DNA of 64,000 nucleotides from an uncultured Candidatus Melainabacteria bacterium. Lineage in GTDB: Bacteria > Cyanobacteriota > Vampirovibrionia > Gastranaerophilales > Gastranaerophilaceae. The DNA is taken from contig CATLDC010000002.1 in the NCBI GenBank assembly GCA_949902595.1, forward strand, positions 62,001 through 126,000. Reading direction: 5' to 3'. Position 1 is the stretch's first letter; each line of letters opens with the position of its first letter. This document shows positions 1 through 64,000 of the stretch, piece by piece. A model generated the notes under the pieces. It had not been told where the DNA came from. It made no database searches and saw only the letters and a list, made by a program, of their open reading frames with translations. Position numbers and translations under genes: made by a program.

Positions 1-24
1 TTTTGAGACTTATTTAAAAAATAA

Positions 25-53
25 TTGACAAACACACATCGATTTTATAAAAT
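25..53 (+). promoter_or_regulatory. sigma-70-type promoter of the first small gene
   Basis: A TTGACA box at 25-30 and a TAAAAT box at 48-53 are separated by 17 bp. The predicted start of transcription is near 60, and a GGAG ribosome site at 65-68 precedes the ATG at 75. Confidence 0.6.
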
Positions 54-74
54 TAATTTAAAACTGGAGTATAT

Positions 75-398
75 ATGAGAATAAGTCCTATCAAACAATC
101 AAATAATTTTCGCGCAAATCAACCATCGACAGCAGAGACATCAAAAAAGAAAACAATTGCACACGGAGTTGAAACTGTAGGACTTTTGTCTCTATTATTT
201 ACTGATGTACTTGACTTAAAATCTGGTAAAGAAGACGAGAAAAAACTTGAAGAGTTAAAGACTCTGCTCAATAAAAAGAACGAATCTTTTAAAGGCATTG
301 ATGCTAACATGTTTCCGGACCTGACTATCAAAACCAAGCAGGAAATAAAAAAGCTTCCGGAGCAGGCAAAAAAAGTTATTAAAAATACCAAGCCATAA
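75..398 (+). CDS. small hypothetical protein, 107 aa
   Basis: I do not recognise this protein. It opens with a polar, Asn/Gln/Ser-rich N-terminus, has a short hydrophobic stretch around residues 35-47 (VGLLSLLF), and then a lysine- and glutamate-rich, probably helical C-terminal half. The start is supported by a GGAG ribosome site six bases upstream and by a good TTGACA-N17-TAAAAT promoter. It stands alone, and folK follows 41 bp later from its own promoter. The composition (basic, short, MxISPI-like start) resembles the many small orphan proteins elsewhere in this window. No function can be proposed from the sequence. Confidence 0.6.
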   Translation: MRISPIKQSNNFRANQPSTAETSKKKTIAHGVETVGLLSLLFTDVLDLKSGKEDEKKLEELKTLLNKKNESFKGIDANMFPDLTIKTKQEIKKLPEQAKKVIKNTKP

Positions 399-403
399 TG
401 TTA

Positions 404-433
404 TTGACAATTCCCGATAAATCACGATAAAAT
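404..433 (+). promoter_or_regulatory. folK promoter, leaderless type
   Basis: A TTGACA box at 404-409 and a TAAAAT box at 428-433 (18 bp spacing) put transcription start on the folK ATG at 440, six bases after the -10 box. There is no Shine-Dalgarno sequence. See the leaderless finding. Confidence 0.6.
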
Positions 434-439
434 TAAGCT

Positions 440-940
440 ATGGCAATTGTGTACTTATCTTTAGGTTCAAATTTAGGCGACAGGCTGGGCTACTTGCAAC
501 AGGTTGCGAGCTTGCTTGGCGCGCATCCGGAGATAAGTATTGTCGCAACTTCGTCCTTTTATGAAACAGAGCCATGGCAGATGGACTCCGAAAACTGGTT
601 TGTAAACGCTATTGTCCAGATTTTGACAAGCCTGAGCCCTGAAAACCTGCTTGCAGAATGCCAAAGGGTGGAATCTCAACTCGGCAGAAAAAGAAACGCT
701 GAAAACGCTTACACAGACAGGACTATAGACATTGACATCCTGTTTTACGATAACCAGATTTTAAACACCCCGACGCTCACAATCCCGCATCCGTATTTTT
801 ACAAAAGGGCGTTTCTGATTGTTCCAATGCTTGAAATAGCACAGGATTTCATCCATCCGGCACTGAACAAAACCGTGTCAGAAATATACGACGAGCTTGA
901 AAACCCTGAAATGGTTGTACTGTATGGAACACGGGTATAA
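440..940 (+). CDS. folK: 2-amino-4-hydroxy-6-hydroxymethyldihydropteridine diphosphokinase
   Basis: This enzyme transfers pyrophosphate from ATP to 6-hydroxymethyl-7,8-dihydropterin, the step before dihydropteroate synthase in folate synthesis. At 166 aa it has the normal family length. The N-terminal LSLGSNLGDR motif (residues 6-15), FYETEPW near residue 41, the metal-binding run DRTIDIDILFY near 92-102 and IPHP near 115 are all present. There is no ribosome site; instead a -10 box lies exactly six bases upstream, so the mRNA is probably leaderless. The next gene's ATG overlaps its end by 17 bp, so the two are likely co-transcribed. folE2, the first pterin enzyme, lies elsewhere in the window at 19.5 kb. 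Confidence 0.95.
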   Translation: MAIVYLSLGSNLGDRLGYLQQVASLLGAHPEISIVATSSFYETEPWQMDSENWFVNAIVQILTSLSPENLLAECQRVESQLGRKRNAENAYTDRTIDIDILFYDNQILNTPTLTIPHPYFYKRAFLIVPMLEIAQDFIHPALNKTVSEIYDELENPEMVVLYGTRV

Positions 941-2057
941 AAACATTGCAATAATCGGGGCTGGTGCTTCCGGCTGTATTTGCGCGTATTATCTTCTTAA
1001 ATCAGGATTTGAAGTAACTCTTTTTGATTTCGGTTCACCCTTAAGAACCCTGCTTCCAACCGGCGGCGGGCGCTGCAACTTAGCCCATGCCGAATACGAT
1101 TTCAAGGAGCTTGCAAAGAATTACCCGCGCGGAGAAAAGTTTCTGTATTCCATATTTTCAAGGTTTTCGACCTGCGACACGCTCGCTCTGTTTGAAGAAA
1201 TTGGGATAGAAACATACACGCAGGACGACGGGCGGATTTTCCCGACCTCAAACAGCGCAAAAGATGTGCGCGAAAAGATTCTGACAAGGATTCAGAAAGC
1301 GCATTTTATCAAGGAAGGGGTAAAAGAAATCACCCCGCTTGATTCAGGGTTCAAAATCAAAACAGACAAGGCGGAATATCTGTTTTCCCATGTTGTTGTA
1401 TCAATCGGAGGCGGAAAAAGCATAAAGGGGTTGAAGCACAGTCTGATTCCTTTTACTCCTTCGCTTGTGGGTTTGAACGCTGACATAAAAGAGTTGTCAG
1501 GAGTCGTGCTCAAGAATGTTTACTCAAAGGACACAAAGCTCAATGGAGATATTCTCTTCACGCACTTCGGGATTTCAGGCCCTTTGACTTACAAGATTTC
1601 TTCAATAAAATCACGTGACAGGTATCCTTACAAGTTGTGTTTTGACCTGTATCCAAACGATTTGTCGCTACAGGATTTGCTGAACGCGAATCCGCACAAG
1701 GAGATAAAAAATATTCTCTCGAAATTTTTCCCACACAATTTTGTTAAATACCTGCTTTCAAACGATTCGGAGGTAAAGGCGCACAAGATTGACGGAAAGA
1801 CACGGGACAACATCCTGAACAGAATCCACAATTTTGAACTCAAAATAACCGGCGCCAACCGCGGCGAAGAGACCGTAACAGCCGGAGGAGTTGACTTAAA
1901 GGAAATTAATCCAAGGACAATGGAGTCAAAGCTGCATCCGGGGCTTTATTTCACGGGCGAAGTGCTTGACATTGACGGGTTTTGCGGAGGGTTCAATCTG
2001 CAAAACGCATGGTCAACAGCCTACATTGCTGCAGAAGCTATCTCACAAGCAGAATAA
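924..2057 (+). CDS. NAD(P)/FAD-dependent oxidoreductase, HI0933/YhiN family
   Basis: This is a flavoprotein of the HI0933-like family, whose substrate is unknown. With the ATG at 924 it has 377 aa. A Rossmann dinucleotide-binding motif, IIGAGASG, lies at residues 10-17, followed by the family hallmark TGGGRCNL near 50-57. The C-terminal FAD-contacting segment GEVLDIDGFCGGFNLQ is intact. A TTG at 897 would add nine residues before the Rossmann strand; the ATG is preferred because family members start just before this strand. The gene overlaps folK by 17 bp and ends tail-to-tail with the exported protein at 2038-2697, overlapping it by 20 bp. Confidence 0.85.
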   Translation: MEHGYKNIAIIGAGASGCICAYYLLKSGFEVTLFDFGSPLRTLLPTGGGRCNLAHAEYDFKELAKNYPRGEKFLYSIFSRFSTCDTLALFEEIGIETYTQDDGRIFPTSNSAKDVREKILTRIQKAHFIKEGVKEITPLDSGFKIKTDKAEYLFSHVVVSIGGGKSIKGLKHSLIPFTPSLVGLNADIKELSGVVLKNVYSKDTKLNGDILFTHFGISGPLTYKISSIKSRDRYPYKLCFDLYPNDLSLQDLLNANPHKEIKNILSKFFPHNFVKYLLSNDSEVKAHKIDGKTRDNILNRIHNFELKITGANRGEETVTAGGVDLKEINPRTMESKLHPGLYFTGEVLDIDGFCGGFNLQNAWSTAYIAAEAISQAE

Positions 2058-2697
2058 ACCACGGCATATCTTTTGTGTTATCGCCAAAGTGGGAGAACTG
2101 TATCATCCCCTTTTTTGTAACATCAAGAAGTCCATGGAGCTGATAGGTTTTAAACCTTGCATTGTTTGATGTAAATGAATAGTGATAAAAGTTTCTGTCA
2201 GTGTCATTCAAGAGAATAAGTTTAAAATTCTTGCCTTTTTTCTTGACCTTCAAGGAGTTTGTATTCGGGCTAAATTCTGATATCTTAACAATTTTGTAGT
2301 CCGGAAACAAGTCTTGAACCTCTTCCTGCGGAAGTTCTCTGCGTGTGAGTTCCCCGTCTGTCAGGGCAAAGTCATAGAAATTCAAATCCTGATTAGAATA
2401 CCCGATAAGATTGCCTTTATAAATAAATTCGTACTGGCATCCGGTTGAAAAAGCGAAGCTCTCATCAGGGTTCAAGAACTCCGAATAATTCCCTGTTCCG
2501 ACTGAAACAGTTTTAACATAATAGTTTTCAGCTTTTCTATCCACTTTATCTGACCAGATGTCGTTTTCAGCACTATAAGTAATTTTTGATTTCTCTTTTA
2601 TGTTTTTATAAGGAATCGGGAGCTGCTCTTCTGCATTTACTGTCAAAACAAGTCCTGCAAACAAAATAACGCCCATCAATATTTTCTTAAGATTCAT
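2038..2697 (-). CDS. exported hypothetical protein, 219 aa
   Basis: The protein starts with a clear signal peptide: two lysines, a hydrophobic core (ILMGVILFAGLVLTV) and an AxA-like end at NAEE around residues 22-25. The mature part is rich in charged and aromatic residues and has no family motif I recognise. The ATG at 2697 was chosen because a TCTGGAGGAA ribosome site lies just upstream and because upstream in-frame starts would spoil the signal peptide. It is probably a periplasmic or surface protein. Its last 20 bp overlap the end of the convergent flavoprotein gene. Confidence 0.65.
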   Translation of the reverse strand: MNLKKILMGVILFAGLVLTVNAEEQLPIPYKNIKEKSKITYSAENDIWSDKVDRKAENYYVKTVSVGTGNYSEFLNPDESFAFSTGCQYEFIYKGNLIGYSNQDLNFYDFALTDGELTRRELPQEEVQDLFPDYKIVKISEFSPNTNSLKVKKKGKNFKLILLNDTDRNFYHYSFTSNNARFKTYQLHGLLDVTKKGMIQFSHFGDNTKDMPWFILLVR

Positions 2698-2794
2698 AAG
2701 TTCCTCCAGATATTTTTCAATTATACAGGATTTTTCAAGATAGTTCAACTTTATGAATGAGGCAGGGCGCTACAATATCGGCTAAAATACAGTT

Positions 2795-3253
2795 ATGAGT
2801 TTAGTATCAAATTTTGTAGGCGGAATATCAGCATCACAGTTTGGCGGAAGCGGTAAAGTCTCTCCGGATTTTGACCTGAACGACACCACATTTTCCGACC
2901 TTCTAGAAAAACAGCTTAACACTAAACCGGAATCCGACTCATCAGGAATTGCCGGCATGCTTGGAATGCCATCAGGTTTTCCAATAGAGAACGCTGATTT
3001 TGCGGAGCCCGTTGAGTCTATCAAGTCTGCCGCTCAGGTGGGCAATCAAGGGATTGAACAGGAAGACGGAACCACAACATCAGAAATGCTTACATTCTAT
3101 TCTTCCATGCTTGACAACAACCTCGAGAACCAGAACTCACATACCCCGATTTTTGACTTTGCAAGAAAACAGGCTGCAAATTTTTATCAAAAGTATTCCG
3201 GAAACATTGTTACCGACCTGCAAGAATTTGTCAGCGACGCGCTGCATAAATAA
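2795..3253 (+). CDS. hypothetical protein, 152 aa
   Basis: I do not recognise a family. The first 60 residues are Gly/Ser-rich and low in complexity; the C-terminal half (TSEMLTFYSSMLDN onwards) looks helical. There is no signal peptide. The ATG at 2795 follows a TAAAAT box by exactly six bases and has no ribosome site, which suggests a leaderless transcript. The gene ends tail-to-tail with the calpain-like protease, with its stop codon four bases from the end of that gene. The pattern F-D-L-x-D-x-T-F-S-D-L near residues 25-36 faintly recalls flagellar rod/hook-basal proteins, but this is too weak for a call. Confidence 0.55.
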   Translation: MSLVSNFVGGISASQFGGSGKVSPDFDLNDTTFSDLLEKQLNTKPESDSSGIAGMLGMPSGFPIENADFAEPVESIKSAAQVGNQGIEQEDGTTTSEMLTFYSSMLDNNLENQNSHTPIFDFARKQAANFYQKYSGNIVTDLQEFVSDALHK

Positions 3254-3256
3254 CTA

Positions 3257-5467
3257 TCAATAAGAGCAAGCACCAATATTAGCTTTTAATTTTTCGAGGT
3301 TCTCATGCGTAATTCTTAGCGTCTCTTTGGAATCCCATGGATTTACCAGATAAACATATTTGTCATCAGCTTTGACTACTGCATAAGCATGCCCGAGCAC
3401 AAAATCAACTTCCTCTCCTTTAAAATTGAGCACTGCGCCCACCGTATCTGAATAATCTGTCTCAAACTGGTTAGCGCCGAGGCAGAAGGCTTTGTTAGGA
3501 TTGTTCAAATCATCGTTCATGCTTCTTTTATACTTGCCCATATCATGCCCGTTTCCAAACAGGATTTCGTACAAGTAATGAGTTGTATTTCCGTTTATAT
3601 CAAAACTTTGGAACACTTCTTGCTTCTCATAAGCCAGCTCCCTTATAAATTTATCAAACGCAAGCTCCAGAGCCCTCATATCACCGTCGCCGCCGGAAAG
3701 ATGGTTTGCGTTTTTTATTTCCTCAGCTGTTATTTTGTAGGTTTTCTTTGCCCCTTTTAATGTAACCATCACATCACCGGTTTTCGGGTCAACTTTTAAG
3801 AGGCTTTCGAGGCTCTTTTTACCAGCCTCTTTTGATACCAGAGATATTACGCCTGCAAGAAGCCAGCAATCACCTGTGTTACCCTGTTTAAAATCTATAT
3901 CAATTTTGCCGTTAGGTGATGATACAAAAGAGCGCTCTTGTCGGACTTCGTTTCTTGCCTCAAGGCGTTTGAAATCAATCAGAAGTTTTTCAGGATTCTT
4001 TTTATTTAGCACCATATCAGCCTTAATATCTTCACAGTATTTTCCAGCCGTACAGTTATTGATTATCAGGTCAATAAATTGCTCGTTTTGGGTGAAATCA
4101 TAAACCTCTTTTGTGAGCTCGGGTTCGTATGCCAGAGTCCTGATTTGAGAAATAATATCCAGCAGGATATTTGCCCGCTCTTTTTCCGGAATCTTATCGC
4201 ACCTAGCAAGTGTATACAAAATCCCTTTTGTTGTGTTTGAGGTGTCATCTTCGTGCAAAGCACCGGCTTTCTTTTGAAAATTCAGAAGAACTTTTTTAAT
4301 CATAGTGTTTCCAAAGAGTTCAAATGCGTCCTCTTTTTCATCCTGATTCAGGTTTATACCGGCGAATTTGAGGTGTTCTTTAAACTTATCAAGCTTCCCA
4401 TCTGACAGGTCTCTTACAAGTTTGTCTGTAATATATCTTTCTGCATGGTCATTAAGCCAGTTGTCATTAACAGCAGAGCCTTCATACTGTGAAGCCTCTT
4501 CTATATGTTTGAGCATTCTAAACACAGGCTTTTGTTTATAAAACACGTTTTCTGCGGCACCAACACTCTCAATATCATCCATCAGGTCACGTCCGGTTTG
4601 ATTCTGGTAGTCATACAAAACCTCCCAGACATTTCTAGGTGTGATTCCATCAACCAGATTCTGCAAATTTATTAAATCTACAATGCCCAAACCGTCTTTA
4701 CCGTCAAAATATTTTGCAAGCTCGTCTACCATATAATTTGCAATGGTTTTATCACCCTCGATAACTTTATACGGTTTGTTGTCTGAATAAAATGTTTCCT
4801 GAGTTATATCCCAGGTATCTTTTTTTATTTCTTCCCATATTCTGGTCTTTTTTATATTATCGCCATCATAAAAAGTCGAAAGTCTTGTTTTTCCTTCATA
4901 TTTATCAACTCTGATAACCGAGCAGTCATTTTCCATACCATGCTTTACCATTGCATACTCTTTTAAATTCCCGTCAGAATCAAAAGTGCTTATGCTGACA
5001 TAACCGCTAAGTCTCGCAGGAGGCTCTATATCATAAGTTACAGCTTTTTTGCCTGTTTTTTTATCATAAATTGTTACATAGGTAACATTATGATTATCTT
5101 TTTCTACTTTTATTTCATAATCTTTTTCACTGTATTTTTTTCTAATACCTTCTACTGTAAATTGGGAATTAAAAATCTTCCCGTCACCTCCGACTTCCAC
5201 AAGAGTTGTAAAATCGTGTTGTTTTACAGCCGGCTTGCATGAAAACTCTCCGCCAAAAACTTCGGTTGAGTCAAAATCTCCCCACTCTGTTTTAGCCGCC
5301 TCAAAACTGTTATCAATCATAAAAAGGCTTGTGCCGGATTTAATTTTTTTGGCTGCATCCGGAGTTATAGCGCCGTCTTTCAGCATCATATCAACTATCG
5401 CATCGCGCGAATACAGCGGGAATTTATTCTGATAGCTTTCAAAATTAGCCTGTATTGGAGACGGCAT
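3257..5467 (-). CDS. calpain-family (C2) cysteine protease, 736 aa
   Basis: The C-terminal 220 residues form a calpain-type papain-fold protease domain. The catalytic triad is visible: Cys534 in GNTGDCWLLAG, His693 in GHAYAVV and Asn709 in LVNPWD. The region before it (about 500 residues) has no signal peptide and no recognised domain; it contains beta-rich segments and then helical ones. The ATG at 5467 has an AAGGAG ribosome site eight bases upstream; a GTG three codons earlier is less likely. Bacterial calpain-like proteases are uncommon and their substrates are mostly unknown. The upstream region holds the TTGTAAA direct repeats found before other orphan genes here. The long N-terminal part could be a substrate- or partner-binding region. 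Confidence 0.85.
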   Translation of the reverse strand: MPSPIQANFESYQNKFPLYSRDAIVDMMLKDGAITPDAAKKIKSGTSLFMIDNSFEAAKTEWGDFDSTEVFGGEFSCKPAVKQHDFTTLVEVGGDGKIFNSQFTVEGIRKKYSEKDYEIKVEKDNHNVTYVTIYDKKTGKKAVTYDIEPPARLSGYVSISTFDSDGNLKEYAMVKHGMENDCSVIRVDKYEGKTRLSTFYDGDNIKKTRIWEEIKKDTWDITQETFYSDNKPYKVIEGDKTIANYMVDELAKYFDGKDGLGIVDLINLQNLVDGITPRNVWEVLYDYQNQTGRDLMDDIESVGAAENVFYKQKPVFRMLKHIEEASQYEGSAVNDNWLNDHAERYITDKLVRDLSDGKLDKFKEHLKFAGINLNQDEKEDAFELFGNTMIKKVLLNFQKKAGALHEDDTSNTTKGILYTLARCDKIPEKERANILLDIISQIRTLAYEPELTKEVYDFTQNEQFIDLIINNCTAGKYCEDIKADMVLNKKNPEKLLIDFKRLEARNEVRQERSFVSSPNGKIDIDFKQGNTGDCWLLAGVISLVSKEAGKKSLESLLKVDPKTGDVMVTLKGAKKTYKITAEEIKNANHLSGGDGDMRALELAFDKFIRELAYEKQEVFQSFDINGNTTHYLYEILFGNGHDMGKYKRSMNDDLNNPNKAFCLGANQFETDYSDTVGAVLNFKGEEVDFVLGHAYAVVKADDKYVYLVNPWDSKETLRITHENLEKLKANIGACSY

Positions 5468-5535
5468 ATTGAACACTCCTTATCTTTGCATCTTATATTT
5501 ATATAACGGCACAAATTTATTAAACTTTAACTAAT

Positions 5536-5551
5536 TTTACAAAAGTTTACA
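5536..5551 (-). promoter_or_regulatory. TTGTAAA direct repeats upstream of the calpain-like gene
   Basis: Read on the minus strand, TGTAAACTTTTGTAAA contains two TGTAAA units 10 bp apart, one helical turn. An AT-rich TATATAAATATAAG -10-like stretch lies about 45 bp downstream, before the ribosome site. The same repeat pair occurs upstream of several other genes in the window. Confidence 0.4.
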
Positions 5552-5570
5552 GTTGGTATTAACTTAAACT

Positions 5571-5624
5571 TTTGGAAGAATTTTGTTTGTTATATAATAA
5601 AGCTATTGGAATAAATAGCTTTAT
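5571..5624 (+). promoter_or_regulatory. promoter with palindromic operator for the Fe-S scaffold/GGGtGRT operon
   Basis: A TATAAT box lies at 5593-5598 with TTTGGA at 5571-5576 as a weak -35. A perfect 11-bp inverted repeat, ATAAAGCTATT-N6-AATAGCTTTAT (5597-5624), overlaps the -10 end and the predicted start of transcription. It is followed by TTTTTT, so it also looks like a terminator, but the only upstream gene points the other way. An operator, or a leader hairpin, is the best reading. Confidence 0.5.
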
Positions 5625-5647
5625 TTTTTGATTTATAAGGAGGTCAA

Positions 5648-6349
5648 ATGGGCAAAATAGAAATTACAAAAGAAATCGAAGAAAAATGCTGCGTACACCG
5701 CGGTGTAAAAGGTTCTCCTGCGCCGATTCCACAAGAAGGCGAATGGACAAAGTGTAAAGAAATTAAAGATATTTCAGGTCTAACTCACGGCTGCGGCTGC
5801 TGCGCACCTCAGCAAGGTACCTGCAAGCTTACTCTTAACGTTAAAGAAGGCGTTATTCAGGAAGCTCTTGTTGAAACTATCGGATGTTCAGGTATGACTC
5901 ACTCTGCTGCAATGGCTGGTGAAATCCTTCCTGGCAAAACTATCCTTGAAGCTTTGAACACTGACCTTGTTTGTGACGCAATCAACGTTGCAATGAGAGA
6001 ATTGTTCTTACAAATCGTTTACGGAAGAACTCAGTCAGCTTTCTCTGAAAACGGACTTCCTGTTGGTGCAGGACTTGAAGACTTGGGTAAAGGTCTTTGC
6101 TCTATGTGCGGTACAATTCACTCTACTAAGCAAAAAGGTGTCAGATACCTTAACCTTACAGAAGGCTACATTCTAAAGCTTGGTCTTGACAAGAATGACG
6201 AAGTTATCGGATACCAGTTCGTAAACCTTGGTAAGGTTATGGACGCAATTAAAAAAGGCGTTGCCCCTAAAGAAGCTTACGAAAAGAACATTGGTACTTA
6301 CGGCAGATTTGCTGACGCGGTTAAGTATATTGACCCTCGTGAAGAATAG
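5648..6349 (+). CDS. iron-sulfur cluster assembly scaffold-like protein (NifU-N/IscU-like)
   Basis: A 233-aa protein with an IscU/NifU-like core: Cys clusters at HGCGCC (about residue 48-53), TIGCSGMTHSAA (about 77-88) and LCSMCG (about 156-161) could hold an Fe-S cluster or metal. The N-terminal extension carries a further CCVHRG motif. It has a strong AAGGAGG ribosome site. The next gene, 56 bp downstream on the same strand, is the GGGtGRT protein, and this pairing is well known in anaerobic bacteria; both are usually annotated only by name. The shared function is unproven, but a role in Fe-S or related redox biology in anaerobes is a fair inference. The codon choice here looks biased toward highly expressed genes. 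Confidence 0.8.
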   Translation: MGKIEITKEIEEKCCVHRGVKGSPAPIPQEGEWTKCKEIKDISGLTHGCGCCAPQQGTCKLTLNVKEGVIQEALVETIGCSGMTHSAAMAGEILPGKTILEALNTDLVCDAINVAMRELFLQIVYGRTQSAFSENGLPVGAGLEDLGKGLCSMCGTIHSTKQKGVRYLNLTEGYILKLGLDKNDEVIGYQFVNLGKVMDAIKKGVAPKEAYEKNIGTYGRFADAVKYIDPREE

Positions 6350-6405
6350 TGCTGGGCACTCAACTTAGAACTACAAGATAAAGTAATAAAAAAGGGAAAT
6401 AAAAT

Positions 6406-7407
6406 ATGACAGTAAAATTTGAAGGACAAGATAGACGTGAAGCTACTCTTAAAAAAGTTTTACCTGAATACGGATTCAAAAACTTGGAAGAAGCTCGCGA
6501 ACTATGCTTATCAAAAGGCATCGATGTAGATGCAATTGTTAAAGGTATTCAGCCTATCGCGTTTGATAACGCATCTTGGGCTTACACTCTCGGCTGCGCT
6601 ATTGCAATCAAAAAAGGTATCAAAAATGCGGCTGATGCAGCTGAAGCTATCGGCTTAGGCTTACAAGCTTTCGCAGTTCCGGGCTCAGTTGGTGACAGAA
6701 GACAAGTTGGTATCGGTCATGGTAATTTGGCAGCAATGCTTCTTAGAGAAGAAACAAAATGTTTCTGTTTCTTAGCAGGTCACGAATCTTTTGCAGCAGC
6801 AGAAGGTGCTATCGGTATTGCAAGAAACGCAAACAAAGTTAGAAAAGAACCTCTAAGAGTTATCTTGAACGGTCTTGGTAAAGATGCTGCTTATGTAATC
6901 GCAAGAATCAACGGTTTTACAGCTGTTGAAACAGAATACGATTTCAAAACCGGCGAACTCAAAATCGTTAAAGAAACACCATTCTCAGAAGGTGAAAGAG
7001 CAAAAGTTAGATGCTATGGCGCTGACGATGTTTCAGAAGGTGTTGCAATCATGATTAAAGAAGGTGTTGATGTTTCTATTACAGGTAACTCAACTAACCC
7101 AACCCGTTTCCAACACCCTGTTGCAGGTACTTACAAAAAATGGTGCTACGAAAACGACAGAAAATACTTCTCAGTAGCATCAGGCGGTGGTACAGGTCGT
7201 ACACTTCACCCTGATAACGTAGCTGCTGGTCCTGCTTCATACGGTATGACAGATACTATGGGCAGAATGCACGGTGATGCTCAGTTTGCAGGTTCTTCAT
7301 CTGTTCCTGCTCACGTTGAAATGATGGGCGTTATCGGTATGGGCAACAACCCTATGGTTGGTGCAACTGTTGCAGTTGCGGTTGCTGTTGAAAATGCTAT
7401 GAAGTAA
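6406..7407 (+). CDS. GGGtGRT family protein
   Basis: This 333-aa protein carries the family-defining GGGTGRT motif at residues 260-266, followed by the conserved runs LHPDNVAAGPASYGMTDTMG and GRMHGDAQFAGSS. No signal peptide or membrane segment is seen, so it is cytosolic. The biochemical function is not established; the repeated glycine loop suggests a nucleotide- or phosphate-binding site, which is inference. It follows the Fe-S scaffold-like gene by 56 bp in the same transcription unit, and a strong terminator closes the unit. Codon usage is regular and the AAAGGGAAATAAAAT leader gives a weak ribosome site. Confidence 0.85.
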   Translation: MTVKFEGQDRREATLKKVLPEYGFKNLEEARELCLSKGIDVDAIVKGIQPIAFDNASWAYTLGCAIAIKKGIKNAADAAEAIGLGLQAFAVPGSVGDRRQVGIGHGNLAAMLLREETKCFCFLAGHESFAAAEGAIGIARNANKVRKEPLRVILNGLGKDAAYVIARINGFTAVETEYDFKTGELKIVKETPFSEGERAKVRCYGADDVSEGVAIMIKEGVDVSITGNSTNPTRFQHPVAGTYKKWCYENDRKYFSVASGGGTGRTLHPDNVAAGPASYGMTDTMGRMHGDAQFAGSSSVPAHVEMMGVIGMGNNPMVGATVAVAVAVENAMK

Positions 7408-7428
7408 GAAATAAAAAAGCATAACAAA

Positions 7429-7459
7429 AACTCCGGAAGAAATCTTCCGGAGTTTTTTT
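7429..7459. terminator. bidirectional rho-independent terminator
   Basis: An ACTCCGGAAGA/TCTTCCGGAGT hairpin is followed by seven T on the plus strand and flanked by five A upstream, so it can end both the GGGtGRT operon and the convergent oxidoreductase operon. Confidence 0.85.
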
Positions 7460-7473
7460 ATTATAAATATTTA

Positions 7474-8016
7474 TTAAACCAACGCCAAACTCCCTGCCCC
7501 GTTTTCCAACGCCTCGAGATTCAAAGGCAGCAGGTTCTTTTTCTTTTCACCAAGCACTTTTTCAACCCCTTTAGCAAGAAAATCCTTTGATACAATCTTG
7601 CACACAGATGAAAGCACGCCTAAAGACACGACATTTGTCACCTTGCCGTTTCCCATATCGTTTGCAATCTTTGTCATCGGAGCAAAAACATATTTGATAT
7701 CAGAGCGCGGGTGAGATTCCGCAACAAGAGTTGAGTTTGCAACAATTGTTCCGCCTGATTTCACTCTTTGGACAAACTTGTCAAACGATTGCTGGTTCAG
7801 GACAAGCGCAAAATCAGTATCCTGCTTATGCACAGAGCTTACTTCTGTATCAGATACAACAATCTCGCAATTTACGGTTCCTCCACGCATTTCAGCACCA
7901 TAACAAGGATACCACGTTACATTTTTACCTTCAATCATAAAAGCATTTGCAAGCACAGTCCCTGCAAGAAGTACGCCCTGTCCGCCAAAACCGGCTATTA
8001 TAAAATTTGTCTCCAT
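7474..8016 (-). CDS. 2-oxoacid:ferredoxin oxidoreductase, gamma subunit
   Basis: The gamma (POR domain) subunit of a thiamine-dependent 2-oxoacid:ferredoxin oxidoreductase. At 180 aa it has normal length; the start FIIAGFGGQGVLLAG and the segment YGAEMRGGTVNCEIVVS are family hallmarks. It is the last gene of the operon ferredoxin-alpha-beta-gamma, following beta by two bases. The complex oxidises a 2-oxoacid to an acyl-CoA and CO2 and reduces ferredoxin. The four-gene order fits both KorABCD (2-oxoglutarate) and Vor (branched-chain, 3-methyl-2-oxobutanoate) enzymes, and sequence reading alone does not decide the substrate. Confidence 0.9.
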   Translation of the reverse strand: METNFIIAGFGGQGVLLAGTVLANAFMIEGKNVTWYPCYGAEMRGGTVNCEIVVSDTEVSSVHKQDTDFALVLNQQSFDKFVQRVKSGGTIVANSTLVAESHPRSDIKYVFAPMTKIANDMGNGKVTNVVSLGVLSSVCKIVSKDFLAKGVEKVLGEKKKNLLPLNLEALENGAGSLALV

Positions 8017-8018
8017 AA

Positions 8019-8756
8019 TTAAATCTCCTTAAACACGCCGAGCGGGAATACCGGCATCATCTCATTACGCACTCTTTCATGTGCTTCTTCTGGTGTCATG
8101 TGCCAGTTAGTAGGGCAAGATGAAAGTATTTCAACAAATCCAAACCCCTTGCCTTCAAGCTGCACCTGAAACGCCTTTTTGATTGCCTGTTTTGCCTTGT
8201 TAATATTTGCAACAGTGTCAAGCGAAACACGCGCTGAAAAAGCTGTTCCGTCACAAAGTGCAATGTGCTCAGCTATCTTAATTGGATACCCGTAGTAATC
8301 CTGATTTCTGCCTGTTGGCGAAGTTGTTGTCTTTTGACCCATTAGAGTTGTAGGTCCGAGCTGACCGCCTGTCATACCGTAAGTCGTATTGTTTATACAA
8401 AAAGCCGTAATTTTCTCACCTCTTAGCGCAGTGTGCATTGATTCTGCAAGCCCGATTGAGGCAAAATCACCATCACCGGAATAGGTAAACACAACCTTGT
8501 CAGGTCTTGCACGCTTAACCCCTGTTGCAGAAGCTAAAGCGCGACCGTGAGGCGCTTCAACAGCGTCTATATCCAAAAAGTCGTATAAAAATACGGAGCA
8601 GCCGACAGAAGTTGATGAAATAATCTCTTCTCTAACTCCAAGCTCGTCAATAACCTCGCCAATAAGCCTTATTGCAATCCCGTGGTCGCAGCCAGGGCAG
8701 AAGGTGTAGCGGAAGTCTTTTTTCATACTCTTAGGTTTACTAAATACTTGCTGCAT
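8019..8756 (-). CDS. 2-oxoacid:ferredoxin oxidoreductase, beta (thiamine diphosphate) subunit
   Basis: The TPP-binding beta subunit, 245 aa from the ATG at 8756. The CPGCDHG motif lies near residues 20-26, and the TPP motif GDGDFASIG...INNTTYGMTGGQ follows about 75-110. The start is set by a GGGAGG ribosome site eight bases upstream; an upstream ATG at 8795 is inside the alpha gene and has no such site. It overlaps the end of alpha by 17 bp, so translation is probably coupled. Cytosolic, part of the four-subunit enzyme. Confidence 0.9.
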   Translation of the reverse strand: MQQVFSKPKSMKKDFRYTFCPGCDHGIAIRLIGEVIDELGVREEIISSTSVGCSVFLYDFLDIDAVEAPHGRALASATGVKRARPDKVVFTYSGDGDFASIGLAESMHTALRGEKITAFCINNTTYGMTGGQLGPTTLMGQKTTTSPTGRNQDYYGYPIKIAEHIALCDGTAFSARVSLDTVANINKAKQAIKKAFQVQLEGKGFGFVEILSSCPTNWHMTPEEAHERVRNEMMPVFPLGVFKEI

Positions 8757-9822
8757 ATGTCTTACCTCCCTGCATAACTCCTTCGACTCCGGCAACGATT
8801 TCTTCTACGCTTAACCACTCGCCGCAAGGTCTGTTAATCAAATCAACATTAGATTTGCCATCAACCGCGTATTTAACATCCTTGAACATTTGCCCCATGT
8901 TCATTTCCACGACCGCAAAGTCCTTGCCCGCTGCAGCAAGCTCTGAAATCCGCTTGTGCGGGAACGGAGAAAGCGTTACAGGCCTGAAACAACCAGCCTT
9001 AATGCCCTTGCCTCTCAAGACATTCATTGCAGCCTTGATGTTTCTTGTCATTGAGCCAAAAGCCGTCAGAACGATTTGCGCATCATCTATATTAAACTCT
9101 TCGTAAGTCGTTTCGTTTTCAGTAATAACCTCAAATTTCTTGTGCAGGTCATAAATATGTTGAATCTGCTTCTTCTCATCCGGCGCTACAGAGTAAATCT
9201 TGCGAGCCTCTCTGCCCTTTGCCCCGGTTAAAGCCCAGCCTGACACATCAACTTCCGGATAAGGATACTCGCCGAAGCTTGCAGGCTCCATCATCTGCCC
9301 AAGAAGTCCGTCTGCAAGCAGAATAACAGGGTTTCTGTATTTTTGAGCCAGATAAAATGCTCTGTAAGTCAAATCAACGCACTCCTGGACCGTAGAAGGC
9401 GCGAGCACGATTATTTTGTAATCCCCGTTTCCTCCGCCGTATACAGCCTGATTGTAATCACCTTGAGCCGGATAAATATACCCGAGTCCCGGACCTGTTC
9501 TCATAACGTTTACGAGCACAACCGGAAGTTCGTCAGAAGCTGCGTAAGAAAGAGCCTCCTGCATAAGTGCAACCGCGCAGGAAGAAGACGAAGTCATCGC
9601 CTTAACCCCTGTAGATACTGCACCCATAACCATGTTTATCGCGCCGAGTTCGCTCTCTGCGCAAACATAAGCCCTGTCGAGCTCCTGCATTTTTCCGCTC
9701 AAATATTCGCCAATCTCGGTCTGCGGCGTAATCGGATAGCCGAAATAGCACTGGCAGCCGGCGTTGACAGCAGCCTGAGCTATTGCATAATTCCCTTTTA
9801 TTAAAACTTTTTCGTCACTCAT
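8740..9822 (-). CDS. 2-oxoacid:ferredoxin oxidoreductase, alpha subunit (VorB/KorA-like)
   Basis: The 360-aa alpha subunit combines the pyrimidine-binding domain (FGYPITPQTEIGEYL near residue 28-42, ESELGAINMVMGAVSTG near 57-73) with the transketolase C-terminal-like domain (about 240-350). The length and the motif GYIYPAQGDYNQAVYGGGNGD are close to proteins annotated as 3-methyl-2-oxobutanoate dehydrogenase subunit VorB. It follows the ferredoxin subunit with no gap. The enzyme links amino acid or 2-oxoacid breakdown to reduced ferredoxin, as expected in a fermenting anaerobe. Confidence 0.9.
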   Translation of the reverse strand: MSDEKVLIKGNYAIAQAAVNAGCQCYFGYPITPQTEIGEYLSGKMQELDRAYVCAESELGAINMVMGAVSTGVKAMTSSSSCAVALMQEALSYAASDELPVVLVNVMRTGPGLGYIYPAQGDYNQAVYGGGNGDYKIIVLAPSTVQECVDLTYRAFYLAQKYRNPVILLADGLLGQMMEPASFGEYPYPEVDVSGWALTGAKGREARKIYSVAPDEKKQIQHIYDLHKKFEVITENETTYEEFNIDDAQIVLTAFGSMTRNIKAAMNVLRGKGIKAGCFRPVTLSPFPHKRISELAAAGKDFAVVEMNMGQMFKDVKYAVDGKSNVDLINRPCGEWLSVEEIVAGVEGVMQGGKTYAASI

Positions 9823-10029
9823 TTATCTATACACCTCAATTGCCATATCAGGACAGCGTTTCGCGCACATTGCACACCCGATACATTCACTGTTCTTGTC
9901 ATCAAACTCTACCATATAATCGCCCAAACGATTGGTTTTGTCACTTTTTTTAATAAGTCCCTTTGGACATGTCATCGTGCATATATAACATGATTTGCAA
10001 CGATTGTTGTCTATAACTATTTTTCCCAT
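9823..10029 (-). CDS. 4Fe-4S dicluster ferredoxin subunit of the 2-oxoacid oxidoreductase
   Basis: A 68-aa protein with two complete CxxCxxCxxxCP motifs: CKSCYICTMTCP (about residues 11-22) and CIGCAMCAKRCP (about 49-60). It binds two [4Fe-4S] clusters and carries electrons from the TPP site to free ferredoxin. It is the first gene of the operon, has an AAGGAGTTAAG ribosome site, and is directly followed by alpha. Its order (delta first) matches Kor/Vor operons. Confidence 0.9.
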   Translation of the reverse strand: MGKIVIDNNRCKSCYICTMTCPKGLIKKSDKTNRLGDYMVEFDDKNSECIGCAMCAKRCPDMAIEVYR

Positions 10030-10093
10030 CTTAACTCCTTACATGAAGATTATAGCAAAAACAATACTTTCAGACCTCTATTGTAACAAATTG

Positions 10094-10120
10094 TAAAAAT
10101 TTTGTCCCAAAAGCGTTATT
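10094..10120 (+). promoter_or_regulatory. sigma-28-like flagellin promoter
   Basis: TAAA at 10094-10097, 15 bp, then GCGTTATT at 10113-10120. The spacing is that of sigma-28 (FliA/SigD) promoters (TAAA-N15-GCCGATAA), with a diverged -10 part. The same arrangement, plus about 30 bp of leader, recurs at 42975-43001. It implies a leader of about 80 nt before the flagellin ATG. Confidence 0.5.
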
Positions 10121-10206
10121 AATTTTCAAAATGTGGAATTAAGAATATATAAGCACAAATGCAAGGATGCATTCGTAGGATGCAAATGCCAGAAAGGAGT
10201 ATTAAA

Positions 10207-11094
10207 ATGGCAATTACTATCAACACAAACCTATCGTCCCTCTTAGTTCAGTCCAACTTGACAAAAGCAACAAGTTCATTGAACAAAGCAATCGAAAGAA
10301 TGACCACAGGTTACAAAATTAACCACGCAGCTGACAACGCAGCAGGTTATTCAATCGCTACCAACTGGGAAACACAGCTCGGCTCTCTTGATGTAGCAGC
10401 TGACAACGCAGCAACAGGCGCAGACATGTTGACAACACTTGAAGATACTTATTCACTTGTATCATCACACTTACAACGTGTCAGAGACTTGACCGAACAG
10501 GCTGCAAACGGAACTTATGGTTCTGACTCACTTAAAGCAATCCAATCAGAAATCACAGCAAGACTTGAAGAAGTTGACCGTATCGCTGCTAACTGCGAAT
10601 TTAACGGCCTAAGAATGATGGACGGTTCTATGAAAAACGACATCTCTCTTCAGGTAGGTTTATACAGTGAAGATTCAAGCCAGATTAAATTGGACAAATC
10701 TTTGTTCAAGAAAGGCGACATTGCAACATTATTCACTGATTATGGCAGTATAACAGGTGCTACTGTTGAAGAAGTTGCAAAACAATGTTCCGGCTACGAC
10801 GGTGCAAAAATTACCGGCAACCAGAACCAGATGTTAGACAAAATTGATGCTGTTATGAACGAAATTTCAGCACGTGCAACAACCCTTGGTGCTGCACAGA
10901 ACAGAATCGAGTCTGCTGTAGAATCAATTGGTGTACAGTCTAACAACATCACATCATCACTTTCTACTCTGAGAGACGCAGACGTAGCAGAAGAATCTTC
11001 AGCATACATCAAAGCACAGATTCTTCAACAAGCTTCAGCAACATTGCTTGCTACTGCAAACCAACAGCCAAGCATTGCATTGAACTTGTTATAA
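10207..11094 (+). CDS. flagellin
   Basis: A 295-aa flagellin made almost only of the conserved D0/D1 helices: N-terminal INTNLSSLLVQSNL and GYKINHAADNAAGYSIA, C-terminal IGVQSNNITSSLSTLRDADVA and QQASATLLATANQQ. The variable surface domain is nearly absent (compare about 300 aa for the short Bacillus flagellin). The ATG at 10207 is set by the AGAAAGGAG ribosome site and the canonical MAITINTN start. It is exported by the flagellar type III system and forms the filament. It stands alone, with its own sigma-28-like promoter and terminator. A long conserved leader suggests added post-transcriptional control. Confidence 0.95.
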   Translation: MAITINTNLSSLLVQSNLTKATSSLNKAIERMTTGYKINHAADNAAGYSIATNWETQLGSLDVAADNAATGADMLTTLEDTYSLVSSHLQRVRDLTEQAANGTYGSDSLKAIQSEITARLEEVDRIAANCEFNGLRMMDGSMKNDISLQVGLYSEDSSQIKLDKSLFKKGDIATLFTDYGSITGATVEEVAKQCSGYDGAKITGNQNQMLDKIDAVMNEISARATTLGAAQNRIESAVESIGVQSNNITSSLSTLRDADVAEESSAYIKAQILQQASATLLATANQQPSIALNLL

Positions 11095-11121
11095 TTTTAG
11101 AATATATATTTATCCTAAAAA

Positions 11122-11153
11122 AGAGCACGGTCACAGCCCCGTGCTTTTCTTTT
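11122..11153 (+). terminator. flagellin terminator
   Basis: An AGCACGG/CCGTGCT stem with a seven-base loop is followed by TTTCTTTT, 27 bp after the flagellin stop codon. Confidence 0.8.
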
Positions 11154-11206
11154 GAGACAACTTCATGTTATTATAAGTACAGGAATAGCAATTAAAGAGG
11201 TCTTTT

Positions 11207-13501
11207 ATGTACGATTTTCCCTTTGAGTTAGACGATTTTCAGAAAGAAGCATGCAGCTGTATTTCTGAAGGCAAAAGCGTTGTAGTTTGCGCCCCGACAG
11301 GCGCCGGCAAAACCGTTATTGCCCAGCACGCTATCCACTGCGCCCTTCAGGAAGGGAAAAAAGTCTTCTACACAACCCCTCTAAAGGCGCTTTCTAACCA
11401 GAAGTTCAGCGATTTTTCAGAAAAATACGGGGCTGATAAAGTCGGACTCTTAACAGGCGACACTTCTTTTAACAGAAGCGCGCAGATTGTGGTTATGACG
11501 ACCGAAGTTTTCCGAAACATGCTCTATGGCACAAATTTCGGCTCTGTTACAGACAACCTCAAGGATGTAAAATATGTAATCTTGGATGAAGTTCACTACA
11601 TGAACGATGAGCAGCGCGGAACTGTATGGGAAGAGAGCATTATTTACTGCCCGACAAATGTCCAGATAATCGCGCTTTCTGCAACAGTTGCAAACGCAGA
11701 CAAGCTCACAGAGTGGATTAACACAGTTCATTCACGCACAGAGCTTATTAATACAGATTTCCGTCCGGTGCCGTTGAGGTTCTATTATTTTGACTCATCC
11801 CAGCCGAACACGCTGCTTCCGCTCCTCACTCCAAACGGGGTTTTGAACAAGAAAATCAAGCCGGAGAAAAAAGTTTTTCAGCGCGGAAAAGCAGTGCAGA
11901 AACGCAACATCGTAAAAGATGTGGTGAGGAATCTTCATGAAAAAGACATGCTTCCGGCAATCTATTTCACGTTCTCGCGCAAAAAATGCGATGAGCAGAT
12001 GGAAAAATGTGCCTCACTTTGTCTTGTGACCCCGAAAGAACAGGAAGAAATCAGAAGAATCATTGACGAATACATTGCCGAAAACCCGTATTTATATAAG
12101 AATAAGCACATTGAATACCTGTTACTTGGTGTGGCTTCGCACCATGCAGGGCTTTTGCCGGGTTGGAAGGTGCTTGTAGAGAAGCTTTTCCAAAAGGGTT
12201 TAATCAAGGTCGTATTTGCTACAGAAACACTAGCAGCTGGGATTAACATGCCGGCACGCTCGACTGTCATAAGTTCAATCAGCAAGCGCACGGACAGCGG
12301 GCACAGAACGCTTACACCGAGTGAGTTTTTACAGATGTCTGGTCGTGCAGGAAGGCGCGGGATGGATGAAATCGGATACGTTACGATTGTCGGCACGCCG
12401 TTCCAGACCCCGGAAGAAGTTGCAGAGCTTGTATTAAGTGACGCGAATCCGCTAGAAAGCAAGTTCTCACCGAGTTATTCCATGGTGCTCAACCTGCTCC
12501 AGAGATTCTCGCTTGAAGAAGCAAAAGAGCTTGTGTTAAAGAGTTTTGGTTATTATTCGTCTAATTCAAGAATCGAGCCGCTTCTCCTTGTACGAGACCA
12601 GAACAACGAGAAGATATGTGAATGCAATTCTTTCGAGTGTTTTTGCGGAAAATCGAACGAGGATTTGCTTGAATACAACAAAATCAGAGACATTTACGTG
12701 CAGAACAGGCGCGTATTCAAGACAATCCAGAAACAGGAGAAGAAAAAGAACAGGCCGCTTTCACCGGAAGCTGCGGAGTTTGGGCGTCAGACAAAGCAGA
12801 TGCTGGAGAAAATGCATTCTTACGAGTGTGACACCTGCAAGCTGTTCAAGAAGCACATGAAAAACATTGACGTGCTTGAAAGGTACCAGTCCAAGCAAAA
12901 GGCGCTTGAAAAAGAGATTGAAAAGCAAAAAGACATTTTCTGGAACAAGTTTTTGGCGCACAGGGCTGTTTTGACGGACTACGGCTACATCAAGGATGAC
13001 TATCCGACAGAGCAGGGTATTACGATTTCCCAAATCCGGTCTGAAAACGAGCTATTCATGGCGCGTGTAATCTTTTCCGGCGTGTTGGAAGGGTTAACGC
13101 CTGCGGAGCTTGCAAGTGTTGTTTGCGCGCTCACGACAGAGGATATGAGGGCTGATTTGTATTCCCAGCTCCCGCTTTCGCCGACCGTTAGAAAGCGTTT
13201 GAACAAGATTAAAGACATCAAGCGTGATTTGGACAAGAAACAAAAGCACTACGATGTTGAAGACCCGATGTACATAAACGGGTTTTACTCTCCGCTCATT
13301 GAAATGTGGGTAAACGGTTCTGAATGGGACGATATTATTGACCAGGTTGACATGGGCGAAGGTGACATTGTAAGGTGTTTCAAGCGCGTAATCGATGTTC
13401 TGCGCCAGTTCTGCACTATTTCAAACATACCGGAAGATTTGGTCTTCACAGCACGCGAAGCAATTGAGCAGATTCAAAGAAGCCCGATTGATGTGGATTA
13501 G
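11207..13501 (+). CDS. DEAD/DEVH-box RNA helicase, Ski2/HelY-like
   Basis: A 764-aa superfamily 2 helicase. Walker A APTGAGKT lies at residues 29-36, DEVH (motif II) at 127-130, SAT near 155, and motif VI QMSGRAGRRG begins at residue 376. The C-terminal region has a cysteine cluster (CECNSFECFCG, CDTC) around residue 470-540 and a partial DSHCT-like domain (LTPAELASVVCALTTEDMR). Ski2-like helicases unwind RNA and assist decay or ribosome biogenesis; cyanobacteria and plastids have related proteins. The gene has its own GAGG ribosome site and overlaps the convergent XRE gene by four bases. Confidence 0.85.
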   Translation: MYDFPFELDDFQKEACSCISEGKSVVVCAPTGAGKTVIAQHAIHCALQEGKKVFYTTPLKALSNQKFSDFSEKYGADKVGLLTGDTSFNRSAQIVVMTTEVFRNMLYGTNFGSVTDNLKDVKYVILDEVHYMNDEQRGTVWEESIIYCPTNVQIIALSATVANADKLTEWINTVHSRTELINTDFRPVPLRFYYFDSSQPNTLLPLLTPNGVLNKKIKPEKKVFQRGKAVQKRNIVKDVVRNLHEKDMLPAIYFTFSRKKCDEQMEKCASLCLVTPKEQEEIRRIIDEYIAENPYLYKNKHIEYLLLGVASHHAGLLPGWKVLVEKLFQKGLIKVVFATETLAAGINMPARSTVISSISKRTDSGHRTLTPSEFLQMSGRAGRRGMDEIGYVTIVGTPFQTPEEVAELVLSDANPLESKFSPSYSMVLNLLQRFSLEEAKELVLKSFGYYSSNSRIEPLLLVRDQNNEKICECNSFECFCGKSNEDLLEYNKIRDIYVQNRRVFKTIQKQEKKKNRPLSPEAAEFGRQTKQMLEKMHSYECDTCKLFKKHMKNIDVLERYQSKQKALEKEIEKQKDIFWNKFLAHRAVLTDYGYIKDDYPTEQGITISQIRSENELFMARVIFSGVLEGLTPAELASVVCALTTEDMRADLYSQLPLSPTVRKRLNKIKDIKRDLDKKQKHYDVEDPMYINGFYSPLIEMWVNGSEWDDIIDQVDMGEGDIVRCFKRVIDVLRQFCTISNIPEDLVFTAREAIEQIQRSPIDVD

Positions 13502-13719
13502 TTTAAGTCTTTTAGCATATCATCAAGAGTTTTGTTAACAAGACTCGCTAATATAAAGGCGTTTACCAGAGATATGCTGTGCTTTGCACCCTCAACATTG
13601 CTGACATAAGACTTGCTAAACCCTGTTTTAGCTACAACATCGTCCTGAGTCATTTTCTGCTTTGTTCTATACATTTTGAAATTAAATCCAAAATTTTCGA
13701 GAAGTTTTTGTTCGTTCAT
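13498..13719 (-). CDS. XRE-family helix-turn-helix regulator, 73 aa
   Basis: A compact single-domain HTH protein: the segment KQKMTQDDVVAKTGFSKSYVSNVE (about residues 20-43) fits the five-helix Cro/C1 fold with MTQDDVVAKTG as helix 2 and SKSYVSNVE as recognition helix. No sensor domain is present. It is transcribed away from a 61-aa gene, and a perfect palindrome lies between them over that gene's -10 box, so it likely represses its neighbour. Its own ATG lies six bases after TAAAAT with no ribosome site, so the transcript may be leaderless. Confidence 0.8.
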   Translation of the reverse strand: MNEQKLLENFGFNFKMYRTKQKMTQDDVVAKTGFSKSYVSNVEGAKHSISLVNAFILASLVNKTLDDMLKDLN

Positions 13720-13736
13720 AATAGTATTTTATCGTC

Positions 13737-13784
13737 TTGACAACAATAAATCGATAGTCTATAATAGAATATGTTCTATTATAG
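13737..13784 (+). promoter_or_regulatory. consensus promoter with palindromic operator
   Basis: A perfect TTGACA (13737-13742), 17 bp spacer and perfect TATAAT (13760-13765). The inverted repeat CTATAATAGAA-N4-TTCTATTATAG (13759-13784) covers the -10 box and start of transcription. A repressor bound here, most likely the adjacent XRE protein, would block the otherwise strong promoter. Confidence 0.75.
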
Positions 13785-13794
13785 GAGAAGTTGC

Positions 13795-13980
13795 ATGATT
13801 AAAAACAAAATTGAAAATAGAATACAAGGAAGATTCAGCGCACTAAGTGAAAGTATCCAATACGAAATTGACGCACTTACAGAAATTGCAAGTGTAATCA
13901 ATGAAATACAATACCTATTGTTTTTAAAAGAAGATTTGGGGGGAATAGAATGCGAAAATAAAGATTTCAGTCTTGAATAA
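13795..13980 (+). CDS. small hypothetical protein, 61 aa, under operator control
   Basis: The ATG at 13795 has an AGGAGAAG ribosome site. The protein is mostly helical with heptad-like hydrophobics (IENRIQGRFSALSESIQYEI, then IASVINEIQYLLFL) and an acidic tail. No family is recognised. It is driven by a consensus promoter covered by a palindromic operator, opposite the XRE gene. This arrangement resembles small regulator/effector pairs of phage or toxin-antitoxin origin, but nothing in the protein proves toxicity. Confidence 0.6.
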   Translation: MIKNKIENRIQGRFSALSESIQYEIDALTEIASVINEIQYLLFLKEDLGGIECENKDFSLE

Positions 13981-13987
13981 GAATCCC

Positions 13988-14380
13988 CTACTCTTCCGGC
14001 ACCTCTAGCTCGACGTCATCAACATCTTCTTCTTTCTTGATAATGTCGATAACGTTTTTTGCCATTTCCTTGGCAATAACGCTTCTGGTTGAGTCAGGGC
14101 AGTTTTGAAGCAGGCTGATTGCAGTTCTTAGTGTGCCATCCAAATCGTACCATCTGCCGTGTTTTGAATCGTCCAAAACATCTTCGGTTGCTGATACGAT
14201 ATCTTCCACTGATTCGTATTCAGTGCTTGAAAGGTGGTGCTCTGTAATAATCTTAATCAGGTTAAGAGCAACCTTGATTTGGGTCTCGTCATCAGACTCC
14301 TCAAGGGTTTTCATCGCAGAAGACAAGACAGGGTCTTTGTCATACCAGCGGCGTGCGTTAGTTGTAAATTCTTCCTTCAT
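13988..14380 (-). CDS. RWYD-repeat small protein, 130 aa
   Basis: Two copies of an approximately 45-residue module are visible: the first starts at RRWYDKDPVLSSAM (about residue 10) and the second at GRWYDLDGTLRTAI (about residue 75). Each continues with a leucine-rich helix and ends in IIKIITE/NVIDIIKK. The protein ends in an acidic tail. The same module occurs twice in the gene at 20294-20617, so the two are paralogues. The ATG at 14380 follows AGGAGG, and a TTTACA-N17-TATAAT promoter lies upstream. No function is known; alpha-helical repeat scaffolding is an inference. Confidence 0.7.
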   Translation of the reverse strand: MKEEFTTNARRWYDKDPVLSSAMKTLEESDDETQIKVALNLIKIITEHHLSSTEYESVEDIVSATEDVLDDSKHGRWYDLDGTLRTAISLLQNCPDSTRSVIAKEMAKNVIDIIKKEEDVDDVELEVPEE

Positions 14381-14446
14381 AAAACCTCCTGATAGGCTGA
14401 TTAACAAAGTCTATTATACAATATTTTTTCAGATTTGTAAAACAGT

Positions 14447-14650
14447 TTACGCAACAGGTCTTGTAGCAAGTTCAAACATGAGTCGTTTTCTTAAAGCTAT
14501 AGGAAGAGTCTTTGATTCAATGTTCGAATCAATCATAGTCATAGACTTTTGTACAGACTGCTCCGATCTCCTTACCGGATGCGCCTCCTTAAACAGATTT
14601 GATATTATCAAATCTAAATCTTCATCGGATGCTTGAGGTTTCTCTAACAT
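14447..14650 (-). CDS. small hypothetical protein, 67 aa
   Basis: An AGGAAACC ribosome site precedes the ATG. The protein has an acidic N-terminal part (ASDEDLDLIISNLF) and a basic, Met-rich C-terminal part. The start fits a helical, soluble protein. It lies upstream of the RWYD-repeat gene but that gene has its own promoter. The upstream region contains TTTTGTAAC and ATACTTTATAAT, resembling the shared promoter form described in the findings. No family recognised. Confidence 0.5.
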   Translation of the reverse strand: MLEKPQASDEDLDLIISNLFKEAHPVRRSEQSVQKSMTMIDSNIESKTLPIALRKRLMFELATRPVA

Positions 14651-14759
14651 AATAGGTTTCCTGTCTTACTTGTTAAACTGTTTACTTTGCTCTCCTCTAT
14701 AATATTATAAAGTATTATATCTAAGCCTGATTTCAAAGTCCCCAAAAATCGTTACAAAA

Positions 14760-15455
14760 CTAAATATTTAACTTATACCCGCCGCCATAAATTGTCTCAA
14801 TATACTTCTTCCCGTCAGAAATTTTGTCAATCTTGCTCCTCAAATGCCTTATGTGCACCCTTATTGTCTCAACATTGTCGTCCGGATCATATCCCCAGAT
14901 ATCCTTGAGAAGCCTTGCTCCGGAGACCATGTTTCCATGGTTCTGAAACAGGAGATTGAATATATCAAACTCAATCGGAGTAAGTTTCTGCACCTTATCA
15001 TTAATCTGAACACTGTACGTTTCGGGAAGAAGCGTGATTTCTTTATAAGTAAGCAATTCTCTTACAGCAGTTGATTTTGGTATCTGCTGCGTACGCTTCA
15101 AAAGCGCGCGCACTCTCACAAGCAGCTCGTCAATCTCAAAAGGCTTGGTGAGATAATCGTCAACCCCGAGATTGAACCCGTTAACCTTGTCATTGAGCTG
15201 GGAAAGCGCTGTTAGCATTATAATCGGAGTCTCTGCGATTTCAGGACACTGACGGATTCTTTGTGCAACCGTAAACCCGTCCACCTCAGGCATCATAACA
15301 TCGAGCACAATAAGCGCCGGTGTTTCCTGTTTGGCAAGCGCAAAGCCTTCTACCCCGTTGAACGCCTGAATAACTTCGTAGCCTTGAAGCTCGAGATTTA
15401 TTTTTACAAGCTCATTAATCGCTGCATCATCGTCTATCACAAGAATTTTAGTCAT
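14760..15455 (-). CDS. OmpR/PhoB-family response regulator
   Basis: A 231-aa two-domain regulator. The receiver domain has the acidic pocket VIDDD (about 5-9), the phosphorylation site in VLDVMMPEVDG (Asp about 51), LTA (about 84) and the TKPF lysine (about 106). The C-terminal winged helix contains LTPIEFDIFNLL and HIRHLRSKID, then YGGGYKL. The ATG at 15455 overlaps the end of rmuC by eight bases, so the two are co-transcribed. No histidine kinase lies next to it; kinases at 21.6 and 51.8 kb are candidates for its partner. Confidence 0.9.
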   Translation of the reverse strand: MTKILVIDDDAAINELVKINLELQGYEVIQAFNGVEGFALAKQETPALIVLDVMMPEVDGFTVAQRIRQCPEIAETPIIMLTALSQLNDKVNGFNLGVDDYLTKPFEIDELLVRVRALLKRTQQIPKSTAVRELLTYKEITLLPETYSVQINDKVQKLTPIEFDIFNLLFQNHGNMVSGARLLKDIWGYDPDDNVETIRVHIRHLRSKIDKISDGKKYIETIYGGGYKLNI

Positions 15456-16641
15456 TAGCAAAAACACCTTCTAACTCATCAACAACTTCTTCTTCCACAA
15501 GAAGATTAGCAGGAATCTCTTTTGGAGTATTGATTCCGTATTCTTTAAGTGCCTCAACCTGTGAAAACAAGCTCGGCTTGCTTTTGTTTCCGCGCTTAAA
15601 CCTGTTAATTGTTTTGTTAAGCTGGGAAGACACTGTGTCAAACTTTTTCTGAACATCCAGAAGGTCGTCACAGAACTGCACAAAAGTCTCATACAGATTT
15701 GTTCCGGCGCTCACGATTCGTGAAACGCTTTCGCACTGTCTCTGCTGCGCAAAGAGCTGGTTTACAAGTCTTATTGTTGTAAGAAGCGAAGATGTTCCAA
15801 CAATGATAATATTTGACTTGTAAGCGCTGTTAATCAGGTCCGAGTCCTCATAAAGCAGGTTAACAGAGGTCTCTACAGGCATGTACATAAGTACAAAGTC
15901 GGGCTGGGACAAGTCACCAGCGTTCTGGTAGTTCTTGTTAGCCAAATCAGAAATTCTTTTCTTAACTTCTGCCTTGAAATCTTTGAGTTTTGAATTGTCC
16001 TCAATATAGTCAAGATAGCTTGTTAGTGTTACTTTTGAGTCAATAATCAAATGTCTGTCGTTTGGAAGATTTATCACAACATCAGGTCTTATTACGTGCT
16101 CCTCGTCGTCTTTTAAGTTGGCAGAAGTTGTCACAAACTGTTTTGTATAATGAATCCCCTCGTGCATTCCGCAGGATTGCAGAATTGTATCAAGAAGGTT
16201 TTCGCCGTAAGAGCCTTTTGTGTTCTGGTTTTTAGTAAGCGCATCAACAAGGTTCTTAGCTTCCTGTTCAATAATTTTATTATTCTTTTCCAGATTCCCG
16301 ATTTGTTCGATAATTTTTGTGGTGTTTTCAACACCAGAGAGGTTAAACTTCTCGACCTTGGCTTTAAACTCGCCTAGCTCTTTGGTTAGAGGTAAGATTT
16401 TTTCTTCCAGAGACTCTCTGTTTTGTTTTCTCAAATCTTCCTGCTCGTTTTTGATAGTCTCGTTTGCAAGCTGAACAAAGTCGCGTTTGATTATCTCCTG
16501 CAAGTTTTCAGAAGTCTCCATTTTGGCCTTAAGTCTGATGAGTTCTTCACGGGCTCCGGCATGTTTTTGCGAGCACACAAAATAAACAAGTGCCGCGCCT
16601 ATAAGAGTTCCCAAAACGAATGATACAGCTGCAATAACCAT
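15448..16641 (-). CDS. rmuC: DNA recombination protein RmuC
   Basis: A 397-aa RmuC-family protein: an N-terminal membrane anchor (IAAVSFVLGTLIGAALVYFV), a coiled coil from about residue 30 to 125, and the nuclease-like core with GSYGENLLDTILQSCGM, RPDVVINLP and LIIDSKVTL, the last containing the D-S-K of the PD-(D/E)xK fold. RmuC limits inversions at short inverted repeats, although the mechanism is not settled. A GAGGAGG ribosome site sets the start. The response regulator follows with an eight-base overlap. Confidence 0.9.
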   Translation of the reverse strand: MVIAAVSFVLGTLIGAALVYFVCSQKHAGAREELIRLKAKMETSENLQEIIKRDFVQLANETIKNEQEDLRKQNRESLEEKILPLTKELGEFKAKVEKFNLSGVENTTKIIEQIGNLEKNNKIIEQEAKNLVDALTKNQNTKGSYGENLLDTILQSCGMHEGIHYTKQFVTTSANLKDDEEHVIRPDVVINLPNDRHLIIDSKVTLTSYLDYIEDNSKLKDFKAEVKKRISDLANKNYQNAGDLSQPDFVLMYMPVETSVNLLYEDSDLINSAYKSNIIIVGTSSLLTTIRLVNQLFAQQRQCESVSRIVSAGTNLYETFVQFCDDLLDVQKKFDTVSSQLNKTINRFKRGNKSKPSLFSQVEALKEYGINTPKEIPANLLVEEEVVDELEGVFAND

Positions 16642-16658
16642 TTAATCCTCCTCAACCT

Positions 16659-16696
16659 AAAAAATCAGGCTTCCTTTATTATAAAAGAAGCCTGAT
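16659..16696 (-). terminator. terminator of the BaxI gene
   Basis: On the minus strand a perfect ATCAGGCTTC/GAAGCCTGAT stem is followed by six T. It lies between the BaxI stop codon and the rmuC start. Confidence 0.85.
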
Positions 16697-16703
16697 GAAA
16701 AAT

Positions 16704-17429
16704 CTATCTGCGGTCAGAAAATTTAGCCAGCAATCTTAATATTTCTAAATACAACCAGACCATTGTGACCATAAGCCCGAAAGCTCCGTACCACTCATAG
16801 TCTTTTGGAAGCATATTCTGCGCCCCGCGCTCAATAAAATCAAAGTCAATAATGAGGTTTAGAGCAGCGATTACAACAATCACAAGGCTTACAACAATAC
16901 CAGCATTAGAAGATGAGTTAATCAATGGAACCTGCATATGGAAGAAGCTTCCGATGAAATTCACAAGATAAACCGCTGCGATTGACAGGGTCGAAATAAA
17001 AATAACGCTTCTGAATTTGTCTGTGCATCTGATTACATTTGCTCTGTATAGAATCAGCATTGAAAACAGGGCTGCAAAAGTGCAGGCAACTGCTTGAGAT
17101 ACGATTCCCGGGTAAGAAGCTTCAAATGTTGCAGAAATTCCGCCCAGAAACAGACCTTCGCATGCTGCATAGACAGGCACAAGGTATTTATTTCTCGTAA
17201 ACGAGATAATAAGAGCCAGAACAAAGCCCACAATCAGCCCGCCAAAAGTCAGCATTGAAGCCAAATCAGTGTAGCCAAGAGTAAAACGTGACCAAGAAAA
17301 AGCTGCTGTTGCAAGCAAAATCAGGCCTAAAAACGCCGTAATCTGGATAGTACCGTTAACGGTCATCGGATGACCTTCTAAAATTCGTTCCTGTTCTGAA
17401 AAATTTTGGTTTAAAATCGGATTTGCCAT
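16704..17429 (-). CDS. Bax inhibitor-1/YccA family membrane protein
   Basis: A 241-aa integral membrane protein with about seven transmembrane segments. The C-terminal pattern YEWYGAFGLMVTMVWLYLEILRLLA is typical of the bacterial BaxI_1 group, and IIDFDFIERGA before it is the conserved acidic loop. Related proteins can conduct calcium or protons, but the bacterial role is unclear. The start has a GAGGAGG ribosome site, and a strong terminator follows, so it is a single-gene unit. Confidence 0.85.
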   Translation of the reverse strand: MANPILNQNFSEQERILEGHPMTVNGTIQITAFLGLILLATAAFSWSRFTLGYTDLASMLTFGGLIVGFVLALIISFTRNKYLVPVYAACEGLFLGGISATFEASYPGIVSQAVACTFAALFSMLILYRANVIRCTDKFRSVIFISTLSIAAVYLVNFIGSFFHMQVPLINSSSNAGIVVSLVIVVIAALNLIIDFDFIERGAQNMLPKDYEWYGAFGLMVTMVWLYLEILRLLAKFSDRR

Positions 17430-17515
17430 AATCCCTCCTCTACTTATAATGATTATACCACATTCTGAAATATTTGCCCCATGAAATTAATGTTTTTTTA
17501 ATGTAGTATGTATAT

Positions 17516-19243
17516 ATGCTAAGGGATTGCTTTAATAAATTTTTCACATATTTTGACAGTAACAAAAAAGATTTTGTAAAGTACTCTTTTTTGTCCTTCA
17601 TTGTAGGCGTGCTGGAGCTCTTCGGGGTTGCGCTTACCTATCCTTTTGTACTTAAACTTCTATCAAAAGAAGAAACCTCAAAAACCGCAATAATCATCGG
17701 GCTTGGAATCATCTCTCTTTTTATTGCAAAAAATATCTTCATGATTTTCTACTCATCGCTTCAGGCAAAATTCACAAAATCAGTAGAAGTTGAAATCAAT
17801 CTAAAATTCATGCAGTATTTTCTTACAACCTCTTATCAGGAATCATCAGCGATTCCGGTTGCAAAAAAAGCAAACATTCTCAATTTTCTTATCCCGAATG
17901 TTATCAACAATTTTGTTCTGAGGCTTTTGAATCTTAACGTGAATTTCTTTATCTTTGCACTGATTTCAGCATTCCTTGTGGTGAAATTCCCACTCGCAAC
18001 CATCATTACAGTTGTTTGCGCAGGACTCTTAATCGGGATTCAAAACAGCTTCTTCAAACCAAGGCTGGAAAAGATTTCAAAAAAAGTCAGCGACGCGTCT
18101 GTAATGTACACCCAGCGCAGCAACGAGGTGCTTTTGAATATAAAAGGGGTAAAGGTCTCAAACAACGAAAAATACTTTTTTGAGAACTACAAATCAGCAA
18201 TCCTTGACTTTGCAAGAATATCACGTGAAACCCTTTTTCTGAACACAATTCCGCCTTATGTTACAGAGCCGTTTATCATAATCCTGCTTTTTGTCCTGCT
18301 TTCAATTATTTCGCTCCAGAATTACGCAGAGCCGGACAAACTTGTAGCCTCTTTTGCTGTAATCGTTTCTGCTATATTCCGCCTTGCGCCTACAATATCG
18401 CGCATTCAGGTTAATCTGAACGGAATAAATTCCGCGCTTCCTATTGTGGATGAGCTGTTTACGGAATACGAAAACTTTGGCATGCAAAACCTTAAGCCGC
18501 TCGGACAAAAAGAATTTATCCCGCTCGAATCCTCAATAGAGCTTCGCGGTGTAAATTTTGAATACGAATCTGAAAAACCCGTTCTTAAAAACATAAGTCT
18601 TACTATAAACAAGGGCGAATTTTTAGGAATCGCGGGGCTTTCAGGAGCCGGAAAAACAACGCTTATTGACATCATATCAGGGCTTCTTGAAATCAAATCC
18701 GGAGAGATTTTTATTGATTCAAAACAGTACGACTCGTTTCCTCCGCTCAAAATCGGCTACATTCCTCAGGAAATAAGTCTCATAAACGCTTCAATCAGAG
18801 AAAACGTTGCATTTGGAAGCCCTTCAATTGACGACAATCAGGTGATTGATGCGCTCAAAAAAGCCTGTCTTTACGATTTTGTAATCCGGAATTACAAAGA
18901 TGGAATCTACGCCAACCCGTTTGTTGACGCAACCGGATTTTCGCAGGGTCAGAAGCAGCGGCTTGCAATTGCGCGCGCTCTTTACTCCTGTCCTGACATA
19001 CTAATACTTGATGAAGCGACTTCGTCACTCGATTTGAAAACAGAGGATGAAATCTGCAATGTTTTGAACTCTCTCAAGGGTGAGAAAACAATTATCGCGA
19101 TTGCACACCGGATTTCCACTATCAAAACAGCGGACAGAATCGCATACATAAAAAACGCCGAGATAGTTGATATCGCAGCGTGTGAAGAATTATCAAGTAT
19201 AAATCCTGAATTTAGCGAACTTGTTCGTCTGGCGTCATTTTAG
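17516..19243 (+). CDS. ABC transporter, fused permease and ATPase (exporter type)
   Basis: A 575-aa half-transporter. The N-terminal 320 residues hold about six transmembrane helices; the C-terminal part is the nucleotide-binding domain with Walker A GLSGAGKTT, signature FSQGQKQRLAIARAL, Walker B ILILDEATSSLD and the switch histidine in AIAHR. It probably works as a homodimer. The architecture resembles lipid-linked oligosaccharide flippases (PglK/MsbA-like), but the cargo cannot be read from sequence. There is no clear ribosome site; a TAGTAT box lies six bases upstream, so a leaderless start is possible. The end overlaps the convergent small gene by four bases. Confidence 0.85.
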   Translation: MLRDCFNKFFTYFDSNKKDFVKYSFLSFIVGVLELFGVALTYPFVLKLLSKEETSKTAIIIGLGIISLFIAKNIFMIFYSSLQAKFTKSVEVEINLKFMQYFLTTSYQESSAIPVAKKANILNFLIPNVINNFVLRLLNLNVNFFIFALISAFLVVKFPLATIITVVCAGLLIGIQNSFFKPRLEKISKKVSDASVMYTQRSNEVLLNIKGVKVSNNEKYFFENYKSAILDFARISRETLFLNTIPPYVTEPFIIILLFVLLSIISLQNYAEPDKLVASFAVIVSAIFRLAPTISRIQVNLNGINSALPIVDELFTEYENFGMQNLKPLGQKEFIPLESSIELRGVNFEYESEKPVLKNISLTINKGEFLGIAGLSGAGKTTLIDIISGLLEIKSGEIFIDSKQYDSFPPLKIGYIPQEISLINASIRENVAFGSPSIDDNQVIDALKKACLYDFVIRNYKDGIYANPFVDATGFSQGQKQRLAIARALYSCPDILILDEATSSLDLKTEDEICNVLNSLKGEKTIIAIAHRISTIKTADRIAYIKNAEIVDIAACEELSSINPEFSELVRLASF

Positions 19244-19392
19244 ATGACTCTGACTTTGTCCATAAGTTTAGTGATTTTTTCCCTGAAAGCAGGGTCTACC
19301 GGACTTGAAGTATAGCCGTCAAGCTTCGCGGCCTGTTCGCGTTGAATCAAATCTTTTTCAAGCATAGCCAATTTGCGCATTGCAATGTTCAT
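19240..19392 (-). CDS. small hypothetical protein, 50 aa
   Basis: Short gene with a strong AGGAGG ribosome site four bases before the ATG at 19392. The protein begins with a helical, basic segment (MRKLAMLEKDLIQREQA) and ends VRVI; a proline/serine turn (YTSSPVDPAF) sits in the middle. It is preceded by a clear copy of the GCAATTTTT-N16-TATATA promoter, and its stop codon overlaps that of the convergent ABC transporter gene. Ribosome site, promoter and convergent packing together make it likely real. No family recognised. Confidence 0.65.
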   Translation of the reverse strand: MNIAMRKLAMLEKDLIQREQAAKLDGYTSSPVDPAFREKITKLMDKVRVI

Positions 19393-19436
19393 GATGAACC
19401 TCCTGAGATACCTATCATCTTACTTTATCTTACATA

Positions 19437-19468
19437 TATATAAAGTATTTTTTTTCAGAAAAATTGCG
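19437..19468 (-). promoter_or_regulatory. GCAATTTTT-N16-TATATA promoter, copy upstream of the 50-aa gene
   Basis: On the minus strand CGCAATTTTT (19468-19459) is followed by 16 bases and TATATA (19442-19437). The last spacer bases, ATACTT, are the same as in the copies at 38693 and 45552. Confidence 0.5.
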
Positions 19469-19501
19469 TTTTTGTTAAGAAATGTTAAGCAGCTTTAATC
19501 C

Positions 19502-20293
19502 TTACCCCTCAGCCTGATAAGCCCATGCGGAGTGGTTGTGAATGCTCTCGATAGATTCACACTCTACCTCAAAAGAATCAATAATTTCGTTGTTTCTCAA
19601 AAGAAGCACAACATCACGCAAAACATCTTCCACGAACTTAGGGTTCTGGTAAGCCTTCTCTGTTACAAATTTCTCGTCTTCGCGTTTCAAGAGCGAATAC
19701 AGCTCGCAGGACGAAGATTTTTCAATATCCTTAATCAAATCCTCGAGCCAGATGTGGTCTTCCTCAGGATAAGTAACTTTTACAGAAACAATCGCCCTCT
19801 GGTTGTGCGCACCAAAATCCGAAATCTCTTTTGAGCACGGGCAAAGCGTTGTCACCGGAACCTTTACACCCAGGAAAAATCTGTACTCTTCGTCTTCTTC
19901 ACCGTAATTATCAAGAATGCCTTCAAAAAAGCAGTCGTAGCACATCGGTGCTGAAATCCCTGTTACAGGAGCTTTTTTGTCAATAAAGTATTTAAACTCG
20001 AGCTTTAAATACCCGCACTTTGCATCAAGCTTTTCAACAATTGCTTCAACGCAGCCTTTTATATCAACCCCGAGGGTATTCTTGCTCCGCCACTCGTTCA
20101 AAACCTCAACAAAGCGTGACATGTGCGTGCCTTTGTAGTGCGAAGGCAAAGAAACACCAGCCGTTGCGTTAGAATAAATCACAATATCGTCTTTATCCTT
20201 GCGCTGGATACAAAGCGGGAGTTCAATCCCTTTTATGCCGACTTTTTGAATATCCACACCGCGCATGTCGGTCTGGTTTTGCACATCTTTCAT
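19502..20293 (-). CDS. folE2: GTP cyclohydrolase FolE2 (type IB)
   Basis: A 263-aa type IB GTP cyclohydrolase, which converts GTP to 7,8-dihydroneopterin triphosphate, the first step of folate (and queuosine) synthesis. Family signs are the N-terminal DMRGVDIQKVGIKGIELPL, VTTLCPCSKEIS with the metal-binding Cys, and the C-terminal ESIHNHSAWA. FolE2 can use metals other than zinc and is common in anaerobes and cyanobacteria relatives. The ATG follows directly after the stop codon of the upstream RWYD-repeat gene (zero gap), so the two are translationally coupled. folK (0.4 kb) and queH (53.7 kb) act in the same or linked pathways. Confidence 0.95.
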   Translation of the reverse strand: MKDVQNQTDMRGVDIQKVGIKGIELPLCIQRKDKDDIVIYSNATAGVSLPSHYKGTHMSRFVEVLNEWRSKNTLGVDIKGCVEAIVEKLDAKCGYLKLEFKYFIDKKAPVTGISAPMCYDCFFEGILDNYGEEDEEYRFFLGVKVPVTTLCPCSKEISDFGAHNQRAIVSVKVTYPEEDHIWLEDLIKDIEKSSSCELYSLLKREDEKFVTEKAYQNPKFVEDVLRDVVLLLRNNEIIDSFEVECESIESIHNHSAWAYQAEG

Positions 20294-20617
20294 CTAGATT
20301 TCGACCCCTTCAAAAGTTTTCTGCTCTAATGCAATAAGGAGTTTTAGCGCAGCTACTCTTTGAACCTTCGCAGGCGCGTTTCTCAAAAGCTCAACAGCCT
20401 TAAGCATCATCGGGTCGTTATCATACCAGCGGTTGCCTTTGCCCTGATATGTGTTAATAATATCGTAAACATGTTCAATAACTTCGCCGGCAACCTGTTC
20501 CTGCAACTGGAGCATAAAATTAGCAGCCTCACTCTTTGTATCATCAGGAGAAAGTCTCAAGAGTTCTAAAGCTTCTTTAAGTATAGGGTCTGAATCGTAC
20601 CAGCGTTTGTTAATCAT
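20294..20617 (-). CDS. RWYD-repeat small protein, 107 aa
   Basis: Paralogue of the protein at 13988-14380. Two modules start at KRWYDSDPILKEALELL (about residue 4) and NRWYDNDPMMLKAVELL (about residue 62), each followed by a leucine-rich helix. A GAGG ribosome site precedes the ATG. Its stop codon touches the folE2 start codon, so it is co-transcribed with folE2 and shares a divergent promoter region with aroQ. No function known; the link with folE2 may be merely positional. Confidence 0.7.
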   Translation of the reverse strand: MINKRWYDSDPILKEALELLRLSPDDTKSEAANFMLQLQEQVAGEVIEHVYDIINTYQGKGNRWYDNDPMMLKAVELLRNAPAKVQRVAALKLLIALEQKTFEGVEI

Positions 20618-20690
20618 TTTTTCCTCGCATTCTTTTTGTATATATTGTATAATAAACGGGTGAATATTTAAAGCGAATTAAGGTCATCAG

Positions 20691-21122
20691 ATGAAAATTT
20701 TATTAATTAACGGCGCAAACCTAAACATGCTCGGCACCCGCGAGCCTGAAAAATACGGCTCAACAACTCTTGCAGATATTGAAAACTCTGTTATTGAGCG
20801 CGGGCGCGAACTCGGAGCAGAAGTCGATGTTTTCCAGAACAACCACGAAGGCTCGATTGTGGACAAAATCCAATCAGCAAAGGGAGTTTACGACGGGATT
20901 CTGATTAATGCCGGCGGATACACCCACACAAGTGTTGTAATCCGCGATGCGCTTGCAGCTGTTGCGATTCCGACAGTGGAAGTGCACATGACAAACATTC
21001 ATGCCCGCGAAGAATTTCGACACACATCTCTAATCTCCGGAGTGTCAATCGCGCAGGTTGTAGGTTTCAAGGAGCTAAGTTACATTCTCGCTCTGGAAGG
21101 GCTTGTGAATTACTTGAAATAA
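20691..21122 (+). CDS. aroQ: 3-dehydroquinate dehydratase, type II
   Basis: A 143-aa type II dehydroquinase, third step of the shikimate pathway. The active-site elements are visible: INGANLNMLGTREPEKYG with Asn and Arg/Tyr, the catalytic EGSIVDKIQ region (Glu and His in NNHEGS), NAGGYTHTSV and EVHMTNIHAREEFRHTS. The length is normal for the dodecameric enzyme. It has an AAGG ribosome site and ends in a terminator. Confidence 0.95.
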   Translation: MKILLINGANLNMLGTREPEKYGSTTLADIENSVIERGRELGAEVDVFQNNHEGSIVDKIQSAKGVYDGILINAGGYTHTSVVIRDALAAVAIPTVEVHMTNIHAREEFRHTSLISGVSIAQVVGFKELSYILALEGLVNYLK

Positions 21123-21202
21123 AAAAAGCTTCCCCGAGGGGAAGTTTTTTGTGTTCTCTTTCTCTCTCTCGTCTCGTGTTTTCTAACTTGTGTTAATGTC
21201 TT
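21120..21202 (-). ncRNA. candidate small RNA of about 80 nt
   Basis: A minus-strand promoter-like stretch (ATACTT then TATATATA at 21213-21206) matches the promoter form seen before other genes here, and the aroQ terminator gives seven T about 75-80 nt downstream. No open frame with a ribosome site lies between, so a short untranslated RNA is possible. Confidence 0.35.
21121..21150. terminator. bidirectional terminator after aroQ
   Basis: A CTTCCCC/GGGGAAG hairpin with six T downstream on the plus strand and seven A upstream, so it also works on the minus strand, where a short candidate RNA would end. Confidence 0.75.
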
Positions 21203-21271
21203 ATGTATATATAAAGTATTTAAAAGTTGTCGAATTTCAAGATGGGCAGTTTTTGTTACAAAAGTTCATAA

Positions 21272-21600
21272 AGCAGCTGGGAAGCTTTTCAATACACTCC
21301 CAGACGGGGAGGCAGGTCTATTAGTATGGAAGTATAGTGTAATAGCTGAGCAGCTGAGAGAAGCTGTGAAGGGTTAGCGAGCCCTCCTCTCTCATTTGGG
21401 AGAGGATAGAATTTCAACATGAGCTGCGCGAATGTTAGAAATTCTTGGTGAGGGTTTAACAACATAACTACTTTACAAATTCAACCCCATCCCCACTTGT
21501 ATGGCGCGCTTACGCTATTTCTATTTAAAATTTTGACAAATCCCGCAGCCTCTCCTGGCTGCCTAGCTTCCCAGCTGCTTAGCTGCCTAACTTCTCAGCT
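21272..21600. repeat. CAGCTG-rich intergenic element, imperfect copy
   Basis: AGCAGCTGGGAAGCT (21272-21286) recurs inverted at 21565-21579, and the right end contains TTAGCTGCC and TAACTTCTCAGCTGC, as in the element at 41157-41342. The interior holds a GGGAGAGG...GGTGAGGG repeat unit with its own hairpin (GAATTTC/GAAATTC). No gene is present in it. It fills most of the gap between aroQ and the histidine kinase. Confidence 0.55.
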
Positions 21601-21608
21601 GCCCTCTG

Positions 21609-21637
21609 TTGCTTGTCTTTTTTTTGCATGCTATAAT
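21609..21637 (+). promoter_or_regulatory. promoter of the histidine kinase, leaderless type
   Basis: TTGCTT (21609-21614), 17 bp, TATAAT (21632-21637), then six bases to the ATG at 21644. It sits at the right edge of the repeat element. Confidence 0.55.
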
Positions 21638-21643
21638 TCCAGT

Positions 21644-23509
21644 ATGGAGAATGCTGAAGAGACTAAGAAATCCGTTAAGAAGACTAAAAAGGGGATGACA
21701 GCTCAAACACGGTTGATTCTTGCCGGTCTGGGGGTTAGTACTGCTTTTATACTTTTTGCTGCGGGATTTGCGACCTACAGTATCAGCCAGAACATGAATC
21801 AGGCTTACAAAAATTTCGGGCAGGTTTTATCCAAAACCCTTGCAATTGAAGGGGTTGAAGTAACAAAAGAGGTTCCTGAGCTTGCCAAGTACGATGCACT
21901 CCGCTCAAACTCGATTTCTGTGCTCAAAAGCAACGACGACATTGCTTTTATTATCTTCAAGGATAACAAGTCAAAGGTCATATACTCCAGCAAAGACGAT
22001 TACCCTGACCAGGCTGAAAAAGCGCGCATAACCGTAAGTTCGCCGATGATTGTTAAAAACCTTAGCGAGTCAGTGAATGTGGGCTCTGTAACAGTGGGGC
22101 TTTCCGGTTCAATTATGGACAGGGTTTCAGCAACATCCAAGATGTCGCTCACAATTGTGTTCATCATTGCGTGGCTTGTGATTGTGGGAATCATTTACAT
22201 GAACTCATCAATCATCACTCGTGAGCTTCGCAAGCTCCATCAGGGTGTAAAAAAGATTTCGTCAGGCGAATTTGGCTACATGATTGACGACAAGGATGTT
22301 GATAACGAGGTAAAAGAGCTTTACGGCGCGTTTAACGACATGTCAGAGCGTTTGAGCCGTTACAACGAGCAAACAATCGAAAGTCTGACTTTTGAGCGCA
22401 ACAAGCTAGAGTCCGTTTTGATGAGCATTGTAAATGGTGTTGTTGTTTGTGACAACCACGACAAGGTCATCATGGTTAACAACTACGCAAAGAGGCTTCT
22501 TGAGGTTGAAGAAGAAGATATTATTAACACACAAATTCAGCAATTCTGCGACTCCAGCGGAGAATTTTGTTTCTCTGAAAAAATCGCGCAGTTTAAAGAC
22601 ACCCCGCTTGATGAGGATGGAACGCCTGTTCCTTTCAACATTGAAATAGACAAGAGAATCCTAAAGTGTTTGATTTCTCCGATGTTTACCCGCTCAAATT
22701 CTTACGTGGGCTACATTATCGTATTAATTGACGTTACAAAAGATGTTGAGATGGACCAGCTTCGCTCCCACTTTATCTCGAATGTTTCGCACGAGCTTAG
22801 AACACCTGTTACAGTGCTTAGAAGCTACATTGACACGCTTTACAACTTCGGCAATGATTTCGATTTCAATACGCAAAGAGAGTTTATTGGTGTCATGAAC
22901 CAGGAAATAATCAGGCTCAACAGAATGGTAAACGACATTCTCGACTTCTCCAGATACGAAGCACAGAACGTTCGTCTAGAAAAGACAAAGCAGGATGTAA
23001 TCGAGATAGTCGAAGACGCCGTAAATCAGGTTCAGGTGCTTGCAAAAGAGCACGATTTGACGATTTCTATTATGAAAGAGCCAGATCTTCCGCAGGTTTA
23101 CCTGAATGTGGACAGCATTTCACGTGCGTTTATGAACATTTTATCCAACGCAATCAAGTATTCTCCGGACGGAAAGCGTATCAAAATCAGGGTTGAGCAA
23201 TCACGTGACGGCGAGTATGTGGAAGTAAGCGTTGAGGATCAAGGTCCTGGCATTCCAGACAAAGACCAGAAAAAAGTCTTTGACCGTTTCTACAGGTGCG
23301 AAAACGCTACCCACACTGTAAAGGGCACAGGGCTTGGCTTGCACCTTGTTAAAGTAACAATCGAAAAACACCACCACGGTCAGGTTTTTGTAAACTCAAA
23401 AGAGGGCGAAGGTTCAACATTCGGATTCCGACTTCCGATTCGTTTGCCGCAGGAAGAAATCGAAGAATACATTCCAAAGAATCAGCTGCCGGCAGAAAGT
23501 GAAGCTTAA
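21644..23509 (+). CDS. sensor histidine kinase, WalK/PhoR-like
   Basis: A 621-aa membrane kinase. After a charged N-terminus come TM1 (about 25-47), an extracytoplasmic domain (about 48-160), TM2 (SLTIVFIIAWLVIVGIIYM), a HAMP domain, a PAS domain (ESVLMSIVNGVVVCDNHDKV), HisKA with the phospho-acceptor in NVSHELRTP, and HATPase with N (NILSNAIKYS), G1 (DQGPGIPD), F and G2 (GTGLGLHL) boxes. The ATG at 21644 follows TATAAT by six bases; upstream in-frame codons lie in a repeat element and are not coding. No regulator is adjacent; the OmpR-type regulator at 14.8 kb is a possible partner. Confidence 0.9.
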   Translation: MENAEETKKSVKKTKKGMTAQTRLILAGLGVSTAFILFAAGFATYSISQNMNQAYKNFGQVLSKTLAIEGVEVTKEVPELAKYDALRSNSISVLKSNDDIAFIIFKDNKSKVIYSSKDDYPDQAEKARITVSSPMIVKNLSESVNVGSVTVGLSGSIMDRVSATSKMSLTIVFIIAWLVIVGIIYMNSSIITRELRKLHQGVKKISSGEFGYMIDDKDVDNEVKELYGAFNDMSERLSRYNEQTIESLTFERNKLESVLMSIVNGVVVCDNHDKVIMVNNYAKRLLEVEEEDIINTQIQQFCDSSGEFCFSEKIAQFKDTPLDEDGTPVPFNIEIDKRILKCLISPMFTRSNSYVGYIIVLIDVTKDVEMDQLRSHFISNVSHELRTPVTVLRSYIDTLYNFGNDFDFNTQREFIGVMNQEIIRLNRMVNDILDFSRYEAQNVRLEKTKQDVIEIVEDAVNQVQVLAKEHDLTISIMKEPDLPQVYLNVDSISRAFMNILSNAIKYSPDGKRIKIRVEQSRDGEYVEVSVEDQGPGIPDKDQKKVFDRFYRCENATHTVKGTGLGLHLVKVTIEKHHHGQVFVNSKEGEGSTFGFRLPIRLPQEEIEEYIPKNQLPAESEA

Positions 23510-23524
23510 TTTCTGTAATCGAAG

Positions 23525-23662
23525 CTGCCTCCCTCGCCCCAGTGTGGGAGAGGGTAGTTTTTCAAGCTGAAAATCTTTAATTTGAAGCTTAGAAAAACGG
23601 GTGAGGGGTTCAACAGATTCACCCTCATCAGCCCTCCGGGCAGCTTCTCCCATCAAGGGCGA
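23525..23662. repeat. REP-like intergenic repeat
   Basis: Contains GGGAGAGGG, TTTTTCAAGCT...AGCTTAGAAAAA (an inverted repeat), GGTGAGGGGTT and then a second unit with CCCTCATCAGCCCTCCGGGCAGC and CTTCTCCC. The same pieces occur near 21.4, 41.2, 53.7 and 58.9 kb. Confidence 0.55.
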
Positions 23663-23666
23663 AGCG

Positions 23667-25358
23667 TTAAATGCGTCCTTTGCATGCCGGATCATCCCCG
23701 TCAATAAGACCGTCATAATCATTATCAATCCCGTCTTCACATGAGCCGATTGAATCAAGGCTTTCAGCACGGGCATTGAATTTCAGCCACTTGTCCGGAA
23801 TCCGCGCCCACTGATAGAGAAAGAAATCGCGGTAAAACTTCGCAGCAGCCGGCTTCCTGAACACAATCATATTCTCATCGTTCCGGTTTTCACCACTGTA
23901 GGAAAAGTTCATTGACCCGATTATCAAGTACTCGTCATCCACAATCATTGACTTGGAATGCATTTTGCCCGCATAATTTTCGGTCTTAACCAGAACCCCG
24001 CCAGCGCGAAGCTCCTTGTGCTTAGAATGTCTCGTCGAAGCGTTCAGCGCGTCAACGATGATTTTCACATCCACACCGCGCTTTTTGGCGTTAACCAACT
24101 CTTCCGTGAGTCTTGTTTCCGTAATCACAAATGCCGGAATGTAGATATACTTCTTTGCAGACTTTACAAGCGGCAAAACCCCGTTGGTTATTGATTTATC
24201 CTGCGGCGAGAAATAGAATTTCATATCACCGCACTGATTTATAGGGTTTGAAACCTTTTCGGAATGGAATTTCCCGCCAAACATCTGTTCAAATTCTGCT
24301 TTGTAAATCCTTGCAGCATCTTCTGATTCAATCACAATGATGCTGTTTGAATTGAATCCCGACATATCAGTGTGCGAAAGGTTTGCAGAGCCTGTTATTA
24401 CAGTTTTGTCATCAAAGATATAAAACTTGTTATGCATTGTATAACCTGCATCAGGCGAGACCTTGTCGCTCATGTTTTGAGGCACAAGGCTCACAAACCC
24501 GAAAGTGTCAGGATAAATATTCCCGCCTTTTGAGTCTGTATCATAGACAATTCTTACGTTTACCCCGCGTTTTATTGCTGATTTCACGGCGTTTTCAATC
24601 GCAGGAGTTGACGAGTACCCGTAAATCGCAATGTCAATCGAGTTTTTGGCATTATTAATATTGGTCAAAATCTCTTTACAAATATCGCTCGAACAATTTC
24701 TGTCCGGCTTAAGCTTTGTTGTACTGTCTGAAACAAGAATCCTCACCCGACCTAAATCAAGCTTTGAGTTGTATTTTGAGGGTTTAGGTGCCGCCGGCTC
24801 AATTTTCTCTTTACCGAAGACTTTTGTGACATGCGTCTTTCTCATCACAAGAAAGTGATTGAGGCTGCGCACTTCCGGTGCGCCTACCGGATAATAATTT
24901 CCGCTATCCATATCAAGCACAACGAATTTCGCGCGCCTGATTGATTTCAACAGTTTTTCAAACGCATGCCGGTTAGCAGGCTCGCCGTTTTCTATTGCGA
25001 ACGCAGTGTTCCGTAGCTTCGCGCAATATGAGTATTTGTAATAAATCAAGTCCGTGCCGGATGGTTTTACCCGTCTGCCTTCAAGTACGTTTTTCGCCCA
25101 GTATTTAGCGAGGTTTCCGAAAATAAAGGCTTCGTCTTCTGTCATATTGAATCTTCTTGCAAGAGTTTTGTTTCTTTCGCTGTAGAAGCTGTCAAATGTT
25201 TCAATGCCATCAAGGTCAACATTGGCGCCGGAATCGAGTGTAATATTGAGCGGGGTTACGGCTTCTTTCACATAAAATTCGTTGTCTTTCGGGGTAAAGA
25301 AAATCCCGAAAGCAACCAGAGCCGAGGTTAAAACTAGTACGCCAATTTTCTTTTTCAT
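23667..25358 (-). CDS. exported phospholipase D-like protein with two HKD motifs
   Basis: A 563-aa protein with a signal peptide or signal anchor (KKIGVLVLTSALVAFGIFF). Two PLD catalytic motifs are complete: HNKFYIFDDKTVITGSANLS (about residue 305) and HSKSMIVDDEYLIIGSMNFS (about 455). The N-terminal 190 residues are of unknown fold. The C-terminus ends with DGIDNDYDGLIDGDDPAC, an Asp/Asn/Gly calcium-binding-type motif between two cysteines, seen in secreted bacterial proteins. It may be an exported nuclease or phospholipase. The start overlaps the end of the deacetylase gene (ATGA-type overlap), so they form an operon. Confidence 0.8.
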   Translation of the reverse strand: MKKKIGVLVLTSALVAFGIFFTPKDNEFYVKEAVTPLNITLDSGANVDLDGIETFDSFYSERNKTLARRFNMTEDEAFIFGNLAKYWAKNVLEGRRVKPSGTDLIYYKYSYCAKLRNTAFAIENGEPANRHAFEKLLKSIRRAKFVVLDMDSGNYYPVGAPEVRSLNHFLVMRKTHVTKVFGKEKIEPAAPKPSKYNSKLDLGRVRILVSDSTTKLKPDRNCSSDICKEILTNINNAKNSIDIAIYGYSSTPAIENAVKSAIKRGVNVRIVYDTDSKGGNIYPDTFGFVSLVPQNMSDKVSPDAGYTMHNKFYIFDDKTVITGSANLSHTDMSGFNSNSIIVIESEDAARIYKAEFEQMFGGKFHSEKVSNPINQCGDMKFYFSPQDKSITNGVLPLVKSAKKYIYIPAFVITETRLTEELVNAKKRGVDVKIIVDALNASTRHSKHKELRAGGVLVKTENYAGKMHSKSMIVDDEYLIIGSMNFSYSGENRNDENMIVFRKPAAAKFYRDFFLYQWARIPDKWLKFNARAESLDSIGSCEDGIDNDYDGLIDGDDPACKGRI

Positions 25359-26233
25359 CTGAAATCTGCTTGAGCCGGAGCTTTTTCCAGATAATTCGTT
25401 ATCTCAAAGCCAAGGCTTTCTATTTTTTCTTTCAATTTTGTGTTTCTTGTAATCTGAAATTCCGTAAAGTGGTTATCAATCGTGCCGTCATCGTACCTGC
25501 ACGGGTGGATAAGCGCCTCGACAGTCACCTTGTCGTACTTTATTGCCTTCAGTCCATAGGCAACAGAGAGGCTGTTCATCATTGATGTGTAAGCCACGCC
25601 AATCAGGTAGTCGTTGGTTTTCAAGCCGTATTTTTGAACAGTGCTTTCGTTTATGAGTGTAAACACATTCAAAAGCGCAACTTTAATCAGGTTAACCGGA
25701 TACTTGAAATTAATATGCGCAAACACATCCGGTATAATATAAGGTTTTTCAAACTGGGTTCTCACCTGATTAATCCCGTATTCTTTAGCGAGTTTGCAAA
25801 CAAGGTTAAAAATCCTCGGGATTGAGTGGGTATGGACATGTGAGTCAATATGTGTAACATAAGCCACTGCAAGGATATCTTCAATCTGAGCGCGGAACTC
25901 TTTTTCCAGCTGCTCCATAAACGTGTTTTCTTTTGTGTTGAGCGATTTTAAGAGGAGTGAGCCGAATGAGTTATTGAAATTTCCTTCTTCGTCAGTAAGT
26001 GTATCGAGCCCTTTCACAAGTGATTTACCCTCAATAATATTAAGGTGCACTCCGACTCCCAAATCAGGGCATGCCGGAATAACTCTTTGCAGGGCGTCTT
26101 CAAAGGCTTCTCCGTTTGCAACAAGGCTTGCGCTTTTCAGGATACCGGAAGAATATCCTTCCAGCACGGCGCGGTTGAATGCCAGACTCATCCCAAAATC
26201 ATCTGCGTTGAGTATGAATTTCTTTTCGGACAA
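25355..26233 (-). CDS. ChbG/HpnK family deacetylase (YdjC-like)
   Basis: A 292-aa carbohydrate deacetylase of the YdjC/ChbG/HpnK family. FILNADDFGMS at the N-terminus holds the metal-binding Asp pair, GVGVHLNIIEG carries a His, and THIDSHVHTHSIP contributes the other metal ligands. Family members deacetylate chitooligosaccharides or hopanoid N-acetylglucosamine; the HpnK type is a reasonable alternative. The start is TTG at 26233 with a GGAG site. It is divergent from a GT2 glycosyltransferase, which suggests a shared glycolipid or glycan pathway. Confidence 0.8.
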   Translation of the reverse strand: MSEKKFILNADDFGMSLAFNRAVLEGYSSGILKSASLVANGEAFEDALQRVIPACPDLGVGVHLNIIEGKSLVKGLDTLTDEEGNFNNSFGSLLLKSLNTKENTFMEQLEKEFRAQIEDILAVAYVTHIDSHVHTHSIPRIFNLVCKLAKEYGINQVRTQFEKPYIIPDVFAHINFKYPVNLIKVALLNVFTLINESTVQKYGLKTNDYLIGVAYTSMMNSLSVAYGLKAIKYDKVTVEALIHPCRYDDGTIDNHFTEFQITRNTKLKEKIESLGFEITNYLEKAPAQADFR

Positions 26234-26289
26234 ATTTGCTCCTTTATTTTCCTCTGATTTAATTGTATTATAATTTGGTGAGGATTACA

Positions 26290-27252
26290 ATGAGCGAAGA
26301 CAAAACAAAACTTGCAATTATTATTCCGTGCTACAACGAGGAGCTTATCATAAAATCAACAGTTGAGACCCTGCTAAAGGTGCTTGATGCATTGGTTTCA
26401 AAAGGAAAGATTTCCAGCGAAAGCTATATCTACCTTGTTGATGACGGGTCAAAAGACAGTACCTGGGCGATTATCGAAGACCTGCACTCAAGGTTCGGCA
26501 CAAGGGTAAAGGGCACAAAATTCATCCGGAATTACGGCAACCAGAAGGCGCTCATTGCAGGGCTGCTCGGCGTAAAAGAAGTTGGCTGCGACTGCGTGGT
26601 ATCAATTGATGCGGACTTGCAGCAAGACGAAAACGCGATTGAAAAATTTATTGACGAATACCACAACGGCGCAGAAATCGTTTCCGGTATCAGAAACGAC
26701 AGAAAAACAGACTCGTTTTTCAAAAAATACACAGCGCTTTGTTTTTACAAACTCATGAATCTTTTAGGGGTCAAAATTCCTCCGAATCATTCTGATTTCA
26801 GGCTTGTTAGTTACAAGGCGCTTGAAATCCTTGAAAAGTATTCAGAATCAGGGCTTTTCTTAAGGGGATTTTTCCACGAGCTCGGGCTGAAAACAGCTTA
26901 CGTGCATTTTGATGTAAAACCGCGTGCCCTCGGCTCTTCAAAATTCAACCTGTTCAGCCTCACGAGCCTTGCGCTCAATGGAATCACGGCTTTTAGCGTT
27001 GTGCCTCTGAGAATCATTGCTGTTATCGGGGTTTTGACTGTTCTTGGCAGTTTTTTGCTTGCGCTTGAAGTCATTGTAGAAAAATACATACTCCACACCA
27101 CGCCTGACGGCTGGGCAACGCTTGTCATCCTGTTTGCCTTCTTTGGCGGGTTACAGATTTTCTGTCTCGGAATCATTGGCGAGTACATGGGGCAGATTTT
27201 CAACGAGGTAAAAGGCAGACCCCGCTATATCAAGGAAAAAGAGTTGGTTTAG
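26290..27252 (+). CDS. family 2 glycosyltransferase, DPM1/GtrB-like membrane type
   Basis: A 320-aa GT-A enzyme with two C-terminal transmembrane helices (about 235-257 and 270-295). Motifs: IIPCYNEE, VDDGSKDST, the DxD-type SIDADLQQD, and the QxxRW-like region near GLFLRGFFHELG. Proteins of this type transfer sugars such as glucose or GlcNAc to polyprenyl phosphate. The ATG at 26290 has GAGG upstream and lies 15 bases after TATAAT. Divergent from the YdjC-type deacetylase, which supports a joint role in lipid-linked sugar processing. Confidence 0.85.
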   Translation: MSEDKTKLAIIIPCYNEELIIKSTVETLLKVLDALVSKGKISSESYIYLVDDGSKDSTWAIIEDLHSRFGTRVKGTKFIRNYGNQKALIAGLLGVKEVGCDCVVSIDADLQQDENAIEKFIDEYHNGAEIVSGIRNDRKTDSFFKKYTALCFYKLMNLLGVKIPPNHSDFRLVSYKALEILEKYSESGLFLRGFFHELGLKTAYVHFDVKPRALGSSKFNLFSLTSLALNGITAFSVVPLRIIAVIGVLTVLGSFLLALEVIVEKYILHTTPDGWATLVILFAFFGGLQIFCLGIIGEYMGQIFNEVKGRPRYIKEKELV

Positions 27253-27273
27253 CTTAAACTTTTGTTACATTTA

Positions 27274-27305
27274 GGCAATTTTCCTGTTCCGGATGTTTTT
27301 ATTTA
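27274..27305 (+). promoter_or_regulatory. GCAATTTTC-N16-TATTTA promoter copy
   Basis: GGCAATTTTC (27274-27283), 16 bases, TATTTA (27300-27305), with TATATATAG just after. TTTTGTTACA lies upstream. Precedes the 80-aa gene. Confidence 0.4.
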
Positions 27306-27339
27306 TATATAGGGAAAAATAGGAATTAGGAGATTTATT

Positions 27340-27582
27340 ATGGCAATTGGAGCAAGAGACTACATTGACAAACTCTTAGTCAAAAAGTACGCAGACGAAA
27401 AAGTAGACAACCACGAAGCAGTGGAATCTATGGTTAATCCGGAAAAGATGCTTGAAGCAATGAACGATGTTGCTGCTATTCAGAGAAACATGTTCATGCT
27501 CTCTCAAAAGCTTTGCAGCACCTGTTATGCAATCAACGCAAAGGCTGCACGCTACCAGAAAAAAGAAATCAAAGAAGCCTAG
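27340..27582 (+). CDS. small hypothetical protein, 80 aa
   Basis: An AGGAGA ribosome site precedes the ATG. The protein is largely helical and charged, with a CSTCYAIN segment near residue 60. No family recognised and no signal peptide. It has a copy of the promoter form found before other orphans. A hairpin (GGCTCCTTT/AAAGGAGCC) follows the stop codon. The GARDYIDKLLVKKYADEKVD start suggests a soluble cytoplasmic protein, perhaps a partner or chaperone of a larger complex. Confidence 0.55.
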   Translation: MAIGARDYIDKLLVKKYADEKVDNHEAVESMVNPEKMLEAMNDVAAIQRNMFMLSQKLCSTCYAINAKAARYQKKEIKEA

Positions 27583-27587
27583 AAATA

Positions 27588-27620
27588 GGGCTCCTTTCGG
27601 AAGAGAGACAAAAGGAGCCA
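27588..27620 (+). terminator. hairpin after the 80-aa gene
   Basis: A perfect GGCTCCTTT/AAAGGAGCC stem with a 12-base loop but no T-run, so it is either a weak terminator or a 3' stabilising structure. Apart from this hairpin I see nothing in 27583-27796. Confidence 0.4.
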
Positions 27621-27796
27621 AGGCTGATTATTATGAAGAAAAGATTTTTTCTAAAGAAGTAAGCCGAACACACACACAATGCCTAATCATATTTTCGTCG
27701 AGAAACCGACAATTCATCAGCTGCCTTCGACTTACATTTATATTTTAACATTGTTTTCAGGCGTTCTTAATCCTCCCGAGAAGTAATTCAAAAGGA

Positions 27797-28774
27797 TTAT
27801 TTCTTCCGTATATCCGCAGTATTGGTGCGCTTTTCGAGATATTCAAGCCCTGGGCTTACGTACTTTCCGATAAGTACCTCTTCAACAAAATGGTCGATTG
27901 GTTTTATTGCAAGCCCGAGAGCTGCGAACCCGCCTATTGTCTTAACGAACTTGCTCTTCATCATTTTGCTCTTCTGGAATTTGCTAAGCACGCTTTTTAC
28001 AGCAACGCTTTCTGTCTGACCGCTTTTTAGTGAAGCGATGTAGTTTGAATACCAAGGATTCTTTTTCATCTCAACTGTTGGCTTCAACAAATCCTTGCGC
28101 AGCTGAATCAGGTCTCTGATTGTTTTTTCAGAGTATTTTCCAACTTTATCCTTGTTATCAAGGTGCATCATCTTTGCAATTTTTTCTTCGATTTTGTACC
28201 AGAGTTTTTGAAGCGGTTTGCGCGCAGACTCTTCTTGTTTCTTGAAATCCATTGTGTTAGAAACGCGGTCCAAAAATTCTTTCACGCACTCTTCGTCCTT
28301 GCCGTCAAACGCGCGCATTTTGCCGTTTGCGATAAATTCTTCAGCAATTTTTGAGATGTGTTCTTTTGAATTGAGCGTAATTTTATCTTCCGTAAACTTT
28401 CCGAACTGGGAGAACAGGTTCTGTCCGGCTTTTACCGCAATCAAAGGTAAAAACACACTTGCCATCCCCTGAAATATTGCTTGTTTCAAGCATCTTCTTG
28501 AGTCCGGACTATACTCAGTCTGGTCATTTTTATATTTATCATAAACATCCGCGCCAATGTATAAAAGAGCCGGAATCCAGCTTAGAGTTGCGTAATTTCC
28601 GATTAGTGGTCTTAGCGCTTCGCCGACTTCGTTAGTAAACGCAGCGCCTCTAAGAGGCCACTTCATAAGCGGGTCTTTGTATTCGCCGGTTGTTTTATCA
28701 ATCGTATGGTTATCCGCCTTAAAGTTTTCTATTTTTGTTTTTTTGTCGACACTAACATTTATCGGCTTTATCAT
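27797..28774 (-). CDS. hypothetical protein with hydrophobic segments, 325 aa
   Basis: No recognised family. Hydrophobic stretches lie near residues 65-80 (YATLSWIPALLYIGADVY) and 103-117 (MASVFLPLIAVKAGQ) and near 290 (IGGFAALGLAIKPI), separated by long basic helical regions, so it may attach to or cross a membrane. The ATG at 28774 (MIKPINVS) has a GGAG site nine bases upstream; the earlier ATG would overlap this site. The promoter region shows both the TTGTAAA repeats and CGCAATTTTT-N16-TAATAT. Likely a lineage-specific protein. Confidence 0.55.
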   Translation of the reverse strand: MIKPINVSVDKKTKIENFKADNHTIDKTTGEYKDPLMKWPLRGAAFTNEVGEALRPLIGNYATLSWIPALLYIGADVYDKYKNDQTEYSPDSRRCLKQAIFQGMASVFLPLIAVKAGQNLFSQFGKFTEDKITLNSKEHISKIAEEFIANGKMRAFDGKDEECVKEFLDRVSNTMDFKKQEESARKPLQKLWYKIEEKIAKMMHLDNKDKVGKYSEKTIRDLIQLRKDLLKPTVEMKKNPWYSNYIASLKSGQTESVAVKSVLSKFQKSKMMKSKFVKTIGGFAALGLAIKPIDHFVEEVLIGKYVSPGLEYLEKRTNTADIRKK

Positions 28775-28802
28775 CCGGTAAATCTCCTTCACAGCTATCT
28801 AT

Positions 28803-28834
28803 ATATTAAAAAAGTTAAAACCGCAAAAATTGCG
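28803..28834 (-). promoter_or_regulatory. GCAATTTTT-N16-TAATAT promoter copy with TTGTAAA repeats
   Basis: On the minus strand CGCAATTTTT (28834-28825) precedes TAATAT (28808-28803) by 16 bases, and TGTAAAATTTTGTAAA (two units 10 bp apart) lies directly upstream. Confidence 0.45.
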
Positions 28835-28922
28835 TTAATTTTTACAAAATTTTACATTCCCTTTTTACGTCTATTATTTTAGCACTAAAAAGGAGTAATT
28901 TACAAAACATTTCTTCAAAGAG

Positions 28923-28928
28923 TATAAT
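28923..28928 (+). promoter_or_regulatory. uvrB -10 box, leaderless type
   Basis: TATAAT ends six bases before the uvrB ATG; TTACAA at 28900-28905 lies 17 bp upstream as -35. No ribosome site. Confidence 0.55.
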
Positions 28929-28934
28929 GTTGTT

Positions 28935-30917
28935 ATGGAAAGAAAATTTGAACTGGTATCGAAATATAAACCATCCGGCGACCAGCCAAAGGCAATCAAA
29001 GAACTCGTGGACGGGATTAATAAGGGCGAGGACGCACAGACGCTTCTCGGGATTACAGGCTCGGGTAAAACTTTTACGATTGCAAACGTAATTGAGCAGG
29101 TGCAAAAGCCGACACTCATTATTGCGCACAACAAGACTCTGGCAGCCCAGCTTTATAACGAGTTTAAAGAGCTTTTTCCAAACAACGCGGTTGAGTATTT
29201 CATAAGCTATTACGATTATTATCAGCCGGAAGCGTACATTCCGCGCACAGATACTTATATCGAAAAATCAGCAAGTATTAACGAGGAAATCGACCGTTTG
29301 AGACACAACACAACAAGAAGCCTGTATGAGCGAAACGACGTTATCATTGTTGCATCTGTCAGCTGTATTTACGGTTTGGGACTTCCGGAGAGTTATTTTA
29401 AAGGCACAATTCAGGTCAAAGTCGGAGATACCTTGGACAGGGGTGATTTGATTAAGCACCTTGTCATGACCCAGTACACAAGAAACGACATGGTTCTGGA
29501 GCGCTCGACCTTCCGCGCGCGCGGCGATATTCTGGAAATCATGCCGGCTTACGAAAAAATTATCACGAGGATTTATTTCTTCGGAGACGAGATTGAAAAA
29601 ATCGTAAGGATTGATAATCTAACCGGCGAAATCATTGAAGCGCCGGAAAGCGTCATGATTTATCCTGCTGTACACTACATCGCGTACGACGAAAACGAAG
29701 ACGAAACAATCCAGATGATACGCACAGAGCTCAAAAACCGCGTAGTTGAGTTGGAATCCCAGAACAAGATTCTGGAATCCCAGCGTTTGCAGCAGAGGGT
29801 TAAATACGACATTGAAATGATTAAGGAAATGGGCTACTGTTCAGGTATAGAGAACTATTCAAGAATCATTGAGCGCCGCCCTGTGGGTTCAGCGCCGGCA
29901 ACACTTCTGGATTATTTCCAGGGTGATTTCCTCACCGTTATTGATGAATCCCATGTAACACTTCCGCAATTGAGCGGGATGTACCACGGTGATGCTTCAA
30001 GAAAAAACACGCTCGTGGAATTTGGGTTCAGGCTTCCTTGTGCAAAGGATAACAGACCTTTAAAGAACGAAGAGTTTTTTGCAAAAGTCGGGCAGAAGAT
30101 TTATATTTCTGCAACTCCCGGCGAGTTTGAGAAAAAGACTTCCGAGCAGATGGTTGAACAAATTATTCGTCCGACAGGGCTTGTTGACCCGAAAATCCAT
30201 GTCCGACCGATTGAGACCCAGATTAGCGATTTAAAAACAGAGATTGAAAAGCGTGCAAAAAAAGAAGAGCGCGTGCTTATCACAACTCTTACAAAGCGCA
30301 TGGCAGAGGATTTATGCGACTATTTCCTTCAGGAAGGTATCCGCGTAAGGTATCTCCACAGCGGTATCAAATCAATTGAGCGTGTTGAGATTCTTAGAGA
30401 TTTGAGACTCGGAGAGTTTGACGTGCTTATCGGGGTAAACCTCTTAAGAGAAGGGCTTGATATTCCGGAGGTCTCGCTGGTTGCGATTATGGACGCTGAC
30501 AAAGAAGGATTCTTAAGGTCAGACACGAGTTTAATCCAGACAATCGGGCGTGCTGCGCGTAATTCCTGCGGTGAAGTGATTATGTACGCGGACAAGATAA
30601 CTGATTCCATGCAGCGAGCGATTGACGAGACCAACAGGCGCCGTGAGATTCAGCTTGAGCACAACAAGAAATACGGAATCATTCCGCAGACCATCAAAAA
30701 ACCGATTGAAAACAACCTTCTTTCGCTTGTTGCAAGCTACAGAGACCTTGAAGACATTGTGGCAGAAGAGATGGTTGAGCTCGGAATTGAGAAAAAAGAC
30801 TTGCCGAAACTTATCTCCAAGCTTGAAAAAGACATGCACAAGGCTGCGAAGATTCTTGATTTTGAGCGCGCAGCAGAGATACGCGACCAGTTGAAGAAGT
30901 TGAGAGAGATGAAGTAA
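28935..30917 (+). CDS. uvrB: excinuclease ABC subunit UvrB
   Basis: Full-length 660-aa UvrB, the DNA damage-verifying helicase of nucleotide excision repair. Walker [15 protein letters not shown] near residue 38, the beta-hairpin [20 protein letters not shown] near 92-111, DESHVT motif II, the helicase motif [11 protein letters not shown], and the C-terminal UVR motif ([26 protein letters not shown]) that contacts UvrC. The predicted mRNA is leaderless. It ends four bases before the end of the convergent mnmE gene. Confidence 0.97.
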
Positions 30918-30921
30918 AACC

Positions 30922-32256
30922 CTACTTCCCGATACAAAAATGGTCAAAAATATTGTTTAGGACATCGTCTGTAATCAATTCGCCCGTTAACTCATCAAGC
31001 GCCAGAATCGCAGATTTCACATCAATCGAAATCAAATCCTGCAACTCATGCAGCTGCGCTGCAAGCAGAGCCTGCTCCATTGCAGCCCTCGCGCGGGTAA
31101 GACAGGTTTGCTGACGGGTGTTTGTCACAAACTCAAGTGTCTCGGGATTGATGTCACAAACTTTTTTCTTCAAAGACTCTTTAAGCTCCAGCACACCCTC
31201 GCCAGTTAAAGCCGAGATGTAGACAACATTAGCCTGACGAGCTGAAACAAGGTCAGATTTGTTTGCAATAACAATATGATTCTTGTCTTTCAAGAGTTCA
31301 AGCACTTCTTTGTCTTCCGGGCTTAAGCCCTGAGAAGCGTCATAGACAAATAAAACCAAATCCGCCTCATCAAGAGACTGTTTTGAATACTCTATCCCGA
31401 TTTTTTCAACAGTTGAAACATCTTCGTTCTCGCGGATTCCTGCTGTATCAACCAGAGTAACAGGGATTCCCAAATCCAGTGTTTCTCGTAAAACATCGCG
31501 CGTTGTTCCGGCTATATCCGTCACAATCGCCCTATCAAGGCTCAAAAGTGCGTTGAAAAGCGAAGACTTACCCACATTCGGTTTGCCCACAATCGCAAAA
31601 GAAGCGCCCTGTCTGAAAATATTGGAAGTATTTGCGCCGCTTAAAACTGAATCGATTTGCGTGATTATGTTTTCGAATTTTTCCGTAAGATAGGAATATT
31701 CAGGCTCCTTTACATCTTCCGGAAAATCTATTCCTGCTGTAATTTTCGAGAGAACTTCAAAAATATCGTTTCTTATATTATTAATCTTTTCTTTCAAAAC
31801 ACCTGAAAGATTTTTGATTGAAGCTTTTGCAAAATCCGCTGTTTTTGAATGAATAATATCTGCAACTGACTCGGCCTGAGACAAATCCATTCTCTTGTTA
31901 AGAAACGCGCGTTTTGTAAACTCGCCTTTTTCAGCCATCCTCGCCCCGTGTTTTAGCACAAGGTTAAGAATGTTTCTAACAACATTCACCCCGCCATGGC
32001 ACTGGATTTCAACCACATCTTCACCGGTGTAGCTGTTAGGTGCAAAGAAGGGAAGCACAATGACTTCATCTATTTTCGCCACACCGTCTACTATCCAGCC
32101 GTGATTGAATTTTCTTGGCTCAAACTTAGGGTTAGTAAAAATCTTTTCAATAATCTCAAAAGCCTTTGAGCCGGAAATCCTTATAACCCCGACTCCGCCC
32201 ATTCCCATCGGGGTTGCCGGCGCAGCTATCGTATCAAATTCGTCTAAAATGTTCAT
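30922..32256 (-). CDS. mnmE: tRNA uridine-5-carboxymethylaminomethyl modification GTPase MnmE
   Basis: A 444-aa MnmE. With MnmG it modifies U34 of tRNAs. The N-terminal folate-binding domain (about 1-120) is followed by helices and a GTPase with GKPNVGKSSLFNALL, DIAGTTRD, DTAGIRE and NKSDL; the catalytic CIGK sits at the very C-terminus. The ATG at 32256 lies six bases after TATAAT on the minus strand, which is inside the end of the upstream gene, so it is probably expressed from its own leaderless promoter in addition to any read-through. Confidence 0.96.
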   Translation of the reverse strand: MNILDEFDTIAAPATPMGMGGVGVIRISGSKAFEIIEKIFTNPKFEPRKFNHGWIVDGVAKIDEVIVLPFFAPNSYTGEDVVEIQCHGGVNVVRNILNLVLKHGARMAEKGEFTKRAFLNKRMDLSQAESVADIIHSKTADFAKASIKNLSGVLKEKINNIRNDIFEVLSKITAGIDFPEDVKEPEYSYLTEKFENIITQIDSVLSGANTSNIFRQGASFAIVGKPNVGKSSLFNALLSLDRAIVTDIAGTTRDVLRETLDLGIPVTLVDTAGIRENEDVSTVEKIGIEYSKQSLDEADLVLFVYDASQGLSPEDKEVLELLKDKNHIVIANKSDLVSARQANVVYISALTGEGVLELKESLKKKVCDINPETLEFVTNTRQQTCLTRARAAMEQALLAAQLHELQDLISIDVKSAILALDELTGELITDDVLNNIFDHFCIGK

Positions 32257-32263
32257 AGAACAA

Positions 32264-35200
32264 TTATAGCGCAAAAAGTCTCACAAGCGAGCCACTTTCA
32301 GCAAGCTGGGATAATTTTTGCTCTTCTGATTCAATATTAACCGCTGAAATCCCCTGTTCTTTAACAATATCAACAAAAAGTTTTTCAAACAGCGCATAAA
32401 TAATCTTTGAGCGGTTGTTATATTTTTGTATCAAAGCAAGCGTGTCATTGATTATCAAAAGCGCGTCCTCGATTTCTGAACCTGAAATCTTTAAAAGCGC
32501 CATAAAGTAGCGTGCAAGCGCCAGAATATTAAATATTGCTGACTTTTCAGACTTCTCAAGAACATCCTTATAAATCGCCTCTGCCTTTTCCGTGATTCCG
32601 ATATTAGAATATGAATACGCAATTAAGAGGTCGCAGAACAGCTCCAGCTGCATTTCATGCAAATCTGATGCAAGAAGTTTTGCTTGATAGATATTCTGCG
32701 CAAAGGTTTTATAATCCTTCGAATGCTCTGAAAACTCCTGCAAAATAAGATAAATAACCTTTGAAAAAGCAGAAGCCTCTTCAATATTAGAAACAGCATA
32801 ACTTTTGCCAGCAAGAAAATCCTTAATCGTAAGTATTGCATCTTTTTCCGGCAGCTCATCCCCGAGAGATGTCCTCACTGCATTAAAGAAGTCGTCCAAA
32901 TCATCATCCATCAGGAAGAGTTTTGCAAACCCTGCAAGCCTGAATATTTCAAACATGTGCTCCACAAAAAGGTTTGTAGAAAAACTTCCAGGCTTGATTT
33001 TTTCCAGAATCTCCGGCTGCAAAATCGCGAGCAGGTCTTTTGCAACATCCACGCACTGCGCAAAATCACCTATGTTGAACAGAATCTCAATATTCACAAG
33101 AGAAAGCAGCAAGAATTTTGTGTTAACCGCACCATCCACAAGCAGGGTTGGATTCTGCATCCGTGTCAGAATATTATGTAAAAGTGTGAGCGCGTCCGTG
33201 TAATTTGAGGATATCAAAGCGCCCTGAAGCATAAGGTTTGAAAGTTTTACAATCTTGTCGTGGTCATCCTCCTGAATCGCATCCATCAAGAGCACATTCT
33301 CGATAGAATAAATCTTCTCTGGAGAATAGCTGTAGAGGCTCATCAGAATGTTTTGGAAGACCTCTTTCTTATTGTTTTCAATATCCTCTGCCGGAATATT
33401 ATCCCCGATGTGTTCAACCAGAGACAAGAATCCGAGGCAGTTTTTCAAATACGCGTCGTAATCTCCGGTCTCCATTGCAAATCGGGAGTTTTTCCAGAGA
33501 AGAAGGTATTCTTCTTTGAAATGCCCAAGTTTTCCCATAATAAGTAGGGTTGAAGTATCATCAAGCCCCTTTCCGAGATTAGCAAGAATGGTTTTGGATA
33601 AAAATTCAACCACCTCTTTTTTCAACGAAGCCTCTATCACAGGTTTTATGAGGTTGTAGTTATTAACATAAATATTTTCGTCTTTTACATGCACAAACCC
33701 CGATTTTTCAAGCAAACCGGCAGTTTTTTCCACCTCTTTAATACCGAGTTTTTTTGCTGTATTAAAATCAATTCTCGCACCTAAAAAAGTGGAATACGCA
33801 AGCACAAGCGAAGCATCCATATTCTTGCTTAAGTGTTTCAAGCGCGCCTTTAAGAGCCCCTGCAAATCAGCCGGAAGAATTACAGAATTGCTGCTCTTAA
33901 TAAGGAGCCTGTTTTCAAAGTTCAAAAGAATGTCTTTTTCTGTCAGGTACTTAATCGCGTTTTCAAAATACAGGCGTGAGCCCTTAAAATTCTCTTTGAT
34001 TTTTTCAAAATAAAACGACTTGATAAAATCAGAGGCTTCTTCTTTGATATTTGAGAGCATTGCTTCCAGCGTTGTTTTCTGGAGCGTATATTCCGAATAC
34101 AGAGGTGTCCTCAAGAGTCCTTTAATCTTGGAATGAAGCGATGTTTCGCTCTCTGTTACAAACACGAAATTTGTATTAACCTTTTTGAATCTGTCAAAAT
34201 AAAGCTCGAGAGTCTGGATAGAAGTGTCGTCCATAAACTCAAAGCCCTCAATCAGCACAACGCAGTTTTTGAGCGAGGCAAAAAAGTCGCCAAAGTCTTC
34301 CATATACGCAAACCGCGCATCTTCCGGCGCAGCCGCTTTTCTTGGTTTAAAAAACAGCAAATCAAAAATCGACTTAAACCTCTTCAAATCAAGAGCCGGA
34401 TTGATGAATGAATTATGAATCGACATTCCGTAATAGTCGCGGAAAATCTGTTCAAACACACCCCACGGCTTGTACGTACACTCTTCCGAGCAAACAGCGT
34501 GCAAGACCTTCATCCCTTTTGATTCATAATAACGGTACAAATCGCCGGTATTGATTTCAAGCTCTCTTGCACCCCTAATCGAGATAATTTTGTTATCATC
34601 CAGGCGGTCTAAGAGTTCAAGTGTGCTAACTTTATTGAATTTGCACTTTGCATTAATATCAAAGACTTTGAAAGCATAAATATCATTACTCTTTTTTGCT
34701 GTCTGTTTCTGAATCTCTTTTGGCTTAACCTCAATCGATTCATCATCCTGTTTTTCAGCCGGAGGAAGCACATAGCTTTCGAGCAGGATTTCATAAAACA
34801 TTACAGTCTTGCCGTCCTGTTCCACCGAATAGAGTGAGTCTGTTTTGTAGTCCTTGTTAATATTGTCGCAAACAAATTCATCCAGAACGATTTGCATGCC
34901 TTTCAGGTATTTCTTTTCCTCTTTTTTTACTGTAAGCATTTTGACATTGTTCTCAATCGAGCTTTCAGAGAGCAAATCCTCCGCCGTTTTTTTCAGAATC
35001 GTAATATTGAGTCTCAAAGAGGTGCCGAGTTCTGCAATAACTTTTGAATTGAGTTCAGAAAACGCGTTCAAAATCTTAATAGCTAGTCTTGCAGCTTTGT
35101 TGGCAGAGGTCGGGAATGAAAGTTCTTTGTTCATATTGACAACAAAAGTGTCGTTATAAATTATGACACGCCCTTCCACGCCTTTTAGTTGGGCTGTGAG

Positions 35201-35554
35201 CAGGTTTTTGAGTCTGAAATAAAATTTTGTGAACAGTTCCTGTGAGCCAAGAAGTCTCCTGATATTTTTGAGTGCGGAAAACTTTATAACAAGTGTTGCA
35301 AACTCATCTGTTTCGCACTCCTGATAAGCGATACTCGTTTTTACAGGGAATCCGCATTTGCATTTTTCTGTGTTTGTAGAGACAGTTTTTCCGCATTTTG
35401 AGCACTTTGTCAAAATCACATATCCGCATCTTTCACAAACCGGAGACATGCTCAATGTACGGCAATTCGGGCACTCAAGCGCCAGAACCTTATGGCAGTG
35501 CGGGCACACTGTTTCATTCTCTCCGATTGTTCTATGACATTTAGGACATTCCAT
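32264..35554 (-). CDS. large zinc-ribbon protein with degenerate cyclase-like and ATPase-like regions, 1096 aa
   Basis: Domain reading: residues 1-75 hold several CxxC zinc ribbons (CPKC, CPHC, CPNC, CERC, CSKC, CKC). Residues about 85-290 match the layout of a class III nucleotidyl cyclase (alternating strands, GRVIIYNDTFVV, NKAARLAIKILNAF, LRLNITILKK) but the metal-binding Asp pair and catalytic Arg/Asn are not evident. Residues about 310-560 look like a STAND/AAA ATPase, yet the P-loop position reads SIRGARELEINTGD without GxxxxGKS/T; CVVLIEGFEFMDD could be the Walker B strand. The remaining 500 residues are helical, probably TPR-like. This is the order of soluble adenylyl cyclase-type proteins in a possibly inactive form. 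ATG at 35554 lies seven bases after TATAAT. It is divergent from the ZorA/ZorB-like pair. Confidence 0.7.
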   Translation of the reverse strand: MECPKCHRTIGENETVCPHCHKVLALECPNCRTLSMSPVCERCGYVILTKCSKCGKTVSTNTEKCKCGFPVKTSIAYQECETDEFATLVIKFSALKNIRRLLGSQELFTKFYFRLKNLLTAQLKGVEGRVIIYNDTFVVNMNKELSFPTSANKAARLAIKILNAFSELNSKVIAELGTSLRLNITILKKTAEDLLSESSIENNVKMLTVKKEEKKYLKGMQIVLDEFVCDNINKDYKTDSLYSVEQDGKTVMFYEILLESYVLPPAEKQDDESIEVKPKEIQKQTAKKSNDIYAFKVFDINAKCKFNKVSTLELLDRLDDNKIISIRGARELEINTGDLYRYYESKGMKVLHAVCSEECTYKPWGVFEQIFRDYYGMSIHNSFINPALDLKRFKSIFDLLFFKPRKAAAPEDARFAYMEDFGDFFASLKNCVVLIEGFEFMDDTSIQTLELYFDRFKKVNTNFVFVTESETSLHSKIKGLLRTPLYSEYTLQKTTLEAMLSNIKEEASDFIKSFYFEKIKENFKGSRLYFENAIKYLTEKDILLNFENRLLIKSSNSVILPADLQGLLKARLKHLSKNMDASLVLAYSTFLGARIDFNTAKKLGIKEVEKTAGLLEKSGFVHVKDENIYVNNYNLIKPVIEASLKKEVVEFLSKTILANLGKGLDDTSTLLIMGKLGHFKEEYLLLWKNSRFAMETGDYDAYLKNCLGFLSLVEHIGDNIPAEDIENNKKEVFQNILMSLYSYSPEKIYSIENVLLMDAIQEDDHDKIVKLSNLMLQGALISSNYTDALTLLHNILTRMQNPTLLVDGAVNTKFLLLSLVNIEILFNIGDFAQCVDVAKDLLAILQPEILEKIKPGSFSTNLFVEHMFEIFRLAGFAKLFLMDDDLDDFFNAVRTSLGDELPEKDAILTIKDFLAGKSYAVSNIEEASAFSKVIYLILQEFSEHSKDYKTFAQNIYQAKLLASDLHEMQLELFCDLLIAYSYSNIGITEKAEAIYKDVLEKSEKSAIFNILALARYFMALLKISGSEIEDALLIINDTLALIQKYNNRSKIIYALFEKLFVDIVKEQGISAVNIESEEQKLSQLAESGSLVRLFAL

Positions 35555-35655
35555 ACTCAAGATTATAGCCTAAATTTAAACATTATGCTATACTTTAAGT
35601 GAATGGAACGGCGCTTATTTGAGCCGTATGGAAATTAAGAAAGTTTGAGGGCGCA

Positions 35656-36540
35656 ATGACACTGCTTAAAATACTTACAGAACCTGCAATCCTGATTATT
35701 ACAGTGTTCTTCCTGTTTTTCATAATGACTGTTGTGAGAAATTATGCAAAGGTGCAAAAGAATCTTAGTTCAGTATCCGGATTTTTGAAAACTCTCAACA
35801 AAAAAGAGCTTTCATACCGATTCCAGCAGCTTGATGAGTTTATGAGTGCAAACAGTTACACATCAACTGCGTGGGAGGATTTCAAAAAAGCGCTTATTTT
35901 TCCGGAAAAGTTGTACATTGCCTCCCAGAACGCAAAAACAGCAGGAGACTTTAAGCCGGAAATCTACCTGACTCTTGACGCTTCTTACTTTTTCAACGAA
36001 GAATCGCTCGTTTATTCAAAGATTAACAACAAGTTCATACAAACAATGCCGACTCTGCTTACAGGTCTGGGGCCGTTTTTCACGTTTTTAAAAATGGCGG
36101 TAGCGTTTACAGAGGTCAATTTCTCAATGGAATCAAATGTCGGAAATTCTCTTAACAGTCTGATTGCAAACATTCAGATTGCAGCGCTTTGTTCAGTGTT
36201 TGCCGTAGGGTTTTCGCTCCTGTTTATGTTCATTGAAAAAATTCTCTACAACAGGATGTGCAAGAAGTATTATCTGGAAATCCAAAAAGAGCTTATCAGG
36301 CTGTTTGATGTTGTGACAAGCGAAAAATTCCTTATCGACCTTGTAAAAGAATCAAAGATGCAGAACGTCACAAACGAAAAACTTTTAAAAGCCCTGCCTG
36401 ATAACTTTGCAAAAGCAGTCGCAAAGAGTCTTGGAGAGACAACAACTCCATATTTGGAAAACATTCTCTACAGCCTTAACAAATTGAACGAATCAATGAG
36501 CAAAAACAAGGGCGGGGATGTTGTAGACAAATTATTTTAA
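35656..36540 (+). CDS. MotA/TolQ/ExbB-type proton channel protein, ZorA-like
   Basis: A 294-aa membrane protein with three likely transmembrane helices: about 8-27 (AILIITVFFLFFIMTVV), about 132-150 (TLLTGLGPFFTFLKMAV) and about 172-195 (IQIAALCSVFAVGFSLLFMFI). The layout, with a cytoplasmic loop of about 100 residues between TM1 and TM2, and the PTLLTGLGPFFTFLK segment match the MotA/ExbB superfamily, closest in layout to ZorA of Zorya defence. It lacks the long cytoplasmic tail of classical ZorA. The OmpA/MotB-like gene follows after 16 bp. A GAGGGCGC ribosome site precedes the ATG. Confidence 0.7.
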   Translation: MTLLKILTEPAILIITVFFLFFIMTVVRNYAKVQKNLSSVSGFLKTLNKKELSYRFQQLDEFMSANSYTSTAWEDFKKALIFPEKLYIASQNAKTAGDFKPEIYLTLDASYFFNEESLVYSKINNKFIQTMPTLLTGLGPFFTFLKMAVAFTEVNFSMESNVGNSLNSLIANIQIAALCSVFAVGFSLLFMFIEKILYNRMCKKYYLEIQKELIRLFDVVTSEKFLIDLVKESKMQNVTNEKLLKALPDNFAKAVAKSLGETTTPYLENILYSLNKLNESMSKNKGGDVVDKLF

Positions 36541-36556
36541 CTGATTCGGAGCGTAG

Positions 36557-37213
36557 ATGAGAATAAGACCGCACAAAGAAGATAACAGCGAAAACAACAT
36601 TTTCTGGGTAACAATGACTGACCTTATGACAGCATTGGTACTGGTATTCATTGTCCTGTTTTTCTACACCTACATGACAAGCTACTACGAAAAAATCCAG
36701 GGCGAGCTTGAGCAGAAAAAAGCGTCCGAAGCCTTAGAGACAACACTCAAGCAGCAGAACATAGAAGCAAGTGTTGACGATGTTACAGGAGTTGTAAAGA
36801 TTTCTGATTTGGAATTGTTTGACATAAACAGTTACGAGCTTTCTGAGAAGGGCAAAAAGTATCTGGACAAGTTTGCACCGGCGTATTTGAACTCGCTTTT
36901 CACAAACGAGTACCTCAATGAGAACATCGAAAAAATAATTATTCAGGGACACACTGACTCACAAACTTTCAAGGGCAAGTTTTCAGAAGACGAGCAGTAC
37001 ATGAAAAACATGGATTTAAGTCTAAAACGAGCTTACTCCGTTGCAAACTACATGACAAACACCCCTTATAACAAGGCTAACGGAAACAGACTCCGTAAAA
37101 TGATTATTGTAGAAGGCGCAAGTTTTTCAAATCCGGTTCTGGTAAACGGTAAAGAAGATTTTAACAAAAGCAGACGCGTCGAGTTAAAAGTCGTTATGAA
37201 AACAAAAGACTAG
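36557..37213 (+). CDS. OmpA/MotB-domain protein, ZorB-like
   Basis: A 218-aa stator partner. One transmembrane helix (about 23-43) is preceded by FWVTMTDLMTALV, where Asp22 matches the proton-carrying Asp of MotB (ADLMT). A short coiled coil follows (about 48-68), then an OmpA-like peptidoglycan-binding domain with IIIQGHTDS (about 133-141) and the C-terminal NKSRRVELKV. Together with the upstream ZorA-like protein it should form an ion-driven, peptidoglycan-anchored motor. The GGAG site precedes the ATG. No zorC, zorD or zorE follows. Confidence 0.75.
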   Translation: MRIRPHKEDNSENNIFWVTMTDLMTALVLVFIVLFFYTYMTSYYEKIQGELEQKKASEALETTLKQQNIEASVDDVTGVVKISDLELFDINSYELSEKGKKYLDKFAPAYLNSLFTNEYLNENIEKIIIQGHTDSQTFKGKFSEDEQYMKNMDLSLKRAYSVANYMTNTPYNKANGNRLRKMIIVEGASFSNPVLVNGKEDFNKSRRVELKVVMKTKD

Positions 37214-37214
37214 C

Positions 37215-37472
37215 TCATTCTCCCATTCTAAACCAGTTTACAAATTTGTTAAACAAAACATTTCTCGGAATGTCTTCTTCCTTAAGTTCAGGGTCGAACT
37301 CTATCTCGCTATCGTCTTTTTCTTCACGACGCTCAAACATGTCTTCCTCTTCTTCGTCTTTACGTTTGCGCCCCTGTCGCATATACATTCCGCCGCCGCC
37401 AAGACCACCGCCGTCTTTGTAGGCTGCCTGAGCTTTTATTGGGTTGATATTACTATTAAAATCAAAAGACAT
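37215..37472 (-). CDS. small charged hypothetical protein, 85 aa
   Basis: A glycine patch (GGGLGGGG, about residues 22-29) is followed by a highly charged RKRKDEEEED segment and a C-terminal amphipathic helix with aromatic residues (NVLFNKFVNWFRMGE). No family recognised. An AGAGG site and a TATAAT box lie upstream. It ends tail-to-tail with the ZorB-like gene, one base apart. Confidence 0.55.
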   Translation of the reverse strand: MSFDFNSNINPIKAQAAYKDGGGLGGGGMYMRQGRKRKDEEEEDMFERREEKDDSEIEFDPELKEEDIPRNVLFNKFVNWFRMGE

Positions 37473-37569
37473 GGCTTAAGCCTCTGATTATACATTGCAT
37501 TATCATTATAAACTATTTTTGAACTTTTTCCAGTATGTTTATGCTAAAATCATTCTGTTGAGGTACTTC

Positions 37570-38349
37570 ATGAAAAAATTTTCAGCTTTATTTTTTGTAT
37601 TACTAATGTTAATCTCCAAAGCTTTTGCAGACGACCTGAGATTTGTTCAGGTAACAGATGTTCGACACAAAGCTGATTGCGAAAATAACACCCTCGCAAA
37701 AACCATTCAAGACATTAACAAACAAAAAAACGTAGAATTTGTTGTATTCACCGGAGATAACATTAATCATCCGACAAAAAGTGATTTGGAATCATTTATC
37801 ACAGAAGCAAAAAAGCTCAATTGTCCGTTCTATGTCGTAATCGGAGACCACGATGTTAACAAACACAAAGAACTCGGAAAAGCTCAATACATCAAAACAA
37901 TAAGAAAACAAGTACGCAAATACGACCCTGAAACACCAAGCTACTCTTTTGAGAAAAAAGGTGTAAGATTTATTGTTGCAGACGGAGCAAAAGAAGTTAT
38001 TCCAAGCTCGACAGGATATTACAAAGACGATGTTCTCACCTGGCTTGACACAGAACTCTCGCTCTATCCTGATAAAAATGTAATCATTTTACAGCATTTT
38101 CCGATTATACCGCCATCAAAGCGTGAATCATATTATACTTTCAAACCCGAAAACTACATGAAAGTTCTTGCAAAACACAAGAATGTCAAAGCCGTTATTA
38201 CAGGTCATTTCGGGGTAAACAACGAGCAAGAAGTTAACGGAATCCTGCATATATCAACAGCTCCGGCACCGTCTTACAGAATCATAGACATAATGGATTA
38301 CGAAACATCAAACCCTACAATCTGGGCGCAACTCAAAGATGTAAAATAA
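37570..38349 (+). CDS. exported calcineurin-like metallophosphoesterase
   Basis: A 259-aa protein with a signal peptide (KKFSALFFVLLMLISKAFA, cleavage near residue 20). The metal-site blocks of the calcineurin fold are present in a slightly altered form: VTDVRH (DxH), FTGDNIN (GD), IGDHDV (normally GNHD; here Asp replaces Asn), LQHFP and TGHFG (GHxH-like; second His replaced by Gly-Val). It may be a periplasmic phosphodiesterase, but altered blocks III and V make activity uncertain. GAGG before the ATG at 37570 sets the start. Confidence 0.75.
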   Translation: MKKFSALFFVLLMLISKAFADDLRFVQVTDVRHKADCENNTLAKTIQDINKQKNVEFVVFTGDNINHPTKSDLESFITEAKKLNCPFYVVIGDHDVNKHKELGKAQYIKTIRKQVRKYDPETPSYSFEKKGVRFIVADGAKEVIPSSTGYYKDDVLTWLDTELSLYPDKNVIILQHFPIIPPSKRESYYTFKPENYMKVLAKHKNVKAVITGHFGVNNEQEVNGILHISTAPAPSYRIIDIMDYETSNPTIWAQLKDVK

Positions 38350-38377
38350 AAAAAAAGGAATTCTTGTACAGAATCCC
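38348..38377 (-). terminator. terminator of the RHH gene
   Basis: On the minus strand GGGATTCTGTACAAGAATTCC forms a hairpin followed by nine T. It overlaps the end of the convergent phosphoesterase gene. Confidence 0.75.
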
Positions 38378-38456
38378 TATGGTTGTTGTTTTTTCTTTTT
38401 AATGTGTTACTCTGTCTTAATTTCTCGTGTGTTTATACCTAAAATTCTCCCCCGCA

Positions 38457-38645
38457 CTAGTCCAATAGCGCCTCTAAAATTCTTGCATTTTTGTCAGCCA
38501 ATGTGTTTTGTCTGACCTGCGAACGTGTGATGTAGCTTCTTAACGCCTCACGAATCAACTCTGAACGTGATCTGCTTTCGTTTTCTGCTACTTCGTCAAT
38601 CTTGCCTAAAAAACTTTCAGGCATTGAAATCAATACTCTTGCCAT
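38457..38645 (-). CDS. ribbon-helix-helix (CopG/Arc type) regulator, 62 aa
   Basis: A complete RHH protein: N-terminal strand MARVLISMPESFLGKID, then helix, turn and helix with SRSELIREALRSYI. Such dimers bind DNA through the strand pair. The tail (about 46-62) could mediate oligomer or partner contacts. No toxin gene is next to it, so an orphan regulator is more likely than an antitoxin. It has one of the clearest GCAATTTTT-N16-TATATA promoters and its own terminator. Confidence 0.85.
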   Translation of the reverse strand: MARVLISMPESFLGKIDEVAENESRSRSELIREALRSYITRSQVRQNTLADKNARILEALLD

Positions 38646-38692
38646 TGGTTTACTCCTTTTATACTTGTTATACTTTATTTGTGTCTCGTATA

Positions 38693-38724
38693 TATATAAA
38701 GTATTTCTGTTTTAAAAAATTGCC
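38693..38724 (-). promoter_or_regulatory. GCAATTTTT-N16-TATATA promoter of the RHH gene
   Basis: On the minus strand GGCAATTTTT (38724-38715), 16 bases ending in ATACTT, then TATATA (38698-38693). Confidence 0.5.
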
Positions 38725-38755
38725 TTTTTGAGACCAAATATTAAGAATTGTTAAG

Positions 38756-39994
38756 CTAGAGTTTTGGGCGGCAGATGTCTTTTCTGTACGAAATCCCGCT
38801 GAAATTAATCTCTTGAGCCTCGGAGTAAACCCTTTCAACCGCTCTTGATGAAGTCGAAGCAGAGGCGGTTAGGACAAGCACGGAACCTGTGTTTGCCTCG
38901 TATTCAAGGTAGCGGTTCTTAGCAACATCAGGATAATAAGTAACAAGAGTTTCTTCATCAAGGTTATCAAGTCCTGTTATTACATTTTCTTTGTTTTGTT
39001 TGTTTTTATCCACAAGAACAAGCGAAACAGCAGACTTGTTTTGCAAGTGTATTGTCTCAATTTCGTCACTGAATGAGCCTATTGTGCAGGATTCGAACAT
39101 TGAGTACAAATCTTCGTCCAGCACATCAAGCACAGCCGCTGCGTCAGCGTCCTGCATGAATGAGTGCCAGCCAAGAACATATATTCTGCCGTCATCAGTC
39201 AGAATCCCGTTCACACCGAGGATTCCAAGGTAAGGATTGCCTTCGATTTCAAGATAATCCAGAGTCGGGTATATGACGTTATCCATAAGGAAGTATTCGT
39301 GCTGGAGCGTCAGTTTGTAATTCGGTGAGCAGGCGCCCATACCGCTTGTTAGTTGTCCGCCTTCGCCTTCAAGTGAATGTTTGTAAGTAATTGAAGACCC
39401 GATTGGCAGCGCCTTGTAGCCATCTGTAAGTGCGTAGAACGAGAACGGAGTGCCATAGATATAGTCTTCAATGATTATGCGTTTATCTTTTTCAATAAAG
39501 CTTGCATCAACGATAGTTTTTGCGCTCAGGAAGGAAGTGAAAACCGCGGCGCTGTTATTGTCATTGTTTTTGAGTACAAACGGGTTTTTCAGGTTCTTGA
39601 TATAATCCAGCACCATGTTTTGTTTTTCGAATATGCCAAACTTAGGAGTTGGAATCCGCAGTTTGTACAAAATCTTCTTAGCCAGAGATTTGTCATAAGC
39701 TATTCTTGCCGCGTTTGCAACCGGAGCAAAAATCTGCAAGTTGTTTTGGGTGAATTTTGCAGCAATATCGGTTTTCAAAGCTGTTTCAGAAACAGGAATT
39801 GTCATATCAATCCCGTTTTCCATAGCGTATTCCAGAATCTCGCCCGCGTTATCTTCTCTGATATCAAGGCAGGTTGCAAACTCTTTCAGGGTATCGCTTG
39901 CAGGTGTTATATAAATATCGTGTTTTTCTGATAATTTTTTAGCCAGAGCATAAGCTTTAGCGCTGTTTCCGATGATTAAAATTTTCTTTTTCAT
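38756..39994 (-). CDS. divergent PurD-like ATP-grasp protein, 412 aa
   Basis: The overall layout is that of phosphoribosylamine-glycine ligase: N-terminal Rossmann (KILIIGNSAKAYALA), ATP-grasp core (RIIIEDYIYGTPFSFYALTDG, GSSITYKHSLEGEGGQLTSGMGACSP) and LGVNGILTDDGRIYVL. Key elements differ: the PGNAG motif reads PASDT, the nucleotide loop KADGLAAGKG reads KNNDNNSAA, and the metal-binding E-x-N-x-R-x-GDPE block reads GWHSFMQDADA. It is therefore probably not a working GAR synthetase; a true purD should exist elsewhere. ATG lies six bases after TATAAT, so a leaderless transcript is likely. Confidence 0.75.
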   Translation of the reverse strand: MKKKILIIGNSAKAYALAKKLSEKHDIYITPASDTLKEFATCLDIREDNAGEILEYAMENGIDMTIPVSETALKTDIAAKFTQNNLQIFAPVANAARIAYDKSLAKKILYKLRIPTPKFGIFEKQNMVLDYIKNLKNPFVLKNNDNNSAAVFTSFLSAKTIVDASFIEKDKRIIIEDYIYGTPFSFYALTDGYKALPIGSSITYKHSLEGEGGQLTSGMGACSPNYKLTLQHEYFLMDNVIYPTLDYLEIEGNPYLGILGVNGILTDDGRIYVLGWHSFMQDADAAAVLDVLDEDLYSMFESCTIGSFSDEIETIHLQNKSAVSLVLVDKNKQNKENVITGLDNLDEETLVTYYPDVAKNRYLEYEANTGSVLVLTASASTSSRAVERVYSEAQEINFSGISYRKDICRPKL

Positions 39995-40024
39995 AGATAG
40001 ATTATATCATAAAAGGGGTAAATA

Positions 40025-40061
40025 TAAAAAAGAGGACACAAGCCTAAGCTCACATCCTCTT
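40025..40061 (-). terminator. terminator of the aldolase gene
   Basis: On the minus strand AGAGGA...TCCTCT forms a hairpin with an 18-base loop followed by six T, about 45 bp after the aldolase stop codon. Confidence 0.65.
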
Positions 40062-40105
40062 CTTATTTAACCTAAAAGCCGAGCCAATATCTACGTGCGT
40101 AGCAC

Positions 40106-41065
40106 CTAGTCGTCAGCGTGACCAGCTGTTCCAAGAACGTCGCGCATTTTGTGCATAACCATTTCTTTAACAGCGGTTCTGCCTGGTCCCATGTATTCAC
40201 GCGGGTCAAATTTTTCAGGGTGTTCAACAAAAAATTCTCTGATTGTTGAAGTCATTGCAAGTCTCAAGTCAGTATCGATATTGATTTTTGCAACACCGTG
40301 CTTAGAAGCGTAGTTAAGCATTTCTTCCGGAACACCTTGTGCATCAGGTAATTTACCGCCGAACTGGTTGCATTTTGCAACAAATTCTTTAGGTACTGAA
40401 GATGAGCCGTGAAGAACGATAGGGAAATCGTATCCAACAGCTTCGTTAACAGCTTTCTTGATTTCAGCAAGTCTTTCAAAGTCTAATTTAGCTTCGCCTT
40501 TGAACTTGTAAGCACCGTGAGAAGTACCGATAGCGATTGCAAGAGAGTCGCAGCCTGTTTCTTTAACGAATCTGGCAGCTTCTTCAGGATCTGTGTAAGT
40601 TGCGTGTTTAGCATCAACTTTAACATCGTCTTCAACACCTGCAAGTTTACCAAGTTCAGCTTCTACTGAAACTCCGCGAGGGTGAGCGTAATCAACAACC
40701 TGTTTTGTTAATTTGATATTTTCTTCCAACGGGAATCTGCTGCCGTCAATCATAACAGAAGAGAAACCGCCGTCGATACAAGCTTTGCAGATTTCGAAAT
40801 CAGCACCATGGTCAAGGTGTAAAGCGATAGGCACTGTAGTTGTAGCAAGAGCTGCTTCAACCAACTTGATTAAGTATGTCTGGTTAGCATATTTTCTTGC
40901 GCCTGCTGAAACCTGAAGAATGATTGGTGATCTTGTTTCTTCTGCAGCTTCTGCGATTGCCTGCAAGATTTCCATGTTGTTAACATTGTAAGCACCAATA
41001 GCGTATCCGCCTTCCAATGCTTTTTTGAACATTTCGTTTGTTCCGACTAATCTTCTTTCACTCAT
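40106..41065 (-). CDS. fba: fructose-bisphosphate aldolase, class II
   Basis: A 319-aa zinc-dependent class II aldolase of the FbaA/GatY type that interconverts fructose 1,6-bisphosphate with DHAP and G3P. Zinc and substrate residues are seen in ALHLDHGADFE, VSVEAELGKLAGVED, AIAIGTSHGAYK, LHGSSSVP and KINIDTDLRLA. AGAAGGAG precedes the ATG. Codon use is biased towards a highly expressed set. It is a single-gene unit with its own terminator; a repeat element lies upstream. Confidence 0.95.
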   Translation of the reverse strand: MSERRLVGTNEMFKKALEGGYAIGAYNVNNMEILQAIAEAAEETRSPIILQVSAGARKYANQTYLIKLVEAALATTTVPIALHLDHGADFEICKACIDGGFSSVMIDGSRFPLEENIKLTKQVVDYAHPRGVSVEAELGKLAGVEDDVKVDAKHATYTDPEEAARFVKETGCDSLAIAIGTSHGAYKFKGEAKLDFERLAEIKKAVNEAVGYDFPIVLHGSSSVPKEFVAKCNQFGGKLPDAQGVPEEMLNYASKHGVAKINIDTDLRLAMTSTIREFFVEHPEKFDPREYMGPGRTAVKEMVMHKMRDVLGTAGHADD

Positions 41066-41156
41066 TTGAGTTCTCCTTCTTTCTATTTATGTATAAGAAA
41101 TACATTTACATCCTCATGAGTACTACAAAAGGGGGGAAATGTAAAGAGGGGAGGAG

Positions 41157-41342
41157 GCAGCTGAGAAGTTAAGCAGCTGGGCAGCTGGGAAATAAATTTT
41201 ATTCTCCTCTTCATTGGGAGAGGTCGCAGTTGTGCGTGAGCTTTGCGAACGCTACAAATGCGGGTGAGGGTTAATCCACCACGCAAATTCTTTCCGCTCG
41301 TCAACGATTCTTAGCTGCCCAGCTGCTTAACTTCTCAGCTGC
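41157..41342. mobile_element. MITE-like element with 30-bp perfect terminal inverted repeats
   Basis: Left end 41157-41186 starts GCAGCTGAGAAGTTAAGC and is matched, inverted and without a mismatch over 30 bases, at 41313-41342. The 126-bp interior has no gene and contains a CTCCTCTTCATTGGGAGAGG palindrome and GGTGAGGGTTAA, parts of the repeat family seen elsewhere. A related, less perfect copy is at 21272-21600. No transposase is present here. The right end supplies the -35 region (TTAACT) of the next gene. Confidence 0.65.
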
Positions 41343-41349
41343 TTTCTGC

Positions 41350-41355
41350 TATATT
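41350..41355 (+). promoter_or_regulatory. -10 box of the pseudouridine synthase gene, leaderless type
   Basis: TATATT lies six bases before the ATG at 41362. The -35 (TTAACT, 41327-41332) falls inside the terminal repeat of the MITE-like element, 17 bp upstream. Confidence 0.5.
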
Positions 41356-41361
41356 TGAACT

Positions 41362-42261
41362 ATGAAACTAATCATTGACGAATTAACAGACGAAAAACGA
41401 ATCGACGCCTACCTTGCTGATTATATGCAGGATTTTTCGCGCTCCAAAATCCAGACCGAAATCAAAAAAGAAAACATACTTGTTAATTCAAAACCCGTCA
41501 AAGCTTCTTATACAGTAAAATCCGGTGACGTAGTTGAAATCAACAAAACCATCCAAACCGCAAAAATTCTCCCGCAAAACATCCCGCTTGAAATCGTGTG
41601 GGAAGACGAAAATATGCTCGTTGTAAACAAACCGTCAGGAATGCTTACACACCCGACAACAGTCGAAATGTCCGGCACACTTGTTAATGCGCTCCTGTTC
41701 AGATATGGCGAAAACCTCTCCGACGTAAACGGAGAATTTAGACGCGGAATCGTGCACAGGCTCGATAGAAACACTTCCGGCCTGCTAATGGTTGCAAAAA
41801 ACAACGAAACCCACCTTTATCTTGCTGAAAAAATGAAAAACCACCAGATGACCAAAAAATACCTCGCTGTTGTCAAAGGCGTGATTGCAGAAGATGAGTT
41901 TGTAATCAACAAACCAATCGCAAGAAACCCCAATCAGCCGCATAAAATGGGAGTATTTGAAACCGGCAAAGAAAGTATTTCCAGAGTAAAAGTTTTGGAA
42001 CGCCTCAAAGACGCTTCGCTTATCGAAGTACACCTTGTCACAGGGCGCACACACCAGATAAGAGTCCACCTTTCAAGCCTCGGGCATCCGGTTTATAACG
42101 ACACGCTTTACGGATTCGGAAAAGTCAAAATCAAAACAGACGAGCAGGTTTTGCAGTCATACAAACTGACTTTCCCGCAACCGTTTGAGGGCAAAGAAAT
42201 CTCGCTCGAAATCCCGCCGGACGATAAAATAACCAAGGTTCTAAAGGCATTGAGGGCTTAA
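41362..42261 (+). CDS. RluA/RluD-family 23S rRNA pseudouridine synthase
   Basis: A 299-aa enzyme with an N-terminal S4 RNA-binding domain (about 10-65, KRIDAYLADYMQDFSRSKIQTEI) and a catalytic domain with the active Asp in VHRLDRNTSGLLM (about 133-145), plus KKYLAVVKG and the C-terminal RTHQIRVHLSSLGHPVYND. This layout fits RluD, which modifies helix 69 of 23S rRNA, but RluA-family members are hard to separate by eye. The transcript is probably leaderless. It overlaps the convergent gene by four bases. Confidence 0.9.
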   Translation: MKLIIDELTDEKRIDAYLADYMQDFSRSKIQTEIKKENILVNSKPVKASYTVKSGDVVEINKTIQTAKILPQNIPLEIVWEDENMLVVNKPSGMLTHPTTVEMSGTLVNALLFRYGENLSDVNGEFRRGIVHRLDRNTSGLLMVAKNNETHLYLAEKMKNHQMTKKYLAVVKGVIAEDEFVINKPIARNPNQPHKMGVFETGKESISRVKVLERLKDASLIEVHLVTGRTHQIRVHLSSLGHPVYNDTLYGFGKVKIKTDEQVLQSYKLTFPQPFEGKEISLEIPPDDKITKVLKALRA

Positions 42262-42902
42262 ATATTAAAAGATTTTCTGGAGCCTTCTTCGTGGTACAAG
42301 CCGCCGCCGCAGATTGTTTCAACCACCTTGAGCACAAACTCGCGCGAAGCGTCAGAGCTGTTCAGGAAAAACTCTCTGTTTGCAAGGTGCCTGATTTTGA
42401 ATATTGAGTTCTGGGTCTTGTCAGCCGGAACAAAAAGTGACGCAACTTCTTTATCAAGAAGCATTTGCATCATCTCGTGGCGCGAGGTTATACCTTCCAT
42501 AAGCTCATTATAATTCCCGTTAATCGCCATTATACGTCCGGAGAACATTGGCTGGGCGCCTTCTCTGAACAAAGCCTGCGGTTCGTAATTACATCTTGTG
42601 GTGAGGCTTATTGTGTGCCACAGAATATTAATAATCACAACACTTTTTTCCTTGTCGTGCTCCACATAAATGTTTTCGGTTGTAATCCCGCGCGCAGAGA
42701 AAGATTGCTTGAGCGAATCAGCGATTGCCTTGAAGTTATCAATCATCTCCGCGAAAATCTCGGTAGTGTTCAAAGTCGCATGCTGATAGTCCAAAAACTG
42801 TTTATACATGTGAGTTGAAACAAGCCCGATGCGCTCCTGGATTAGTGTGGATTTTCTAAAGGAAGTTTCCATGTTATTGAAATTTTCGTAGCCTTTACTC
42901 AA
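42258..42902 (-). CDS. hypothetical protein, 214 aa
   Basis: No family recognised. The protein is soluble, alpha/beta in pattern, with IYVEHDKEKSVVIINILWHTISL in the middle (beta strands) and helical ends. The TTG at 42902 is chosen because GGAGG lies nine bases upstream and the first ATG (42872) has no ribosome site. A TTGACA-N17-TTATAT promoter lies further up. The upstream region is shared, divergently, with the sigma-28-like promoter of the 28-aa gene. Confidence 0.6.
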   Translation of the reverse strand: MSKGYENFNNMETSFRKSTLIQERIGLVSTHMYKQFLDYQHATLNTTEIFAEMIDNFKAIADSLKQSFSARGITTENIYVEHDKEKSVVIINILWHTISLTTRCNYEPQALFREGAQPMFSGRIMAINGNYNELMEGITSRHEMMQMLLDKEVASLFVPADKTQNSIFKIRHLANREFFLNSSDASREFVLKVVETICGGGLYHEEGSRKSFNI

Positions 42903-42974
42903 AGTTATAAAGCCTCCTGATATAATTGTACACTCAAAACAATGTCAATGTAAACTGATGATTGTAAAGAATTG

Positions 42975-43001
42975 TAAAAATTTTGACACAAAAGCGTTAT
43001 C
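42975..43001 (+). promoter_or_regulatory. sigma-28-like promoter, second copy
   Basis: TAAA (42975-42978), 15 bp, GCGTTATC (42994-43001). About 75 bp from the upstream TTGTAAA repeat to ATATATA line up with the flagellin promoter region, including TTTTGnCnCAAAAGCGTTAT and AAATGTGGAAT. Confidence 0.5.
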
Positions 43002-43074
43002 AAAATTGAAAAATGTGGAATAGGAAATATATAGGGTAAAACAAACAGCAATCTCACGGAAAGGAGAGTTAGTT

Positions 43075-43161
43075 ATGGAAATTTTAAACTTAGTTTTATT
43101 CGGATGTGTTTTCTACATGGCACTAATCGGGATACCGAGCCTTTGCGAGAAGCGTAAATAA
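43075..43161 (+). CDS. hidden small membrane peptide gene, 28 aa
   Basis: ATG at 43075 has an AAGGAGAG ribosome site six to eight bases upstream. The 28-residue product is one hydrophobic helix (LNLVLFGCVFYMALIGIP, about residues 4-21) followed by LCEKRK, so a single-pass inner-membrane peptide with its basic end probably inside. Its promoter and leader are nearly the same as those of flagellin. It may take part in motility or in the flagellar regulon; no known small flagellar protein is matched. Confidence 0.6.
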   Translation: MEILNLVLFGCVFYMALIGIPSLCEKRK

Positions 43162-43165
43162 CGCT

Positions 43166-43375
43166 TCATGGCACCGGATCATACCCGCCTTCGTTGAGCG
43201 GGTGGCAGCGGCATATCCTTTTTATACCAAGCCATCCGCCTTTTAGCACGCCGTATTTTACAATTGCCTGCCTCATGTATTCAGAGCAGGTAGGATAAAA
43301 CCTGCACCTTGCAGGAGTTAGTGCAGAAATCTTCTGGTATATCCATATTAAGCCTAAGAGCAGTTTTTTTATCAT
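43166..43375 (-). CDS. yidD: membrane protein insertion efficiency factor YidD
   Basis: A 69-aa YidD: an amphipathic/hydrophobic N-terminus ([15 protein letters not shown]), then the hallmark [15 protein letters not shown] and [20 protein letters not shown] with three conserved cysteines. It assists YidC-dependent insertion at the inner membrane. It is not next to yidC or rpmH here. It ends five bases from the convergent 28-aa gene. Confidence 0.95.
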
Positions 43376-43395
43376 AGAATCATGTTAGCAGAAAA

Positions 43396-43782
43396 CTATG
43401 ACTTCTTAAACCAGCCTTTAACTTTTTCATACCCTTTAACAGCGTATTCTTTTGCCTGTGAGCACCACTTGTGACATGGCTCTGTAATCTTGTCAGATTT
43501 TTTCATAAAGTCTTTGAACTTGCCGTCTTTGAGTTTTCCCACAACATCATATTTATGTGCACAGCCCAAGCCGCCGATTACAAGAGCAATAAATGCTGCT
43601 CCCTTCAAAACTGTTGAAACAAAAGAAGATGATTTTTCCTCACCGTAATCCCTGCCTCTAAAATTCACCGTATCTCTGTCAGGAGTCTGAACAATCGGGG
43701 TTTCAGGACGCGGGGTATCTACATTGCGTCTGGCAGCAACGCTTCCACATGATTCTCCGCCATAAAATGATACATGATTCAT
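43396..43782 (-). CDS. hypothetical protein with one membrane segment, 128 aa
   Basis: The N-terminal 55 residues are polar with a DTVNFRGRDYG segment; NFxG-like tags of this kind recur in small proteins that I associate with this lineage. A hydrophobic stretch (VLKGAAFIALVIGGLGCA, about 58-75) is followed by a lysine-rich tail with two Cys. The ATG at 43782 follows AAGGAGG. The promoter carries TTGTAAA repeats and GCAATTTTT-N16-TACATG. Function unknown. Confidence 0.6.
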   Translation of the reverse strand: MNHVSFYGGESCGSVAARRNVDTPRPETPIVQTPDRDTVNFRGRDYGEEKSSSFVSTVLKGAAFIALVIGGLGCAHKYDVVGKLKDGKFKDFMKKSDKITEPCHKWCSQAKEYAVKGYEKVKGWFKKS

Positions 43783-43811
43783 ACAAACCTCCTTAGAGTT
43801 ACACACCTATA

Positions 43812-43843
43812 CATGTAAAAACCCTTTTCACACAAAAATTGCT
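43812..43843 (-). promoter_or_regulatory. GCAATTTTT-N16-TACATG promoter copy
   Basis: On the minus strand AGCAATTTTT (43843-43834), 16 bases, TACATG (43817-43812). TTGTAAAGTTTTGTAAAA lies upstream. Confidence 0.4.
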
Positions 43844-43880
43844 ATATACAGAGGCAAATATTAAAAAGTTTTACAAAACT

Positions 43881-44516
43881 TTACAAAAGGCCGCTTCTTT
43901 TGTATTCGAGTTGTTTCTGAATACATTTTTGGGAAATAAAATCCATGTCGTTTTCCTGCAAATCAACAAACCTGAATGCAGATTTTAGAATATCGTCTTC
44001 GTCATCAAAGCGCACAAATTTGGCTTTTGTCTTGAGTTCATGGTTTGGAAACAGAATCTTTATGTAAACATCTTCTATGCTGTCAATTTTATGCGGAAGT
44101 TCAAGCCTTATGCCGTTTGCAGAGATATCGTAAGTGGTGCAGGGAGTATGAATAATTTCGCCTTTTTCTTTATAAGAGAGCACAACTTTTTCCTGCATTC
44201 TCACCCTGAAATACTCCCTATTTTGCTGGTATTCAAGCCCGTCCGGGGTTTGGAGTGTAAAATATATATAAGGGTCTCTGATTTCAAAATACTTGAGAGT
44301 CGTTGTGGTTCTATACAGTCCGTTATTGCACACAAAGCTCAAAAGCACATCCTGCGGTGCTGAAACGTGGATACCTTCTTCGTATTTTATACAGGATACG
44401 ATTTCTCGCTCGCCCATAAATTTTATTGCTGCTTTTTTGCAGCAAGTTCTCTCTGAGCGGTCTTTGTAGACAATTTTTATATAATTAATACTATCCAGAT
44501 TAAGATTGAATTTCAT
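43881..44516 (-). CDS. PilZ-domain protein, YcgR-like c-di-GMP effector
   Basis: A 211-aa protein with an N-terminal YcgR-like beta domain and a C-terminal PilZ domain. The c-di-GMP motif is complete: QNREYFRVR (RxxxR type, about residue 100-108) and DISANGIRLEL (DxSxxG, about 131-141). In flagellated bacteria YcgR-type proteins brake or steer the flagellar motor. The start at 44516 lies seven bases after TATAAT on the minus strand (leaderless type); an ATG two codons upstream is an alternative. Divergent from the HAD gene, with both promoters in the 46-bp gap. Confidence 0.85.
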   Translation of the reverse strand: MKFNLNLDSINYIKIVYKDRSERTCCKKAAIKFMGEREIVSCIKYEEGIHVSAPQDVLLSFVCNNGLYRTTTTLKYFEIRDPYIYFTLQTPDGLEYQQNREYFRVRMQEKVVLSYKEKGEIIHTPCTTYDISANGIRLELPHKIDSIEDVYIKILFPNHELKTKAKFVRFDDEDDILKSAFRFVDLQENDMDFISQKCIQKQLEYKRSGLL

Positions 44517-44550
44517 TACCATAATTATATCAGATAAAACTACTTTGGAG

Positions 44551-44556
44551 TATAAT
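44551..44556 (+). promoter_or_regulatory. -10 box of the HAD gene, leaderless type
   Basis: TATAAT ends six bases before the ATG at 44563. A second TATAAT on the other strand (44523-44528) serves the PilZ gene. Confidence 0.5.
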
Positions 44557-44562
44557 TGAGAT

Positions 44563-45249
44563 ATGAAAGGCATTATTTTTGATTTTAACGGAACGCTATA
44601 CTGGGACTCACAGCTTCACTACGATGCGTGGAGAGAGTTCTCCAAAATTTTGAGAGGAACAGCTTTTTCTGACGAAGAAATGCGAGACAAAATGTTCGGA
44701 CACACAAACGCTGACATCATTGAATACGCAATCGGCAAAAAGCCTTCTGAAGAGATGGTCGAAAAGTATGCCAAAGAAAAAGAATCACTCTACCGCAAGC
44801 GCTGCCTGCTAGATAGAGAAAGCTTCAAGCTTGCACCCGGTGCTGTTAGGTTTTTGGACTTTCTAAAAGAAAACAACATCCCGAGAACCATTGCAACAAT
44901 GTCAGAATGGGATAATGTAGAGTTCTACATAAAAGAATTTAATCTCGCAAAATGGTTTGATTTGGATAAAATTGTGTACTCAAACGGAAAAATTCCGGGA
45001 AAACCAGCTCCAGACATATTCCTTATTGCAGCAGAAAGACTTGGTTTAGAGCCAAAGGACTGCGTTGTAGTCGAAGACGCTATTGCCGGAATAAAATCAG
45101 CACAAAGTGCCGGAATAGGTAAAATCCTTGCGATAGCTTCACTTGAGCCGATAGAATTTTATAAACAGATTGACTGCGTTGATACGATTATCAAAAACTT
45201 TGACGAGCTTGACCGCGCTATTTTTGATTGTCAACTTTCTCGCTCTTAG
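44563..45249 (+). CDS. HAD-superfamily hydrolase, beta-phosphoglucomutase/phosphoglycolate phosphatase-like
   Basis: A 228-aa HAD hydrolase with an alpha-helical C1 cap. Motif I reads DFNGTLYWDS: the nucleophile Asp is present but the second Asp, the usual acid/base, is Asn. Motif II (TMS), motif III Lys (GKPAPD) and motif IV VVVEDAIAGI are intact. This DFNGTL form is seen in a clade of HAD proteins, so it may be normal for the group. Substrate unknown. The gene has a leaderless-type promoter and overlaps the convergent glycine-rich gene by 32 bp. Confidence 0.85.
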   Translation: MKGIIFDFNGTLYWDSQLHYDAWREFSKILRGTAFSDEEMRDKMFGHTNADIIEYAIGKKPSEEMVEKYAKEKESLYRKRCLLDRESFKLAPGAVRFLDFLKENNIPRTIATMSEWDNVEFYIKEFNLAKWFDLDKIVYSNGKIPGKPAPDIFLIAAERLGLEPKDCVVVEDAIAGIKSAQSAGIGKILAIASLEPIEFYKQIDCVDTIIKNFDELDRAIFDCQLSRS

Positions 45250-45523
45250 GCGGGAAGATTTTTTGCCACAAGTTTTTCACGCCTTTTGCAACACCGCCGA
45301 TAATCTTCGGAACAAGTGGCAAGAATGTCATACCAGCGGCATAGCCGAGCCCGATTCCTGCGCCCATTTCAAACCCGCCGCCACCGCAGCCGAATCCGTA
45401 TCCGAAGCACCCCGGAGAAAAGCTTCCCATTCCCCAGCCGCAGCCCCAGTTGTTCCAGCCGCAACCGCCTATGCGTCTGCCGTTTATAAAGATATTGGTG
45501 TTACTGATTGAACCACAGTACAT
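45218..45523 (-). CDS. glycine/cysteine-rich hypothetical protein, 101 aa
   Basis: The first 60 residues are dominated by Gly, Cys, Trp and Phe (GGCGWNNWGCGWGMGSF, GYGFGCGGGGFEMG), followed by a hydrophobic segment (GLGYAAGMTFLPLVPKIIGG) and a basic tail. No family recognised; such composition suggests a membrane-associated or surface-layer small protein. It has both the TTGTAAA repeats and a TATATA promoter of the recurring form, plus a GAGG ribosome site. Its 32-bp overlap with the HAD gene is unusual, but composition and promoter support it. Confidence 0.55.
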   Translation of the reverse strand: MYCGSISNTNIFINGRRIGGCGWNNWGCGWGMGSFSPGCFGYGFGCGGGGFEMGAGIGLGYAAGMTFLPLVPKIIGGVAKGVKNLWQKIFPPKSEKVDNQK

Positions 45524-45551
45524 ATTTTTATCCTCGTTTTATACTCTTATA

Positions 45552-45583
45552 TATATAAAGTATGCCTGCTTTAAATAATTGAC
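45552..45583 (-). promoter_or_regulatory. GTCAATTATT-N16-TATATA promoter copy
   Basis: On the minus strand GTCAATTATT (45583-45574), 16 bases ending in ATACTT, TATATA (45557-45552). TGTAAACTTTTGTAAA lies just upstream. Confidence 0.45.
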
Positions 45584-45684
45584 TTAGTTTTTACAAAAGT
45601 TTACATTACCCCGAAAACTCGTGCTATGTATTTGCCCCTGTTTGGAGTAAAATCAAAGGAGTAATCAGAAGGAGAAAAAGAGTT

Positions 45685-46644
45685 ATGATAATGATTGCAG
45701 TAGCATTGCTTATGAGTATGGTTTTGTGCCTCTTATTCGGAGTGCCGTATATAGACTTTTTGAGAAAGAAAACCATCGGGCAGTATATTCTTGATGTTGC
45801 GCCGGAAGCTCATGCAAAAAAAGCCGGAACCCCGACAACGGGCGGCGTGTTTATCATTGCAGCGATTATTATTTCCTCAATCATAACCCTTTTGATGGCG
45901 CAGCAGATGGACAATTCTGCGTGGATAATTATTATAACGCTTCTATTTATGGCTCTCGCTGGTTTTCAGGACGATTATTTGAAAATCAAGGGGCATGAAA
46001 ACAAGGGCTTGAGCCCGCGCGGGAAGCTTGTAAGACAGATTCTGATTGCTCTGATTCCGACAATTTACGCAATGCAGACTTACGGGACGGTAATAACTCT
46101 CGGGTCAAAGTCTTTTGACTTAGGGTTCTTATACCCAATTTTCACGGTCTTTGTTGTAACAGGTGCGTCTAACGCTTACAACCTTACAGACGGGCTTGAC
46201 GGGCTTGCTGCTGCCACAGGGATTCCGGCGTTTATGGCGTGCGGTCTAATTGCGTTTATGGACGGCCATTCAGCAGCTGCGATTGTTGCAGCGACTGTAA
46301 TCGGTGCGTTAATCGGGTTTTTGAGATACAACAAGCCAAAAGCGCAGGTATTTATGGGTGACACAGGCTCACTTGCTCTTGGCGGGCTTCTCGGAACGCT
46401 TGCCGTACTTGGAAGGTGCGAGCTTTTGCTTGCAGTATTCGGCGGGGTATTTGTTATAGAGACTTTATCTGTAATTTTGCAGGTTACAAGTTTCAAGCTC
46501 ACAGGGAAGCGAATTTTCAAGATGTCGCCGATTCATCACCACTTTGAGCTTTGCAATCATTCTGAGATTAGAATTGTAAAAGAATTTACTCTTGTATCGC
46601 TTATACTTTCAGTTACAGCGGTTGTTTTAAATATTATTCTCTAA
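45685..46644 (+). CDS. mraY: phospho-N-acetylmuramoyl-pentapeptide transferase MraY
   Basis: A 319-aa polytopic membrane enzyme that attaches phospho-MurNAc-pentapeptide to undecaprenyl phosphate, giving lipid I. Catalytic signs: AGFQDDYLKI (Asp-Asp), NAYNLTDGLDGLA and IHHHFEL. About ten membrane segments are expected. An AGAAGGAG ribosome site precedes the ATG. It leads a four-gene cell-wall operon mraY-murD-ftsW-murG, the conserved core of the dcw cluster; murE, murF and murC are not in this segment. Confidence 0.96.
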   Translation: MIMIAVALLMSMVLCLLFGVPYIDFLRKKTIGQYILDVAPEAHAKKAGTPTTGGVFIIAAIIISSIITLLMAQQMDNSAWIIIITLLFMALAGFQDDYLKIKGHENKGLSPRGKLVRQILIALIPTIYAMQTYGTVITLGSKSFDLGFLYPIFTVFVVTGASNAYNLTDGLDGLAAATGIPAFMACGLIAFMDGHSAAAIVAATVIGALIGFLRYNKPKAQVFMGDTGSLALGGLLGTLAVLGRCELLLAVFGGVFVIETLSVILQVTSFKLTGKRIFKMSPIHHHFELCNHSEIRIVKEFTLVSLILSVTAVVLNIIL

Positions 46645-46659
46645 GAAAGTGTGAATTTT

Positions 46660-47967
46660 ATGTCAGAAAAAGTTTTAATACTTGGTTTATCAAAAAGCGG
46701 AATTTCTGCTGCGGAATACGCTCTTACAAAGGGCTACGATGTTTTTATAACAGAATCGAAAGCCCCGAAAGAAGAGTTTAAGCAGAAGATTGAAGAATTA
46801 AAACAAAAGGGAGTAAAAATAGAGTGCGGATACCACAGTGACGAGTTCATTTCCGGCTCCTCTTTTGCGGTAACAAGCCCGGGGATTCCGCCAAAATCAG
46901 AAATATTCCAACGACTAAACGAGAAAAACATCAAGATAATTTCTGAAATCGAGTTTGCTTACCTTAACACAAAGATTCCGTTTATCGTAATCACGGGAAC
47001 AAACGGCAAAACCACCACAACAGCGCTTGTATCGCACATTTTAAGCAAGAAGTTTTCAGCGCCTGTATGCGGGAATATTGGTGTTCCGCCGACTTCTCTA
47101 ATAAGCGAAGACCATGATTTTCTTGTGTGTGAAGTAAGTTCTTATCAGGCTCAAATGACAGAAAAATTCAAGGCAAAAATCGCCTGCTGGACTAATTTTA
47201 CACCTGACCACATTGACTGGCATGGAGGATTGGAAAACTACTTCAAGGCAAAAGCAAAGTTGTTTTTGCCGCCGCAGGAGCCTGAATTTGCGATTCTGAA
47301 TGCCAATGATTCAAAGCTCAGGAAGTTTTCCAAAGAGTGCAATAATGTTGTTTTCTTTGACGACGCAAAGGATTGCGGGATAATTGACGGCTTTATTTGT
47401 TACAAGGGAGAGAAAGTTATTTCGCTCAAGGACTGTCCGCTTGTGGGGCATCACAATTATCAGAACATCATGTGCGGAATAATTATTGCGAAGCTTCTCG
47501 GAATGAGCAGCTCTGACATAAAAGAGCAGATAATGTCTTTCCGCGCACCGGAGCACAGGCTTGAGAAGGTTCGCGAGATGGGCGGGATAACTTTTTACAA
47601 CGATTCAAAGGCTACGAATCCCGAGGCATCAATTGTTGCAATAGATTCCTTTAACAACACAGATGTTGCTTTGATTCTCGGGGGGCGGGACAAGAACACT
47701 GATTTGACCGAGATGTGTCATTCCATTAACAAGCACATCAAGACAGTGCTTTTGATCGGGGAGGCAACAGAAAGATTTGAAGAAAATCTGAAAAAAAATG
47801 GTTTTAGTAATATAATTAAAGAACACTCAATGGAAGAAGCAATTGACAGAGCAATCAGTTTAAAACCTGACGTGGTACTTCTTTCACCGGCGTGCGCAAG
47901 CTTTGACATGTTCAAGAGTTACGAACATAGAGGAGAAGTTTTCAAAGAGTATGTCTTATCTAAATAA
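46660..47967 (+). CDS. murD: UDP-N-acetylmuramoylalanine-D-glutamate ligase MurD
   Basis: A 435-aa Mur ligase that adds D-Glu to UDP-MurNAc-L-Ala. An N-terminal Rossmann-like domain (VLILGLSKSGISAA) precedes the ATP-binding GTNGKTTTTALV (about 112-123), the HIDWHG segment, PEHRLE and the C-terminal YNDSKATNPEAS (about 310). ATG at 46660 is preferred over a GTG three codons upstream. It follows mraY by 15 bp and overlaps ftsW by 17 bp. Confidence 0.95.
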   Translation: MSEKVLILGLSKSGISAAEYALTKGYDVFITESKAPKEEFKQKIEELKQKGVKIECGYHSDEFISGSSFAVTSPGIPPKSEIFQRLNEKNIKIISEIEFAYLNTKIPFIVITGTNGKTTTTALVSHILSKKFSAPVCGNIGVPPTSLISEDHDFLVCEVSSYQAQMTEKFKAKIACWTNFTPDHIDWHGGLENYFKAKAKLFLPPQEPEFAILNANDSKLRKFSKECNNVVFFDDAKDCGIIDGFICYKGEKVISLKDCPLVGHHNYQNIMCGIIIAKLLGMSSSDIKEQIMSFRAPEHRLEKVREMGGITFYNDSKATNPEASIVAIDSFNNTDVALILGGRDKNTDLTEMCHSINKHIKTVLLIGEATERFEENLKKNGFSNIIKEHSMEEAIDRAISLKPDVVLLSPACASFDMFKSYEHRGEVFKEYVLSK

Positions 47968-49099
47968 TTACAACACCGAAAAAATGAGTACGCAGAACAT
48001 GCAATCAGACAGACCGTTATTGATTGCGGTTATTTTCCTTGTTGTAATCGGGCTTATGGCAATATTTTCTGCCAGCGCTCCAAAATGCATTGACATGGGG
48101 CTCAATCCTGCAAGGTTCCTCATCCAGCAGCTTCTTTGCGTGATAGTGGGAATTGTGGGTTTAAGATTCCTTTCCAATTTTCATTACAAAAAGCTCATGG
48201 CATACACTTTGCCGTTTGCTGTTTTTGTAATCATAATGCTTGTTCTGGTTAAAGTTGCCGGTACGACTGTAAACGGTGCGCAGCGATGGATTAACATAGG
48301 GCCTTTGAGTTTGCAGCCGTCAGAGTTTGCAAAGCCGGCTGTTGTAATGCTTCTTGCTGCGGTTTTTTACAAGAACACAGATTTACTGGACAACAACAAA
48401 ATCGTTACAGCGTTTGTGCCGATACTCATAATGATAGGGCTTATTTTTACCCAGCCAAACTTAAGTATGGTGCTGCTTTTGCTTTCAACCTCCGTTGCAA
48501 TATATTTATGCGCAGGCGGTTCTGTGCAGCTAATACTTGGCGGAGCTGGATTAATGATACCGCTTTTGCTTCTAAAAGGTTTAAAAGGCTACCAGTCATC
48601 TCGTATCACGACCTGGCTTCATCCGGAAGCTGACCCGCTCGGTGCCGGTTACAACATCATCCAGTCGCTTGTTGCGTTCGCCTCAGGCGGGTTTTACGGA
48701 CTTGGATACGGGGCTTCAAAGCAGAAGCTGGCATGGCTTCCGGAAGCGCACACAGACTTTATCTTTGCGGTAATCGGGGAAGAGCACGGATTTTTAGGGT
48801 GTTTTCTTATAATCTGTCTTTTCTGGACGATTCTACAGCGCGGGTTTGTGATTGCGGTCAAGTGTCAGGACATGTACGGAAAGCTGCTTGCTCTCGGGCT
48901 TACGTTCTCAATCTGTTTTCAGGGGTTCCTGAACATGTGGGTTGCAAGTTCGTTTGTACCGGCAACAGGTGTTCCTATGCCGTTCATTAGTTACGGCGGT
49001 TCATCTATCATGGTATCATTATGGATGGTTGGAATTTTATTAAACATATCAAAAGACAATGTGAGAAGGATAAGAACTAATGTCAGAAGTATACAATAG
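47951..49099 (+). CDS. ftsW: FtsW/RodA/SpoVE-family lipid II polymerase, FtsW
   Basis: A 382-aa SEDS-family protein with about ten membrane helices, which polymerises lipid II during septum synthesis. Family signs: NGAQRWINIGPLSLQPSEFAK, with the catalytic-region residues, and VPATGVPMPFISYGGSS near the C-terminus. The start is uncertain: 47951 (overlapping murD by 17 bp) or the ATG at 47984; neither has a strong ribosome site. Between murD and murG, as in most dcw clusters, which favours FtsW over RodA. Confidence 0.93.
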   Translation: MSYLNNYNTEKMSTQNMQSDRPLLIAVIFLVVIGLMAIFSASAPKCIDMGLNPARFLIQQLLCVIVGIVGLRFLSNFHYKKLMAYTLPFAVFVIIMLVLVKVAGTTVNGAQRWINIGPLSLQPSEFAKPAVVMLLAAVFYKNTDLLDNNKIVTAFVPILIMIGLIFTQPNLSMVLLLLSTSVAIYLCAGGSVQLILGGAGLMIPLLLLKGLKGYQSSRITTWLHPEADPLGAGYNIIQSLVAFASGGFYGLGYGASKQKLAWLPEAHTDFIFAVIGEEHGFLGCFLIICLFWTILQRGFVIAVKCQDMYGKLLALGLTFSICFQGFLNMWVASSFVPATGVPMPFISYGGSSIMVSLWMVGILLNISKDNVRRIRTNVRSIQ

Positions 49100-50198
49100 C
49101 ACCTATTTCGTCACAGGAGGCGGAACAGGAGGACATATTTACCCTGCAATGGCTGTGGCTGACGCTCTGAATCAGGACGGAGCAAAGGTTTACTATGTGG
49201 GTAACAAGCGCAACATGGAATTTGAGCTTGCTGCAAAAAAAGGATACAAGTTTCTGCACGTGAGTGTTTCCGGCATGCCAAGAAAGCTAAACCCGAAGTT
49301 CTTCATCTGGGGTGTTAAGCTTGTAAAAGCCATCATACGTTCAATCAGGTACATCAAAAAGTACAAGCCAGACGCGGTTTTTGCAACAGGCGGCTATGTT
49401 TCAGCCCCGCTGATTTTTGCCTGCATCATAACCAAGACCCCTTACATGATGCACGACTGTGACGCAATGCCCGGGCTTGTTACAAGAAGGCTTTCTAAGC
49501 GTGCAAAATACGTTTCGCTTGCGTTTGCAAACGCAAAAAAGTTTATTCCCAACAAAAACGCAATCGTTACCGGAAATCCTATAAGAGAAGAATTTAAGAC
49601 CAAAACAAAGCCGGCTGCCAGAGCAGAAATGGGGTTAGAAAACAGGCTCACTTTGTGCATAATGGGTGGTTCGCAGGGTGCGAAGTCTATCAACAACACG
49701 ACAATCGAGCTTATCAAAGAATTGTCGCAAGAATTGAATCTGCAAGTATTTTTCCAGACCGGAAAAAAGAACTACGAAGATGTTATAGAGAGAATCCAGA
49801 AGATTTATCCGGCGTTTGAGCAGGACAGGAATCTTATCATAAGGCCTTATTTTGAAAACATGATATCGGTTCTCAAATCCAGCGACATTGTGGTTTCACG
49901 CGCCGGCTCGTTGAGTCTTTCAGAGATTTGCGCATCAGAAGCTGCGCCGATTCTCATACCTTATCCGCATGCTGCTGCAAATCACCAGCGTATAAACGCA
50001 AAGTACTTGCTTGAGATGGGTGCCTGTGTTTACATTGAGGACAAGGATTTGGAGCCGAACAAGTTAAGAGAAACGATTGTAGAGCTTTTGGAGAATCCGG
50101 TAAAAATGAATTATCTGAAGCAAAACGCTTCTCATCTTGCAAAATTTGACGCAACAGAGACGATTGCAAAGTGTGTTAAAGATATTGGAAACACTTGA
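49080..50198 (+). CDS. murG: UDP-N-acetylglucosamine-N-acetylmuramyl-(pentapeptide) pyrophosphoryl-undecaprenol GlcNAc transferase MurG
   Basis: A 372-aa GT28 enzyme, the last cytoplasmic step of lipid II synthesis. The lipid-I site loop TGGGTGGHIYPAMA (about 12-25), CIMGGSQGAKSINN and SRAGSLSLSEICASEAAPILIPYP are all present. It overlaps ftsW by 20 bp and closes the operon. A promoter for the opposite, divergent unit and a plus-strand candidate RNA begin right after its stop codon. Confidence 0.96.
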   Translation: MSEVYNSTYFVTGGGTGGHIYPAMAVADALNQDGAKVYYVGNKRNMEFELAAKKGYKFLHVSVSGMPRKLNPKFFIWGVKLVKAIIRSIRYIKKYKPDAVFATGGYVSAPLIFACIITKTPYMMHDCDAMPGLVTRRLSKRAKYVSLAFANAKKFIPNKNAIVTGNPIREEFKTKTKPAARAEMGLENRLTLCIMGGSQGAKSINNTTIELIKELSQELNLQVFFQTGKKNYEDVIERIQKIYPAFEQDRNLIIRPYFENMISVLKSSDIVVSRAGSLSLSEICASEAAPILIPYPHAAANHQRINAKYLLEMGACVYIEDKDLEPNKLRETIVELLENPVKMNYLKQNASHLAKFDATETIAKCVKDIGNT

Positions 50199-50223
50199 AA
50201 ATTTTCTAAAATGGGTTAAAATA

Positions 50224-50394
50224 AGAGTACAGGCATGGGTGGCGTTAACACCCAAACCTGCGTCCCGATTAAAGGACTTTGGTTGCGAGAACTATTGCTA
50301 GTATTAGTAATAGTTCTTTTTCGCTAATTTTGACTATCATTCTGACCTCCTTTCGTTAGCGAAAATCATAATCAAAATCTTTAGCCTGTACTCT
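50224..50394 (+). ncRNA. candidate structured or antisense RNA opposite the 23-aa peptide gene
   Basis: A TTGAAA (50195-50200)-N16-TAAAAT (50217-50222) promoter on the plus strand would start transcription near 50229, at an 11-bp stem AGAGTACAGGC (50224-50234) whose partner GCCTGTACTCT is at 50384-50394. Between are GGGTG/CACCC and GTCC/GGAC hairpins and a long AGAACTATT/AATAGTTCT stem. It could be an antitoxin RNA for the peptide on the other strand. A 6S-RNA-like molecule is the main alternative. The fold exists on both strands. Confidence 0.4.
50269..50340 (-). CDS. small hydrophobic peptide gene, 23 aa, toxin-like
   Basis: An AGGAGG ribosome site lies five bases before the ATG at 50340. 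The product begins MIVKISEKE, then a hydrophobic helix (LLLILAIVLA) and ends TKVL, typical of membrane-acting type I toxin peptides. The minus-strand promoter TTGATA-N16-TATAAT (50442-50415) would start the mRNA near 50408. In that RNA the start region (50341-50327) pairs with 50378-50364 in 14 of 15 positions, which hides the start codon, and the 5' and 3' ends form an 11-bp stem. Both are features of type I toxin mRNAs. No family match is claimed. Confidence 0.55.
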   Translation of the reverse strand: MIVKISEKELLLILAIVLATKVL

Positions 50395-50414
50395 ATTTTA
50401 AATGTGCTTATTGT

Positions 50415-50442
50415 ATTATAACAAAATCTTTACATTTATCAA
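50415..50442 (-). promoter_or_regulatory. promoter of the 23-aa peptide gene
   Basis: On the minus strand TTGATA (50442-50437), 16 bp, TATAAT (50420-50415), start of transcription near 50408. Confidence 0.5.
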
Positions 50443-50461
50443 TACATTATCCAAACGAGAA

Positions 50462-50484
50462 GGCGCGAAACGAAGTTTCGCGCC
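50462..50484. terminator. strong GC-rich hairpin between two minus-strand genes
   Basis: GGCGCGAAAC/GTTTCGCGCC with a three-base loop, 29 bp after the 394-codon gene's stop. No long T-run follows, so termination is likely but not certain. Confidence 0.5.
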
Positions 50485-50512
50485 AATAATAAATGTGTGA
50501 GCAATAAAGCTT

Positions 50513-51694
50513 TTATGCTGCTACCAGTACTGCTTTTATATCAGTCGGAAGCTTGTTATCCTTGAAGATATTTTCTACGACCTTCTTCAATACATCCTGA
50601 TTTTCACCAAGGAACGCATCGCACTCATCCGAACCCTTTGCAAAATACTTGCCGCCCTTGGTGATTCCAACTAACTCACCGTCTTTGTAGTGACATTTTG
50701 TAGTTGCGTCAAAATTATGTACGTAGGATTCAATCTTCATACCATTAGGAAGCTTGCCTTTAGCCAAATCCTTCGATGTGAACAGTGCTTTCGCCTCCGG
50801 ATTTCTGTAGAAGTATGCTTTTACTGCATCAGAATCCTCTGCAAGCCTTTCAAGAGAAGTAAGTTCAACCTTTGAAGCAGCTGTTTTTGCTTTTAGATTA
50901 GCCTTTGTGATTTTCAATGTGTTGTCCCCAATTTGAGTTGTCCATTGAACATCAGTAAGACCTTTACCCCAGCCGGCTTCGCGTTTTTCAATCTGTGCAA
51001 CTTTTGCTTTTAGTTTGTCTACAAACCTGATTTCATTAGGAATAGTTGATTCAGTAATATTTTTGATTGAAGTTGTTCCGTTGTGAATGTCAATAATTTC
51101 GCCATTCTTAACTGTTACTGTGTTTTTGATACCGCCGTCTTCAAACACGAACTTGTAGCCGTCGAGTTTTGAGTTTTTGTTAAACCTTGTCAACTTCTTG
51201 AGGTCAATGTCATATTTGTTGGCAAAATCTTCAACCGCTTTCTGACCGGAAATTGTCTTAGTTTTTCCAGGAATTGTGTAAACGAGCTTGCCGTCAGCAC
51301 CCATCATCGCACTGAATTTAGATATCACAGTCTCGGCTGCAGCGTTTTCTACAGCCCCTCCTGCTGCTGCTTCAGTCGCAGCCTTAGTGCCTTTGCCTCT
51401 TAGTCCGTTCCAGATTTGTTTAAATCCTTCTGCTATGCCTTTATCGCCGCCCTTTTTGTGAGCTTTGTATAGCAGAGCACCTGCGCCTACTGTAAGGAGA
51501 CCGCCAACAATAATTCCTGCATTGCTTGAGCTTTTTTCTTCAACCTTAGCTTGTGGAATAATATTGTTAACCTTTTCTGTTGGTACAGTATCCGTTGGCT
51601 GTGATTTGAAATTTAAATTGTACGAATTTAGAGCCTGCAAAAAAGCTGGATCATAGCCATAAGCGCCAATACTATCAAGTGCATAACCTGTCAT
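50513..51694 (-). CDS. hypothetical protein with one hydrophobic segment, 393 aa
   Basis: No known family. A polar N-terminus (about 1-55) is followed by a hydrophobic segment (AGIIVGGLLTVGAGALLY, about 59-76), an Ala/Gly-rich linker and a C-terminal region with two similar stretches (LDGYKFVFEDGGIKNTVTVKNGEIIDIHNG and MKIESYVHNFDATTKCHYKDGELVGITKGG) resembling wrap-around beta-hairpin repeats. No signal peptide. AAAGG precedes the ATG. Promoter of the recurring form with TTGTAAA repeats. It may be attached to the membrane by the internal segment. Confidence 0.6.
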   Translation of the reverse strand: MTGYALDSIGAYGYDPAFLQALNSYNLNFKSQPTDTVPTEKVNNIIPQAKVEEKSSSNAGIIVGGLLTVGAGALLYKAHKKGGDKGIAEGFKQIWNGLRGKGTKAATEAAAGGAVENAAAETVISKFSAMMGADGKLVYTIPGKTKTISGQKAVEDFANKYDIDLKKLTRFNKNSKLDGYKFVFEDGGIKNTVTVKNGEIIDIHNGTTSIKNITESTIPNEIRFVDKLKAKVAQIEKREAGWGKGLTDVQWTTQIGDNTLKITKANLKAKTAASKVELTSLERLAEDSDAVKAYFYRNPEAKALFTSKDLAKGKLPNGMKIESYVHNFDATTKCHYKDGELVGITKGGKYFAKGSDECDAFLGENQDVLKKVVENIFKDNKLPTDIKAVLVAA

Positions 51695-51739
51695 AATTAA
51701 CCGACCTTTCTAATTAACCTATAAAAAATTTCCCTTGTA

Positions 51740-51771
51740 TACATAAAGTTTTTCTGCGCCGAAAAATTGCC
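51740..51771 (-). promoter_or_regulatory. GCAATTTTT-N16-TATGTA promoter copy with TTGTAAA repeats
   Basis: On the minus strand GGCAATTTTT (51771-51762), 16 bases, TATGTA (51745-51740). TTGTAAAGTTTTGTAAA lies about 20 bp upstream. Confidence 0.5.
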
Positions 51772-51838
51772 TTTTGAGAGATTCAATATTTACAAAACTT
51801 TACAATATGATATAATAGTGATAAATCAAGGGAGAGAT

Positions 51839-53098
51839 ATGCCGATTATTTCGTCTGAAAAGATTTTAGAACTCGTACCGTCGCTGTTTGAGATTAACCT
51901 GAACAGCGATAAGACCGGCGTTAATATTTTTAGAAAACTTGAGAAAATGCTCATTTTTGATGAAGGGTTTATCTATTTTATAAACCCGGAAAGCTTGCAG
52001 CTAAAGTATTCTTACAAGAAACATGCAAACTACGAAGCTGAAAAAGTTTTCCCGATGTCAGGCGAGGTTAAAGAGTTTGCATTTTCTAAAGCCGGTAAAA
52101 TTACAGACGGAGAATCAAAGTTTGTTGAGACAATAGAGCTTAAGGGAAGCAGACAAAACTCCTACATCATCTCCAAGATTTCAATAAAATCAACAGTTTT
52201 CGGGCTCATTGTGCTGTCAAAACGCGAAGAAAACTTCTACACAAAGTCAGACCTTTCGGCGCTTGATGCGGCTTCCGCGGTTTTATCATATGTGCTTAAG
52301 GATTTGGAGCTTTCAAATGTGTTCAAGATTCAGCTCAAAGCCTTGAAAGACGGAATTTTAGAAAAGAATCAGGCTTACAAAACAATAAAAGAGCAGAACG
52401 AAAAGATTCTTGAGGCTGACAAGGTCAAGAACGAGTTTCTGGCAAATATTTCGCACGAGTTGCGCACCCCGCTCAATTCGATTCTCGGATTTTCGGACAT
52501 ATTGGGAGCCCGGCTTTACGGGAATTTAAACCACAAGCAGGAAGAATACGTGAACGACATAAAAATCTCTGCAACCCATCTTCTTGGAATGATTAACGAG
52601 ATTCTTGACATGTCCAAAATTGAAGCCAACGCAATGAAGATTGTAAAAAGCACTTTTTGGATAACAAGGGCGATAGACGAAGTTTCAAACATACTTATGC
52701 CGCTTGCGCAGAAAAAAAATATCACAATAAACAAGGCTCTGAACGCGGATTTTGAAGTATTTGCGGATTATCAAAAAATCCAGCAGATTCTTTATAATCT
52801 TGTGAGCAATGCAATAAAGTATTCTCCGGAAAACGACGCAATTGATATTACGGCTGTTTGCGGCGAGGACGGATTCAAGCTTGCAGTACATGACAACGGG
52901 ATTGGAATTGACAAGAAGTACCATGGCAAGATTTTTGCAAAATTTGTGCAGCTTGACAGTGCTTACACAAAGAAAGAGAGTTCAACCGGATTAGGGCTTA
53001 CGATAACAAAGGAGCTTGTCGAGCTTCACAACGGAAAAATCTCTTTAATAAGTGAGGTAAACAACGGTTCTACATTCATCGTTGATATCCCGCAATAA
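51839..53098 (+). CDS. soluble sensor histidine kinase
   Basis: A 419-aa kinase without transmembrane helices. The N-terminal part (about 1-160) looks like a GAF-type sensor; a coiled coil follows (about 160-200), then HisKA with NISHELRTPLNSILGFS (phospho-His) and HATPase with LVSNAIKYSPEN, DNGIGIDKKY and STGLGLTITKELVELH. It ends without a receiver domain, so it needs a separate regulator. The ATG at 51839 has GGGAGAG four bases upstream and a TATAAT box at 51811-51816. The next gene is a small winged-helix-like protein with its own leaderless-type start. Confidence 0.88.
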   Translation: MPIISSEKILELVPSLFEINLNSDKTGVNIFRKLEKMLIFDEGFIYFINPESLQLKYSYKKHANYEAEKVFPMSGEVKEFAFSKAGKITDGESKFVETIELKGSRQNSYIISKISIKSTVFGLIVLSKREENFYTKSDLSALDAASAVLSYVLKDLELSNVFKIQLKALKDGILEKNQAYKTIKEQNEKILEADKVKNEFLANISHELRTPLNSILGFSDILGARLYGNLNHKQEEYVNDIKISATHLLGMINEILDMSKIEANAMKIVKSTFWITRAIDEVSNILMPLAQKKNITINKALNADFEVFADYQKIQQILYNLVSNAIKYSPENDAIDITAVCGEDGFKLAVHDNGIGIDKKYHGKIFAKFVQLDSAYTKKESSTGLGLTITKELVELHNGKISLISEVNNGSTFIVDIPQ

Positions 53099-53116
53099 AT
53101 GAGTTATAATAAGTGC

Positions 53117-53431
53117 ATGAGTTCAGAAGCGGAAGATACTAGTCTAAAAATGGTCGGGCTGGAACTCATGTTCCTTACCCCTGAAAAATACAGTAATGCT
53201 GATGGTATTACTGCTGTTGAGCTTGCAAAACTAGTTAATTTGCCGGTTGAGGAAGTGAAGAAAAAGCTTCAAATCCTCAAGGACAAGAACATTGTCCGCG
53301 TCAAAGGTATCAACCCGAAGTGCTGGCTGTTTGACGAATACAACTTCCAGCGTCTTGATGATGACGACGACATTTTCCACCTGCTCTGTAATTTCGAAGA
53401 TGTGGATTTTGACAAGTATTTTACTTATTGA
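53117..53431 (+). CDS. small winged-helix-like hypothetical protein, 104 aa
   Basis: The start at 53117 is set by TATAAT six bases upstream; an ATG 18 bases earlier overlaps that box and is rejected. The middle part (ITAVELAKLVNLPVEEVKKKLQILKDKNIVRVKG) has the pattern of a winged helix-turn-helix. The tail is acidic (LDDDDDIFHLLCNFEDVDFD). No family name can be given. It overlaps the end of the convergent DUF6485 gene by 11 bp. It may act with the kinase upstream, but a DNA-binding role is only an inference. Confidence 0.6.
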   Translation: MSSEAEDTSLKMVGLELMFLTPEKYSNADGITAVELAKLVNLPVEEVKKKLQILKDKNIVRVKGINPKCWLFDEYNFQRLDDDDDIFHLLCNFEDVDFDKYFTY

Positions 53432-53627
53432 TTAATTTTGAATAGACTTCCACAAAGTATTCAATCGACCTGTTGTGCTTCAACTCTGCTGATTTAGGGA
53501 AAAAGCAGCCCGGGATTTGCCCCGCTTCTCTGTGGTGCCTAACGCATTCGCAGCAAACTCCGCGTGTTTTGCATGTTGTAGAAGAGCATGTACACTCAAG
53601 TATATTTTCGTCTTTTTTACATTCCAT
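53421..53627 (-). CDS. DUF6485-like cysteine-rich protein, 68 aa
   Basis: A small protein with a cysteine array: ECTCSSTTCKTRGVCCECVRHHREAG, then IPGCFFP. This pattern resembles the DUF6485 family, small proteins of unknown role in anaerobes; the cysteines and His pair suggest a metal or Fe-S site. The ATG at 53627 has AAGGA about ten bases upstream. It lies directly after queH, separated by a REP-like repeat. Confidence 0.75.
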   Translation of the reverse strand: MECKKDENILECTCSSTTCKTRGVCCECVRHHREAGQIPGCFFPKSAELKHNRSIEYFVEVYSKLINK

Positions 53628-53661
53628 TAATTCACATTCCTTTTCTGGTTGACACCTCACC

Positions 53662-54222
53662 CTACCCTCTCCTCAAGGAGAGGGGGTTAGTGTATTCACA
53701 TCCGCAATAATTCTGCCTGTACAAACCCAGCTCCTTTGAAAGCTTGTTCGTCTTCAAAAAACCGTCTTTTTTCTTAAAATCTATTGCCACATACTCAAGC
53801 CCGTCTGCGACCTCGTTTGCAATTTGTGTAATTCGCTCAAAGTTTTTGTGCGGGCTTATCACAAGCGAGGTCGTGAATTTTGAGATTCCAAGCTCGTGCG
53901 CTTTTTGGGCAGTCTTTCTTAGTCTTAATCTTATGCACTCATCGCAGCGTTTTCCGCGCTCCGGCTCATCTTCCAGCCCTTTTGCTGCTGCAAGAAATTC
54001 CTCATGCCGGTAATCTTCCACAACCATCTCAACCCAGTGGTACATGCAGACGATTTTCTGCGCCTCAAGCCGGCGTTCAAATTCCGCTTCTGTATCAAGG
54101 TTGGGGTTGCAGAAATACACAACAGGAGAATATCCCATCTCCTTCAACAATGAGATAGGATACCCTGAACAAATCCCGCAGCAGGCATGGATTAAGATTT
54201 TATTTTCTTGGTTTTGCTCCAT
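53662..54222 (-). CDS. queH: epoxyqueuosine reductase QueH
   Basis: A 186-aa QueH, the Fe-S-type enzyme that reduces epoxyqueuosine to queuosine in tRNA anticodon position 34. Signature Cys and loops: LIHACCGICSGYP, GKRCDECIRLRL, SPHKNFERI and the C-terminal RQNYCGCEY. After this motif the frame continues for about eight residues (TNPLSLRRG) through a repeat element before a stop, so the C-terminus is probably repeat-derived. The start overlaps the VKOR-DsbA gene by 23 bp. Confidence 0.93.
   Translation of the reverse strand: MEQNQENKILIHACCGICSGYPISLLKEMGYSPVVYFCNPNLDTEAEFERRLEAQKIVCMYHWVEMVVEDYRHEEFLAAAKGLEDEPERGKRCDECIRLRLRKTAQKAHELGISKFTTSLVISPHKNFERITQIANEVADGLEYVAIDFKKKDGFLKTNKLSKELGLYRQNYCGCEYTNPLSLRRG
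53663..53697. repeat. REP-like repeat at the end of queH
   Basis: CCCTCTCC and GGAGAGGG form a palindrome; CACCCTA and GGTTAG flank it. The queH stop codon lies within this repeat. Confidence 0.55.
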
Positions 54223-55390
54223 GTTTTATTAACACATTCCTCAATTCATAGTAAGGCATTACGCCGACAACCCGCTCCTCGTTTACGTACATGGTTGGTG
54301 TACCGTCTATACGAAGCTTGCTTGCATTATTGATTTCTGATTCGATTTCGTTGAAAGTCTCTGGAGCGTTGAAATCTTCGATAAACTTCACTTCGTTAAA
54401 CCCTAGTTTGTCCGCAAGTTTAAGCATCTGCTCCATATTTTTTGGCTGTTCTTCGTACAACAGAGAGCTCATTTCCCAGTAATTATTCTGTTTTCTTGCA
54501 GCAATCGCGCCTTTTGCCATAAAGCATGCATTCGGGTGCATATTCACACTGATATAAGGGTTGCACTCCTTGTCAAACGGATAATTGTGGTGAATAACTT
54601 TGACGTTGGAAAACTCTTTAACTGCCTGATGAAGCATTATATTATGGATGTAGCAGAGCGGGCATACGTAGTCTGAATATAGCTCAATAACAACATCAGC
54701 TTTCTCGTCACCGAGTGTATTGCCCTTAACACGATACGGATTGTATTTGATATCTCTGTATTTAAGAATAGATTTCTGCTTCTTGATATGCGGAACAAAG
54801 TTGTAGGTCATGCCTGTGTAGCACAAGAACGATGTTGCAAGGATTACGAGCACAACAAAGGTCTTTGTGTACTGTTTTGCACCGGCAATAAAGTCAATCA
54901 CTGTTGTCTTAAAGCTTTCCACGATGTTGCCGATTTTACCCGAAGATGCCACGAGTGCAATTGCAAGGTCGATAAAATAGGTTATCACGCAAAGAAGGCA
55001 GAGTTTGTTTATCTTGAACAAGCTCAGGCCAGCAAGCACCATTGAGACCGCGAAAGCAACCGTTCCCATCACTGTAATATACGACATCGGGTTTTTAAAC
55101 ACTTCCAGAAATTTAAGGAATTTGAGTTGTTTGAGTTTATCCACGACTGTCAGGAACATCACAGTGATATAAAAGAGCATGCCCCAATAAGCGAGCGGAA
55201 TGCCCCAGAACTGCGAGACAGTTGATTTTGCTGCGCCGTCGCAGTCAATAAATTCGTTTATTGAGCAGAAGCTTGGAAGCGCGTATTTTTCGTAGTTTGC
55301 GACATAATAAATCATTGCCAGTTTTATTGTAAGCGCAAGACCGGCAATTGCTAGAATCTGTATAGCTAATTTTTTCTTATCAATATTCAT
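54200..55390 (-). CDS. VKOR-DsbA fusion protein, disulfide bond formation
   Basis: A 396-aa two-domain membrane protein. The N-terminal part (about 1-150) is a vitamin K epoxide reductase homologue: SFCSINEFIDCDGAAKS holds the loop cysteines and NKLCLLCVITYF the active CxxC, with four or five membrane helices. A further helix (about 175-195) leads to a thioredoxin/DsbA-like domain outside the membrane, with CPLC in YSDYVCPLCYIHN and the cis-proline in GTPTMYV. The fusion would oxidise exported proteins without separate DsbA and DsbB. Fusions of VKOR with a thioredoxin fold are known in cyanobacteria. GGAG precedes the ATG. Confidence 0.92.
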   Translation of the reverse strand: MNIDKKKLAIQILAIAGLALTIKLAMIYYVANYEKYALPSFCSINEFIDCDGAAKSTVSQFWGIPLAYWGMLFYITVMFLTVVDKLKQLKFLKFLEVFKNPMSYITVMGTVAFAVSMVLAGLSLFKINKLCLLCVITYFIDLAIALVASSGKIGNIVESFKTTVIDFIAGAKQYTKTFVVLVILATSFLCYTGMTYNFVPHIKKQKSILKYRDIKYNPYRVKGNTLGDEKADVVIELYSDYVCPLCYIHNIMLHQAVKEFSNVKVIHHNYPFDKECNPYISVNMHPNACFMAKGAIAARKQNNYWEMSSLLYEEQPKNMEQMLKLADKLGFNEVKFIEDFNAPETFNEIESEINNASKLRIDGTPTMYVNEERVVGVMPYYELRNVLIKHGAKPRK

Positions 55391-55439
55391 AAAACTCCAC
55401 TCCCGTCTAGTCTATATTACTAATTCTAGTATATAATAA

Positions 55440-55670
55440 TATTTTTTCAATGATACTTATACCGGGGTGAAGTAGCCGTCAGGTTTTAGCCCGACAGGGC
55501 TATATGAATCAGCTCTAAAATGTTTATTAAAGTCAAGAACAAAATCATACATTCTAATGATTTTATTTAAAAAATATACTGCTAATATATATCTATACTC
55601 CTTAAAAAACGACGATACACATATCCCTAATCAACAGCTATGCACGATAAAAAGTTCATAGCTTTTTTTT
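55440..55670 (+). ncRNA. candidate transcript ending in a terminator, no open frame
   Basis: A TATAAT stretch at 55432-55437 could start a plus-strand RNA. It contains a TAGCCC/GGGCTA hairpin (near 55486-55502) and ends at AGCTATG (55636-55642)/CATAGCT (55657-55663) followed by eight T. No frame with a ribosome site is seen, and nothing else explains the terminator. This accounts for most of the 370-bp gap; the rest is AT-rich without recognisable features. Confidence 0.3.
55636..55670 (+). terminator. rho-independent terminator
   Basis: AGCTATG/CATAGCT stem with a 14-base loop and eight T. On this strand no gene lies upstream between 55390 and here. Confidence 0.65.
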
Positions 55671-55761
55671 GTGGGGGTAAATGTAAAATTAGCTGGATTT
55701 GTACCTACAAAATAGACGACAAGGTGGGAGGGAGATTTAAGGAAAAAATCCACGCAAAAAA

Positions 55762-56058
55762 CTACTCATCTAGTAACTTAAAATCATCTCCAAGATTTTC
55801 TTCTAATTGTTTAGCAAAATCTGAGAATTTGATTCCGGCTGCTTCTGCGATTTTCCATGCTGTTAATAAACTGCAATCAACAATCCCTTTTTCAATCTTA
55901 CTTAAATTTCCGCGGTCGATATCGTATTCATCAGCAAATTTTCTTTGAGAAACTCCCGTTATTTTACGGCATTTCTCAAAAATCTTTCCAGCTTCGATTT
56001 TAAATATCACAGATTTTTTATTTTCTGGTTGCATATTTACATGCATACCTGTTATCAT
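55762..56058 (-). CDS. XRE-family helix-turn-helix regulator, 98 aa
   Basis: A Cro/C1-type HTH in the middle: FEKCRKITGVSQRKFADEYDIDRGNLSKIEKGIVD (about residues 28-62), with VSQRKFADEYD as helix 2 and RGNLSKIEKG as recognition helix. The tail (about 70-98) is short and acidic and may form the dimer contact. The start is uncertain (56058 or Met6 at 56043). It stands alone beside a gene remnant and a tRNA gene, a typical setting for leftovers of an integrated element. Its target is unknown. Confidence 0.75.
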   Translation of the reverse strand: MITGMHVNMQPENKKSVIFKIEAGKIFEKCRKITGVSQRKFADEYDIDRGNLSKIEKGIVDCSLLTAWKIAEAAGIKFSDFAKQLEENLGDDFKLLDE

Positions 56059-56131
56059 TTTAGGAGGTTCTGTAAAAAACCTGCCAGCATAAAGGAAAAT
56101 ATGAATTTTTATTTTTATCTTTAGCCAACTA

Positions 56132-56221
56132 AACGCCGACGCAGCCGGATTAATTTACACAAACGCGAGTTATCCGATTGCTGCAACCGGCGCAAAAGTT
56201 GTAACAGTATACGGAGAGTAA
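56132..56221 (+). pseudogene. orphan 3' end of a lost gene
   Basis: An in-frame stretch of 29 codons (starting NADAAGLIYTNASYP and ending VVTVYGE before TAA) has clear coding character (GC-rich third positions, no stop) but no start codon or ribosome site; the preceding bases are AT-rich and out of frame. It is followed by a GGGCGAT/ATCGCCC hairpin like a native terminator. It looks like the tail of a gene whose 5' part was deleted. Confidence 0.45.
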
Positions 56222-56228
56222 AATTAAA

Positions 56229-56244
56229 GGGCGATAAATCGCCC
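56229..56244 (+). terminator. hairpin after the gene remnant
   Basis: GGGCGAT/ATCGCCC with a short loop and TTCCCC after it; probably the original end of the lost gene. Confidence 0.4.
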
Positions 56245-56341
56245 TTCCCCCTCCTCCTTCCCCACCCAGACTATTTTCTCCCCATCCCGCGTCTTCGCTC
56301 TTGCAAAATTTGTATGTTTAAGTTATTATTGATTCTGTTAC

Positions 56342-56412
56342 GGCGACATGGCCAAGTGGTAAGGCAGAAGCCTGCAAAGCTTTTACCCCCGGTTCGAATC
56401 CGGGTGTCGCCT
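56342..56412 (+). tRNA. tRNA-Cys (anticodon GCA)
   Basis: Acceptor arms GGCGACA/TGTCGCC, D arm with AAGTGGTAAGG, anticodon arm GAAGC-CTGCAAA-GCTTT with GCA in the loop, and the T arm CCCGG-TTCGAAT-CCGGG. The discriminator base is T (U), as expected for tRNA-Cys; CCA is not encoded. Seven T directly follow as terminator. dnaA begins 37 bp downstream. Confidence 0.95.
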
Positions 56413-56448
56413 TTTTTTATTTGGAAGACAATCACAAATCAGAGTTGC

Positions 56449-57834
56449 ATGGAAAATATTGAGTTAAAACGCTTTTGGGAGCAAGTTAAGGAAGAATTAA
56501 TAGGGGTTTTGCCGGAAAATGTGCACCCCTGGATTTACCCGCTTGAAGCCTCCGGATTCGATAAGGGCGTTCTAACCGTTGTCACCGGCCAGATGATGGG
56601 CCGGGATTTGCTCCGTCGCAAGCACTCCGCCCAGATGAACGAGGTGCTCAAAAAAATCACCTCTGATTCCAACGCCAGATTTGTTATCATCTACGACGAA
56701 AACGCTGCAAGGACTCTCAAAAAAGAGACCGAAAAAATCCAGAAAAAAGCGTCGGAAAAAGACCTAAAAGAACAGGCAATGGAAAATCTCAGCAACATGC
56801 AATCCGCTTCCAACCTGAATCTTAAGTACAAGTTTGAAAACTTCGTTGTGGGCGAAAACAGCAAGTTTGCTTACGCGACCTCAATGGCAGTTGCAAAGCA
56901 GCCCGCGCAGAAGTACAACCCGCTATTTATTTACGGCAACTCCGGGCTCGGAAAAACCCATCTCATGCAGGCTATCGGGCATTACACAATTTTCAACAAC
57001 CCGAAATTGAGGGTCAAGTACACAAAAACAGAGGACTACATCAACGACTACATCTCAAACAGCCGCAAAACAAACAACACGGTTGAAAACATGTCCAAGT
57101 TTAACAAGAAATACACCAACATTGACATAATTCTAATCGACGACATCCAGTTCATTGAATCAAAAATCAAAACAATGGACAATCTGCAATACACCTTTGA
57201 CAGTCTGTACAACAAGGGCAAGCAGATTGTAATAACTTCTGACAGGCTTCCAAAAGACATTCCGACCCTCACAGCAGCGCTCTGTTCCAGATTTGAGATG
57301 GGGTTGATGGTGGAACTTACCCCGCCGGATTCAGAAACAAGGTTTGAGATTATAAAGAAGCTCGCAGTTGAAGCTGACGTTGTCCATGAAGACGAGGCTT
57401 TGAAATACATTGCGCGCCATTTCAAGAACAATGTTAGGGAGCTTGAAGGTGCGTTCACGAAGGTTTGCGCGTATGCAGAGATTACAGAAGAGCCTTTAAC
57501 GCTTGAGCTTGCAAAAAATGTGCTCAAGTGCAAGGAAGAAGTTGAGCCGATTGATTTTGAAAAAATTGCCATGGTAACCGCGAGCTATTATGATGTTGAT
57601 ATAAATGATATTACGGGGACCGCAAGAGGTCAGAAAGTCTCCATGGCAAGGCATATTTCTATTTATTTGTGCAGGGAAATTACGAACCAGAGTTTTGTAA
57701 GCATTGCGGAGTTTTACGACAAAAAGCACACCACGATTATGTTTGCTTACGAAAAAATCAAGAAAGAATTAAACACTAACAGAGAAATATCAACTGCCCT
57801 TCGGGAGATTAAAATGGCATTAAAAGTTTTATAG
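56449..57834 (+). CDS. dnaA: chromosomal replication initiator protein DnaA
   Basis: A 461-aa DnaA. Domain I (about 1-90) starts FWEQVKEELIGVLPENVHPW; a Lys/Glu-rich linker follows. The AAA+ domain has Walker A YGNSGLGKTHLMQ (about 165-177), Walker B IILIDDIQF and sensor region SRFEMGL. Domain IV contains GTARGQKVSMARHISIYL; the box that normally reads GGRDHTTV reads YDKKHTTI, so DNA contacts may differ from the classical TTATCCACA rule. The ATG at 56449 is chosen because any earlier start would run through tRNA-Cys. dnaN is not next to it, and no cluster of DnaA boxes is seen. Confidence 0.93.
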   Translation: MENIELKRFWEQVKEELIGVLPENVHPWIYPLEASGFDKGVLTVVTGQMMGRDLLRRKHSAQMNEVLKKITSDSNARFVIIYDENAARTLKKETEKIQKKASEKDLKEQAMENLSNMQSASNLNLKYKFENFVVGENSKFAYATSMAVAKQPAQKYNPLFIYGNSGLGKTHLMQAIGHYTIFNNPKLRVKYTKTEDYINDYISNSRKTNNTVENMSKFNKKYTNIDIILIDDIQFIESKIKTMDNLQYTFDSLYNKGKQIVITSDRLPKDIPTLTAALCSRFEMGLMVELTPPDSETRFEIIKKLAVEADVVHEDEALKYIARHFKNNVRELEGAFTKVCAYAEITEEPLTLELAKNVLKCKEEVEPIDFEKIAMVTASYYDVDINDITGTARGQKVSMARHISIYLCREITNQSFVSIAEFYDKKHTTIMFAYEKIKKELNTNREISTALREIKMALKVL

Positions 57835-57911
57835 CCAATCCGGCACTCGTCATTGCATAAATTTTATGATACATAATAATATGTAGGGATGAAATTCTTA
57901 ACGGAGCGATT

Positions 57912-58943
57912 ATGTTAGATAATATAAAATATTTAGTGTGTCTAAAATCTGTAGATAAGCATATTGCAGACAAAAACTTTGACCTTGCTCTGGAGAAACT
58001 GAATTTCCTTATAAGAGAAGAGTACAAACCGTCTGAAACCTTCCTCAAGCGCGGGCAGCTCTGCCACAAGTTGTTAATGCTTGATGACGCGTATTCTGAT
58101 TTTACTTACATAATAACCCACTGTGCAAACAAGGAAAAAGCTTATTTTGAAAGGCTTTTCCTCAACTTTGAAATCTCAAATTTTTACGAAGCGCTTCTTG
58201 ATGCAAACGTGATTCTCGGGTGGGATGAGGACAATTTTGATGTGAAGCGGATAAAATTCCTGTCACTCGTGTATTCAAGCCAGGAAAACATCGCAAAAGA
58301 TTACATTCTGGACATTTTCGAGTTAAACAAGTACAAAACAATCCAATTCCTGTTCAAGGAAGTGGCACTCGTGCTTGCAGCGGATGAGCTTGCAAAAGGG
58401 CTCAAGCTTCTGAACGTCATTGATTTGATTGACAAAGACAACCCGATAAAGCTTTTGAAAGAGGCGAGCATTTACGGGCTTGCAAACCAGCCGGAGAAGC
58501 AGAACGAGATTTTGCGCAGGATAGAATCTGTTTTCCCGAAGTATTTTATTTCGCATTTCAGATTCACAGATATGTACACTGACAAGGATTTGATGGAAAT
58601 CTGCTTCCTTCTTGAGCTTTCGATTTTTGACAAACAGAATCTGTTTTCTTACCCGATGAAGATTCTGGAGGGCTATAAGAACCATATTGAGGGTCATATA
58701 ATTGATTCAAAAGAGTGCTTTGAATCAGCAATCAAGATTAATCCGAACAAGCCTGAGGCTTACGTGCTTCTTGCCCAGACTTTGCAGCTCATGTCAGGCT
58801 ACGACAACCCTGAATACAAGCATGATGCAGAAGCGAACTACAAGACAGCGATGGAAATCTACCGCCGCGAGAGCCTAACAGACAAGGCAGAAGAAATGAA
58901 GCGCCAGCTGAAGCATTTGAACTCTAATCTTCTTCTAAGGTAG
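57912..58943 (+). CDS. TPR-repeat protein, 343 aa
   Basis: A helical repeat protein without signal peptide. TPR-like pairs are visible at about residues 16-50 (ADKNFDLALEKLNFLIRE), 50-85 and, most clearly, 262-300 (SKECFESAIKINPNKPEAYVLLAQTLQ). Such scaffolds mediate protein contacts; the partner is unknown. GGAG precedes the ATG. It lies 77 bp after dnaA on the same strand and may be read with it. Confidence 0.75.
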   Translation: MLDNIKYLVCLKSVDKHIADKNFDLALEKLNFLIREEYKPSETFLKRGQLCHKLLMLDDAYSDFTYIITHCANKEKAYFERLFLNFEISNFYEALLDANVILGWDEDNFDVKRIKFLSLVYSSQENIAKDYILDIFELNKYKTIQFLFKEVALVLAADELAKGLKLLNVIDLIDKDNPIKLLKEASIYGLANQPEKQNEILRRIESVFPKYFISHFRFTDMYTDKDLMEICFLLELSIFDKQNLFSYPMKILEGYKNHIEGHIIDSKECFESAIKINPNKPEAYVLLAQTLQLMSGYDNPEYKHDAEANYKTAMEIYRRESLTDKAEEMKRQLKHLNSNLLLR

Positions 58944-58985
58944 GCGCACTTCCCCTCTACATCGGGAGAGGGCGCATCCGTTCGC
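58944..58985. repeat. REP-like repeat after the TPR gene
   Basis: CTTCCCCTCTACATCGGGAGAGGG resembles the other CTCTCC/GGGAGAGG units of the window, directly after the stop codon. Confidence 0.45.
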
Positions 58986-58994
58986 GAGACCGCA

Positions 58995-59513
58995 TTATAA
59001 TGTTTTCGATGATAAATTGCGGAATAACACTTTAAAAAAGTTTGGTCTAATAGGTTTATCATCAACAGTATAGATCATACTTGCTAAAAATCTTTCGAAG
59101 CCGGAACCAAAGCGACTGTAATAGGAATCATGTGCTTTTTCAGAAACCTTAAAATACTCATCTATAGCTAAATCTTGATCTCTAGCACTATATCCCAATT
59201 CAACACCTTTAGATTTAATAACCCCATTAGTTAAATTATTATAATGTTTAAAGGGTTCTATTCTTGATTCAGGAGAATTTGAATAATAATGTTTTGTTAT
59301 AAGAATTTCTTCAACGTTTTTTGTTTTCTTTCCGAAATCTGCTTGAACTCTATCAAACCAAGAAACAACATCTCCATTGTAATGTACCTGTTTTTCAGGT
59401 CTTATCATCGTAAGTTTTAAGGGGGAAGATGATTTAGGATTTTTTAATAAATGATACCCCTGAAGTCTCTTACCTATAGCATAGGTTGCTAATTTCAATT
59501 TTTGTATCTGCAT
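58995..59513 (-). CDS. AT-rich hypothetical protein, 172 aa
   Basis: No family recognised. A basic N-terminus (MQIQKLKLATYAIGKRLQGYHLL) is followed by a polar middle part rich in Tyr, Asn and Ser and a C-terminal SRFGSGFERFLASMIYTVDD. AAGGAG precedes the ATG. The base composition is clearly more AT-rich than the neighbouring TPR and nadE genes, as is the divergent gene next to it; both may have been acquired together. Confidence 0.6.
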   Translation of the reverse strand: MQIQKLKLATYAIGKRLQGYHLLKNPKSSSPLKLTMIRPEKQVHYNGDVVSWFDRVQADFGKKTKNVEEILITKHYYSNSPESRIEPFKHYNNLTNGVIKSKGVELGYSARDQDLAIDEYFKVSEKAHDSYYSRFGSGFERFLASMIYTVDDKPIRPNFFKVLFRNLSSKTL

Positions 59514-59608
59514 AAATACTCCTTATCTCTTGGTATAAGATTATCATAAAATCCGTAATAAAACATGTAATATTGCAAAGTTTATTTTTTTTGTTTTTAA
59601 TAACATTT

Positions 59609-60364
59609 ATGATGAAGTTTAAAATTATAAAAAAAAGAATTCTTGAATACGCATCTGATTTTATTGATGAAATTTTTTACCAATCAATAGGTAAATTTAA
59701 AATTAACCAAGCAAAAAAAATAGGTGAAAACTTAGCAATTCCTAAAAAATACTACTCCAAAAAGTTAAATGATAAGGAAATCTCAAATTTAGGAATTCCA
59801 TATTTTAATACTAATGAAGGTCGAACAATATTTGTAAAACCTTACAAATATAAATTTCAAGGACGAGAACGCATAACAAAAGTTATTACAACCCTCGGCA
59901 GAGATAATCAAATTGTCAAATCAATTGTACAAACACCGGGTATACCGTCTTGTTATAGATTAGAAGGGAAGAAAACGTATGCCTATGGAGTAACCCATGT
60001 TTTTGATAATAAAGGAAATAAAACAAATCATATATGGAATAAATTAGAATCTTTTGAGGGTAGCCAGGAGATAATGCGCACATTTGATTCAACCACCAGT
60101 GATGGCTTACACCTGCATATACAAAAATCCAATAGAGGCTGCTCTTGCGTAGGAGAAACGAGTAGACAACTCATAGTAAATATTGGACCTAAAAACAATT
60201 TCTTATCTAACCGTAATTATTTTACATGTGAAGATAGGTTTAAAAATGCAAAGTCATATATTGAAAGCGTCAGAGTGGCAAATAACTCACCACGTTCAAG
60301 CAACGCCAGAAAACATACCTTAATGCCTTCTAATCAATATAAAAATATTCTTACAATATCATAG
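59609..60364 (+). CDS. AT-rich hypothetical protein, about 251 aa
   Basis: No family recognised. Likely start is ATG at 59609 or 59612 (MMKFKIIKKRILEYASDF); an earlier start at 59573 would add a short hydrophobic segment. There is no good ribosome site. The C-terminal half has paired His/Cys residues (GLHLHIQKSNRGCSCVGETSR). It is divergent from the other AT-rich orphan and convergent with nadE. Its codon use (A/T-ending, many Lys/Asn/Ile) differs from neighbours, a sign of recent transfer. Confidence 0.55.
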   Translation: MMKFKIIKKRILEYASDFIDEIFYQSIGKFKINQAKKIGENLAIPKKYYSKKLNDKEISNLGIPYFNTNEGRTIFVKPYKYKFQGRERITKVITTLGRDNQIVKSIVQTPGIPSCYRLEGKKTYAYGVTHVFDNKGNKTNHIWNKLESFEGSQEIMRTFDSTTSDGLHLHIQKSNRGCSCVGETSRQLIVNIGPKNNFLSNRNYFTCEDRFKNAKSYIESVRVANNSPRSSNARKHTLMPSNQYKNILTIS

Positions 60365-60400
60365 AATCCTGTTCTTTTACAGTAGCAGCCGATTCATAAC

Positions 60401-62392
60401 TTATTCATCAGCGAGCACACCACTTACATACTCGTCCTCAACCCCCTTGTAATTAATCTTTCCGGAGGTTATCGGCTGTCTGTAGTCGTACTTGTTAATC
60501 GAGCGCGATTCAACAATGACAGACGGCGGAAGTATTGACCATTTATACAAGGCCGTTGACATGCGCCGGAAGAATTTGTCCAGCCATTCTGTTTTCTGCT
60601 CACGGGAGATTGTGTTGTGCTTCTCGTAAACAAATTCTGTGTTAAGCAAATCCTGATAGCCTTCGTTCTTGTTCTCAACCCTCCAGATAATTTCGTCCAG
60701 AAATTCATAAGGCATAAGCGCGTCTTCTGCGATAAGCGGTTTTCCTGTCTTAGGGTCAATCGCAAGCTCTGCACCGGGTTTTTTGAGAATAATCGCTTCC
60801 GGAATTGCGTTCTTCTCCTCGCGGTTTTCATTCATCCAGCGCGCAAAAGCAAATAATTTGGTCTTCGGAACATCAGCAATCGGCGCAAACCCGCCCGACA
60901 TATCGCCGTTAATTGTTGCATATCCCATGTAAAGCTCTGACTTGTCAGAAGTCGCAATCGGGATGCAGGACGCAAACTCGTTGCTGATTCCCCACAGGAA
61001 CATTGCGCGCGAGCGCGCCTGAATATTATCCGGCGTAAAAGACGTTTTGTACCGCCCGTCCCATTTGGTCTCTACTGTTTTAAACAACTTGTCGAGGCAT
61101 TCGGTTGTTGTATCAATCATCGGCCGGATAGAGGCTTCCGTGAAATTTATTCCAAGGTTATGTGCAAGCTTTTCCGCGTCTGATTTGCTTTCCTTGCTCG
61201 TAATATGCGAAGGCATTGAAACCCCGAACACGTTTTCTTTACCGATAGCGTCCGCAAGAAGCACCGCGCAAACAGTGGAATCCAGCCCGCCGGAGAGTCC
61301 GAGCACCGCGCGTTTGAATCCGCATTTTTTGAAGTAGTCGCGAATCCCCTGAACAATTGTTTTGTAGGTACGTTCCAGGTCGGACTCGTATTCAAGTGTA
61401 AACACTTTTTGTTCGTTCAGGGATTTATCCAGCCCCTTTGTAAGCGGATAAATCTTCCCGATTTTCTTTGTCGGGTTGACGATAAGGAACTGTTCTTCAA
61501 ACGATTTTGCACGTGCAATCAATTCACCGTCTGCGCCAAACACTCTGCTGGAGCCGTCAAAGGAGCTGTTATCAATCGCTCCCACCTGATTTACGTAAAC
61601 AATCGGGGTTTTGTACTTGTGCGCAAGGAATGACAGCATATTGTGTTTGAGCTGTTCTTTTTTCGCCCGTGTTGGAGACGCCGAGCAGTTAATAAAGATT
61701 TCCGGATTCTCTGCAGCAAGTTCTTCTATCGGGTCCTTTTCGTAGAGGTGTTTGTCAAAAAATTCTTTGTTATTCCAGCAGTCTTCACAAATCGAAATCC
61801 CGTATTTTTCAAAAATCTTTAAGCAGCCGGATTCGCAGCCTCTGTCGAAGACTCCGAGTGTTTCAGCCGGCTGTACACCAACAACGGGCGAAGGTTCAAT
61901 ATATCTGTAGTCATTAAATTCGGAGTAAGTCGGAAGGAGTGATTTTCTCACAATCCCCACGATTTTTCCGCCCTTAAGAATCGCAACCGAGTTAAAGTAT
62001 TTTTTGCCTTCTGCATCTTTTTTTCTCGGCTCCACAAACCCGACAAGCGCGGTTGTTCCAGCCGTAATCTTTGCAAGCCCCTTTAGCCACTTAATGTTTT
62101 CTTCCACTATAATCGGGTGTCTGTCAATCGTATCTTCAATCGGATAGCCCATAAGCGCGAGTTCCGGAAACACGACCATGTCGAGTCCGATTTTGCAGGC
62201 GTATTTTATGTATTTTGCAATCTTTTTTGCGTTGTATTCAACATTCCCTGCAATCGGGTTAATTTGTGCCATACCGATAAATCCGCCGGATGAAGTTATT
62301 TTCTTCACTCCGTCTATAATATTTTGCGGGATTTCTTCCCCGTTAGAAAACCTTTTGTCTGCTATTTCAGATAGTGTGTATAAATTATCCAT
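60401..62392 (-). CDS. nadE: glutamine-dependent NAD+ synthetase
   Basis: A 663-aa two-domain enzyme. The N-terminal nitrilase-type glutaminase (about 30-300) has its triad in FPELALMGYP (Glu), VRKSLLPTYSEF (Lys) and SICEDCWN (Cys). The C-terminal synthase (about 340-660) has the P-loop VLGLSGGLDSTVCAV and SDKSELYMGYATINGDMSGGFAPI. It amidates deamido-NAD using glutamine-derived ammonia. AAGG precedes the ATG. It follows the KdsC-like gene by three bases, so the three genes to 63746 form an operon. Confidence 0.95.
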   Translation of the reverse strand: MDNLYTLSEIADKRFSNGEEIPQNIIDGVKKITSSGGFIGMAQINPIAGNVEYNAKKIAKYIKYACKIGLDMVVFPELALMGYPIEDTIDRHPIIVEENIKWLKGLAKITAGTTALVGFVEPRKKDAEGKKYFNSVAILKGGKIVGIVRKSLLPTYSEFNDYRYIEPSPVVGVQPAETLGVFDRGCESGCLKIFEKYGISICEDCWNNKEFFDKHLYEKDPIEELAAENPEIFINCSASPTRAKKEQLKHNMLSFLAHKYKTPIVYVNQVGAIDNSSFDGSSRVFGADGELIARAKSFEEQFLIVNPTKKIGKIYPLTKGLDKSLNEQKVFTLEYESDLERTYKTIVQGIRDYFKKCGFKRAVLGLSGGLDSTVCAVLLADAIGKENVFGVSMPSHITSKESKSDAEKLAHNLGINFTEASIRPMIDTTTECLDKLFKTVETKWDGRYKTSFTPDNIQARSRAMFLWGISNEFASCIPIATSDKSELYMGYATINGDMSGGFAPIADVPKTKLFAFARWMNENREEKNAIPEAIILKKPGAELAIDPKTGKPLIAEDALMPYEFLDEIIWRVENKNEGYQDLLNTEFVYEKHNTISREQKTEWLDKFFRRMSTALYKWSILPPSVIVESRSINKYDYRQPITSGKINYKGVEDEYVSGVLADE

Positions 62393-62395
62393 TTT

Positions 62396-62875
62396 TTACC
62401 TTACAAGCGCATCCACAACTTCTCTAAACGCGCCCTCTCCGCTTTTTGTCTCTGTAATCTGTATTCCATCAAGCTGTTTGACCTTCTCTACCGCGCCCGG
62501 CACAGTAACAGCGTATTTTGCAAATTTGAGTGACTCCAAATCGTTTATGTCATCGCCGATGTAGACAAATTCATCTTCCGTCAAATTGTATCTTTCAACA
62601 ATTGATTTCAGAACATCAATCTTTACTCTAATCCCCTGATGAACCTCTTCGACGCTGAATTTCTTTGCAAGAATATCAATTGCCGAGTTTTTCTCGCCCG
62701 ATATTATCCCGATTCTGTACCCGTTTTTTCTAAGAATAGAAAATCCCATTACGTCTTTGAAATTAACCCGGCGTGTCATATCACCGTCAGCGCCGATATA
62801 AACACAATTGTCTGTCACGATTCCATCAAAATCTGTTATAACGAATTTTATTGTTTCGGGTAAATTCAATGTCAT
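62396..62875 (-). CDS. KdsC-like HAD phosphatase
   Basis: A 159-aa capless (C0) HAD phosphatase of the KdsC/NeuNAc-cytidylyltransferase-associated type. Motif I reads TDFDGIVTDN (DxD intact), motif II ISGEK, motif III Lys and motif IV IGDDINDLESL. KdsC removes phosphate from KDO-8-P; family members next to neuB act on 9-phosphorylated nonulosonates. The direct overlap-type spacing with the NeuB-like gene (one base apart) favours a nonulosonate role. Confidence 0.85.
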   Translation of the reverse strand: MTLNLPETIKFVITDFDGIVTDNCVYIGADGDMTRRVNFKDVMGFSILRKNGYRIGIISGEKNSAIDILAKKFSVEEVHQGIRVKIDVLKSIVERYNLTEDEFVYIGDDINDLESLKFAKYAVTVPGAVEKVKQLDGIQITETKSGEGAFREVVDALVR

Positions 62876-62876
62876 A

Positions 62877-63746
62877 CTATTTCACTCTTCTCAATTTCTC
62901 AATTATTGGTAGCTCTCTTGAATAAACGACCTTAATCCCGTCACCGAGAAGGTCAGGCACCTGTCTTATGTCTCTTACCATGTGATAAAGCCCTGCCATT
63001 TCAAGGCTTGCAGCCTGATCAGAGCCCCAGTTTGTTCTGTCAGTCGTAATATGCCGCTCAACAGAGTTTGCACCCAGAGCAACCGCAAGAATAGATGGAG
63101 TTACCCCTCTTTCATGTCCGGAGTAGCCTATCGGGCATGAAAACTCTTTTTTGAATGACTCTATTGCACGGAGGTTTGTCTCTTCTGCGTTTGAAGGATA
63201 AGTCGATGTGCAGTGATAGATGATAAGGTTATCTTCACCTAAAATTGAGACTGCATGTCTGATTTCTTCCATTGTACTCATGCCGGTTGAAAGCAAAATC
63301 GGTTTACCTTTTGAGCGTGTGTGTTTTAAAAGGTTATCGTCAGTAAGTGATGCAGAGGCTATCTTGTAGCAAGGCGGGTCAAACTGGTCAATAAAGTCCA
63401 CCGCGCCTTCATCCCAGCAGGATGCAAACCAGAGGATTCCTTTTTCTTTACAGTAGCTGTCAATTTCTTTGTACTCTTCTTTTCCAAACTCCAGACCGCG
63501 TTTCAAGTCTCCGTTAGTGGTTCCGAAAACACTTTTTCTTTCTTTTGCAAGTTCTTCTTTTGTATACACAACATCAACTGTGCGTTTCTGGAATTTCACC
63601 GCATCACAGCCTGTTGTTACTGCAATATCAATCATTTTTTTTGCAAGGCTGACAGAGCCGTTATGATTGATTCCGATTTCTGCAATAATAAAACACGGAA
63701 ATCCGTCTCCGACTGTTTTATTCGCAATTTTTACACACTTAGCCAT
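62877..63746 (-). CDS. NeuB-family sialic acid/nonulosonate synthase, short form
   Basis: A 289-aa TIM-barrel synthase of the NeuB family, which condenses PEP with a hexose derivative. FIIAEIGINHNGS, AVKFQKR, PCYKIASASLTD, LLSTGMST and GYSGHERGV...GANSVERHIT are the catalytic barrel motifs. Typical NeuB is about 340-350 aa and carries a C-terminal antifreeze-like SAF domain; here the protein ends right after the barrel, so the SAF domain is missing. AGGAG precedes the ATG. With the KdsC-like phosphatase it could make a nonulosonate for flagellin or surface sugars. Confidence 0.85.
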   Translation of the reverse strand: MAKCVKIANKTVGDGFPCFIIAEIGINHNGSVSLAKKMIDIAVTTGCDAVKFQKRTVDVVYTKEELAKERKSVFGTTNGDLKRGLEFGKEEYKEIDSYCKEKGILWFASCWDEGAVDFIDQFDPPCYKIASASLTDDNLLKHTRSKGKPILLSTGMSTMEEIRHAVSILGEDNLIIYHCTSTYPSNAEETNLRAIESFKKEFSCPIGYSGHERGVTPSILAVALGANSVERHITTDRTNWGSDQAASLEMAGLYHMVRDIRQVPDLLGDGIKVVYSRELPIIEKLRRVK

Positions 63747-63760
63747 TAGAACTCCTTTTC

Positions 63761-64000
63761 TTAGCTTAAATATTTTTTATAAAGCGCAAATTCATCCGGA
63801 TCCACGCTGTGCAGGTTTTCTTCTTTTGCAGGCTCCTCCTGCTGCGGAAGAGTTTCTTCACATGCTGTTTGGAATAACTTATCAATAATCCCGTCCGGAT
63901 TCTCTTCTTCGTATATATCAGAAATCTCAAACTTGTCGTCATCAGCTTCTTCCGGCTGTTCCTGAGACTCCTCAAACTTTTTGTGGGCTTTTGTCACAAT
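63761..64000 (-). CDS. C-terminal part of an acidic protein, cut by the window end
   Basis: The frame is open to the window edge, so the true start probably lies beyond it. The visible 78-79 residues are strongly acidic and rich in Glu, Asp and Gln (FEESQEQPEEADDDKFEISD), then end YKKYLS. It lies 14 bp upstream of the NeuB-like gene on the same strand and likely belongs to the same operon. No family can be named. Confidence 0.5.
   Translation of the reverse strand: MVTKAHKKFEESQEQPEEADDDKFEISDIYEEENPDGIIDKLFQTACEETLPQQEEPAKEENLHSVDPDEFALYKKYLS

What the first reader, a model, noticed from the sequence alone, without database searches (positions are those of the whole stretch)
32264..37213. 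Zinc-ribbon/cyclase-like/ATPase-like giant facing a ZorA-ZorB-like motor pair without zorC/D/E
Seen: a 1096-aa protein with CxxC ribbons, a cyclase-shaped region and an ATPase-shaped region lacking a P-loop, divergent (about 100 bp) from a MotA-like gene and a MotB/OmpA-like gene with the proton-carrying Asp22. Known: Zorya anti-phage systems use a ZorAB motor with ZorC/D or ZorE. Inference: this may be a motor-based sensing or envelope system in which the giant replaces the usual effectors, or a housekeeping energiser unrelated to defence.
Basis: partly seen in the sequence, partly recalled or inferred. Interest (0 to 1): 0.75.

Follow-up and report, generated by a model that had tools for sequence, protein, structure and literature searches.

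The report
Zorya-like motor with cytoplasmic partner protein
An ion-driven membrane motor of the kind bacteria use against phages is kept in these gut bacteria as a core chromosomal gene pair, without the usual anti-phage parts, and is nearly always inherited and lost together with one large cytoplasmic protein whose enzyme folds look dead; this suggests a defence motor put to everyday (probably cell-envelope) use.

Summary
The window (Gastranaerophilales, Melainabacteria) holds a short ZorA (294 aa), a ZorB (218 aa, Asp22, OmpA domain) and, divergent across 101 bp, a 1096-aa protein: zinc ribbons, a class III cyclase fold, a STAND/MalT-like ATPase fold without P-loop, and a TPR superhelix. 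The pair belongs to the Zorya ZorAB branch, not to MotAB or TolQR/ExbBD, but lacks the long ZorA tail that Zorya needs and all of zorC/D/E. Among 146 genomes of the order, 104 carry both pair and giant, 41 neither, 1 only the pair. A marker tree implies about three independent joint losses. The divergent layout recurs in three families, so it is old. Only the ZorAB-linked giants lost the P-loop; paralogues and relatives in ZorAB-less genomes keep it. Genuine Zorya I and II loci exist elsewhere in the order, as contrast. Best reading: a vertically inherited, repurposed ZorAB motor coupled to a non-catalytic scaffold that takes the place of tail and effectors, probably an envelope device rather than phage defence. 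Physical contact and function are inferred. New variant of a known kind.

The parts
32264..35554 (-). giant, 1096 aa: zinc ribbons (aa 1-70), degenerate class III cyclase fold (74-262), P-loop-less STAND/MalT-like module with winged helix (about 305-660), TPR superhelix (about 666-1096)
35555..35655 (.). 101-bp divergent intergenic region, presumably holding both promoters (one weak sigma-70-like match nearby, no better than chance)
35656..36540 (+). short ZorA-type motor subunit, 294 aa: three TM helices and a 60-70-residue helical tail ending in D-x-V-D-x-L-F
36557..37213 (+). ZorB-type motor subunit, 218 aa: TM helix with Asp22, periplasmic OmpA/peptidoglycan-binding domain

Best explanation
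A ZorA5B2-type rotary ion motor that has become a fixed, vertically inherited part of the Gastranaerophilales cell and works with the giant as its cytoplasmic partner. Shown: the pair is of the ZorAB branch, keeps the ion-carrying Asp and the peptidoglycan-binding residues, and has no long tail; the giant's STAND module has lost the P-loop and its cyclase module probably the metal site; pair and giant are present and absent together. Inferred: ZorB clamps to peptidoglycan; ion flow turns or switches the ZorA ring; the short ZorA tail with its conserved C-terminal D-x-V-D-x-L-F peptide docks on the giant's TPR superhelix or ribbons; the giant acts as a non-catalytic scaffold that passes the motor's state (wall or envelope condition) on to further cytoplasmic partners, in place of the Zorya tail and nuclease effectors. 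The most likely role is an envelope sensing or energising task, not phage defence.
For: Pair is ZorAB: PADLOC ZorB1 4e-51, ZorA1 4e-27; ZorA model matches only ZorA well (8qyd E 8e-8; TolQ, ExbB, MotA at 0.05 or worse); ZorB tree puts it in one clade among Zorya I and II. Co-occurrence: 104 both, 41 neither, 1 pair only, 0 giant only, of 146 genomes; the exception, G069, also lacks the GlgA that flanks the giant in its sister genome. UvrB tree: 3 changes of state, read as about three joint losses if presence is ancestral; in most genera that keep them the two loci are unlinked. A prediction held: two divergent proteins of genus g41 fell inside the giant clade and both genomes proved to have ZorB. 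Divergent adjacency in families f1, f4 and f5. P-loop: 0 of 46 ZorAB-linked giants, yet GxxxxGK in 22 of 22 paralogues checked and a P-loop in the homologues of ZorAB-less genera. Core distribution and housekeeping neighbours (MnmE, GlgA, DUF711, UvrC, DapL, RuvB).
Against: No physical interaction is shown; a ZorA-giant complex could not be predicted here. Giant and pair are on different contigs or far apart in most genera, where the giant sits with glgA and the pair with a DUF711 gene. Branch-length co-evolution is high (giant-ZorA r 0.96) but the giant's paralogue also correlates highly, so that test does not discriminate. The DxVDxLF end is weaker in families f4 and f5. About three joint losses is a small number of independent events, and it rests on one marker tree. 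No direct envelope evidence beyond the ZorB domain.
Confidence: 0.55

Rival explanations
1. It is still a defence system: a core, tail-less Zorya variant in which the giant, a STAND-like TPR protein as in Avs or NLR-type immunity, is sensor or effector.
For: Nearest relatives found in the plasmid collection are Zorya ZorB proteins (33% identity); STAND plus TPR is a known immune architecture and an Avs4 structure is among the weak fold hits.
Against: Near-universal and single-copy in most genera with vertical inheritance; no nuclease, no P-loop, no long ZorA tail, which is required for defence in types I and II (PMC11890865); neighbours are housekeeping genes; a true Zorya I sits beside genes that read as restriction genes in the same order (L095).
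Confidence: 0.2
2. The pair and the giant are functionally independent; they are two old core genes that happened to be neighbours and were lost in the same lineages.
For: In most genera the giant is beside glgA and the pair beside a DUF711 gene; only about three independent joint losses; the mirror-tree control is also high.
Against: No giant-only genome and only one pair-only genome in 146; in most genera the two loci are unlinked, so one deletion would not remove both; the P-loop was lost exactly in the ZorAB-linked clade; the g41 prediction held.
Confidence: 0.2
3. The giant is primarily a regulator of glycogen synthesis (GlgA partner) and the motor feeds envelope or energy status into it.
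For: giant-glgA adjacency in most genera and in loci that also keep ZorAB adjacent (L064, L154, L161).
Against: Glycogen-synthase-type genes are present also in genera without giant and pair, and in the window's genome the gene lies elsewhere (G000 contig C1).
Confidence: 0.05

Closest known systems
Zorya type I/II ZorAB motor (E. coli 8qyd, Shewanella 8vvn, Sulfuricurvum 8vvi)
   Same: three-TM ZorA (as in type I), ZorB with ion-carrying Asp and peptidoglycan-binding OmpA domain; best family, structure and tree matches
   Different: tail of 60-70 residues instead of about 460 (type I) or 270 (type II); no ZorC/D/E in the locus; core and vertical rather than patchy
STAND ATPases of the MalT type
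   Same: AAA-like module, winged helix and TPR superhelix in the same order; the paralogue scores to AAA_16 and weakly to TPR_MalT
   Different: P-loop lost; zinc ribbons and cyclase fold in front; no LuxR-type DNA-binding end detected
Class III cyclase + NTPase + TPR proteins (soluble adenylyl cyclase-like; architecture recalled from general knowledge)
   Same: order cyclase fold, ATPase fold, TPR
   Different: no Pfam cyclase match; metal-site residues apparently not kept; single, apparently dead cyclase module
Flagellar MotAB and TolQR/ExbBD
   Same: same motor superfamily
   Different: separate genes of these types exist in the same genomes; sequence and fold matches far weaker than to ZorAB

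Membership tests
Zorya defence system | ZorA and ZorB homologues, adjacent and co-directional | tested here: met
   PADLOC and NCBIfam matches (NCBIfam scores are below the Zor cut-offs), tree (68), fold (92)
Zorya defence system | long structured cytoplasmic tail of ZorA | tested here: not met
   tail 60-70 residues against residues 237-696 in Shewanella type I and 110-378 in type II (PMC11890865)
Zorya defence system | ZorC+ZorD, ZorE or ZorF+ZorG in the locus | tested here: not met
   no such PADLOC match for the giant or the genes after zorB in the window; in related loci no gene family other than those named recurs beside the pair, though not every neighbour was scanned
Zorya defence system | ZorB Asp and peptidoglycan-binding residues | tested here: met
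   D22, GHTDS, SRRVEL invariant in 19 sequences
Zorya defence system | anti-phage activity | not testable with these tools
   needs an experiment
Flagellar MotAB | MotA_ExbB/MotA similarity and flagellar neighbours | tested here: not met
   no PF01618 match for the window ZorA; MotA fold match E 0.27; separate MotAB pairs lie next to genes that read as fliL/fliM/fliN elsewhere
TolQR/ExbBD | TolQ/ExbB-type A subunit and short B subunit | tested here: not met
   TolQ/ExbB fold matches at E 0.05 or worse against 8e-8 for ZorA; B subunit has an OmpA domain
STAND ATPase | AAA/NOD plus winged helix plus repeat sensor fold | tested here: met
   8bob Z 14.6, 361 residues, 5.7 A; 6mfv E 1.8e-10
STAND ATPase | P-loop (Walker A) | tested here: not met
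   absent in all 46 ZorAB-linked giants
Class III nucleotidyl cyclase | cyclase fold | tested here: met
   3r5g Z 16.3, 2.9 A over 167 residues
Class III nucleotidyl cyclase | two metal-binding Asp | tested here: inconclusive
   columns 91 and 135 never both Asp in 32 sequences, but the assignment of these columns was made by eye on the beta-strands

The most novel reading that the evidence does not exclude
A phage-defence rotary motor (ZorAB) was domesticated early in Gastranaerophilales into a core envelope machine, and its cytoplasmic output was re-made by replacing tail and nucleases with a pseudo-cyclase/pseudo-STAND scaffold: a new class of ion-motor-to-cytosol signalling.
Probability: 0.4. 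Interest if true: 0.8.

Novelty: new variant of a known kind. Interest (0 to 1): 0.62.

Why it matters
ZorAB motors are, to my knowledge, described only as phage-defence devices. A core, tail-less ZorAB with a fixed new partner would show that the motor module can be uncoupled from defence, and gives a natural comparison for the open question of what the ZorA tail and motor rotation pass on to the cytoplasm. It also warns that profile-based defence finders may call these core genes Zorya.

Tried and rejected
Flagellar stator or TolQR/ExbBD: rejected by family, fold and tree results. A link to genome-wide presence of GlgA: rejected, such genes are present with and without the system. Mirror-tree as proof of contact: the first run looked decisive, a second with mis-picked controls was discarded, and the corrected one showed that the paralogue correlates almost as well (in the reduced set better), so I do not use it. 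The 235-aa genes facing giant-like proteins in genera without ZorAB read as pdxJ, not hidden ZorB. A query meant to be the whole paralogue was mistyped as 33 aa; its hits were used only to locate the paralogues. Literature: no paper held both Melainabacteria and Zorya; two held Gastranaerophil- and 'zora' once each, were not opened, and by title concern other matters. One further literature query was malformed.

Full report
What is there. On the minus strand, 32264-35554 encodes a 1096-aa protein; across a 101-bp gap, 35656-36540 and 36557-37213 on the plus strand encode a 294-aa and a 218-aa membrane protein. Pfam finds zinc ribbons in the giant and a MotB plug and OmpA domain in the 218-aa protein, and nothing useful in the 294-aa protein. 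PADLOC identifies the latter two as ZorB (4e-51) and ZorA (4e-27), and finds no ZorC, ZorD or ZorE. NCBIfam agrees, below its cut-offs for named Zorya proteins.

The motor. Phmmer and profile searches of the PDB return E. coli, Shewanella and Sulfuricurvum ZorAB first. The AlphaFold model of ZorA (mean pLDDT 70.6, poor beyond residue 220) has helices at about 10-46, 125-153 and 159-216, read as the TM helices, and a last helix to 283; its Foldseek matches are ZorA at E 8e-8 to 1e-5, with TolQ, ExbB and MotA at 0.05 or worse. In 19 relatives the ZorB Asp22 and the GHTDS and SRRVEL peptidoglycan-binding motifs are invariant, and ZorA ends in D-x-V-D-x-L-F in most members, less clearly in families f4 and f5. 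The ZorA tail is 60-70 residues, against 237-696 in type I and 110-378 in type II, where it is required for defence (PMC11890865). A ZorB tree places the 17 core sequences in one clade (90/98) among Zorya I and II sequences, away from flagellar MotB.

The giant. The model (pLDDT 82.8) shows ribbons, a class III cyclase fold at 74-262 (CyaB Z 16.3), a MalT/STAND-like module at 311-734 (Z 14.6) and a TPR superhelix. The ribbon cysteines are invariant. No ZorAB-linked giant has a P-loop; the Walker B-like acidic residue E436 and D442 are kept. The 990-aa paralogue has GxxxxGK in all 22 genomes checked and matches AAA_16 and, weakly, TPR_MalT; homologues in genera without ZorAB also have a P-loop. 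The tree puts the P-loop-less giants together in one group, which also takes in two fast-evolving, ribbon-less proteins of genus g41.

Who has it. In 146 genomes of the order, 104 have a giant at E 1e-40 or better and 105 a ZorB at that level; the sets differ by one genome, G069. These counts were made by hand from the tables. G069 also lacks the neighbouring GlgA of its sister genome, so a gap or a deletion of that block is likely. The g41 proteins predicted ZorAB in G306 and G311, and both have ZorB at about 1e-81. On a UvrB tree presence needs three changes: with presence ancestral in the main family, this reads as joint losses in g16, in g20 plus g25, and in g17/g18/g22/g24. The placement of g41 on that tree is weakly supported. 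The giant's profile in 292 genomes of the phylum finds it only in this order, apart from one weak partial match.

Gene order. The divergent giant | ZorA-ZorB layout is found in nearly all loci close to the window's own, in g19, in L154, L161 and L183, and in families f4 and f5. L064, L154 and L161 show glgA-giant | zorA-zorB-DUF711-c4; elsewhere this block is mostly split into a giant-glgA part and a zorAB-DUF711 part beside uvrC. These are housekeeping surroundings. By contrast G011 carries, besides the core pair, a complete Zorya I (ZorA 542, ZorB, ZorC, ZorD) next to genes that read as restriction-modification, and family f3 carries ZorA-ZorB-ZorE. Every one of 41 genomes checked also has one to four PF01618 motor genes, so the core pair is not the only motor.

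What it most likely does. Shown: homology, retained ion and wall-binding residues, absence of the long tail, lost P-loop, joint inheritance. Inferred: that the giant binds the motor's cytoplasmic side, that it is a non-catalytic scaffold, and that the device reads or energises the envelope. The distribution and surroundings argue against phage defence. I rate functional coupling of pair and giant as likely, and the envelope role as the best but unproven guess.

Limits. No complex could be modelled. Mirror-tree correlation is high but not specific. Independent losses are few and rest on one marker. The metal-site columns of the cyclase were assigned by eye. Not every neighbouring gene was scanned against defence models.

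Noticed in passing
L356:2910-9278 (own genome G000 contig C11); also L202, L199, L210: The giant's P-loop-bearing paralogue follows a gene that in L202 has sigma-70 region 4 and a larger gene that in L202 ends in a TonB C-terminal-like domain; a second conserved zinc-ribbon/STAND cluster (in the own genome the two upstream genes have no Pfam match).
   Followed up: partly
L095:2663-9869 (G011): Complete type I Zorya (ZorA, B, C, D) beside genes that read as HsdM/HsdS and a WYL-like regulator, in a genome that also has the core pair.
   Followed up: yes
L093, L094, L096 (family f3): ZorA (400 aa)-ZorB-ZorE type II Zorya; the ZorE of L094 matches PADLOC ZorE2 models.
   Followed up: yes
L204:6169-9282, L205 (genus g41): Giant that has lost its zinc ribbons on a very long branch, with ZorAB kept elsewhere in the genome.
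   Followed up: partly
L275 (G002) and L278 (G176): Further motor pairs with longer A subunits (506 and 639 aa) and unfamiliar neighbours.
   Followed up: no
window 37495-38349 (+): Calcineurin-like phosphoesterase with a signal-like start, downstream of the pair; a different gene follows ZorB in most related loci.
   Followed up: no

Follow-up and report, generated by a model that had tools for sequence, protein, structure and literature searches.

A 28-codon gene preceded by a flagellin-type promoter block encodes a predicted single-pass membrane microprotein whose family occurs in nearly every member of a gut-bacterial family. In some genera its promoter links the peptide with late flagellar genes, and the peptide persists in genera without flagellin: it seems to have outlived flagella, and probably serves something more basic than swimming. 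The gene lies in a window of 64,000 nucleotides (the whole stretch of DNA analysed, from an uncultured Candidatus Melainabacteria bacterium), and at 87 bases including the stop it falls short of the 90 bases that a common gene finder requires, which could account for its being passed over in annotation. Its distribution raises a testable question, namely why a flagellar-type sigma factor stays once flagella are gone.

Table 1. Features of the peptide locus, of the flagellin locus that carries the same block, and of further loci near the block (positions are those of the window unless a locus handle is given)
Feature	Position	Strand	Basis or remark
TTGTAA upstream box, holding the start of the TAAA of the sequence-only reading	42972..42977	+	own-genus loci, flagellin-type blocks
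GTTAT, probable -35 element, inside the GCGTTAT of the sequence-only reading	42996..43000	+	conserved pair across genera
TGTGGAAT, probable -10 element, leader in the sequence-only reading	43014..43021	+	17-20 bases after GTTA/GTTT
Predicted transcription start, ~16 bases past the T of TGTGG	43030	+	predicted from sRNA loci
Ribosome-binding site GGAAAGGAG	43058..43066	+	sequence
28-codon gene, single-pass membrane microprotein MEILNLVLFGCVFYMALIGIPSLCEKRK	43075..43161	+	sequence, conservation in 30 own-genus loci, family-wide relatives
Divergent 214-aa gene, no assigned function	42258..42902	-	beside peptide gene in 49/50 named own-genus loci
yidD, convergent, neighbour not conserved	43166..43375	-	PF01809
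Same block before flagellin	10091..10139	+	TTGTAA 10091-10096, GTTAT 10115-10119, TGTGGAAT 10132-10139
Flagellin gene with shared block	10207..11094	+	PF00669 and PF00700
Probable sRNA loci	L127 (G000:C5, from about 1576), L270, L271, L070 (about 224), L111 (about 4055)		
G-run block loci	own genome L115, L118, L119, L124; G015/G052 L257, L264, L269, L272, L273, L274, L276		

A small-protein family without profile matches

The 28-codon frame is a coding gene. Across 30 loci of its own genus the peptide frame has a pN/pS of 0.13 (pN 0.093 against pS 0.699), the majority base accounts for fractions of 0.89, 0.97 and 0.65 at codon positions 1, 2 and 3, and 13 columns are invariant, while stops interrupt the alternative frames (+1 in 30/30 loci, +2 in 22/30). 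The sequence-only reading had named a conserved block over an unconserved frame as the pattern that would point to an RNA instead; we looked for this pattern and it did not occur, the frame being conserved in relatives. The same reading's description of a ribosome site, a 28-codon frame and one hydrophobic helix also holds (Table 1): AAGGAG precedes the start codon in the own-genus loci inspected, and the frame contains a single hydrophobic stretch with a 19-residue Kyte-Doolittle maximum of 2.23, against a range of 1.96-2.30 in five variants of the peptide.

Across the family the peptide is 28-33 residues long, and among 20 diverse members Tyr14 and Pro21 are invariant, with Met1, Leu6 and Phe9 near-invariant. 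The charge of the C terminus ranges from +2 to -3 between variants, so that the positive-inside rule yields no common orientation. These sequences constitute a small-protein family with no profile match in Pfam or NCBIfam, the best E values for the 20 members being 0.027 (YldA, two members) and 0.054 (CrgA, one member); comparison with the PDB revealed no relative (best E 0.72), and a search of papers, apart from their supplementary files, for three stretches of the peptide sequence found none containing any of them.

The peptide gene is flanked by two minus-strand genes (Table 1), and only 4 bp separate it from the end of yidD. Among the own-genus loci examined, yidD adjoins the peptide only at L001 and at the near-identical L033 and L062, and the gene downstream varies between species. 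The 214-aa neighbour on the other side has no match in Pfam or NCBIfam. In other genera, each represented by one locus, 16 of 20 loci have a divergent protein of ~113 aa next to the peptide gene; this protein carries paired cysteines and the motifs CCSxC and CGKSFG (L152, L160, L181-L200), and it matches Zn_ribbon_3CxxC at an E value of 0.0015, below that model's cut-off. This recurrence argues for a stand-alone gene with a stable context. The Zn-ribbon-like protein is found at none of the 50 named own-genus loci; since the divergent neighbour there is a different gene, the neighbour gives no stable clue. Many of the relatives among the 50 peptide loci come from the rumen, and the source organism, a member of the Gastranaerophilales, is likewise of rumen type.

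Presence of the peptide independent of flagellin

Flagellin (PF00669) is present in 94 of 239 own-family genomes, belonging to 19 of 41 genera. Of these 239 genomes, a narrow peptide profile (A2, E up to 0.1) detects the peptide in 188, from 37 of 41 genera: both genes occur in 63 genomes, the peptide only in 125, flagellin only in 31 and neither in 20. A wide profile (A6), for which L198 and identical sequences of the one-per-genus set were omitted and a selection of the others was taken, finds the peptide in 167 of 172 own-family genomes, all except G126, G131, G171, G377 and G508, a count that presumes, following the order of the listing, that all unmatched own-family genomes rank before more distant ones. 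Among the 153 genomes examined in both the flagellin and the A6 searches, the peptide is present in all 52 flagellin-positive and in 98 of 101 flagellin-negative genomes, the absence of flagellin here being used as a stand-in for the absence of flagella. Because A6 recovers the peptide in every flagellin-positive genome of this set, the 31 flagellin-positive genomes lacking it under A2 can be put down, for the most part at least, to limited sensitivity. The few A6 matches beyond the family are weak (G487 and G495, of the same order, E about 6e-4; G469, E 1.4e-3). Most genomes yield a single peptide match, and the sequence is most uniform in flagellin-negative genomes, where it reads MEAINLILFGFIVYTALIVVPSIWEELTTEG, or nearly so, in 12 genera. 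Retention in 98 of 101 genomes without flagellin indicates that the peptide is not flagellum-specific.

A block shared with late flagellar genes

The upstream similarity that first drew attention to this locus is borne out. TAAA-N15-GCGTTAT stands at both 10094 and 42975, corresponding to C2:72094 and C2:104975 in the genome, as the sequence-only reading had it, and the near-identical block that it described around these sites was recovered when the interval 42930-43175 was searched against its own genome (2.10 Mb in 41 contigs), the flagellin and peptide blocks aligning with 82% identity over 72 bp (E 2.7e-13). Copies from that query lie at eight places in the genome: the query's own, the flagellin's and six more. 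The short pattern taken by itself was dropped as evidence, since genome-wide TAAA-N13..17-GCGWTAT has 22 occurrences and its reversed control 16, and the whole block was used instead.

We built a sequence-only model of the block (R1, from alignment A3) on 31 copies, eight of these from the own genome, leaving out near duplicates (L033, L044, L047) and own-genus loci without TGTGGAA (L052, L054, L057); the invariance of TGTGGAA in R1 is a result of this selection. Searched against the own genome, R1 gives 16 sites with E < 3e-9 and one partial site at 3e-5, with noise above 3e-3. Eight of the 16, as training copies, match by construction, and the new ones are L112, L117, L118, L121, L122, L124, L125 and L127. 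On reading, seven sites precede flagellins (L115, L117, L118, L119, L120, L124, L125), three of which Pfam confirms (L117, L125 and L120, the flagellin of the window). The gene behind the block at L123 is flgK (FlgK_D1 E 7e-32; TIGR02492 score 170.2, just under the cut-off of 170.75), and L112, L116 and L121 precede three large exported-looking proteins that start near KGCK, two of them with Chlam_PMP (Chlamydia PMP-type) repeats. Other sites precede a 101-aa protein (L126), the peptide (L113) and a probable sRNA (L127); the locus at L122 is cut off at a contig end, and L114 shows no clear gene.

Two further own-genus species (G015 and G052) have ten block matches each; downstream of these are again flagellins, FlgK-like genes and the peptide, joined in G052 by a relative of the 101-aa protein. 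In genus g29 the block stands before the peptide and just before a flagellin match. Over all 12 genomes searched with R1, six matched, two of them own-genus; the ten flagellated genomes of other genera yielded matches in four (G081, G085, G088, G096) and none in six, so the own-genus form of the block is not general for flagellated genera. A regular expression for the block found nothing, or only an unrelated place, at L253-L256, L260 and L263. Within this genus the late-flagellar promoter group includes the peptide. Its proposed place in the flagellar regulon is therefore upheld for the promoter block that it has in common with flagellins, and is not upheld for flagellar biology as such, since 98 of 101 flagellin-negative genomes retain the peptide.

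Re-reading the promoter

The elements of this promoter are probably other than those proposed before. The sequence-only reading took TAAA and GCGTTAT for the -35 and -10 elements of a sigma-28 promoter; this assignment is probably wrong, and we favour GTTAT as the probable -35 and TGTGGAAT as the probable -10 on the pattern of conservation between genera. Of 50 peptide loci, 48 (30/30 of the own genus, 18/20 of others) have a TGTGG/TGGG-type box with GTTA or GTTT 17-20 bases upstream of it, whereas in dinucleotide shuffles the pair turns up on average in 0.60 loci out of 30 and 0.40 out of 20 (maximum 2), a control that tests chance and not choice, the patterns having been written after the sequences were viewed. 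TGTGGAAT of the own genus becomes GGGnATAAT in other genera, and 12 loci from flagellin-negative genera share the conserved letters TGTT, GG-ATAATAT and ATGT, in this order. TTGTAA, by contrast, lies at -36 to -48 from TGTGG in 30/30 own-genus loci, and also in flagellin-type blocks, but is found at the fixed place in only one of the 18 other-genus loci that have the pair, that of the flagellated genus g29. The flagellin promoters of genus g25 (L174) have GTGTTATAA and CCGTGGAACATG.

Near-identity between the sRNA loci begins 16 bases past TGTGG in four of five (the fifth, L070, is without TGTGG), which is about where transcription would be expected to start if TGTGGAAT is the -10 element. The distance from TGTGG to the ATG of the peptide is 34-86 bases, and neither the length nor the sequence of the leader is conserved.

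Sigma factor, CsrA and a possible residual regulon

The genes that the sequence-only reading proposed looking for, fliA and csrA, are both present in the own genome: a FliA-family sigma gene (TIGR02479) at G000:C18:12956-13618, and csrA (PF02599) at G000:C4:39461-39616. All 29 genomes tested, 14 flagellin-positive and 15 flagellin-negative (loci L201-L206 among them), have a FliA_WhiG (TIGR02479) match above the curated cut-off, and its presence in every one of them means that it does not discriminate; in G128 the sigma copy fits a WhiG model best, though short of the WhiG cut-off, and clears that of FliA/WhiG. The csrA gene is found in 14/14 flagellin-positive and 0/15 flagellin-negative genomes. 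Thus CsrA tracks flagellin; FliA and the peptide do not.

The suggestion that GGA motifs in the peptide's leader might bind CsrA would not hold for the conserved GGA under the re-read promoter. The conserved GGA sits in TGTGGAAT, and if this is the -10 element, the GGA of AAATGTGGAAT would be untranscribed promoter DNA rather than leader, and could not bind CsrA. The flagellin leader (10139-10206) contains two GGATGC motifs before the ribosome site (GCAAGGATGC, GTAGGATGC; AAGGATGC, TAGGATGC) that, set beside the CsrA-site consensus, resemble CsrA sites.

A second model (R2, from A5) was built from 12 loci, leaving out L182, L197 and L200 (in A4 only), L193, L194 and L199 (in neither A4 nor A5), and L190 and L198 (no pattern). 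In each of eight flagellin-negative genomes R2 gives one strong site, in 8/8 cases the peptide's (E <= 7e-8). Weaker sites (E 1e-3 to 4e-2), any single one of which could be chance, in some cases recur before similar proteins in different genomes: in G063 and G128 they precede both an RWYD and a CLCCG protein, and in G074 an RWYD protein. A pilin-like protein follows such a site once. Judging from these sites, a small residual regulon in flagellin-negative genomes is possible.

Small proteins with repeated RWYD motifs were seen behind weak peptide-type promoters in three flagellin-negative genomes (L217, L226, L230); one of them, searched against NCBIfam, has no match.

Proposed role and alternatives

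We lean modestly towards the view that the peptide is a core-family membrane microprotein under a FliA/WhiG-type promoter, an accessory or regulatory subunit whose flagellar link runs via the sigma factor only. It would be a single-pass inner-membrane protein of 28-33 residues in the family's core gene set, its promoter read by a FliA/WhiG-family sigma factor through GTTA(T) at -35 and TGTGGAAT (GGGnATAAT elsewhere) at -10, with the additional TTGTAA box upstream of the pair in the own genus. The protein would consist of one membrane helix bearing the invariant Tyr14 and Pro21 and, on the model of the general behaviour of such microproteins, may be a small subunit that assists or regulates a larger membrane protein found in flagellated and non-flagellated members alike. 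Flagellated members would co-express it with late flagellar proteins through their common sigma factor, and not as a flagellar part. A further-reaching idea, which we offer as speculation that will probably fail, is that the sigma factor is kept without flagella for its oldest and still essential target, a microprotein of ~30 residues; the flagellar genes would then be one wing of an envelope-centred regulon, and the microprotein would signal or tune the state of a membrane machine that every member has.

The chief competitor would make the promoter of the peptide an ancestral housekeeping one and the peptide a constitutive core product, the flagellar genes of this genus having evolved or captured a similar promoter and FliA playing no part in non-flagellated genera. 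The -10 of flagellin-negative genera, GGGnATAAT, is close to TATAAT, their TGTTA-N-GGGnATAATATA would also serve as a housekeeping promoter, they lack the TTGTAA box, and each of the flagellin-negative genomes searched has a single strong R2 site. Against this, a plain promoter would not usually have the conserved GGG or a GTTA at 17-20 bases, the weak sites recur before RWYD genes (G063, G128, G074) and CLCCG genes (G063, G128), and FliA is retained in flagellin-negative genomes; we regard this competitor as rather unlikely, though worth keeping in view. Considerably less probable is a flagellum-specific late gene product, a helper of assembly, motor or export: the block common to flagellins and flgK in three own-genus species, and partly in g29, speaks for it, yet we reject a flagellum-specific function on account of the peptide's presence in 98 of 101 flagellin-negative genomes, where its sequence is moreover most uniform (MEAINLILFGFIVYTALIVVPSIWEELTTEG or nearly so in 12 genera).

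The short length and one hydrophobic helix would suit a type I toxin-antitoxin pair with the peptide as its small hydrophobic toxin. Toxins of this kind tend to be patchily distributed and multi-copy, whereas the peptide is near-universal, mostly has one match per genome and is under strong purifying selection, and we consider a toxin highly improbable. We give even less credence to the idea that the frame is incidental, part of a regulatory RNA or a leader peptide. The length of the stretch between TGTGG and ATG, 34-86 bases, could be cited for it, but the low pN/pS of 0.13 and third-position variation, a frame conserved while leader length and sequence are not, and downstream genes that vary between species all argue the other way.

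The peptide and its promoter have partial parallels in known systems. In E. coli and Bacillus the sigma-28 consensus is TAAA-N15-GCCGATAA, with boxes 19 bases apart from start to start. As in that regulon, the block here precedes flagellins and flgK, FliA_WhiG is in the genome and the spacing of the peptide's promoter pair is related (17-20 against 19); the letters differ, with GTTA(T) in place of TAAA and TGTGGAAT in place of GCCGATAA, a third box (TTGTAA) is present, and one member, the peptide, persists in flagellin-negative relatives. Bacterial single-pass microproteins such as KdpF, CydX and AcrZ, of about 28-50 residues, likewise have one helix and are conserved within clades, and the peptide resembles them in size, helix and conservation in its clade, but unlike them has no Pfam or NCBIfam relative (best E 0.027). 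Chlamydia is without flagella, and there too a FliA-family sigma factor is retained in their absence. The present family differs in still having flagellated members, which allows its regulon to be set side by side in members that have flagella and members that do not, and in that the conserved target is a microprotein. The sigma-28 factor of Chlamydia is described in PMC10597470.

Further elements near the block

A probable sRNA of about 75 nt is near letter-identical in five loci (Table 1), four of which have the block upstream. It reads TATAATCTCTTTTCTTTATTTTCTCCTCCACTCC...GCCGCAACnGATTGCGG, is rich in pyrimidines, includes an anti-Shine-Dalgarno CUCCUCC and has a terminator hairpin. Rfam gave nothing over threshold for the sRNA at the five loci tested, and over the window it gave only a tRNA. 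Sigma-28-dependent sRNAs are described in E. coli (PMC10578931), and flagellar sRNAs in Campylobacter (PMC11187230).

Runs of 9-16 G occur 89-125 bases past the block in eleven block loci (Table 1), preceding a recognised flagellin start in seven of the eleven; the same is seen at L175 (genus g25), where the block was not found. From their sequence, the G runs look like a device for phase-varying flagellins by strand slippage in a leader frame. At L117 a leader frame of 41 codons, without a G run, overlaps the flagellin start.
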